The notes below the pieces were generated by a model. That model was given only the letters and a program-made list of their open reading frames with translations, did no database searches and was not told where the DNA came from. This document shows positions 1 to 29,758 of a stretch of DNA of 29,758 nt, one piece after another (within the stretch, counting starts at the first letter, position 1; each line of letters starts with the position of its first letter). The position numbers were made by a program, and so were the translations under genes. Source of the DNA: a virus; the IMG/VR virus record IMGVR_UViG_3300019888_000015, positions 1-29,758 of that record; one strand, written 5' to 3'.

Positions 1-717
1 GCCCACCCCACCGCCCAGGGCTACGACGCGCTGGCGGTGGCCATGCGCCAATACCTGTCCACCACCGTGCTGGGGGTGCCGCTCAAACACGCCGCACTGC
101 ACGCCACCGGCAGTCTCGACCCCATCACCCCCGCCAGCATCGGCGCGGCGGACGCGGCCACCCTGGGTGGCTACCTACCCACCCTCACCGGTGCCGGCGG
201 GGTGAGCGAGTACATCCTGCGCGGCGAGCTGGCCGCCAACATCCCGCACTGGGCGGTCAACAGCGCCTATGCCATCACCACCAACCAGGTGGCGATCCTG
301 CTCGGCTACTCCGGCGGCTTCACCTACACCGGCATGCGCTTCTACGTCACCGCGGCCGGCACCGCCACCGGTCTGGTCACCTGCTACTTCGGCTCCAACG
401 TCGCCGCCCTGGCGAAAGTCAACTCAGACCGCACCGCGCCACTGAACGCCACCGGCTACAAGCAGGTCGCCTTCTCCGCCCCGGTAGCGCTGGCGGCGGG
501 ATACCTGGCGCTGCTGTTCACCTCCACCGCCGCGACCCGGGGCAGCCTCGCCGCACTCGTGCAGTCCACCGCCCTCCCCTTGCCGATGGGGGGACAGACG
601 CCCTCCGGCGCCACTGGAGTGGGCACGGCAGCGGCGACGACGGCACCGAGCACCCTGGACATGAGCGGTGCCGGCTTCACGGCGATACAGACAATCCCCT
701 GGGCGTCGCTGTACTAA
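1..717 (+). CDS. Phage tail / receptor-binding protein with SGNH-hydrolase end (5' partial)
   Basis: The reading frame is open from the first base, so the gene starts upstream of the window. The first visible residues, AHPTAQGYDALA, match the C-terminal block of SGNH/GDSL hydrolases, where the catalytic His sits in DxxHP; the Asp would lie just outside the window. Next comes a linker of the type common in actinophage tail proteins (HAALHATGSLDPITPASIGA), then about 190 residues rich in Gly, Thr, Ala and Ser that look like a beta-rich terminal domain. I infer a virion tail or fibre protein with an esterase-like domain, perhaps acting on cell-surface polymers. The stop at 715-717 is followed by a short G/C-rich hairpin. 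The hydrolase call rests on a single block, so it is moderate; the phage tail assignment is somewhat firmer. Confidence 0.6.
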   Translation, partial: AHPTAQGYDALAVAMRQYLSTTVLGVPLKHAALHATGSLDPITPASIGAADAATLGGYLPTLTGAGGVSEYILRGELAANIPHWAVNSAYAITTNQVAILLGYSGGFTYTGMRFYVTAAGTATGLVTCYFGSNVAALAKVNSDRTAPLNATGYKQVAFSAPVALAAGYLALLFTSTAATRGSLAALVQSTALPLPMGGQTPSGATGVGTAAATTAPSTLDMSGAGFTAIQTIPWASLY

Positions 718-758
718 CCCCTATGGGGGTCTCCCCGAAACACCCTGAGTATCACCGC

Positions 759-787
759 GTGCCACCCCCAATCACAGGGGGTAGGCT
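759..787 (+). promoter_or_regulatory. Degenerate palindromic-spacer promoter upstream of terminase
   Basis: CCCCC (765-769), seven bases, then GGGGG (777-781) form the same inverted-repeat spacer seen at the cassette promoters elsewhere in the window. It is exactly 17 bp long and is followed by TAGGCT (782-787). The -35 position reads GTGCCA, a poor match. The ATG at 876 is about 90 bp downstream and has its own ribosome binding site, so a transcript from here would carry a leader. It is either a weak member of the family or an operator remnant. Confidence 0.35.
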
Positions 788-875
788 CCGGGCACAAGGG
801 TGATCAACACACCATCTCGCGTGAATCCCATGACACTCTCGCCCGGACCCTGCGAGACAGCCGGAAGGGGAGACC

Positions 876-1487
876 ATGACACTGCGTAGTGTCCCACCAG
901 GCACTGATACCCCAAGCCTGTGCGGCGGCCCCAAACGGCAGAGCCCCGGACCCTGCAGAAGGCCCGCCGGATGGGGCACCGGACACCCCGGATCCGGCCG
1001 GTGCAAACTCCACGGCGGCAGCACCCGAAACCACGAGAAACACTGGGACACCCGGCGCGCCGAAGACAAGGCCCGGCGAGCCCTCAAAGACCTCGACCCG
1101 CTCAACACCCGGCCCGAGTCCATTGAGAATCCCCTCGCGGAACTGTCTCGCCTCGCCGGCGAAGTGGTCCGCTGGAAAGACATCCTCGCAGCTCACGTGT
1201 CCGAGCTGAACAGTCTCCGCTACCGCGGCGGTGGTGAGACCGGCGATACCGAACAGATCCGCGGCGAGGTCGTCCTGTTCGAGCGTGCCCTCGACCGGTG
1301 CGAGCGGGTCCTGGTGTCCATCGCGAAACTCAATATTGACGAACGGCTGGCCCGGATCGACGAACGGCTGGCCGACATGATCGTGACGGCGCTGGAGGCC
1401 GGGCTCGACTCGATCGGCGTGGACGGTGAGCAGGCCGATCGGGCGAAGTCGGTGACCGCCCGCGAGATGCGCCGGCAGGCGTCCTAG
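876..1487 (+). CDS. Terminase small subunit (probable)
   Basis: This 203-residue protein lies directly upstream of the large terminase, with adjacent stop and start codons. Its N-terminus has a Cys/His-rich module (C..C..P.GWGTGHPGSGRCKLHGG, about residues 16-48) seen in actinophage proteins commonly annotated as small terminase. The rest is charged and largely helical, with a repeated DERLARIDERLADM stretch near residue 155 that suggests a coiled coil. In the family, TerS binds the packaging site on phage DNA and delivers it to TerL. The ATG at 876 is preceded by GGAAGGGGAG at a good distance, which decides the start. The call depends on position and the N-terminal motif. No clear helix-turn-helix was picked out. 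Confidence 0.7.
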   Translation: MTLRSVPPGTDTPSLCGGPKRQSPGPCRRPAGWGTGHPGSGRCKLHGGSTRNHEKHWDTRRAEDKARRALKDLDPLNTRPESIENPLAELSRLAGEVVRWKDILAAHVSELNSLRYRGGGETGDTEQIRGEVVLFERALDRCERVLVSIAKLNIDERLARIDERLADMIVTALEAGLDSIGVDGEQADRAKSVTAREMRRQAS

Positions 1488-4109
1488 ATGAGCGCGCTTC
1501 TCCAGGCCGCTGACCGCCTGGAAGGGCGCGACGATAGTCCGCGATCCCGGCGGGCGCGGTTGTTGCGCGAGCACCCCACCACGTTGGCCTTCGCCCAGCA
1601 TTTCGACTACACGGTGAAAACCACCCCGGCGCTGGCGGTCATCGACGCGGCCCTGGACGAGTGCGAGCAGGCCTACGCCGGGCGCCTGGTCATCACCATG
1701 CCGCCGCAGGAAGGCAAGCTGGTCGCGCACAGCACGCCCGTACCCACGCCCACCGGATGGACCACACACGGCCAGTTGCGGGTCGGGGACCTGGTGCTGC
1801 ACCCGTCCGGGCGCCCGACCCGGGTACGGAAGACCCACCCCGAAGCCCAGGCGTGGCTCAAGGTGCGCACCACCGACCACGCGGAGATCCTGGTCCATCC
1901 CCGGCACGAGTGGACCGTCTACGACCGCAGCGCCGGCCGATGGCGCACCGTCGAAACCGGCTACCTGATGACACAGGCGCTCAGCTCGGGCACGCCCGAG
2001 GAACGTGGCCATCGCTACCGGTTCCAACTTCCGTTCCGGGAAGCGCTCCAACTGCCGGACATCGACCTCCCGATCGACCCCTACACGTTGGGCGTGTGGC
2101 TCGGTGACGGCCGCAGCACGGGCGCCGCGATCTATCACCACGCCGATGACGACTACTTGCTGGCCTACCCGAACACCGCACGCTGTGTGCACGCCGGGAC
2201 CGGGGTGGTGACCGACTACTACGGCGGGGGCCTGCACGCCGACCTTCGCGCGGCCGGGCTGCTCGGCAACAAACACGTCCCGGCCCGGTACCTGCGGGCA
2301 TCCGAGAAGCAGCGACGTGCCCTGCTGGCCGGACTCGTCGACACCGATGGCCATGTCGCGACCAGTGGGCAGGTGTCGTTCGACAACGCGAACGAACAGC
2401 TCGTGCGCGACACCGCCGAACTGCTGCGAACGCTCGGCTATCGGGCGCACGTGCACCGGCCGACCGAGCCCAAGCTGTCCAGCAGTGGCATCCAAGGCAA
2501 ACAGCAGATGTGGCGGGTGACCTACACGCCACACGATGAAGGCCCCGCGCGTCTGACCCGGAAGGCAGCGGTCACGCTGGGCACCCGGCGCCGCGCCGCG
2601 ATCATGTCGATCGAAGAAGTGGCGCCGGAACCTGGACGCTGCATCACGGTGGACGCCGAGGACGGGCTGTATCTGGTGGGGGAAGCGTTCACACCTACGC
2701 ATAACACCACCACCCTGCGGTTCTTCTGCGCCCGTGCCCTCAACCGCAACCCCGACCTGCGCATCGCCTACGTCTCCTATGCCGCCCTGCTGGCCCGTGC
2801 CTCCGGCCGCTATGTGCGCGGTCTCATCGAGACGCACGGCGATGAGATGGGCCTGTCGCTCTCGCGCGACCACTCCGACGCCTCCGACTGGAGCCTGCAA
2901 GGGCATCGCGGCGGCATGGCCAGCGTCGGTATCGGCGGCGCGCTGACCGGCCGGCCGGTGGATCTGCTCATCATCGACGACCCGCTGCGCAACCGGCAGG
3001 ACGCCGACAGTGAGCTGATCTTGACCAACCAGGAGGATTGGTGGCTCTCCGTCGCGCGGACCCGGCTCGCCCCCGCCGCCTCGGTGATCATCACCCAGAC
3101 CCGCTGGAACGAACGCGACCTGGCGGGCAACCGCATCGCGGACGGCTGGAAGCAGGTCAACATCCCGGCGCTGGCCGATGGCGACACGGTGGACGCCCTA
3201 GGTCGCGAGCCCGGCACCTACCTGGAGTCCTCCCGTGCCCGCACCCCGGCCGACTGGCGGGCCGCCCGCAAGGACGTAGGCGAGCGGGTGTGGGCCGCGC
3301 TCTACCAAGGCCGCCCCGCCCCGCCGGAGGGCACCAACTTCAAGCGTGCCTGGATTGAGCGCAATCGCCTAGATCGCGCTCCCGACTTATCCCGTATTGA
3401 GGTGTTCGTCGACCCGGCCGACAACGAAGGCGGCGGCGACGAAGCCGGCATCATCGTCGGCGGCCGCGCCCAGGACTCGTACTACCTGCTGGCCGACCGC
3501 TCCGGGCACATGACCGTCAACCGCTGGTTCCGGGTCGCCCTCATCGCCGCACTCGAATTCGGCTGCACCGCCATCCGCTACGAGCAATCCCTGTCCAGCC
3601 TCGCCAAGCGGGGACGGCAGGCCTGGAAGGACCTCAAGCGGGAAGCCCTCGTGCTCAACCAGCTCCCGGCATCCGGCGGCCAGCTCACCGCGTCCGGGCT
3701 CCGTGCCGCGATCGCCCAGCTCGCCCGCGGCGACGAGGACCCCGACGAGCTCGCCGTGCTCGAACGCAACCTGCGGGAACTGTGGCCGCACCTGGCCGCC
3801 GTGCTGCGCCTGCCGGTCACCGGCATCCCGATGCGCAAGTACATCAGCAAGGGCACCAAGACGTTCCGCGCCCAGATGGTCAGCCCGCTCTACGAAGGCG
3901 ACCACGTGCACCACGTCGGCCGCTTCCCCGAGCTCGAACATCAGATGACCACCTGGCAGGAAGGACAAGACAGCCCGGACCGGATGGACGCCCTGGTGTC
4001 GTGGCTCACCGAGTCGGCGAAGGTATCCGGCGAGAACCGGATGGGCGGGCGCAACGAGGAACGCCACCAGCTTCCCCAGCGGCTCGGTGTGGGGAGGTCA
4101 CGCCGGTGA
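1488..4109 (+). CDS. Terminase large subunit, interrupted by an in-frame intein
   Basis: The product is the packaging ATPase/nuclease that pumps phage DNA into proheads. The 873-codon frame splits into an N-extein (residues 1-77), an intein (78-406) and a C-extein (407-873). The spliced protein would be 544 residues, normal for TerL. The N-extein ends in MPPQEGK, the Walker A-like P-loop, and the C-extein begins TTTLRFF, so splicing rebuilds GKT. VDLLIIDDPL after the junction is the Walker B with its acidic pair. The C-terminal part begins IEVFVDPADNEGGGDEAGIIVGG, consistent with the RNase H-like nuclease domain with Asp residues at the first strand. The gene starts at the ATG right after the TerS stop and overlaps the next gene in a GTGA. 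Confidence 0.93.
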   Translation: MSALLQAADRLEGRDDSPRSRRARLLREHPTTLAFAQHFDYTVKTTPALAVIDAALDECEQAYAGRLVITMPPQEGKLVAHSTPVPTPTGWTTHGQLRVGDLVLHPSGRPTRVRKTHPEAQAWLKVRTTDHAEILVHPRHEWTVYDRSAGRWRTVETGYLMTQALSSGTPEERGHRYRFQLPFREALQLPDIDLPIDPYTLGVWLGDGRSTGAAIYHHADDDYLLAYPNTARCVHAGTGVVTDYYGGGLHADLRAAGLLGNKHVPARYLRASEKQRRALLAGLVDTDGHVATSGQVSFDNANEQLVRDTAELLRTLGYRAHVHRPTEPKLSSSGIQGKQQMWRVTYTPHDEGPARLTRKAAVTLGTRRRAAIMSIEEVAPEPGRCITVDAEDGLYLVGEAFTPTHNTTTLRFFCARALNRNPDLRIAYVSYAALLARASGRYVRGLIETHGDEMGLSLSRDHSDASDWSLQGHRGGMASVGIGGALTGRPVDLLIIDDPLRNRQDADSELILTNQEDWWLSVARTRLAPAASVIITQTRWNERDLAGNRIADGWKQVNIPALADGDTVDALGREPGTYLESSRARTPADWRAARKDVGERVWAALYQGRPAPPEGTNFKRAWIERNRLDRAPDLSRIEVFVDPADNEGGGDEAGIIVGGRAQDSYYLLADRSGHMTVNRWFRVALIAALEFGCTAIRYEQSLSSLAKRGRQAWKDLKREALVLNQLPASGGQLTASGLRAAIAQLARGDEDPDELAVLERNLRELWPHLAAVLRLPVTGIPMRKYISKGTKTFRAQMVSPLYEGDHVHHVGRFPELEHQMTTWQEGQDSPDRMDALVSWLTESAKVSGENRMGGRNEERHQLPQRLGVGRSRR
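1719..2705 (+). mobile_element. LAGLIDADG intein in TerL Walker A, class 3 type
   Basis: This 329-residue in-frame insertion begins at LVAHSTPVPTPTGW (block A, TerL residue 78) and ends at FTPTHN, with Asn as its last residue and Thr as the +1 residue. Position 1 is Leu, not Cys, Ser or Ala. Class 3 inteins instead use a Trp in block B, a Cys in block F and a Thr in block G: here they appear as HPRHEWTV, GRCITVDAEDGLYLV and PTHN. The middle contains LGVWLGDG and LLAGLVDTDG, the paired motifs of a LAGLIDADG homing endonuclease, so the element could be mobile between intein-free terL alleles. The boundaries are exact if the conserved P-loop is GK followed by T. Catalytic activity of the endonuclease cannot be judged from sequence alone. 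Confidence 0.92.
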
Positions 4110-4618
4110 ACGAGATCCCGCTGCACACCCCGCTGAGCTCACCGCGTGCCGGTGAGCTTCCGGGCGCGGCGGCCACCAGGCATCAGGTGCGCACCATCAA
4201 CCTGGTGCTGGAGACGTTGCCCGATGGGCGGCTGCGGGTGTCGACCCCGCTGGCGCGCGGCTGGGCTGCGGTGGCATCCAACCAGGGCGAGCTGGTGCGC
4301 GCGGTGCAGGCCGCCTTCACCGAGGTGCAACTGGCGTCCTATGCCCGCTGGAAGGGCGAGACCTACGAGCTGGACGAGATGACCGAGGTGGTGGCCGACG
4401 ACCCGCTGGCGGCCCCGACGCGCACGATGCACTTCAGCAACCGGATGGTGCGCAGCGACATCCACCATCCGGCGGACTGGCAGCCACTCTCGGACGGGAC
4501 CTGGCGCTCGCCCAAGGGCCGGATCTATCAGGCGGATAGCCAGGCGGTGCAGCGGGTGAGGGCGAAGCTGCACTTGCTCGGAGAGATGGGTATTGTGCCC
4601 CCCTTTCAACAGGGGTAA
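4106..4618 (+). CDS. Hypothetical phage protein downstream of TerL
   Basis: This 170-residue protein is not recognised. It starts at a GTG overlapping the TerL stop (GTGA), with GGGGAGG eight bases upstream, which decides the start. The N-terminus is probably disordered (NEIPLHTPLSSPRAGELPG). A compact middle follows (RTINLVLETLPDGRLRVSTP, then a helical stretch around QGELVRAVQAAFTEVQLASY), and the C-terminal half has several Trp and Asp residues (HHPADWQPLSDGTWRSPKG). Its stop codon TAA is the first three bases of the -10 hexamer of the next promoter. The close coupling to TerL suggests co-expression with packaging functions, but no role can be assigned. Confidence 0.8.
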   Translation: MNEIPLHTPLSSPRAGELPGAAATRHQVRTINLVLETLPDGRLRVSTPLARGWAAVASNQGELVRAVQAAFTEVQLASYARWKGETYELDEMTEVVADDPLAAPTRTMHFSNRMVRSDIHHPADWQPLSDGTWRSPKGRIYQADSQAVQRVRAKLHLLGEMGIVPPFQQG

Positions 4619-4621
4619 GAT
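4593..4621 (+). promoter_or_regulatory. Palindromic-spacer leaderless promoter
   Basis: TTGTGC (4593-4598), a 17-bp spacer running CCCCC...GGGG, and TAAGAT (4616-4621) fit a sigma-70 type promoter. The ATG at 4628 follows the -10 by six bases, the distance at which transcription would normally begin, so the mRNA should be leaderless. The TAA of the -10 is also the stop of the upstream gene. Confidence 0.7.
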
Positions 4622-4627
4622 GGACTC

Positions 4628-4777
4628 ATGGATGAGTTCATGACCGAGGTCGAGCGGATACGCGACGAGCTCGACAGCGTCTTCGAGACCGAAGATCATG
4701 ACCTGCAATACGCCGCCGAGCAGACGCTTCGCGACCTGACCACCCTGATCGACCGTGCCCGTGTCACCCAGGCGTGA
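4628..4777 (+). CDS. Small acidic helical protein, leaderless
   Basis: This 49-residue acidic protein starts MDEFMTEVERIRDELDS and ends LTTLIDRARVTQA. It is almost entirely predicted helix with heptad-like spacing of Leu, Ile and Val, so it may dimerise. There is no Shine-Dalgarno sequence: the ATG sits six bases after the TAAGAT -10 of a cassette promoter. A second ATG four codons in would be an alternative start. The function is unknown. The next gene overlaps its 3' end by 23 bp if it starts at the GTG at 4755. Confidence 0.65.
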   Translation: MDEFMTEVERIRDELDSVFETEDHDLQYAAEQTLRDLTTLIDRARVTQA

Positions 4778-5024
4778 CCCGTGGATACGTGTCCGCAGCG
4801 GCTGGACCCAGAGCAGTCACCCCGGCTGGCGCTGGGAATGCCTGCGCTGCGGTCACGTCGGATTCCAGCGCTCGCACCGCTGGACGGACTACGTCCTGGC
4901 CAAGAAAGGCAAGGTCGACCTGCACCCGCAGCAGCGCTGCATTCAGGCCGCCGACCTGCACACCGCCAAGCACCACCCTGAGCTGGCCCGCTGGCCGGAG
5001 AGGACCAGGCCATGCCGCTACTGA
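4755..5024 (+). CDS. Small zinc-binding-like hypothetical protein
   Basis: This protein of up to 89 residues starts at GTG 4755, or GTG 4761; neither has a clear ribosome binding site. The convincing part is the C-terminal 60 residues: WRWECLRCGHVGFQRSH contains a CxxC knuckle, and HPQQRCIQAADLHTAKHH holds a further Cys and three His, enough to bind one zinc ion. The region is basic and rich in Trp, suggesting nucleic-acid contact, though this is inference. It overlaps the previous gene at its start and the next gene by 13 bp at its end, typical of a tightly packed phage operon. The family was not recognised. Confidence 0.6.
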   Translation: MPVSPRRDPWIRVRSGWTQSSHPGWRWECLRCGHVGFQRSHRWTDYVLAKKGKVDLHPQQRCIQAADLHTAKHHPELARWPERTRPCRY

Positions 5025-5446
5025 ACTACTCGACCTCGGTGCCGGTCGACCGCACCATCATGGAAATCACCCGGGACCTGGTGAAGGCCGGGGCGACCCA
5101 GGTGGGCTCGCAGTACGACGGCCACGGCCGCGTCACCGGCCTGTCCTTCTCGATCACCCTGGGCGGCCAGACCTACGCTTACACGCTGCCGGTGCGGGCC
5201 GAAGCCGTGCACGCCGTGCTGACCCGCCAGCGCGTGGAGGGCCGCTACTCTTCCCGCGCCCACGCCGAGCGTGTCGCCTGGCGCATCACCCGCGACTGGG
5301 TGCGTTCCCAGTTGGCCATCATCCAAACCGAGATGGTGACGCTGGACCAGGTGATGCTGCCCTACATGCACACCAACGACGGCGCCACCGTCTACGACAA
5401 TTTCAAGGCCGGACGCTCGCTCCCGGCCGGACAGGGCAGGCGATGA
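5012..5446 (+). CDS. Conserved-type phage hypothetical protein
   Basis: This 144-residue protein starts at ATG 5012 with GGAGAGGA upstream. The N-terminal half alternates helix and strand: DRTIMEITRDLVKAGATQV, then GRVTGLSFSITLGGQTYAYTLPV. The second half is helical and basic (AHAERVAWRITRDWVRSQLAIIQTE) and ends with a Leu/Met-rich strand and a short tail. The layout of a small alpha/beta head and a helical arm is familiar from unnamed phage proteins, but I cannot name the family. It overlaps the next gene by ATGA, indicating translational coupling. Confidence 0.75.
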   Translation: MPLLNYSTSVPVDRTIMEITRDLVKAGATQVGSQYDGHGRVTGLSFSITLGGQTYAYTLPVRAEAVHAVLTRQRVEGRYSSRAHAERVAWRITRDWVRSQLAIIQTEMVTLDQVMLPYMHTNDGATVYDNFKAGRSLPAGQGRR

Positions 5447-5985
5447 GCGACGATGACGGGCAGTGGTACGCGCTGGATGACGCCATCGGCGCTCTCCCCG
5501 CAAGCCTGCGCCACCTTCACAAAGACGCCCCGTCCGTCGCGTGCGGTCGCTGTGGACGCCACACCTGGTCACCCAGCGAATTCGGCCAGGAGGACCGCAT
5601 GACCCAGCCGGACGGCTTCCCCTGTGGTGGCCGATTCCCGAACCCCGAGGGGAACGGAACCGTGAGGACCCGGACGCACCTGCTCAAGACCTTGCCGGGC
5701 ATATTTCCCGATGTGGCGTCCGGCGCGAAGACCGTGGATCTCCGTCGCAATGACCGCGGCTTCCGCGTAGGCGACCGCATCCTGCTACTGGAGCACGATC
5801 CCAACGCGCGGACCGTCCTCGCGGACCAGACCGAGGCCACAGGCCGCTACACCGGCCGGACCTGCCTGCGCGAGATCACGCACGTCTTGCCTGGTGGCCA
5901 GTTCGGGTTGGACCCCGATTTCGTGGCCCTGTCCATCCGACCCTGCGCCGGCGAAATCCGCGCTGGCGAGACCGAAGGATCCTGA
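5443..5985 (+). CDS. ASCH/DUF3850-like protein with N-terminal zinc knuckle
   Basis: This 180-residue protein starts at ATG 5443, overlapping the previous stop. Residues 1-65 carry CGRCGRH and a later FPCGG, a probable zinc-binding part. From about residue 75 the sequence follows the DUF3850 pattern, a branch of the ASCH (PUA-like) fold: HLLKTLPGIFPDVASGAKTV, LRRNDRGFRVGDRILLLEHDP, YTGRTCLREITHVL and DFVALSI. ASCH domains are thought to bind RNA or modified nucleotides, and DUF3850 proteins are common in phages. The early position in the accessory region suggests a nucleic-acid role in the infected cell; its target is unknown. The family call is based on remembered consensus. Confidence 0.75.
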   Translation: MSDDDGQWYALDDAIGALPASLRHLHKDAPSVACGRCGRHTWSPSEFGQEDRMTQPDGFPCGGRFPNPEGNGTVRTRTHLLKTLPGIFPDVASGAKTVDLRRNDRGFRVGDRILLLEHDPNARTVLADQTEATGRYTGRTCLREITHVLPGGQFGLDPDFVALSIRPCAGEIRAGETEGS

Positions 5986-5988
5986 CCC

Positions 5989-6558
5989 ATGGCCAACAAT
6001 GACCTTGCCGACGAGTTCAGGGAACGGCTCCGTGGCCGACTCTGGAGTGACAAGTCCAATGTGGCCTATGTGCCCGAGCGCGATGATCCCATCTTCGAGG
6101 CGATGGACGCCGCCACGGAGGTCTTCACCGAGATGGCCGAAGACCTCCGCAAGACCTGGCCTGCCACCTTCATGGAGCATCACTTCGGCGAGCTGCCCTT
6201 CGCGGTACGCGGCGCCGCCTGGGCTGCGATGAACGCCACCGTGGAGCGCCACCGCGAGACCGGCTGGACGCCGAGCGCGAGTGAGATCACTAAGTTCCGG
6301 CACGCGGTCAAGGCTGCGGATCTCCGCAACACAGACCGCATACTGCCCAGTCACCGGGTCGACGCCGACTTGCCGTCGACCCTCCAGCGCGTCGTGAATG
6401 AGCGCGAGCTGCTGCACGCGATCGCTGATGCCATCCCCCTCAGCCTGCTCACGGTGCCGATTGTCGGTGCCGGCGGTGCGCGCTGCATGAAGATCGCCAA
6501 GATCGCGGTCGAACAGATGAAGCGATTCGCCGCGGCACCGACAAGTGAGGACTCATGA
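5989..6558 (+). CDS. Hypothetical protein
   Basis: This 189-residue protein is not recognised. It starts at ATG 5989, three bases after the previous stop, without a strong ribosome binding site. The sequence is mostly helical, acidic at the N-terminus (NNDLADEFRERLRGRLW) and more basic later. The C-terminal third contains a small-residue-rich hydrophobic segment (IPLSLLTVPIVGAGGARCMKIAKIAVEQ) that could be a buried helix pair rather than a membrane span. Together with the next gene it uses more A/T at third codon positions than its surroundings, which hints at a separate origin. The stop overlaps the next start (ATGA). Confidence 0.75.
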   Translation: MANNDLADEFRERLRGRLWSDKSNVAYVPERDDPIFEAMDAATEVFTEMAEDLRKTWPATFMEHHFGELPFAVRGAAWAAMNATVERHRETGWTPSASEITKFRHAVKAADLRNTDRILPSHRVDADLPSTLQRVVNERELLHAIADAIPLSLLTVPIVGAGGARCMKIAKIAVEQMKRFAAAPTSEDS

Positions 6559-7430
6559 TGACCGGCACCGCGAAAGGGCAGGTCGTAGTACTGCCCGACG
6601 ACTGGCGCGAGCGACTGCGCGAGCAAGCCGTCCGTCCCGATGGGTTCGATACCGTGTGCGGGCTGTTGTTGTCCTGGCGGCTCGCAGCCGCGAGCGAAGA
6701 CACCATCGAGCAGGCCGCCGAGGCAGGCGCGCGTGCACTTGCCGATGCTGCCCGCTACGACTACGACACGCTGCCTATCGACAACACCAACCATCTCCGC
6801 CGCACAGCCCGCACGGTCCTGAACGCTGCTCGCGGCTTGCTGGCCGCGAGCGAGGTTCTGCCCGAGTGGAAATGCCCGAGCTGTGGCACTACGACGCGCG
6901 CCCGGCTGGCTGACAAGGTGCCTGAAGATCTGGCTGCCGAGCTGTCCAAGCTCCGGATCGAGAACGAACGGCTCGGCGCGCTAGTTCTCAAGGTCGCTTC
7001 TGCGAGCCCGGAGGAAGCGCGGGCCGCGATGAAGGACGCGACCGAACGGTGGATCAAAGAGCACCCGCCTCTCGCTCAGTTGACCACCGAGGCAGCCGTG
7101 GCTCTCCTGGTCGAGCACCAACGGCTCAATTCCAGGAGCTGCCTGTGCGGCTGGGACAAGCTGGGTGCGTCGCACCCAGCGCACCAAGTCGAACAGCTCG
7201 CCGCTGCTGGCCTGCTGGTCGATGAGGGATTGCGCGACGACAAGCGGCGCCTACTCGCGGCGAAGGTCACCGCAGAGGGTTACCTGCGGCGCATCTTCGG
7301 CCACTACCCGCCCGAGCCAACCGAGCAGCAAGTTCGGGGAGTCACGATGCACCCGATCAGTGCGATTCAGGGCGTGGCGTCGCCTCCCGGTGAGCCAGAC
7401 GAGTCCGCACCCAAGGGGTCACAGCCATGA
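6555..7430 (+). CDS. Hypothetical protein with zinc ribbon and coiled coil
   Basis: This 291-residue protein is of unknown function. Residues about 1-95 are helical (LPDDWRERLREQAV; AAEAGARALADAARYDYDTL). WKCPSCGTTTRA near residue 102 is half of a zinc ribbon, and CLCGWDKLGASHPAH near residue 197 could complete it. Between them, DLAAELSKLRIENERLGALVLKV (about 127-149) reads as a coiled coil. The final 30 residues are low-complexity Pro, Glu and Ser. The first ATG overlaps the previous stop and a second ATG follows immediately. The codon use matches the preceding gene more than other neighbours, suggesting the two were acquired together. Confidence 0.75.
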   Translation: MMTGTAKGQVVVLPDDWRERLREQAVRPDGFDTVCGLLLSWRLAAASEDTIEQAAEAGARALADAARYDYDTLPIDNTNHLRRTARTVLNAARGLLAASEVLPEWKCPSCGTTTRARLADKVPEDLAAELSKLRIENERLGALVLKVASASPEEARAAMKDATERWIKEHPPLAQLTTEAAVALLVEHQRLNSRSCLCGWDKLGASHPAHQVEQLAAAGLLVDEGLRDDKRRLLAAKVTAEGYLRRIFGHYPPEPTEQQVRGVTMHPISAIQGVASPPGEPDESAPKGSQP

Positions 7431-8128
7431 TGGCCGCCGGGCACCTGCTCTCGGGCGCGCTGGCGGGCGTGCTGGCCGCGCCGCTCATGCCGCTGCCACA
7501 CAGCCCGGCCGCGCTGCCCGTCTTCGTGGGCGTCACCACCGTGGCCGCGCTGGTACCGGACATGGACCAGCCGGGCAGCAAGCTGTCCCGCGTTCTGGGT
7601 CCCATCACCTGGCTGCTGGCGTGGCTCACCGGCTGGATATCCAGGGTGGTTTATGAGGCCACCAAGACGCCGTTGGACAAGCCGTGCGGCAACGGCCACC
7701 GCACCCTCACCCATACGCTGATCTTCGCGTTGCTGCTCGGTGGGGCCGTCTACGGCGTTATGAGCGCCTGGGCACAGTCGCATCCGTCCATCCAGCCGTG
7801 GGCGCTCACGGTGGCGCTGGCGACCACGCTCGGCTGCTGGGCGCATCTCGCAGGGGACGCCCTCACCATCCACGGCATCCCCGCCTACTGGCCGGTTCAG
7901 CGCGGCGGCAAGCGGTGGGGCTGTGTCGGTGCACCGCATGTGCTGCGCTTCCGCACCGGCGGCGGCAAGGCTGGCCGTGGGCGTCGGCACAGCACGGTGT
8001 CGAGCTATGGCGGCGTGTGGGCGGCGATCGGGGAGAGCGTGGTGACCTTCGTCCTGCTGGCGGGGTTCATCGGCATGGCCGGAGCGACGGTGGTCGGTGG
8101 CGGGTCGTGGATGGCCCTGCTGCCATAG
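7427..8128 (+). CDS. YdjM/PF04307-like membrane metal-dependent hydrolase
   Basis: This 233-residue integral membrane protein shows the conserved His/Asp pattern of the LexA-binding inner-membrane hydrolase family: GHLLSG near the N-terminus (His 6), LVPDMDQPGSK (about 41-51), NGHRTLTHT (about 85-93) and HLAGDALTIHGIPAYWP (about 140-156). Hydrophobic segments between them give about four membrane spans, with a last one near the C-terminus. The natural substrate of the family is not established. Phages of actinobacteria often carry a copy, with a role in infection unknown. The start ATG overlaps the previous stop. The stop TAG is followed at once by GGGGG-TTGTG-CCCCC, a small hairpin and a partial cassette promoter. 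Confidence 0.8.
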   Translation: MMAAGHLLSGALAGVLAAPLMPLPHSPAALPVFVGVTTVAALVPDMDQPGSKLSRVLGPITWLLAWLTGWISRVVYEATKTPLDKPCGNGHRTLTHTLIFALLLGGAVYGVMSAWAQSHPSIQPWALTVALATTLGCWAHLAGDALTIHGIPAYWPVQRGGKRWGCVGAPHVLRFRTGGGKAGRGRRHSTVSSYGGVWAAIGESVVTFVLLAGFIGMAGATVVGGGSWMALLP

Positions 8129-8132
8129 GGGG

Positions 8133-8161
8133 TTGTGCCCCCCGCTCGCAGCAGGTCGGTC
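8133..8161 (+). promoter_or_regulatory. Partial cassette promoter or hairpin after the YdjM-like gene
   Basis: TTGTGC (8133-8138) and a C-run match the left half of the cassette promoters, but the right half has decayed (GCAGG instead of AGGGGG) and the -10 position reads TCGGTC. The preceding GGGGG can pair with the CCCCC to form a hairpin with a TTGTG loop. It may be a remnant operator or a weak terminator. Confidence 0.3.
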
Positions 8162-8172
8162 GACGGCCGGAC

Positions 8173-8421
8173 GTGGAAGGCTACGCCCAAGGGGACCCGG
8201 GCGCGGGAGGCCTACCAACGATCACCGTTGTCGAGCACGCTGGCCCTCATGCGGACTCGCTGACCTTGACGGAGAGAGGCGGCGAGCTGCTGGTGTGTGT
8301 CACCCATCACGGCGCCGTCGACGGTGCTTATAGCGCCCACATCACCTGCGAGGACGCGGGCGAGATCCTGGACTGGCTGGCGGCCTTCCACCTGCACGGC
8401 TGGGCAGGAGTGAAGCGGTGA
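8173..8421 (+). CDS. Small hypothetical protein
   Basis: This frame gives about 82 residues from the GTG at 8173. The convincing part runs from PTITVVEHAG to GEILDWLAAFHLHGW: alternating strands (SLTLTERGGELLVCVTH) and a final amphipathic helix. The start is uncertain. The GTG has no good ribosome binding site, whereas GGGAGG at 8205-8210 points to initiation near 8221, where only non-standard codons are found. The stop overlaps the next start as GTGA. No family was recognised. Confidence 0.55.
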   Translation: MEGYAQGDPGAGGLPTITVVEHAGPHADSLTLTERGGELLVCVTHHGAVDGAYSAHITCEDAGEILDWLAAFHLHGWAGVKR

Positions 8422-8750
8422 ACACCCTCACCCCTTTGAGGTACTGCCGCGGCCTGCGCGACTCCGAGGTGTGCGGCCGGGCGTTGGTCACCGGACACGC
8501 GCCGCTCCCGGTGGGCCTGTACCGCCATGCCGGCCGGAACCTGTGCAATGCCTGCTACAAGCGGTACCGCAAGACCGGTGACCTGCTGGACCACGAGCGG
8601 GTCACCAGGCCCGCCGAAATGGTGGTGGAGGAATACCGGCGTCTCACCGGCGCGGGACACAGTCTCACCGAGGTCGCCGCCCGGCTGGGCATCCAGCGCG
8701 ACTCGGTGCGGATGGCACTCATCCGACACCGCAGGCGGGCGGCAGCGTGA
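8418..8750 (+). CDS. Zinc-finger plus helix-turn-helix DNA-binding protein
   Basis: This 110-residue basic protein has a Cys-rich first half with CRGLRDSEVCGR and NLCNACYKRYRKTGDLLD, probably a four-Cys zinc site like that of other small actinophage proteins. The C-terminal third, SLTEVAARLGIQRDSVRMALIRHRRR (two pieces of one motif), reads as a helix-turn-helix with the usual Ala-x-x-Leu-Gly turn and a basic recognition helix. I infer a sequence-specific DNA-binding regulator, a possible reader of the palindromic promoter spacers, although nothing in the sequence proves that. The GTG start overlaps the previous stop. The stop overlaps the next GTG. Confidence 0.7.
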   Translation: MNTLTPLRYCRGLRDSEVCGRALVTGHAPLPVGLYRHAGRNLCNACYKRYRKTGDLLDHERVTRPAEMVVEEYRRLTGAGHSLTEVAARLGIQRDSVRMALIRHRRRAAA

Positions 8751-9151
8751 TGGACCCGGCCCTGCTCGTGTTCGGCGGTCTGCTGGCGCACGCGGTGGGG
8801 GACTACCTCATCCAGTCCGACTGGATGGCGCTGGAGAAGACGAAGCGCTGGTGGCCGGCGATCGCCCACGCGGTCAGCTACGGCCTGCCCTTCCTGGCCC
8901 TCACCCGCTCGAGGCCGGCCCTGTTGGTCATCGTGGTCACCCATGCCGTGATCGACCGGTACCGGCTCGCCCGGGGCATCGTGTGGGCGAAGAACCTGCT
9001 GGCTCCGCAGCGGTACCGGTATCCGTGGTCCGAGTGTCGGGCGACGGGATATCACCAGGACCGTCCGGCGTGGATGGCGGTGTGGTTGATGATCATCGCG
9101 GACAACACGCTGCACGTGATCATCAACTCGGCGGCATTGCTCTGGCTCTAG
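8747..9151 (+). CDS. DUF3307-like phage membrane protein
   Basis: This protein of about 134 residues can start at GTG 8747 or ATG 8750, both in frame. It matches the DUF3307 pattern: HAVGDYLIQSDWMALEKTKRW near the N-terminus, HAVSYGLPFLAL, THAVIDRYRLARGIVWAKN, and a C-terminal membrane segment (IIADNTLHVIINSAALLWL). Three to four hydrophobic segments place it in the cell membrane. Such proteins are frequent in actinophages, without a settled function. It ends one gene cluster: TAG is followed at once by a full cassette promoter driving the next gene. Confidence 0.75.
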   Translation: MMDPALLVFGGLLAHAVGDYLIQSDWMALEKTKRWWPAIAHAVSYGLPFLALTRSRPALLVIVVTHAVIDRYRLARGIVWAKNLLAPQRYRYPWSECRATGYHQDRPAWMAVWLMIIADNTLHVIINSAALLWL

Positions 9152-9154
9152 GGG

Positions 9155-9183
9155 TTGTGCCCCCTGTCTAGAGGGGGTAACAT
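9155..9183 (+). promoter_or_regulatory. Palindromic-spacer leaderless promoter
   Basis: TTGTGC (9155-9160), the 17-bp spacer CCCCTGTCTAGAGGGGG, and TAACAT (9178-9183). CCCCCT and AGGGGG are perfect inverted arms. The ATG at 9190 is six bases after the -10. The 29 bp are identical to the leftward promoter at 20538-20566. Confidence 0.78.
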
Positions 9184-9189
9184 CGAGGT

Positions 9190-9444
9190 ATGCAGAAGAA
9201 CGAGACCGCCGCCGCTTACACAGTCAAATACGCACGGGGCAAGTCTCACATCGCGGGCCTGGACGAGCAGATCCGAGGCAGCGGCTCGAACTACGCACTG
9301 TCGGCATGCTCCGCACTGTCGAAGTCGGTGCGTTGGTGCGACGGCCCGACATCCGATGATCTGGCAGAGATCATCCGCGCCGGCGAATACTACGGCTCCG
9401 GTCTCTGCGCCAAGTGTCGCAAGACGGCAGAGGAGCTGGTCTGA
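9190..9444 (+). CDS. Small Cys-containing phage protein, leaderless
   Basis: This 84-residue protein is translated from an ATG six bases after a TAACAT -10, so no ribosome binding site is expected. The N-terminal part is hydrophilic (QKNETAAAYTVKYARGKSHIAGLDEQIRG). The remainder has SACSALSKSVRWCDG and a C-terminal LCAKCRKTAEEL. The four Cys, the last two as CxxC, suggest a zinc site of the type found in several small proteins in this window. The function is unknown. It heads a run with the next two genes, spaced or overlapping by only a few bases. Confidence 0.72.
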   Translation: MQKNETAAAYTVKYARGKSHIAGLDEQIRGSGSNYALSACSALSKSVRWCDGPTSDDLAEIIRAGEYYGSGLCAKCRKTAEELV

Positions 9445-9446
9445 CC

Positions 9447-9707
9447 ATGAGCGCAGCGACCAGCACCGCCGGCTATCCCGTGCACGCGGTACGGACGTAC
9501 TACAAGCGCGACAACCCGAACCGCGTGCGGTTCACCCACTGGACCGCGGCCTGTGGCGCCACCGGCGTACTCACCGGCGCGATGGCCACCTTCGGGCAGG
9601 CCGGAAAGGCTCGTAAGGCCGAGCTCTGCCGGACCTGCTTTCCCGCCGGACACGGCACCTACCATCCCGACCCGTCCGAGGTGCCCGCCCCGGAGGCTCA
9701 GCCGTGA
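9447..9707 (+). CDS. Small zinc-knuckle phage protein
   Basis: This 86-residue protein starts at ATG 9447, two bases after the previous stop. Longer upstream starts would overlap the previous gene. It has the layout H-x-V-(n)-T-x-x-CGATG-(n)-LCRTCF, with a CG pair in the middle and CxxC near the end. This arrangement is common in small zinc-binding proteins of actinobacteria and their phages. The C-terminal tail is Pro-rich. The function is unknown. The last bases overlap the next GTG. Confidence 0.7.
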   Translation: MSAATSTAGYPVHAVRTYYKRDNPNRVRFTHWTAACGATGVLTGAMATFGQAGKARKAELCRTCFPAGHGTYHPDPSEVPAPEAQP

Positions 9708-9934
9708 GCGAGGAACGCTGCGAGCGCACCGACCTGCCGGTCAGCATGTGCGCTCACTGCCTGGGTCACGCCGACGTGATCGCCCAGGCAGAACCGCGCT
9801 ACTACCCCACCGAGTCAGTCCCGCAGACCACGGCTCAGTTCGAGAGCCGGTGCCCGTACTGCGACGGGACCATCTTCCCCGGCGACCTGATCTACCGACC
9901 CCAGGGCATCTGGGTGTGCGAGGAATGCAGCTAG
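9704..9934 (+). CDS. Small zinc-ribbon protein
   Basis: This 76-residue protein starts at GTG 9704 with GGAGG nine bases upstream and overlaps the previous stop. It has MCAHCLGH at residues about 15-22, then RCPYCDGTIFPGD and WVCEECS at the end: three CxxC pairs. The last two form a classic zinc ribbon with a knuckle spacing of about 20 residues. It may be a small DNA- or protein-binding adaptor. No family was named. Confidence 0.72.
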   Translation: MSEERCERTDLPVSMCAHCLGHADVIAQAEPRYYPTESVPQTTAQFESRCPYCDGTIFPGDLIYRPQGIWVCEECS

Positions 9935-9959
9935 TGCAACCGAAGATGCTGGAGGCATC

Positions 9960-10358
9960 ATGACCGAACCCGAATTCGACCCACCCGTTTCGTACCGGCC
10001 GCGCCCGGCGTTGCTGAACGAGCTGGCCGCCCGCGTGCACGTGGAGAACCTGCGGTGGTGGCGGGACCCTGCGACCGGCCTTCCCGTCGACCGCAACGTG
10101 CCCGAACAGCTCGCGCTCATGCACAGCGAGATCAGCGAGGCGCTGGAGGCCTTTCGTAAAAACCTCAACGACACCCACCTGCACCACCGGGATGGCTTCA
10201 CGGTCGAGCTGGCCGACCTGATCATCCGCGTGCTGGACACCGCGGGGGCCTACGGGCTCGACCTGGACGGGGCGTTCTGGGAGAAGCTGGCCTACAACGC
10301 CCAGCGCCACGACCACACCGACGCGGCCCGGATCGGGGCGCACGGGAAGAAATTCTAG
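9960..10358 (+). CDS. MazG-like nucleotide pyrophosphohydrolase
   Basis: This 132-residue protein has the all-alpha NTP pyrophosphatase pattern: QLALMHSEISEALEAFRKN (about 57-75) supplies the ExxEA metal-binding helix, and VELADLIIRVLDTAGAYGLDL (about 88-108) supplies the second ExxD helix. The family hydrolyses NTPs or dNTPs to monophosphates and pyrophosphate. In phages it is proposed to adjust nucleotide pools or alarmone signalling, here inferred. ATG 9960 is preceded by GGAGG. It is the last gene of the rightward cluster; a strong terminator follows 50 bp later. Confidence 0.8.
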   Translation: MTEPEFDPPVSYRPRPALLNELAARVHVENLRWWRDPATGLPVDRNVPEQLALMHSEISEALEAFRKNLNDTHLHHRDGFTVELADLIIRVLDTAGAYGLDLDGAFWEKLAYNAQRHDHTDAARIGAHGKKF

Positions 10359-10407
10359 CCGCGAGACAGCGGTGAGACTGTCCTATATTCCTCGCCGTGC
10401 ATAAGAC

Positions 10408-10436
10408 AAAACCCCAGGTCAATGGCCTGGGGTTTT
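10408..10436. terminator. Bidirectional rho-independent terminator
   Basis: A perfect 11-bp stem, AAAACCCCAGG (10408-10418) with CCTGGGGTTTT (10426-10436), encloses a 7-base loop. The T run on one side and the A run on the other make it work on both strands. It separates the rightward MazG cluster from the leftward transfer-like operon. Confidence 0.88.
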
Positions 10437-10561
10437 GATCGTTGTCGCACAATCTCAGCGCTCCGTGACTGCGCACATTACGCACGGGCGTGAGACGTGT
10501 GATCATGAGACACGCATACCCGTAACGCCCGTACTACATGTGTTGCGGATGCACCCGCACG
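10437..10561. other. Non-coding spacer with inverted repeats
   Basis: No gene was seen here. ACGGGCGT and ACGCCCGT form an 8-bp inverted repeat at about 10482-10532, with a nested GCGTG...CACGC and a repeated GAGAC. It lies just beyond the end of the leftward FtsK-like operon. A cis-acting site for transfer or replication is possible but unproven. Confidence 0.3.
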
Positions 10562-10587
10562 CCTGGCGCGAGCACCCGCGCGCCAGG
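10562..10587 (-). terminator. Hairpin ending the leftward operon
   Basis: CCTGGCGCG (10562-10570) pairs perfectly with CGCGCCAGG (10579-10587) around an 8-base loop. Reading leftward it begins at the base after the stop codon of the microprotein. There is no T run, as in many high-GC terminators. A second, stronger terminator lies 125 bp further on. Confidence 0.6.
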
Positions 10588-10668
10588 TCACCAATCCAGC
10601 AGCCACGCGGCCACCGGGTACAGCACGGCGGCCAGCAGGAAGCAGAGCACCACCACCGAGCCGGTCAC
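10588..10668 (-). CDS. 26-residue single-span membrane microprotein
   Basis: The GTG start (10668-10666) overlaps the stop of the FtsK-like gene as GTGA, and the frame runs to TGA at 10588. The peptide, about MTGSVVVLCFLLAAVLYPVA followed by AWLLDW, is one hydrophobic helix. The tight coupling, the hydrophobic character and the terminator placed directly after the stop argue that it is real. By analogy with tiny proteins in plasmid spread operons, it could assist the translocase in the membrane; that is inference. Too short for standard gene finders, it would usually be missed. Confidence 0.5.
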   Translation of the reverse strand: MTGSVVVLCFLLAAVLYPVAAWLLDW

Positions 10669-12527
10669 CGAGCCGCCTCGCGCTCCACCGCACGCCAGGT
10701 GCCGTTGTCGGAGCGCGCCCGGCCGGCCATCTGATGCTTGGCCAGCCGGCGGTACACCGTCGCCCGGGAGATGCCCAGCAGCGTGGCCAGGTCTTCCGCG
10801 CGAGCCGGGCCTTCGTTGATCAGGTAGTCCAGCACGTCGTCGGGCTGGTCCCGGTCGTCCCGCGGTACCGGCACATCGATGATCACGCCCGTGGTACCGC
10901 ACAGCGCGGCCCACGCGGTTGGTTCCAGGGCCTTGTGCAGTACCGCTGCCTTCGCCGCGTGAGCTCGGCGCTCGCGGTGCGAGACCCACCAGCCCTTGCT
11001 GACCACCGGGGTCTGGTGTTCGTCGTCGCGCAGCAGGAACTGGCCTTCCCGCAGGCTGGTACTGCGCCAGCCTTGGTTCTCCAGCGAGCCCCACAGGTTG
11101 CGGGACTGATCCGCCGAGAGCGACAGGCCCAAGATGGTCCGCAGTTGGGCCTGCATCTCCTTGCTGCCCCAGTCCACCTTGGTACCGTTCTGGCTGGCGA
11201 AGATGCACCACACACCGGCCTTGCGACCCCGCTTCGCGATCCTGCCCAGCATGGTCAGGATGTGCTTGAAGTCGCCGCGGGCCTGGTCGATCAGGTCCGG
11301 AAACTCGTCGATCACCAGGAACAGCCACGGGTGCTCGGAGGTGGGCTCGAAACTGTCCTCGGCGTCCTCGCTGTCCGCCGCACTGACGCCGAGCTGGCGT
11401 TCCCGGTCCTCAATGGTGGCCAGCACCCGCTCCAACACCACGTAGGCGGATGCCACGTCGGAGGCCAGCGGCAGCGCCAGGCAGCGCTTCCACACCCCCA
11501 GCGTCGCCTCGCCGGCCATGTCGATGCCCACCACCACGGCGTCGGTGGCCGCGACCAGCCAGGTCATTAGGTTGTGCAGCATGCCCGACTTGCCGGAGCC
11601 GTTGGCCCCGACGAGCTGGGTGTGCCAGATCTTCATGGACAGCTCCACCGCCTGGGAGGTGAGACCCAGCGAGAGACGTTTGTTCATGCCGGCCAGGGAG
11701 ATGGTGCCCGGTTCGGGTAGCGGGTGGGTGAGCTTGCCTTTCCACGGGTCCTTCGGCAGGAACGTCAACCACACCCGGCGGGCCTTGCTCTCGTCGGCGG
11801 TGGGGAATACGGCACCCGGGCGCAGGTTGTAGAAGCTGGCCAGGTTGTTGGCCAGCCGGGGGATGATGTCCGGTGTGACCGACTCGTGCAGCTCGATCAG
11901 CAACCGGGCCACCCCGTTGCGGCCGCCCTCGGCGCGCAGCACTTTGGATCCGACCAGCAGGGTGAGCATCGGGGGACAGCGGTCCTTGTCGCGGATGCGG
12001 GTCCACTTGCGCGCGTACTTGTCGGCCCGGCCGGCGATGCGGATGCGGCGGTGGAACCACCAGATCCCGCCGAACAGGCCCACCCCTATCTGCCAGCCCA
12101 GTGCGGTACCGCTGCTGGGTCCCAGTGCGATGCGCACGGCCAGCCAGGTCCCGACACAGGCGCACAGGGACCCGAAGTAGATGCGCTCCACGGGCCGGTC
12201 CATCACGCCGACCTTCCCGGTGTCCAGGGTGTCCGGTACCACCGCCATCGCGATCCGGGCGGCCCGGTCCCCGATGCGCGGACCCAGTACCGCCAGGGTC
12301 ACGCCCAGGACCGGTACCACCAGGACCGGCGGCCACCATGGGTCCGGTACCAGCCAGCGCCACAGGACCGCGAACAGCCACAGGCCCACCCCGGCCCACA
12401 ACGGTGCCAAGGCTCGGCGCCAGCGGAACGCGAGCCGCCGGACCACCTTGCCGAGCTTGCCCAGACCCTTGGCCAGCAGCAGACCCAGGGCGATGTCGAT
12501 GATCTCGTGCTGCTTACCCCTGCCCAT
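10665..12527 (-). CDS. FtsK/SpoIIIE-like DNA translocase (Tra-type)
   Basis: This 620-residue ATPase is predicted to move double-stranded DNA through a membrane pore. The N-terminus has about four membrane spans (residues 40-60, 65-83, 115-135, 142-158). The motor follows: Walker A GANGSGKS at 307-314 and Walker B LFLVIDEF at 402-409, with QARGDFKHILTMLGRIAKRGRKAG and ASQNGTKVDWG as typical FtsK-like motor segments. The C-terminus (about 565-615) is a winged helix-turn-helix, LATLLGISRATVYRRLAKH, in the place of the FtsK gamma domain. GAAGGAGG precedes the ATG, which overlaps the DUF2637 gene. In actinomycetes such proteins drive conjugal transfer of plasmids and integrative elements. Some actinophages also carry them. 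Its role in this element is not shown by sequence. Confidence 0.9.
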   Translation of the reverse strand: MGRGKQHEIIDIALGLLLAKGLGKLGKVVRRLAFRWRRALAPLWAGVGLWLFAVLWRWLVPDPWWPPVLVVPVLGVTLAVLGPRIGDRAARIAMAVVPDTLDTGKVGVMDRPVERIYFGSLCACVGTWLAVRIALGPSSGTALGWQIGVGLFGGIWWFHRRIRIAGRADKYARKWTRIRDKDRCPPMLTLLVGSKVLRAEGGRNGVARLLIELHESVTPDIIPRLANNLASFYNLRPGAVFPTADESKARRVWLTFLPKDPWKGKLTHPLPEPGTISLAGMNKRLSLGLTSQAVELSMKIWHTQLVGANGSGKSGMLHNLMTWLVAATDAVVVGIDMAGEATLGVWKRCLALPLASDVASAYVVLERVLATIEDRERQLGVSAADSEDAEDSFEPTSEHPWLFLVIDEFPDLIDQARGDFKHILTMLGRIAKRGRKAGVWCIFASQNGTKVDWGSKEMQAQLRTILGLSLSADQSRNLWGSLENQGWRSTSLREGQFLLRDDEHQTPVVSKGWWVSHRERRAHAAKAAVLHKALEPTAWAALCGTTGVIIDVPVPRDDRDQPDDVLDYLINEGPARAEDLATLLGISRATVYRRLAKHQMAGRARSDNGTWRAVEREAAR

Positions 12528-13314
12528 CGCGAGCCTCCTTCATGATCCGCAGGGCGCGCGTGGAGCCCACCCCGTAGGTGTCCATCAGCCGGCGCTTGGT
12601 GATCTGGTCGACCGTCTCGCCCAGGTCCGCGATGATCTCGGCGTCCGTGCGGCCCGCCCGTTTGGTCCCGGCCGGGCGTGGTGCCCGCTTCGGCGGGGTG
12701 CGGCGCAGCGGCGAGCTCACCTTCGGCGCCTTCACCGGCGCGAAGACCTGGGTGCGCTCGGCGTCTAGGTCGGGCCGTACCTTCGGCGGCTCCGGCCGGT
12801 AGGCGGGAATGATCTGGGTGCGCTCGCTGGCGGTCTCCGGCGGCGCGAACGGCCAGCCGGTGCTGGGTGCGACCGGTGTCTTTCGGCCCTGCCCGTTGTT
12901 CTCCGGCGCCGATACCGTCTCCGGCACGCGGTCCCGTTCATCGGGGGGCGGGATCGCGCCGTGCTTGTGCAGCACGCCGAGCAGGCAGGCCAGCATGAAC
13001 GGCGGTAGCGCGCCCAGGACCGCCGCCAACCAGCCGTTCGAACCGTGGTCCCAGCCGTTGGCCAGCAGCGAGCACAGGATGGCGAACAGGGCCAGCCACG
13101 CGGCGGCCTTCCATGCCGGCGAGCGCCGAATCCACACGTCCATGCCGAACGCGGCCACCGCGTCCAGGCACAGCGGGTAGAGCCAGGACAGCCAGCCGAA
13201 GCCGTTGACGTAGGCCAGGTGCTGCACGCTGGAGAAGCTGATGACGGCGGTACCGCCGATGGTGAGGGCCGCGAAGAACCGCAGGCGGGTCCTCGACCAG
13301 TTCCGGGTCTTCAC
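12514..13314 (-). CDS. DUF2637 membrane protein (Spd-like)
   Basis: This 266-residue protein starts at a GTG overlapping the upstream stop (GTGA); a longer frame to 13476 exists but would overlap the upstream gene almost wholly. Residues about 10-120 match DUF2637: TRLRFFAALTIGGTAVISF, HLAYVNGFGWLSWLYPLCLD, AVAAFGMDVWIRRS and two further spans. A charged, Pro-rich linker carries two similar pieces, SERTQIIPA and AERTQVFAP. The C-terminus (RTDAEIIADLGETVDQITKR, then TYGVGSTRALRIMKEA) looks like a DNA-binding helix-turn-helix. DUF2637 proteins accompany FtsK-like transfer proteins in conjugative elements of actinomycetes and are linked to plasmid spread. The product probably anchors DNA or the translocase at the membrane, by inference. 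Confidence 0.88.
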   Translation of the reverse strand: MKTRNWSRTRLRFFAALTIGGTAVISFSSVQHLAYVNGFGWLSWLYPLCLDAVAAFGMDVWIRRSPAWKAAAWLALFAILCSLLANGWDHGSNGWLAAVLGALPPFMLACLLGVLHKHGAIPPPDERDRVPETVSAPENNGQGRKTPVAPSTGWPFAPPETASERTQIIPAYRPEPPKVRPDLDAERTQVFAPVKAPKVSSPLRRTPPKRAPRPAGTKRAGRTDAEIIADLGETVDQITKRRLMDTYGVGSTRALRIMKEARDGQG

Positions 13315-13544
13315 GGTCGCGGGTCCTCTCGGTGATAGGTGGTCTCGCGAGGCTCCACGGGTCCGTATTGCTCGTGCCAGGACCGCCCGAAGCTGGAGTA
13401 CCAGGTACCGCCACCATGCAGGCCACGGGCCGCGAAGGACAGCGCCCACAACGCGACGAGACCGGCGCAGTACCACCAGGCCCCGAAGGCGGCGAGTACC
13501 ACGCCGGCCACGATCACGGCCGGTACCACTCTCGTTCGCTTCAT
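13311..13544 (-). CDS. Small membrane protein, first gene of the leftward operon, leaderless
   Basis: This 77-residue protein begins MKRTRVVPAVIVAGVVLAAF and has two adjacent hydrophobic spans (about residues 7-22 and 24-40), followed by a hydrophilic tail rich in Gly, Trp, Arg and Pro. The ATG (13544) is six bases from TACTAT, a good -10 reading leftward, so translation should be leaderless. Its stop overlaps the DUF2637 start. Position and topology suggest a small partner of the Spd-like protein, but it has no recognised family. Confidence 0.72.
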   Translation of the reverse strand: MKRTRVVPAVIVAGVVLAAFGAWWYCAGLVALWALSFAARGLHGGGTWYSSFGRSWHEQYGPVEPRETTYHREDPRP

Positions 13545-13550
13545 GGGCCT

Positions 13551-13580
13551 ATAGTAGCCCCCTCACGTATGGGGTAACCT
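13551..13580. promoter_or_regulatory. Divergent promoter pair sharing one palindrome
   Basis: Rightward: TAGTAG (13552-13557), a 17-bp CCCCCT...GGGG spacer (13558-13574), TAACCT (13575-13580), then ATG at 13588 after seven bases. Leftward: TACTAT (complement of 13551-13556) followed by six bases and the ATG at 13544, with the same palindrome upstream. One bound factor could therefore control both directions. The -35 elements are weak, so activation or overlap of the two promoters is likely. Confidence 0.62.
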
Positions 13581-13587
13581 GGGGACC

Positions 13588-13986
13588 ATGGCACGGAAAC
13601 GGTGGTACCGGGTGGCCCGCAAGTTCGGCCGCGGGCTGCGGCGCGAACAGGCCCGGCTGCTGGCCCGCGTCACACCCCAGGCCCGTGTCATCGCGCGGGC
13701 CACGACCCACTGGGCGAAGGGTGAGGACCTGCGGGTCCGCTTCACGCCGGTACCGACCACCTGGCAGCATCAGGGCGTCGAGGACCGGGAGGTCTACCTG
13801 GTGGACCTGTCCGGATACCAGGTCCGGGTCGAGGTGTGGCCCGGCGAGGTCTCCAGCCTGCGCGAGCTGGAGGACCGGGCCTACGCCGACGCCGAGCAGA
13901 GCCACGGTCCCATCGCGCGGACCTGGCCGGTGCGCGACATCCGGCCCGACAACGCCGCCGCCGAGCACGCCCTCCCCACCCTCTGA
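13588..13986 (+). CDS. Basic hypothetical protein, near-leaderless
   Basis: This 132-residue protein has a strongly basic N-terminus (ARKRWYRVARKFGRGLRREQ) that may bind nucleic acid, then a mixed alpha/beta part (EDLRVRFTPVPTTWQ; REVYLVDLSGYQVRVEVWPG) and a helical, acidic end. The ATG follows the TAACCT -10 by seven bases. It is transcribed away from the transfer-like operon from a shared palindrome. That arrangement often marks a regulator of the divergent unit, so a regulatory role is possible but not supported by a recognised domain. Confidence 0.7.
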   Translation: MARKRWYRVARKFGRGLRREQARLLARVTPQARVIARATTHWAKGEDLRVRFTPVPTTWQHQGVEDREVYLVDLSGYQVRVEVWPGEVSSLRELEDRAYADAEQSHGPIARTWPVRDIRPDNAAAEHALPTL

Positions 13987-13996
13987 AAGCGGGAGC

Positions 13997-14275
13997 ATGG
14001 ACATCCCCGACCACATCGAGGCCGTCGACATCGGTGACGGAACCTACGTCGCGGAGGTCGCCTCCGTCGCCTCCGGCTTCGTGTGCACCCGGCGCGACGG
14101 GTTCAGCGAGGACACGGAACCGGTGTCCATCGTGCGGGTGCATCTGCACGACAAGAGCGGCTGTCAGGGCGACGCGGTCCTGGTCTACAGCATGACCGAC
14201 ACCGCGATCCTGCATGCCGCGCTGACCGCGATCCTGCACGAAGAGGCGGGACGGCTGGGTCATGGTGGAACATGA
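13997..14275 (+). CDS. Small acidic hypothetical protein
   Basis: This 92-residue protein starts at ATG 13997 with GCGGGAG just upstream. It has an acidic alpha/beta layout: DIPDHIEAVDIGDGTYVAEV, then SIVRVHLHDKSG, AVLVYSMTDTAILHAALTAI and a His/Glu-rich tail. A single small domain is likely. No family was recognised. It overlaps the next gene by 14 bp, so both are probably translated from the same mRNA. Confidence 0.7.
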   Translation: MDIPDHIEAVDIGDGTYVAEVASVASGFVCTRRDGFSEDTEPVSIVRVHLHDKSGCQGDAVLVYSMTDTAILHAALTAILHEEAGRLGHGGT

Positions 14276-14552
14276 CCTGCGGTGGGCGCTGACCGCACCG
14301 CCCACCGAGGTCTACCGCCTTGAACGCCGGGCGGACCAGTGCGCCTGGACGGACTGCCTCGGCGCACCGCGCGGCAGGTTCTGCGACCGGCACGCCGAGT
14401 GGCACCGGGCGCGCACCGAGTACGCGGCGCGAATGGCTCAGTTCGAGGGCGTGTTGCAGGCTCAGCTCATGACCCGGCTGCACCGGGCGGGTTGGCTGTT
14501 CACCTGGCAGCACAACCAGGACGGCCTTGTGACCCCCAACGGACAGGGGTAA
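14262..14552 (+). CDS. Small zinc-finger-like protein
   Basis: This 96-residue protein carries QCAWTDCLGAPRGRFCDRHAE (two pieces of one motif at about residues 26-46), the C-x4-C-x8-C-x2-H pattern common in small actinophage and actinobacterial zinc proteins. A helix follows (WHRARTEYAARMAQFEGVLQ). Nucleic-acid or protein binding is likely but unproven. The last codons lie inside the next promoter, and the stop TAA is part of its TAACAT -10. The start is ATG 14262, overlapping the previous gene. Confidence 0.68.
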   Translation: MVEHDLRWALTAPPTEVYRLERRADQCAWTDCLGAPRGRFCDRHAEWHRARTEYAARMAQFEGVLQAQLMTRLHRAGWLFTWQHNQDGLVTPNGQG

Positions 14553-14555
14553 CAT
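14527..14555 (+). promoter_or_regulatory. Palindromic-spacer leaderless promoter
   Basis: TTGTGA (14527-14532), a 17-bp spacer CCCCC-N8-GGGG (14533-14549), TAACAT (14550-14555), six bases, then ATG at 14562. The -10 includes the stop codon of the upstream gene. Confidence 0.72.
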
Positions 14556-14561
14556 GAGGCC

Positions 14562-14708
14562 ATGGGAAAGAAGCGAGACAACAGCAAGGACGCCCGGTCC
14601 GAGTCGGCGAAGGTCGAGGACGACGACCGGCATCTGGATAACGCCGGGAAGGCCAGCGACGACGACCGTCAGGGCCTGTGGGACGCCATCAACGACGGCA
14701 GGAAGTAG
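14562..14708 (+). CDS. 48-residue highly charged protein, leaderless
   Basis: The peptide begins MGKKRDNSKDARSESAKVED and ends GLWDAINDGRK. It is made almost entirely of Asp, Lys, Arg, Ser and Gly and is probably disordered. The ATG is six bases after a TAACAT -10, and a long perfect hairpin terminates the unit shortly after the stop, so this is a self-contained one-gene transcription unit. Its isolation between its own promoter and terminator is the best evidence that it is a gene. The function is unknown. Confidence 0.62.
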   Translation: MGKKRDNSKDARSESAKVEDDDRHLDNAGKASDDDRQGLWDAINDGRK

Positions 14709-14741
14709 GCTCCGGTCACCAGGTTGCGGCCAGGGTCCGGT

Positions 14742-14782
14742 ACGTCGGCCCGTCTCACGTATCAGGCGAGACGGGCCGACGT
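14742..14782 (+). terminator. Strong 15-bp hairpin terminator
   Basis: ACGTCGGCCCGTCTC (14742-14756) pairs perfectly with 14768-14782 across an 11-base loop. Only a short T-containing tail (GTGTCTT) follows. It closes the 48-residue gene and precedes the next leaderless start. Confidence 0.8.
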
Positions 14783-14783
14783 G

Positions 14784-14819
14784 TGTCTTGCCCCTTCCCG
14801 CCCGGGGGGAGACTACGAT
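14784..14819 (+). promoter_or_regulatory. Divergent cassette-like leaderless promoter
   Basis: TACGAT (14814-14819) lies six bases before ATG 14826, the same geometry as the cassette promoters. A C-run and a G-run (CCCGCCCGGGGGG) occupy the spacer, but the -35 is unclear: TTGCCC is 20 bp from the -10. This is a drifted family member or an independent leaderless promoter. Confidence 0.45.
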
Positions 14820-14825
14820 CAGCCC

Positions 14826-15197
14826 ATGACTTCTACCGAGACCAGCAACCCTACCGGTGACGTGATCTACGGCAGTTTCTGGCCGGCGTCCGTCCTCTTC
14901 GCGGAGACCGGCGAAGCCTGGCACCGCTGCCGCGTCTACCTCGGCTCGCGCGGCCTGACCGTCTACCGCACCCGCCCCCGCCCGGGACTGGAGGACCACG
15001 CCGACTTCCAGGCCCCCTTCCTGCTGGAGGCCACGCCGGAGCCCAACTGGTCCACCCGGCACGTCGGCGTCGACATCGCCACCGAGGAAGGCCTGGTGGT
15101 CGTCACGCCGATGGGCGGCTGCGGCTGCGGCTCCACACTCAAGGCCTGGGCGGGTCCCAGCTACAGCAAGCGCATCGTGAGGTGGCCGGCGTCGTGA
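14826..15197 (+). CDS. Hypothetical protein, leaderless
   Basis: This 123-residue protein has a beta-rich layout: GDVIYGSFWPASVLFAETGE, WHRCRVYLGSRGLTVYRTRP, and LEDHADFQAPFLLEATPEPN followed by HVGVDIATEEGLVVVTPMGG. A short CGCGS segment near residue 98 could bind metal. A PH-like or barrel fold is conceivable but not demonstrated. The ATG follows TACGAT by six bases and no ribosome binding site is present. The stop overlaps the next GTG. Confidence 0.7.
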   Translation: MTSTETSNPTGDVIYGSFWPASVLFAETGEAWHRCRVYLGSRGLTVYRTRPRPGLEDHADFQAPFLLEATPEPNWSTRHVGVDIATEEGLVVVTPMGGCGCGSTLKAWAGPSYSKRIVRWPAS

Positions 15198-15376
15198 AGA
15201 ACCGACTGCGCAACCTCGGCTATCAGGCGCGTTTCGTGCTCATCCACGGCCGCCCGTGCCCGCACGAGAACGGCGATTGGTGGCCGTGCGACCTAGGGCG
15301 CAAGCGGGTTCGGCTCTGCCGCGACTGCGGGTGCCTGCACGTTCAGCCCGTTCCCGTGGAGTGGCCAGCGTCGTGA
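15194..15376 (+). CDS. Small Cys-rich protein
   Basis: This 60-residue protein is read from GTG 15194, which overlaps the previous stop as GTGA; an in-frame GTG at 15182 is an alternative. It contains RPCPHENGDWWPCDLG and RLCRDCGCLH, so five Cys and two or more His can form a zinc site. The final residues EWPAS repeat the RWPAS end of the preceding protein, and the DNA around both stops is nearly the same, suggesting a local duplication of the junction. The function is unknown. Confidence 0.62.
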   Translation: MKNRLRNLGYQARFVLIHGRPCPHENGDWWPCDLGRKRVRLCRDCGCLHVQPVPVEWPAS

Positions 15377-15588
15377 GCAACCTGCCGGTATGGGAGTCGG
15401 TGGTGGCCGCACATCCGGAGATGCGCGCGGAGGACCTGGTCCCCTGGCCGGCGCAGCACGGCTCGCTACCGGCACCGTGCCCGCTACATACCTGCGAGCA
15501 CGCCAATATGTTCCACGACATCCACTCGCTGGACGACCCGCGTCCCCAGTGCTGCATCGAAGGCTGTCCCTGCGGAAAGGACACGTGA
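15373..15588 (+). CDS. Small Cys/His-rich protein
   Basis: This 71-residue protein starts at GTG 15373, overlapping the previous stop. The first half is ordinary (NLPVWESVVAAHPEMRAEDL). The second half is rich in Cys and His: APCPLHTCEHANMFHDIH and CCIEGCPCGKDT, giving six Cys, enough for two metal sites. No family was recognised. It stops one base before the ATG of the MetE-like gene, so the two are likely co-translated. Confidence 0.62.
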   Translation: MSNLPVWESVVAAHPEMRAEDLVPWPAQHGSLPAPCPLHTCEHANMFHDIHSLDDPRPQCCIEGCPCGKDT

Positions 15589-16641
15589 ATGCTCAAGCGC
15601 AAAATCCACCCGGTCGGCTCAACCCCGCCGGAGGTGGCCGACCCGTTCACCTGGTTCCTCGCGCACGCCGGCGAGCCCGCCAACCTCACCCAGCTCCCGA
15701 TCGACTTCGAGCAGTATTGGATCATCGACTACCTGCGCTCGCTGCGCGCCCGCAATGGCTTCCGTGCCGTGCGTTTCGGCCACTACCAGGGCTATGAGGA
15801 TTTCATGGTCTATCGACCCACCAGCGAACTGTCTTGGCTCGACGTGTCCCTGGACCGTGGAGCCAAGATCGACGCCGCGCTGAAGGCGTACGAAGACCTA
15901 CCCGCCGGCAAACCGCCTGTGCAGGTCTGCCGCGCGCATCCCATCGACCTGGCGCTGTTCACCTTCGTGGGCTCCATCGACGCCCGGCACCCGGTGCGCA
16001 CCGGCAACGGCGCCCGCCTCGCCCTCAAACACCAAGGCCTGTACGAAGACGACCTAACCGACGAGGTGGCGCAGGTGAACACCCACGCCACGGCGCACGG
16101 CATCGACGCGGTGTTCCAGCTTGAGGAACCGCACGTGCTCTACGCCCTCAACAAGATACCGCCCGCCCTACGTCCGGCCGCGGCGCGCTGGCTGGCCGAA
16201 CGGACCGCCCGGGTCCTGGCACTGCTGCCGCCGGGGCGGGCCTACCTGCACTTGTGTTACGGGCGACTCGGCGGGAAAGAGGCCGTCGCACCGCGGGACA
16301 TGACCCCGGTGGTGCTCTACCTCAACGCGCTGTCCCGCCGGCTGGCGCGCTCGGCGCAGACGCTGCCTCCGGTGCACATCCCGGCGGCCTACGGCCAGCA
16401 CCCGCCGCCGATCGAAGACGACTACTACGCGCCGCTGGCCCGGCTCGACGCGGCATGGGAGATCATCGCCGGCGTCGCCGGACCCGGCATGGCCACCCAG
16501 TCGCACACCGCGCTGAAGCTGATGGAAACCCACGCCGGGCGTCAGGCCCTCGCCGTCACCAGCCGCTGCGGCATGGGCGACTACACCGAGCCGCAGGCGG
16601 CTGACACCATGCGCCTGTGTCTGGAGCTGGCCGACTCATGA
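15589..16641 (+). CDS. MetE/UROD-like TIM-barrel protein
   Basis: This 350-residue protein resembles the C-terminal catalytic barrel of cobalamin-independent methionine synthase (MetE) and the wider UROD/MetE superfamily. Points of resemblance are DAVFQLEEPHVLYAL (about 173-187), the HxC zinc-ligand motif in YLHLCYGRL (His 221, Cys 223), IIAGVAGPG (about 292-300), and TSRCGMGDYTEPQAADTM with Cys 327, where MetE has its last zinc-binding Cys. MetE transfers a methyl group from folate to homocysteine. Here the N-terminal folate half is missing, so the true substrate is unknown. The gene is coupled to its neighbours by overlaps. Superfamily call moderate, reaction unassigned. Confidence 0.6.
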   Translation: MLKRKIHPVGSTPPEVADPFTWFLAHAGEPANLTQLPIDFEQYWIIDYLRSLRARNGFRAVRFGHYQGYEDFMVYRPTSELSWLDVSLDRGAKIDAALKAYEDLPAGKPPVQVCRAHPIDLALFTFVGSIDARHPVRTGNGARLALKHQGLYEDDLTDEVAQVNTHATAHGIDAVFQLEEPHVLYALNKIPPALRPAAARWLAERTARVLALLPPGRAYLHLCYGRLGGKEAVAPRDMTPVVLYLNALSRRLARSAQTLPPVHIPAAYGQHPPPIEDDYYAPLARLDAAWEIIAGVAGPGMATQSHTALKLMETHAGRQALAVTSRCGMGDYTEPQAADTMRLCLELADS

Positions 16642-17150
16642 CCGACTGGGTGCCCAACCCGTTCCGCATCCTGCTAACCGGCTCGCGCAAGTGGCCGCGC
16701 AAGTTCCGCGGCTTCATCTGGCAGGCGCTCGACTTCCACCACGCCAACCTTGGTCCGGTCCTCATCTGGCACGGGGACTGCCCCGAAGGGGTGGACCTCT
16801 ACGGCAAGGAATGGGCGCAGGAGCGGGACCAGAGACAGGAAGGGCTCCCGGCCGCCTGGGTCACCGGCGCCGCCGCCGGCATCCGCCGCAACCGCGCTCT
16901 GGTGGACGCCGGGGCAGACCTGTGCCTGGCGTTCATCTACGACGGCAGCCCGGGCGCCAGCGACTGCGCAGCCTATGCCCGCACCCAGATGGACACCATC
17001 GTCTACCGGCTGCAATCCGATGAGCGCCTGATGTCGGCGGCTGCCTACCGGCTCGGTGAGCACGGTCCGGCCAGCGTGCTCACCCGCCTCTTCACCGGAG
17101 CCGACCCGACACCGCCCACCGTGGACTACCCGAAAATCGAAGGGCGCTGA
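16638..17150 (+). CDS. DUF2493 (SLOG superfamily) nucleotide-binding protein
   Basis: This 170-residue protein starts at ATG 16638, overlapping the previous stop. It matches the YspA/DUF2493 pattern: FRILLTGSRKWP at the N-terminus (the first strand and nucleotide-binding loop), LIWHGDCPEGVDLYGKEWA, and GAAAGIRRNRALVDAGADL followed by CLAFIYDGSPGASDCAAYA. SLOG domains bind nucleotides or nucleotide-derived ligands, and several are proposed sensors or processors of signalling molecules. In phages the target is unknown. The extension after residue 130 (MSAAAYRLGEHGPASVLTRL) is not part of the usual core. Confidence 0.82.
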   Translation: MTDWVPNPFRILLTGSRKWPRKFRGFIWQALDFHHANLGPVLIWHGDCPEGVDLYGKEWAQERDQRQEGLPAAWVTGAAAGIRRNRALVDAGADLCLAFIYDGSPGASDCAAYARTQMDTIVYRLQSDERLMSAAAYRLGEHGPASVLTRLFTGADPTPPTVDYPKIEGR

Positions 17151-17158
17151 CGTGAACC

Positions 17159-17302
17159 ATGAGTCAATCCGGACTACACCGCGCGACCGCCAACGAGGAA
17201 GACGTGGCGGTGGGTCGCGCCCGGCTCGGCGGCTTCTGCGCCGGGATGGCCGTCGTCCTGCTCGTGGTGTGCGCGGCACACCTGTGGCTGTGGACGTTCT
17301 GA
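17159..17302 (+). CDS. Small single-span membrane protein
   Basis: This 47-residue protein begins MSQSGLHRATANEEDVAVGR. One hydrophobic segment follows (GMAVVLLVVCAAHLWLWTF), so the N-terminus is likely cytoplasmic and charged. The ATG lies nine bases after the previous stop, and the 3' end overlaps the next gene by 13 bp. Its identity is unknown. The compact spacing and membrane segment, next to another membrane-type gene, support it as real. Confidence 0.55.
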   Translation: MSQSGLHRATANEEDVAVGRARLGGFCAGMAVVLLVVCAAHLWLWTF

Positions 17303-17640
17303 CCGACGCCCTCGCCGTCTACCGCCTCACCCGGCTGGCGATCACCGACGACATCACCGAGCCGGTGCGCGAGCAGGTGTACGACTGGCTGAGCAAACGC
17401 GGCTACCCGCACCCGGTCGAGGTGGCCGACGTACAGAAGGGCACCCTTCCCGGTTCCCCGCGCGCCCGCTTCGCCTACGAGCTGCTGACCTGCCCGTGGT
17501 GCCTGTCGGTGTGGATCGGCGCCGCGGCGGTGCTGGCGCGTGCCGCGTGTCCGCGAGTCTGGGACGCCCTGGCGCGCACACTGGCATTCTCGGCGTTGGC
17601 CGGCGTGATCACCCAGGCCAGCGATCGACTGGAGACGTAG
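17290..17640 (+). CDS. DUF1360-like membrane protein
   Basis: This 116-residue protein is read from GTG 17290, overlapping the previous gene. It follows the DUF1360 pattern: LAVYRLTRLAITDDITEPVR at the N-terminus, then FAYELLTCPWCLSVWIGAAA, where a CPWC pair begins a membrane span, and a C-terminal span LAFSALAGVITQASDRL. The family is widespread in phages and bacteria without a known activity. It ends at the ribosome binding site of the portal gene: the stop TAG overlaps the AGGAGG used for portal initiation. Confidence 0.78.
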   Translation: MDVLTDALAVYRLTRLAITDDITEPVREQVYDWLSKRGYPHPVEVADVQKGTLPGSPRARFAYELLTCPWCLSVWIGAAAVLARAACPRVWDALARTLAFSALAGVITQASDRLET

Positions 17641-17649
17641 GAGGGTCTG

Positions 17650-20214
17650 GTGGCGCTCCGTAAACCGAAGCCCGACCATCCCCGCGTCATCTCCCAGTCG
17701 GCCCTGACCGCCTCCGGCACCCTGGTCAACCTGAAGGACCCGAGCCTCACCCAGCGCCTGGCCGCGGCCAAGAGCCCATGGCAGAGCATGGCCTGGGACT
17801 ACGTGGAGCAAATCGGCGAACTGGGCAAGGCCTTCCGGGTCATCGCCAACGTCGTGAGCAAGGTCCAGTTCGTCGCTGCCGAGATCAACGAGGACGACGA
17901 CGAACCGATCCTGTTGACCTCCGAGCAGTGCACCCTGTCCGAGCAGGTGAAAAAAGCCGCCCGGGACGCGCTGGCGCCGCTGCCGTTCGACAACGGGTTC
18001 GCCTTCCAGGGCACCATCAGCCAGTGCTTCGGCGTCGGCGGGGAATGCTGGCTGTGGGGCCGCAGCAACAAGGACGGCAGCGGCGGCGAAGAGTGGCAGG
18101 CCCTCTCGACCGACGAGGTCCAGGTGGTGTCCTCCGGCGGCCTGGGCGTGATCACCACCCCCGGCCTGCCTCCCGAGCCGATCGACACCGACACCGACAC
18201 CCTCATCCGTCTGTGGGTGCCCAATGCGCGATGGAAGCAGCTCGCCACCTCCCCGATGCGCTCGATGCTCGACACCTGCGAGGACGTGATCCTGGTTGGC
18301 CGGGAGCTGCGGGCTGCCGCCCGGTCCCGGATCATGCGCAACGGCGTGGTGCTGGTGTCCACCGGGATGACCATCGCCCCGCAGTCCCGCGGGGAGGACG
18401 GGGACCCCGACAACGAGGACGACTTTCAGGACGAGTTCAACACGGCGATGACCGCGCCGATCATGAACGAGGGCCACCCCGGCATGGTGGTGCCACTGGT
18501 CCTCCAGGGTGACCCGGAGGACCTGAAGGTCTTCCGGCACGTCACCTTCCAGCGGGAGGACAGCCCGACGCTGATCGGCAAGCAGGAGGCCGGGCTGGGT
18601 CGGCTCGCGGACGGCCTGGACATGCCCTCGGACATGCTCAAGGGTGTGGCCGGCGTCAACCACTGGACCGGCTGGTTGCTGGACAGCCAGAACTTCAAAA
18701 ACCACATGGAGCCCGGCGTCCGGCTCATCGCGGACAGCCTCACCGACGCCTACCTGCGCCGCACCATGGTCAAGTTCGGCGGCGTCACGCCGGAGGAAGC
18801 CAAAAAGGTGCGCGTCTGGTACGACGCCAGCAACGTCACCGAGACCGCCAATCGCGCCCAGGACGCCAAGGACGCCTACGACCGCGGCCTGATCTCCAGC
18901 GACAAGGCCCGCACCGACCTGGGCTACAACGACAACGACAAGCCCAGCGAAGAGGACCTGCGCATCCTGTTCGCCCTCAAGAGCGCCGCCGACCCGACCA
19001 CCATGTCGCAGCTCTTGCAGATGATCGTGGGCACCAAGTTCATGCCCAACATCCGCGAGACCATCACCGTGCCGGAACGGCCCAACGGCACCCCGCTCAA
19101 CGGCCCGGACTCCGGCCAGCCGGCGGCGCCCGGTCAGGTCCCGAACGTGAAGATCCCCACCACCATCCCGAAGGGTGTCGCCGCCTCCGCCGGGCGCGAC
19201 GGGTACCGGGTGGTCACCAACGACGCCCTGGCCGACCTGGACAACGCGCTGCTGGACAAGCTCACCGTCGCCGCCGACATGGCGATCCTGCGGGCCATGG
19301 AGAAGGCGGGCGCGCGGGTGCGCTCGGCGGCGCAACACAGCGACTGGGCGGCCAGGCTGCGCAACGTCGACCCGGAGAACATCTGCCCGATGCTGGGTCG
19401 CGACGAGATCATGGACTTGGGCCTGTCGGAGGAACTGCTCATCGGCCGCGCCTTCACCGCGCTGGCCGGACGGTTCACCGCCTGGTCGACGGCCACCGTC
19501 AAGGCCGCGGTGAAGACCGCCGCGAAACTGTTCGGCCTTCCGCTCACGACCCAGGCGAACCTGACCCGCGTCATGCTGTCCCGCCTTCCTGCGGCCTGGA
19601 GTCTGTTGCAGGACCGCCTCGAGACTCGAGTCCTGGACAAGCTCTACGGCCGTGCGGGCGACGAGTTGCGCGGCGAGGTGCCAGAGTCCATCGTGACGCC
19701 GGGCGATCTGCGGGACGCCCTCGCGCATATCGGCGGCAGCGAGCCGGGCACGGGCGATGGCATCGGACTCGGCAAGGACGTGACGGCGGCGATCCGCGCG
19801 GTGGCCGGACCCGAGTTCGGCACGATGTGGTCTTACGGCACCGAGCCGCGCAACACCTTCGAGCCGCACGCCCAGCTCGACGACCACCGGTTCAATTCGG
19901 CCACCGACGAACGGCTGGCCACCGGGCCGGACTACGCCTGGTGTGGCCCCTACTTCCATCCGGGCGACCACCGGGGGTGCCGGTGCCATATGACCAGCGC
20001 CTGGCTGTTCCCGGAGAACGCCCGCACCATGCCGGATGACGTGCGGCAGTTGATGGCGTCCACGGTGGGCACCCAGACCCAGGCGATGGCGCAGATCCGG
20101 GCGCTCGCGGAGATGGACGACGCGGCGGGCCGGGCCGGCACCACGGCGCAGCGCGAGCGTGACGAGCGGGACCGCATCGTCCGGCTGCAAGCCGAGTGGC
20201 TGGAGGCAGCGTGA
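17650..20214 (+). CDS. Portal protein fused to a MuF-like head-morphogenesis domain
   Basis: This 854-residue protein starts at GTG 17650, preceded by AGGAGGG. The first 490 or so residues are an actinophage portal: QSMAWDYVEQIGELGKAFRVIAN, VGGECWLWGRS, FQREDSPTLIGKQEAGLGRL and VNHWTGWLLDSQNFKNHMEP (each a piece of a longer conserved stretch). The portal forms the dodecameric ring at the capsid vertex and docks the terminase. A Gly/Pro linker follows, then a helical region and a C-terminal MuF-like module with FGTMWSYGTEPRNTFEPHAQ and WCGPYFHPGDHRGCRCHMTS near residues 718-780. MuF proteins are minor head components. Fusion of portal and MuF in one chain is unusual, though fused forms are known in actinophages. 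Confidence 0.88.
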   Translation: MALRKPKPDHPRVISQSALTASGTLVNLKDPSLTQRLAAAKSPWQSMAWDYVEQIGELGKAFRVIANVVSKVQFVAAEINEDDDEPILLTSEQCTLSEQVKKAARDALAPLPFDNGFAFQGTISQCFGVGGECWLWGRSNKDGSGGEEWQALSTDEVQVVSSGGLGVITTPGLPPEPIDTDTDTLIRLWVPNARWKQLATSPMRSMLDTCEDVILVGRELRAAARSRIMRNGVVLVSTGMTIAPQSRGEDGDPDNEDDFQDEFNTAMTAPIMNEGHPGMVVPLVLQGDPEDLKVFRHVTFQREDSPTLIGKQEAGLGRLADGLDMPSDMLKGVAGVNHWTGWLLDSQNFKNHMEPGVRLIADSLTDAYLRRTMVKFGGVTPEEAKKVRVWYDASNVTETANRAQDAKDAYDRGLISSDKARTDLGYNDNDKPSEEDLRILFALKSAADPTTMSQLLQMIVGTKFMPNIRETITVPERPNGTPLNGPDSGQPAAPGQVPNVKIPTTIPKGVAASAGRDGYRVVTNDALADLDNALLDKLTVAADMAILRAMEKAGARVRSAAQHSDWAARLRNVDPENICPMLGRDEIMDLGLSEELLIGRAFTALAGRFTAWSTATVKAAVKTAAKLFGLPLTTQANLTRVMLSRLPAAWSLLQDRLETRVLDKLYGRAGDELRGEVPESIVTPGDLRDALAHIGGSEPGTGDGIGLGKDVTAAIRAVAGPEFGTMWSYGTEPRNTFEPHAQLDDHRFNSATDERLATGPDYAWCGPYFHPGDHRGCRCHMTSAWLFPENARTMPDDVRQLMASTVGTQTQAMAQIRALAEMDDAAGRAGTTAQRERDERDRIVRLQAEWLEAA

Positions 20215-20223
20215 GCGCCGGTC

Positions 20224-20309
20224 CCTGCGGGTGCGGGATATTCGCATCGGGTGATCCGGTCTGCCGCGGAGCTTGCCGGAGCCTGTGCCCTACGTCCCGC
20301 ACCCGCAGG
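20224..20309. other. Long-range perfect inverted repeat, possible structured RNA or bidirectional terminator
   Basis: CCTGCGGGTGCGGGA (20224-20238) pairs perfectly with TCCCGCACCCGCAGG (20295-20309) around a 56-base interior that can itself form a TCCGG/CCGGA stem. It sits between the portal stop and the 3' end of a leftward gene. There is no T run. Confidence 0.5.
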
Positions 20310-20324
20310 AAGTCAGTGGTCGGC

Positions 20325-20531
20325 TCAGGTGCCCGGGTGGCAGTCGTGCGTGTCCATCGGGGCACACTTGGCGCAGGTGACCGGCCGATCAGTGGTCGTG
20401 TACCGGGTGCCGCGGCGCATCTGGGCGCCGGTACGGCACAGCGGCCACGCGTCCCTGAGCATGGGATACCGGACGTGGACCTTGCCGCCGTTGACCGCGA
20501 CCACGTTGCCCTGCTCTGCCGTTTCGCTCAT
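20325..20531 (-). CDS. Small zinc-knuckle protein on the reverse strand, leaderless
   Basis: This 68-residue protein is encoded against the flow of the head operon. ATG 20531 is six bases after a leftward TAACAT. Its sequence starts MSETAEQGNVVAVNGGKVHV and continues WPLCRTGAQMRRGTRYTTTD and VTCAKCAPM, so three Cys plus a C-terminal DCH could bind zinc. The C...TTDxxVTCxxC layout is the same small-protein type seen at 9447. Its promoter is a 29-bp identical copy of that at 9155. It is likely expressed when the rightward late operon is silent, which is inference from orientation. Confidence 0.75.
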   Translation of the reverse strand: MSETAEQGNVVAVNGGKVHVRYPMLRDAWPLCRTGAQMRRGTRYTTTDRPVTCAKCAPMDTHDCHPGT

Positions 20532-20537
20532 ACCCCG

Positions 20538-20566
20538 ATGTTACCCCCTCTAGACAGGGGGCACAA
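20538..20566 (-). promoter_or_regulatory. Palindromic-spacer leaderless promoter, leftward
   Basis: Read leftward: TTGTGC (complement of 20561-20566), 17-bp CCCCTGTCTAGAGGGGG, TAACAT (complement of 20538-20543), six bases, ATG at 20531. It is identical over 29 bp to the promoter at 9155-9183. Confidence 0.78.
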
Positions 20567-20598
20567 GTGCCCGTGACGAACGGAAGGTGGCTACCGGC

Positions 20599-20874
20599 AT
20601 GACCGAGGCCTACGAGGGACGACACCCCGGAACCCGGCACATCATGCAGTACTTCACCTACGGGCATCTGGCCAAGTCGGAGATGCAGGCCATCTCGGCG
20701 GCATGCGGCCAGCTCGCGGAGCAGATGGTGGCGACCCTGCCGGACAGCCCCGAGCTCACCGAAGGCCTGCGCAAACTGCTGGAAGCCAAGGACTGCCTGG
20801 TCCGGGCCATGGTAACCGCCATCAAGACCGAGCAGCCGCTACCGAAGAACACCTGGGACGGCAACGATGGCTGA
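20599..20874 (+). CDS. Acb2/Tad1 hairpin-like small protein (candidate anti-CBASS sponge)
   Basis: This 91-residue protein is placed at ATG 20599, with GGAAGGTGG upstream; an in-frame GTG at 20587 would overlap that ribosome binding site. It follows a pattern common in actinophages: RHPGTRHIMQYFTYGHLAKS, then ISAACGQLAEQMVATLPDSP and TEGLRKLLEAKDCLVRAMVT, two helices joined by a Pro-containing turn. The family is related, in my recollection, to the Acb2/Tad1 hairpin, in which hexamers sequester cyclic di- and trinucleotides and so block CBASS (and some Thoeris) signalling. This gives a counter-defence hypothesis, not proof. It overlaps the polyprotein start by 8 bp. Family membership moderate, activity unknown. 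Confidence 0.62.
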   Translation: MTEAYEGRHPGTRHIMQYFTYGHLAKSEMQAISAACGQLAEQMVATLPDSPELTEGLRKLLEAKDCLVRAMVTAIKTEQPLPKNTWDGNDG

Positions 20875-23362
20875 CGACTTCTCGACCTCCGGCATGATCG
20901 CGCTCATTCCGGACGACCCCAAGACGCTCGCCGTCGACGGCGGCCTGCCGCCGGAGGAGCTGCACTGCACCCTGGCCTTCCTTGGTGACGGCGTCGACCA
21001 GTGGACCGAGGAACGGACCGAAGCCCTTCAGGGTGCCGTGGCGCGGCTGGCCACCAACTACGGGCCGATCGAAGCCCGGATCTTCGCCCAGTCCATCTGG
21101 AACGCGGACGGCGGCACCAACCCGCAGGGCGAGCCCATGAAGCCGTGCGTGGTCTATCAGATCGACGGTCGCACCCTCGGGCTGTCCGGCCTGCAATCGG
21201 AGGCCTACGCCCTGTCCGAGCAGATCATGGGCGCCGACTACCCCGAGCAACACTCGCCCTACCTGCCGCACATTGCTGCGGCCTACGACTCGACAGACGT
21301 GGGCGCGCTCAACGCCAACCCCGGACCCGTGACTCTCGGACGTATCCGGCTGGCCTTGGGTAACGATGTCCAGGACTTCCCGCTCACCGGCTCCACCCCG
21401 GTCGAGCTGGAGGCACCCAGCCGCTACACCGAGGGAAGGACCGCCGAGATGGCCAGCAAAACCGCGACGGCGAGCCCCGCCAGCACCGACGCCCAGCCCG
21501 AGCTCGGCAAGCCGGATGAGAACGGACAGATCCCGGTGCACTTCCCGGTGCTGGTGGTGGAAGGCCTGCGCACCTCGGACGGCCGGCTCATCGCGCCCGG
21601 CGCGCTCGAACACCGGGCGCTGCCGATGTCCATCCTCGCCCAGACGAAGAACCCGGGGGCGGATGGCGGCCATGCCGGCGCGGAGGTGATCGGTCACCTG
21701 ACCACCATGGAGCGGGTGCCGGGTCCCGAGGTGGTCAGCAAAAAGACCGGCTCGCCGTTCCCCGAGGGCACGTTCGTGTGGCGCGGCGACGGCCTGATCG
21801 ACCCGGATACCGCCGGTGGCAAGAGCGCCAAGGACGGTCACCTGCGCGGCAACTCGGTGGACCTGTCCGAGGTGGATTATGAAGAGGACTTCACCGAGGC
21901 CGACGACCGCCAGATCAACGTCACCGCCGGCCGGATCGCCGCCACCACCCTGTGCCCCATTCCGGCGTTCGAGGACGCCTACGTGGAGATGGGCGATGAG
22001 CACGACGGCGCCCCGCTGCCGGAGCCGGACGCCGTCGTGGCGTCGGCGTTCTCCGCGGAGGAGCTGGGCGATCACTGCCTCCTGTGCGACCTGGGCGAGC
22101 AGGAGACCGAGGGCTGGACGCTGACCGCCGATGGCGAGTTCTCCCCGACCGCGGCCAAGCGCAAGCGCGCGTTCAAAAAGGGCCTGGCCATCAAGGGCAG
22201 CCAGGACGACGGCGGCGACGCGTCCTACCCGATCGAGAACCAGGCCGACCTAGACAAGGCCGCCAACATGGTGGGGCTCGGCAAGGACCCCAACGGCAAG
22301 ATCAAGGCGCACATCAAGGCGGCGGCGAAGAAACTGGGTCTCAAGCTGCCGCAGAGCCTGACCGCCAGCGCCGCGGCGAGCCTGCCGCCGCTGGGCTACT
22401 TCACCGATCCCGGTTTCACCGAGCCCACCCCGCTCACCATCGACGGCGACCGCATCACCGGGCACATCGCCACCTGGCGGTCCTGCCACATCGGCGTGCA
22501 GGGGCGCTGCGTCCGGCCGCCGCGCTCGCCTTCCGGGTACGCGCACTACTGCAACAAGGCCAAGCGCGTGGTGGACAGCGACGGCATCGAACGCACCATC
22601 GGCATCGGCAACCTCACCATGAACACCAGCCACGCCGAGCTGACGGCCGGTGCCTCCGGTGCCCTGCGCCACTACGACCACACCGGGCTCGCGGTGGCCG
22701 ACGTGAACGCCGGAGAGGACGCGCACGGCATCTGGATTGCGGGCACCGTACGGCCCGGCCTGTCGCAGGAGGAGCGTGTCGCCCTGCTCGCCTCCGCGCC
22801 GTCCGGCGACTGGCGCAACGTCGACGGCCACGGCCTGGACCTGGTGGCCGTGCTTCAGGTCAACACGCCCGGCTACCCGGTGCCCCGTGCCCGGATTGCC
22901 TCCGGTGCCCCCGAGGCTCTGGTGGCGGCCGGTGCGGTGCGCTCGGCGGCGCAGCTCGCACCGCCGGACCCCAACGACGAGCTGGCGGACAAGATCGCCG
23001 CGAAGCTTGCCGACCAGTGGGGCCTGCCGTCCAGGACGGCCACCGAAGCCAACGAGATCCAGCGCGACATGCTGCTGGCCGACATGGGGGTGGTGCACCC
23101 TTTTGACCTGGGCGGCGAGCTCGCCGCGTCTAGGTTGCCCTACGGTCCCGGCTCAAAACTGTGGAAGTACTGGACCTCGGGCGAAGGGCTGGCCCGCTAC
23201 ATCGACAAGGCGCATCCCTGGACGGCGCTGCGCGACGCTCTGCTCTCCGAAAACGTCCCCGCCGAGATGGCGGACGGCTTGACCACCAACATCATGCTGG
23301 CCACCCCCGAAGGCCGCGCCGCGTTCAAGGCACACCACCCCGGGGGAAGATCGAAGGGGTAA
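20867..23362 (+). CDS. Head polyprotein: 2H-phosphoesterase-like domain, prohead protease and other domains
   Basis: This 831-residue chain contains several units. Residues 1-185 look like a 2H phosphoesterase: ELHCTLAFLGD (His 33) and YLPHIAAAY (His 135), where the second motif has Ala in place of the usual Thr/Ser. Residues about 220-375 resemble the HK97-type prohead protease: VHFPVLVVEGL, HLRGNSVDLSEV, and NVTAGRIAATTLCPIPAFED followed by AYVEM. Residues about 425-498 hold a small helical repeat domain (SYPIENQADLDKA, HIKAAAKKLGLKLP). About 505-700 is a conserved actinophage module (HIATWRSCHIGVQGRC, HYDHTGLAVADVNAGED). The end (KLWKYWTSGEGLARYIDKAH, then PWTALRDALL) is another actinophage block. 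ATG 21449 (residue 195), with GGGAAGGA eight bases upstream, could start a protease form lacking the 2H domain. Confidence 0.8.
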   Translation: MADDFSTSGMIALIPDDPKTLAVDGGLPPEELHCTLAFLGDGVDQWTEERTEALQGAVARLATNYGPIEARIFAQSIWNADGGTNPQGEPMKPCVVYQIDGRTLGLSGLQSEAYALSEQIMGADYPEQHSPYLPHIAAAYDSTDVGALNANPGPVTLGRIRLALGNDVQDFPLTGSTPVELEAPSRYTEGRTAEMASKTATASPASTDAQPELGKPDENGQIPVHFPVLVVEGLRTSDGRLIAPGALEHRALPMSILAQTKNPGADGGHAGAEVIGHLTTMERVPGPEVVSKKTGSPFPEGTFVWRGDGLIDPDTAGGKSAKDGHLRGNSVDLSEVDYEEDFTEADDRQINVTAGRIAATTLCPIPAFEDAYVEMGDEHDGAPLPEPDAVVASAFSAEELGDHCLLCDLGEQETEGWTLTADGEFSPTAAKRKRAFKKGLAIKGSQDDGGDASYPIENQADLDKAANMVGLGKDPNGKIKAHIKAAAKKLGLKLPQSLTASAAASLPPLGYFTDPGFTEPTPLTIDGDRITGHIATWRSCHIGVQGRCVRPPRSPSGYAHYCNKAKRVVDSDGIERTIGIGNLTMNTSHAELTAGASGALRHYDHTGLAVADVNAGEDAHGIWIAGTVRPGLSQEERVALLASAPSGDWRNVDGHGLDLVAVLQVNTPGYPVPRARIASGAPEALVAAGAVRSAAQLAPPDPNDELADKIAAKLADQWGLPSRTATEANEIQRDMLLADMGVVHPFDLGGELAASRLPYGPGSKLWKYWTSGEGLARYIDKAHPWTALRDALLSENVPAEMADGLTTNIMLATPEGRAAFKAHHPGGRSKG

Positions 23363-23368
23363 CACACC

Positions 23369-23776
23369 GTGCCCAGCCCCCGGCGCCACCGGTCGCAACT
23401 GTCGGTGGCGCTGCTCGTGCTTCAGGTTGTCGCTGCCGTCCTGCACGTGACGCCCAGCCTGGTCTATCCCACCCGACCCATCACGGCGCGCATCGTGCTG
23501 TACATCAGCCACCTCGGACCCGTCTGGGTACTGGCCTTCGGCCTGACCTCCATCGCGCTGGCCGTGACCTACTGGGCGGCCAGGTACCTGGACTACGCCC
23601 ACCTGGCCGCCGCGGGCGTCTGGGTGATGTATTCCTCCAGTCTGTGGATCGGCGCGCTCGCCCAGAGCCCCCGCGGCACGGTGCTGTTTCCCTGCGTGGC
23701 CACCGCACTGGTCGCCGTGCACACCATCATCGCGGCCAGCTACAGCGACGCGGCGGGGCAAGAGGCCAGACGGTGA
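23369..23776 (+). CDS. Four-span membrane protein
   Basis: This 135-residue protein starts at GTG 23369, six bases after the polyprotein stop. It has about four hydrophobic segments: LSVALLVLQVVAAVLHVTPS, WVLAFGLTSIALAVTYW, LAAAGVWVMYSSSLWIGAL and VATALVAVHTIIAA, with a basic N-terminus. A membrane protein directly after head genes could be a holin-like or accessory factor. Holins usually have fewer spans, so I do not assign it. Its stop overlaps the next GTG. AGGGGTAAC at 23356-23364 resembles the right half of a cassette promoter, without a -35. Confidence 0.7.
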   Translation: MPSPRRHRSQLSVALLVLQVVAAVLHVTPSLVYPTRPITARIVLYISHLGPVWVLAFGLTSIALAVTYWAARYLDYAHLAAAGVWVMYSSSLWIGALAQSPRGTVLFPCVATALVAVHTIIAASYSDAAGQEARR

Positions 23777-24105
23777 CCACCGGCGCACTGGGCACACTCG
23801 TATCGGGGTTGACGACCCTGCTGTTCCTCATCCTGGCCCTGGCCACCTTCCGCTCCCGGCGCACCGGCCGCGAGGCGAAGGAGCTCCGGCAGGTCAAGGA
23901 GATCAACATCGCGGCCATGGCCTGGTCCTACGACGTGCGGCAACTGGCTGCCCTGTCCGGCTGGAAGCTGCCGCCGATCCCCAAAGAGATGACGCCGGAG
24001 TACCTGATGGGCAAGGCTGAGAGCGAGGGCAATGTGGAACTGGCGCAGGTCGCGGAAATCATGGCCAAGCTCGGACAGCAGAAGGCTGGGGTAAGTGATG
24101 ACTAG
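23773..24105 (+). CDS. Single-span membrane protein with cytoplasmic helical tail
   Basis: This 110-residue protein is read from GTG 23773, overlapping the previous stop. An N-terminal membrane segment (TLVSGLTTLLFLILALATF) is followed by a basic boundary (RSRRTGREAKELRQ), and the rest is helical with a Pro-rich turn (WKLPPIPKEMTPEYL). Type and order (short N-terminus, one span, long charged tail) are like many phage accessory proteins. The function is unknown. The 3' end overlaps the next start. Confidence 0.68.
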   Translation: MTTGALGTLVSGLTTLLFLILALATFRSRRTGREAKELRQVKEINIAAMAWSYDVRQLAALSGWKLPPIPKEMTPEYLMGKAESEGNVELAQVAEIMAKLGQQKAGVSDD

Positions 24106-24997
24106 CACCGTCCCCCCGCCACTGGCGGCGCCGCCCAGTCGGACACCGCTATACCGTCGCGTGCCTACCTGGGTGCTGCTGGTTGCGGGCATGGTCGTCC
24201 TGGCGGCCATGGTCCCGCTCTCGCTCGTGCTCACCAGCCACACCTACGCGGCCCAAGATCAGGCCAACACGGCGAACGCCAGGTCCAGCTCAGTGGCCAG
24301 CGCCGCGGCCCCGCTCGCCGGTGGTGTCGACGCGGCCTGCCGGGGGCGCGATGCCGCCGCAACCCAGCTCCAGCAGCAGGGGCTCTGCCAGCAGGCCAGC
24401 CAGGTCCAGTCCGTGGTGGCTGCCCCCGGTCCGGCCACCGGACCCAGCGGGGAGCGCGGCCCTGCCGGACCCGGCGTGGCCGCTACCTCGATTGCCGGTG
24501 GTCACCTGTTCGTCACCTACACCGATGGGCGCACGGAGGACAAGGGCCAGGTCGCCGGAGCCAACGGCGGCAAGGGCGACCGCGGCCGGAGCATCACCAG
24601 CACGCTGATTACCGGCGGCCACCTGGTCCTGTCCTACGACGACGGCACCGCGGCCGACGTGGGGCCGGTCGTCGGTCGCGACGGTCTGCCCGGACGGGGC
24701 GTGGCCAGTACCGCCATCACGTCGGCCTTCCACCTACTGGTGACCTACACCGATGGCACCACAGTGGACATCGGGCAACTCCCCGCCGGCGCGTCGGGAA
24801 GGAACGGCAACGACGGCAGGGACGGTCAAAACGGGGCGGCCGGCGTCTCGGTGACCAAGCAATATTTCGACCGGGACAGCTCGGGCGCCTGCCGCAATTA
24901 CAACGACTTCTCCGATGGGCGCACCCGAGTGGACGAAGGCCCCGCCGGCGACACCGCCTGCCCGGCCGTCTCCGTGACTGTCGTCCCGACCACGTAG
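24098..24997 (+). CDS. Membrane-anchored collagen-like protein with three repeats
   Basis: This 299-residue protein is placed at ATG 24098 (an in-frame GTG at 24095 precedes it). It has an N-terminal signal-anchor (WVLLVAGMVVLAAMVPLSLV), so the remainder should lie outside the cell membrane. A helical part (residues 40-105) leads to Gly-rich collagen-like stretches (GPSGERGPAGPG; GRNGNDGRDGQNGAAG). Between them are three similar units of about 37 residues built around GGHLFVTYTDGRTEDKGQ, GGHLVLSYDDGTAADVG and FHLLVTYTDGTTVDIGQ. Two Cys near the end (GACRNYNDF; DTACPAV) may pair. It resembles phage collagen-like surface proteins; whether it coats the virion or the host cell is not clear. A strong terminator follows the stop. 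Confidence 0.75.
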   Translation: MTSTVPPPLAAPPSRTPLYRRVPTWVLLVAGMVVLAAMVPLSLVLTSHTYAAQDQANTANARSSSVASAAAPLAGGVDAACRGRDAAATQLQQQGLCQQASQVQSVVAAPGPATGPSGERGPAGPGVAATSIAGGHLFVTYTDGRTEDKGQVAGANGGKGDRGRSITSTLITGGHLVLSYDDGTAADVGPVVGRDGLPGRGVASTAITSAFHLLVTYTDGTTVDIGQLPAGASGRNGNDGRDGQNGAAGVSVTKQYFDRDSSGACRNYNDFSDGRTRVDEGPAGDTACPAVSVTVVPTT

Positions 24998-25000
24998 AAC

Positions 25001-25048
25001 GACGAACGCCTGGTCGGGGCTTCCGCAAACCTTGACCAGGCGTTCGTC
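25001..25048. terminator. Bidirectional hairpin terminator between convergent genes
   Basis: GACGAACGCCTGGTC (25001-25015) pairs perfectly with 25034-25048 around an 18-base loop. It lies between the end of the rightward collagen-like gene and the end of the leftward gene at 25071. There is no long T run. Confidence 0.78.
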
Positions 25049-25070
25049 CGCCGGCGCCGACCGGCAAGCT

Positions 25071-25322
25071 TTACTCTACCGGCTCGACCTCGTCGGTCTG
25101 GTCGTCTGTCGCCGGCGCTGTCCGCTCATGGTGTTCCGGCACGCTGAGCGCGACGTGCAGCGCCTTCTCCAGATGCTGCACGAGCGTGGTCTTGATCGGC
25201 CCGTCGTCGATCAGTCCGTCGACGCCCAGCGCCGCGTCGTGCAGCACGTCCCGCAGGCCTTGCGCAGGCGTGCCGGGTTCTATGGTCTGGGCGAACCGGT
25301 TGTCGAGGTCCTGCTTGTCCAT
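25071..25322 (-). CDS. Second Acb2/Tad1-like small helical protein (candidate)
   Basis: This 83-residue leftward protein starts at ATG 25322 with AGGGAG upstream. The start MDKQDLDNRFAQTIEPGTPA resembles the LDNRF..PP opening of a phage family I associate with the Acb2/Tad1 hairpin. It continues with two helices, RDVLHDAALGVDGLIDDGPI and TTLVQHLEKALHVAL, and an acidic tail (TDDQTDEVEPVE). If the assignment is right, it may bind cyclic nucleotides as the 20599 gene might. The resemblance is short and the evidence weaker than for that gene. It is isolated by a terminator at its 3' end and by a rightward cassette promoter upstream. Confidence 0.5.
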   Translation of the reverse strand: MDKQDLDNRFAQTIEPGTPAQGLRDVLHDAALGVDGLIDDGPIKTTLVQHLEKALHVALSVPEHHERTAPATDDQTDEVEPVE

Positions 25323-25335
25323 GGGTGCTCCCTAG

Positions 25336-25364
25336 TTGTGCCCCCATGCCGCAGGGGGTAACAT
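25336..25364 (+). promoter_or_regulatory. Palindromic-spacer promoter with structured leader
   Basis: TTGTGC (25336-25341), 17-bp spacer CCCC...GGGGG (25342-25358), TAACAT (25359-25364). Unlike other copies it is followed by a 49-base leader containing nested stems, CCGGT (25367-25371) with ACCGG (25394-25398) and AAGCG (25380-25384) with CGCTT (25388-25392), then the ribosome binding site GGAAGGA before ATG 25414. Confidence 0.72.
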
Positions 25365-25413
25365 CGCCGGTAAGGCGTAAAGCGAATCGCTTCACCGGAA
25401 GGAATCATCCCCC

Positions 25414-25992
25414 ATGCTGCCCATTGTCGCCGTTGGACTCACGCCCGCGAGTACCCCACTGGCCCGGCGTATCGCAGACGACCGGCCACTGTTCGAGTTC
25501 ACCAACGTGGAGGCCGCGAACTTCGCGCTTCAGGACGGCGTGACGGTCGTGATCGAGCCGGGCGTGCGGCGCGGTGTGGACTGGAAGTCACCGCGAGCTA
25601 CGGACGACGTTGCCGACATGGCTCGGGATAGCGCGGGCTGGCTGGCGGGTCTAGGCATCGCCACCGGGCCGGTGACCGGCTGGGGATGCCACGTGCTCTA
25701 CGGCGAGGGCGCCTTTCCTGCCGCCCAGATCGCCCGTCCTGCCACGCTCGCGCACACGGGGCTGACCATGGCGCTCGTGGATTCGGCGGGCGACGACCCG
25801 ACCACGCCCCGCCGCGTGATCGACGGTCAGGAGCAGTGGCTCACCGACCGGCGCACCGTATGGCAGGCGGTCACCATGCTGGGCGTCAAGTACGCGCTCG
25901 TCGTGCCGGATGTGACCGAACCCGGAATCGACGCGCTGCGGGGACTACTGAACGACATCGAGTTAGCCGCGGGGGTCGTCGATGCCTCCTGA
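25414..25992 (+). CDS. Hypothetical protein
   Basis: This 192-residue protein has a good ribosome binding site (GGAAGGA) after a structured leader. It opens MLPIVAVGLTPASTPLARRI and alternates strands and helices in an alpha/beta way: FALQDGVTVVIEPGV, GWGCHVLYGEGAFPAAQIAR, GLTMALVDSAGDD and MLGVKYALVVPDVTEPGIDA. No catalytic motif stood out and no family was recognised. It is the first gene of a rightward run of at least six overlapping genes that ends at 28050. Confidence 0.75.
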   Translation: MLPIVAVGLTPASTPLARRIADDRPLFEFTNVEAANFALQDGVTVVIEPGVRRGVDWKSPRATDDVADMARDSAGWLAGLGIATGPVTGWGCHVLYGEGAFPAAQIARPATLAHTGLTMALVDSAGDDPTTPRRVIDGQEQWLTDRRTVWQAVTMLGVKYALVVPDVTEPGIDALRGLLNDIELAAGVVDAS

Positions 25993-26137
25993 GCCGGTCA
26001 CCGCGCTCGACCTTGCCAAGATCATCGAAGACCACGTGTTCGATGATCTTGGCGTCGCGGTGGTGGACTCCGAAGCCGCCGCCCACGCCATCACCGACTA
26101 CTTGCGATCACATGGAGTGGCGCTATGTCCGAGCTGA
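25982..26137 (+). CDS. Small hypothetical protein (51 residues)
   Basis: The frame from ATG 25982 gives MPPEPVTALDLAKIIEDHVF, then DDLGVAVVDSEAAAHAITDY and LRSHGVALCPS. It is acidic with two amphipathic helices. It overlaps both neighbours (by 11 and 13 bp), which fits the operon pattern. The function is unknown. Confidence 0.55.
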   Translation: MPPEPVTALDLAKIIEDHVFDDLGVAVVDSEAAAHAITDYLRSHGVALCPS

Positions 26138-27117
26138 TACCCACCTTTTACCTGCACGCCGAGACGCCCGCCGGTGAGCGGTGGTTCTATCCCCGGCCGG
26201 TGCTCACCGACCGCGACCGCATGGGGTTCGACAGTCGGGACCTGCGCTGGCGTGGAATCGTCGACAACCCCCAGGCCGGCGACGGCATCCCGGATGCCTA
26301 CATCGTCGACATGGCCGTGCTCAGCCATCCGGACACGAACGCCTGGGACAAGCCTTACGGCGAATTCCTGGTCTCCGACCAACCCGTCGACGCAATCGGG
26401 GCGGTGTGGTCCGGGCGCAGCCGGGTCGTCGGCCACCAGCTCCAGCCCAATCCCGGCGGCGACCAGGCCGGGCTCTGGGAGTACGCCAAGGCGCGTTTCG
26501 GCGAACGGGCCGGGGCTTACCCAGCCGACATGGATGACCCGACCTGGTCCAGCGTTCGCGGCCTGTACGAGAGCGTCACCGAGACCGAACCGGACCAGAC
26601 CCGGGAGTTCGACGTGCGCGGCTATGTCGCGATCGACGGCGACCCGGACCCCGATCCGACTCGGACGTGGATGTTGGACGAGCCCGCGCTGGGCAATTTC
26701 TACGGCCGGGTGGCCGCGCACCTGTTTCCCGGCAGCCTCTATGGACTGCGCAACGCCGTGGCCGCATACGTCGAACACGCCGTCAAGGAACTGGGTCTCA
26801 ACCTGAGCGTCTACCTCTTCGAAAGCAAGCGCGAGCTGGTGGTGCACGGGCCGATCCCCTACGACGTGGCGCTGCCCTACCGCAGCGCCACCGGCCGCAG
26901 CAAGAGCGCCCGGGACGCCGAACACCGGAGGCAGCGGGAGGCGACGTTCGGCGCCCATTTCAAGCATGAAGCGCAGCTCGTCGACCGGCTGTCGGCGCCC
27001 ACCAAGCGGGAGGCGCTGGAGGCCTGGGATGCCAAGGTCGCCGAACTGGCGGCGCCGTTCATCCCACCGCACACCGCGGTCTGCTCCCACTGCAAGGGCT
27101 ACGGGTACACGTCGTGA
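26125..27117 (+). CDS. Hypothetical protein with C-terminal CxxCxGxG motif
   Basis: This 330-residue protein starts at ATG 26125, overlapping the previous gene. The first 130 residues are rich in aromatic residues and Pro (TFYLHAETPAGERWFYPRPV; DAYIVDMAVLSHPDTNAWDK), a middle region includes GYVAIDGDPDPDPTRTWMLD, and from about residue 200 a helical part leads to a charged coiled-coil-like stretch (SKSARDAEHRRQREATFGAH). It ends CSHCKGYGYTS, a single zinc knuckle of the DnaJ type. No family was recognised and no enzymatic signature seen. The stop overlaps the next GTG. Confidence 0.75.
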   Translation: MSELIPTFYLHAETPAGERWFYPRPVLTDRDRMGFDSRDLRWRGIVDNPQAGDGIPDAYIVDMAVLSHPDTNAWDKPYGEFLVSDQPVDAIGAVWSGRSRVVGHQLQPNPGGDQAGLWEYAKARFGERAGAYPADMDDPTWSSVRGLYESVTETEPDQTREFDVRGYVAIDGDPDPDPTRTWMLDEPALGNFYGRVAAHLFPGSLYGLRNAVAAYVEHAVKELGLNLSVYLFESKRELVVHGPIPYDVALPYRSATGRSKSARDAEHRRQREATFGAHFKHEAQLVDRLSAPTKREALEAWDAKVAELAAPFIPPHTAVCSHCKGYGYTS

Positions 27118-27521
27118 CCGACTACATCGACATCGTGTTCGACCGTCGCCGTGGGGATGCGCCAGCTCGGTTCATCGAGGCCGAGCAGGACGGGCGCAGT
27201 ATCTCCCTGGATTGGGAGGATCGCCAGGACGGTACCTCGGTTCTCCGTGTGCCCGTGACCGCGAACGCCGCCGAAGTCATCCGGCTTCGCGGCGACCTGG
27301 CCACACTGCGCAGTGCGGTGCAGCGCCTCCTGTACCGTGCGCTGTACGGCACCAAGATTGCGATCCCAGTCGACAATCCGGACCAGTGCGTGATGGCTGA
27401 CGGGCGCCGCCTGCACCACACGCACTTCATGGCCAGCGGCATTCCTCGCTGCCCCTACCCGATCACCCCCGGTACCGATGTGTGCCAGTGGCACGTCGAC
27501 CACAGCAGGCGGACGCTGTGA
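27114..27521 (+). CDS. Hypothetical protein
   Basis: This 135-residue protein starts at GTG 27114 (GTGA overlap). A beta-rich N-terminus (DYIDIVFDRRRGDAPARFIE; SVLRVPVTANAAEVIRL) leads to a helix (GDLATLRSAVQRLLYRALYG). The C-terminal part has several Cys and His (DQCVMADGRRLHHTHF; PRCPYPITPGTDVCQWHVDH), likely binding zinc. The family was not recognised. It is tightly coupled with the genes on both sides. Confidence 0.7.
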   Translation: MTDYIDIVFDRRRGDAPARFIEAEQDGRSISLDWEDRQDGTSVLRVPVTANAAEVIRLRGDLATLRSAVQRLLYRALYGTKIAIPVDNPDQCVMADGRRLHHTHFMASGIPRCPYPITPGTDVCQWHVDHSRRTL

Positions 27522-27877
27522 GCGAAGCGCCGCCGTATCCGACCGTGCCGTGCAAGTGGTGCCGCGAGCCGATCATCTGGGCGCAGACCCAGCCCAACCT
27601 CGAGGCGCGCAGCGCGGCAGCCCGCGAGCCCAAGCTGCTGCCGATGGACGCCGAGCCGGTGACCAACTCGCTGTTCACTCTCTCGCCCGGCGTCCGCAGC
27701 CAGGACAACCCGACCGGCCGGCCGGTGGTGGGCCAGTTCCGCAGCCGCAACCAGGCCGCCGGGGCGCGCGCGGCGGGCGTCGCCACCTTCCAGCAGCATT
27801 GGAAGACCTGTTCGAGGATCGAGAAGTGGCCGAAGGGCCAGCACCTCGCCCGGCTGCGCAACGGCGGCGGACGATGA
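27518..27877 (+). CDS. Small zinc-binding-like protein
   Basis: This 119-residue protein starts at GTG 27518, overlapping the previous stop. VPCKWCREPIIWAQT near residue 10 is a CxxC knuckle, and FQQHWKTCSRIEKW near residue 91 supplies a His and a Cys. Together they could hold one zinc ion, with the middle (EPKLLPMDAEPVTNSLFTLS) forming a loop between them. Similar split C..C/H..C proteins are common in actinophages without a known role. The stop overlaps the next ATG. Confidence 0.7.
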   Translation: MSEAPPYPTVPCKWCREPIIWAQTQPNLEARSAAAREPKLLPMDAEPVTNSLFTLSPGVRSQDNPTGRPVVGQFRSRNQAAGARAAGVATFQQHWKTCSRIEKWPKGQHLARLRNGGGR

Positions 27878-28050
27878 TCACGGCGATTGTCGTGGGCGTC
27901 CTCTGGCTGCTTACGCTGGGGTCCGCCGTGGTCGAGTCCCGTACCTACGACGCGGGCATGTCGTGGCGCGGTCGCCTGTCCCGGCCGGCGTGCGTGATGA
28001 TGCTGGCCTGCTCGGCATGCCTGCTGATCTCGATCGTGGTCCTCCTGTAA
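27874..28050 (+). CDS. Two-span small membrane protein
   Basis: This 58-residue protein begins MITAIVVGVLWLLTLGSAVV, one membrane segment, and ends with another (MMLACSACLLISIVVLL) after a short basic loop (SWRGRLSRPA). The ATG overlaps the previous stop. It is the last gene of the 25414-28050 cluster, and a cassette promoter begins six bases after its stop. A holin-like topology is conceivable but not supported by neighbours. Confidence 0.68.
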   Translation: MITAIVVGVLWLLTLGSAVVESRTYDAGMSWRGRLSRPACVMMLACSACLLISIVVLL

Positions 28051-28056
28051 AACCAC

Positions 28057-28085
28057 TTGTGCCCCCTATCGTGAGGGGGTAACCT
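28057..28085 (+). promoter_or_regulatory. Palindromic-spacer promoter upstream of whiB-like gene
   Basis: TTGTGC (28057-28062), 17-bp spacer CCCCT...GGGGG (28063-28079), TAACCT (28080-28085). The ATG is 38 bases downstream, after GGGAGG, so the transcript has a leader. Confidence 0.72.
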
Positions 28086-28123
28086 GAAGGCAGGAGAGAC
28101 CGCCAGCGCGAAGGGAGGAAACC

Positions 28124-29758: not shown

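Follow-up and report, generated by a model that had tools for sequence, protein, structure and literature searches.

The large terminase subunit (TerL) of an uncultured phage very probably harbors a mobile class 3 intein in its P-loop, with an embedded LAGLIDADG homing endonuclease and with a splicing and homing path that can be predicted from its parts. The gene lies in a viral record of 29,758 bases, called the window here. A first-pass annotation had placed the intein between the Lys and Thr of the terminase Walker A motif, and its coordinates are exact: the insert is one open frame of 329 aa without a stop, and removing it from the precursor gives the 544-residue TerL that had been proposed as the product (873 - 329 = 544). 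The motifs that it had listed are also all present, with HEWTV starting at intein residue 63, GRCITVD at 306 and PTHN at 326, as is the starting Leu. The features are collected in Table 1.

Anatomy and class of the intein

Around the insert, the frame matches terminase large subunits, with PHROG 38 at E 1e-70. Pfam finds Terminase_6N (from residue 407) and Terminase_6C, and Terminase_1 was not found in the same search. An NCBIfam search gave weak matches only, far under its cut-offs. Around the insert the protein reads MPPQEGK, then L...HN, then TTTLRFF. The ORF directly ahead of terL is a candidate for the small subunit (TerS) by position; it has no Pfam family above its cut-off, and in related phages a TerS is annotated ahead of terL.

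Table 1. Features of the terL region of the window
Feature	Position	Strand	Basis
terL precursor ORF, 873 aa (544 aa after predicted splicing)	1488..4109	+	ORF list
N-extein, 77 aa, last residue the Walker A Lys (PPQEGK)	1488..1718	+	alignment with intein-free TerLs
Class 3 intein, 329 aa, TerL residues 78-406	1719..2705	+	stop-free insert, relatives, alignment, model
Splicing domain, N-terminal part, residues ~1-88 (approximate border)	1719..1982	+	phmmer, model
Block B His63-Glu64-Trp65 (catalytic His and class 3 triplet Trp)	1905..1913	+	invariant in 18/18 aligned inteins
Linker and LAGLIDADG homing endonuclease, residues ~89-290 (approximate borders)	1983..2588	+	Pfam, PI-SceI fold match
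First LAGLIDADG-type motif LGVWLGDG, Asp130	2088..2111	+	positions, alignment
Second LAGLIDADG motif LAGLVDTDG, Asp210	2325..2351	+	Pfam LAGLIDADG_3
Block F position 4 Cys308, predicted first nucleophile	2640..2642	+	invariant in 18/18; aligns with class 3 DnaB Cys
Block G Thr327-His328-Asn329	2697..2705	+	THN also terminal in class 3 DnaB inteins (PDB alignments)
Thr+1, the P-loop Thr, predicted second nucleophile	2706..2708	+	intein-free alleles
C-extein, 467 aa: remaining ATPase domain and nuclease domain	2706..4106	+	Pfam, PHROG
Upstream ORF, candidate terminase small subunit	876..1487	+	position only; ends directly before terL

Read from the sequence, the intein has Leu at residue 1, with no Cys, Ser or Thr nucleophile there, its start being set by intein-free alleles. 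The class 3 triplet is complete (Trp65, Cys308, and Thr327, aligned with 6rix and 6bs8), the end is His328-Asn329, and the residue at +1, which may be Ser or Thr, is Thr. Together, Leu1, Trp65, Cys308, Thr327, His328, Asn329 and Thr+1 are what the class 3 definition as printed in PMC5222942 asks for. A phmmer search finds class 3 DnaB inteins (E 5.5e-13), and intein residues 3-67 match such inteins by phmmer; the only three distinct PDB sequences at E < 0.001 are all DnaB inteins termed class 3 by their entries or papers. Across 18 aligned inteins, His63, Trp65, Cys308, and Asn329 do not vary, which is partly a product of how the loci were chosen, since the scan patterns included the Trp and Cys peptides. 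The exceptions are at block G, where Thr is replaced by Ser in L004, and at the penultimate His, replaced by Ala (L004) or Arg (L022). A scan of loci gave 27 matches, several of them near-copies of one another, with the Cys in 27/27, the Trp in 26/26 of those covering it, and the Thr in 25/27 (Ser in L004 and L012).

It is most improbable that the insert belongs to a different intein class, whether class 2 or class 1 with a displaced start, and has only a chance resemblance to class 3. Class 2 inteins likewise have no residue-1 nucleophile (PMC5222942), but the window intein has the full class 3 triplet, and its Cys308 is conserved in 18/18 relatives, even if this is partly due to how they were chosen. 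A shifted start is ruled out by the intein-free alleles, and the first Cys of the intein is residue 156. Two inteins of class 1 in related TerLs (L049 and L094) have a Cys start, and their block B His is not followed by Trp. That the insert looks like an intein by chance alone is excluded by the phmmer E value and by a full-length relative at 72% identity in another contig. With the triplet present, the start fixed and no early Cys, assignment to class 1 or to class 2 was abandoned. The class 3 assignment of the first-pass annotation is upheld by the sequence, the fold model, and the intein-free alleles.

Some departures from this arrangement occur among the loci collected. L004 (4998-6032) and L012 carry class 3-like inteins ending VSAN/T, with Ser for the triplet Thr and Ala for the penultimate His. 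In L049, a 925-aa TerL ORF of a Sphaerisporangium album contig, the P-loop is intein-free and a class 1-like intein lies C-terminally, with a Cys start and an HN/C end, preceding CASFPNGRHDDQVD, which is probably in the nuclease domain; the mycobacteriophage TerL inteins covered by PMC5050341 are reported only in the ATPase domain. In L094 (Gordonia phage Angelicage, 514-2901) a class 1-like TerL intein, with a CMTGD start and an SHN end, lies between LVM and TRWHEDD and not in the P-loop. Elsewhere in the window, an FtsK/SpoIIIE-family protein (10668-12527, minus strand) adjoins a DUF2637 protein (12517-13476, minus strand), a pairing that occurs in actinomycete conjugative elements, and two long ORFs (17650-20211 and 20867-23359, of 854 and 831 aa) have no Pfam match at E 0.01.

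The fold was modelled with AlphaFold2 from an 11-row alignment (mean pLDDT 84.6, with low confidence at residues 151-167). In Foldseek PI-SceI ranks first for this model. In a second structure comparison the highest-scoring PI-SceI rows have Z about 25 across 305-316 residues, and class 3 DnaB inteins give Z about 20 and 1.4-1.8 A across 123-127 residues. Within the insert Pfam finds LAGLIDADG_3 (35.2 bits, cut-off 22.5) and also Hom_end, and both LAGLIDADG motifs are intact with their acidic residues, Asp130 and Asp210. As modelled, the intein is a class 3-type splicing domain (Hedgehog/intein fold) with an inserted LAGLIDADG endonuclease, and the Pfam matches, the two motifs, and the PI-SceI match bear out the embedded endonuclease proposed earlier. 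L015 (1300-1737) encodes a 146-residue class 3 mini-intein, a splicing domain without endonuclease, at the same Lys/Ser site of a TerL-like protein.

The insertion site and movement between phages

The comparison with intein-free terL alleles, which had been proposed as the way to fix the boundary, places it between Lys and Thr of Walker A and, with the sequence, identifies the +1 Thr with the P-loop Thr. Among 60 terminase loci in genome contigs gathered with a C-extein profile, the site is uninterrupted in 57, the residue after Lys being Ser in 56 and Thr in 1. Of the other three, L077 (a Bacteroidales MAG) is interrupted by a class 3 intein at this very position, and L045 and L081, from which the P-loop part is absent, were not judged. 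The TerL of Rhodococcus phage Tonitrus matches that of the window in two pieces, the first ending at the P-loop Lys and the second starting shortly beyond, and its own site is continuous (PQEGK-STRV). By sequence comparison, the sharpest boundary case is an exact 981-bp insertion, but among relatives: Gordonia phage Ali17 has the intein after GGCAAG and Gordonia phage Leonard has none, the flanks being identical at 239/240 bases upstream and 240/240 downstream.

Mobility had earlier been only inferred; it now has comparative support from an extein tree, AU tests, and identical inteins in Gordonia phages. The closest intein, in L003, is the one that is 72% identical over its full length. The C-extein of L003 is 38.9% identical to that of the window and is outranked by 16 of the 60 C-exteins without an intein (among the best 45 of 69 extein identities). 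A quick tree of 69 exteins was built, with SH-aLRT support only, in which L015, L057, L072, L088, and L089 are long rows of unsure placement; LittleE, whose terminase was judged not safely alignable, and L045 and L081 were excluded. In this tree the window shares a starred branch (98) with Tonitrus, which is intein-free, a Dietzia locus, and the mycobacteriophages HSavage and KayaCho, L003 joins an intein-free Streptomyces locus (100, starred), and the starred branches require that the intein state changed five times or more. In the intein tree, the window and L003 inteins pair (95/91). AU tests reject an extein tree uniting the window with L003 (p-AU 5.3e-10) and one uniting these two with two Gordonia phages (p-AU 1.9e-71).

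The strongest evidence for homing, judged from sequence comparisons, comes from these Gordonia phage relatives, whose inteins are 59% identical to that of the window across the whole length, and not from the window's own phage. ViaConlectus (Zitchvirus) and Ali17 (Leonardvirus) have inteins identical at 981/981 bases, while their N-exteins are 71.9% and their C-exteins 75.6% identical. Between ViaConlectus and Zipp (both Zitchvirus), 119/981 intein bases and 100/1395 C-extein bases differ. These identities, with the two trees and the AU tests, argue that the intein moved separately from its host gene. Closer to the window, a query with the C-extein among viral contigs matched a single contig, which is near-identical. 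The near-identical contig L002 differs from the window at 8/1905 terL bases and at 0 in the intein; the chance that the differences all miss the intein is about 0.003, assuming an even spread of changes.

It is unlikely that the intein is a degenerate relic, splicing poorly or with a dead endonuclease, that has lost its mobility. A related class 3 intein locus is reported as a pseudogene (PMC3196547). In the window, however, all of the named catalytic residues and both LAGLIDADG Asp residues are retained, the TerL frame is open from end to end, and both domains have low dN/dS. The linker and endonuclease region has a Nei-Gojobori dN/dS of 0.107 between the window and L003 (a rough value, dS being 1.55, near saturation) and 0.073 between ViaConlectus and Zipp, in neither case above the splicing parts of the same pair. 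Between the window and ViaConlectus the endonuclease region gives 0.339 and the N-terminal part of the splicing domain 0.358; the C-terminal part was saturated. From these sequence comparisons, the endonuclease motifs are under purifying selection. A phage whose intein could no longer splice would presumably lose its terminase.

Predicted splicing and homing

The splicing path can be drawn from studied class 3 inteins (PMC5222942, PMC7664689). Cys308 would attack the Lys77-Leu78 bond of TerL (Leu78 being intein residue 1), with His63 and Trp65 shaping the active site at the N junction. The N-extein would then be transferred from Cys308 onto Thr+1, cyclization of Asn329, aided by His328, would follow, and ligation of the exteins as PPQEGK-TTT would restore Walker A. 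In homing, the endonuclease would cut intein-free terL at the Lys/Thr codon pair and recombination would copy the intein in. Since the insert is within the P-loop, precursor TerL should not act as an ATPase; PMC6195587 notes the case of RadA, whose ATPase function is disrupted by an intein in the P-loop. Full dependence of packaging on splicing, as held by the first-pass annotation, would then be expected, provided that no second terminase is encoded beyond the window, which is possibly a fragment.

Another conceivable reason for keeping the intein, which we consider quite unlikely, is post-translational control over the timing of packaging, for example by a redox switch at Cys308. The parallel would be DnaBi1, a class 3 intein in the P-loop of mycobacterial DnaB, which H2O2 inhibits via a disulfide on the catalytic Cys; PMC6195587 calls its Cys48 important, and we take that residue to be the disulfide partner. 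However, the stretch of the window intein aligned with Cys48 is without any Cys, the only Cys other than 308 is residue 156, in a low-confidence region of the model, and the patchy distribution and transfer history suit selfish spread. There is similarly only a slim chance that the intein belongs to an actively and recently moving class 3 lineage which hops among deeply diverged actinophage terminases by recognition of the conserved P-loop codons and which, through its place at that catalytic spot, gates packaging, precursor TerL being unable to bind ATP before splicing and the phage using the delay for timing.

Comparison with known systems

The literature already describes class 3 inteins, Lys/Thr insertion in the P-loop of mycobacteriophage TerL, and mycobacterial DnaB with a class 3 intein in its P-loop. 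The present case contributes a full-length example with its endonuclease, and with Thr at +1, in an uncultured phage whose TerL is of the Terminase_6 type, together with a record of transfer; no new principle is involved. The Gordonia relatives make a clean natural record of homing, with identical intein DNA in two genera and an intein-free near-twin for one of them. Since Gordonia terrae is the listed host of the Gordonia phages with TerL inteins, homing into a packaging ATPase could be observed in mixed infections.

The carriers among these phages are Zipp, APunk, ViaConlectus, Sampson, Verity, Delrey21, DoctorFroggo, and Ali17. Their inteins share with that of the window the class 3 residues, a full endonuclease, and the GK-S/T site of a related TerL, but they have Ser instead of Thr at +1, and their hosts are of another TerL lineage in the tree, with C-exteins about 36% identical (among the best 45 of 69). 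In the entries of Zipp (NC_053248.1), Verity (NC_053249.1), and Ali17 (NC_053245.1), the intein-bearing terminases are annotated as 'exonuclease', perhaps owing to the insert. Among titles and abstract openings, a scope that takes in few subscription papers, we recognized no treatment of the terminase inteins of the Gordonia phages or of Bacteroides phage B124-14.

In mycobacteriophages TerL is the commonest intein host; five representative terminase inteins splice, and two cut intein-free alleles (PMC5050341). The TerL1-a inteins described there likewise separate the Lys of the P-loop from its Thr, but in a Terminase_1-type protein. Filing the window intein under TerL1-a was rejected for that difference in host family (Terminase_6N/6C in the window), the insertion site being the same. 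TerL inteins are described for LittleE and Omega, with Courthouse intein-free (PMC3706429); that of LittleE (L027) has the class 3 residues and is 38% identical to the window intein. The TerL inteins of B124-14 and of Porphyromonas phage phage005b share the class 3 residues and the insertion site in TerL (there Lys/Ser), but are about 39% identical and have hosts from another phylum. DnaBi1 of M. smegmatis (6bs8) and MchDnaB1 of M. chimaera (6rix, 6riy) share the class and the splicing-domain fold, and DnaBi1 also the P-loop location, its +1 residue being the P-loop Ser (PMC6195587). Unlike the window intein, both are mini-inteins without an endonuclease, in a bacterial helicase, and Cys48 of DnaBi1 has no counterpart in the window intein.
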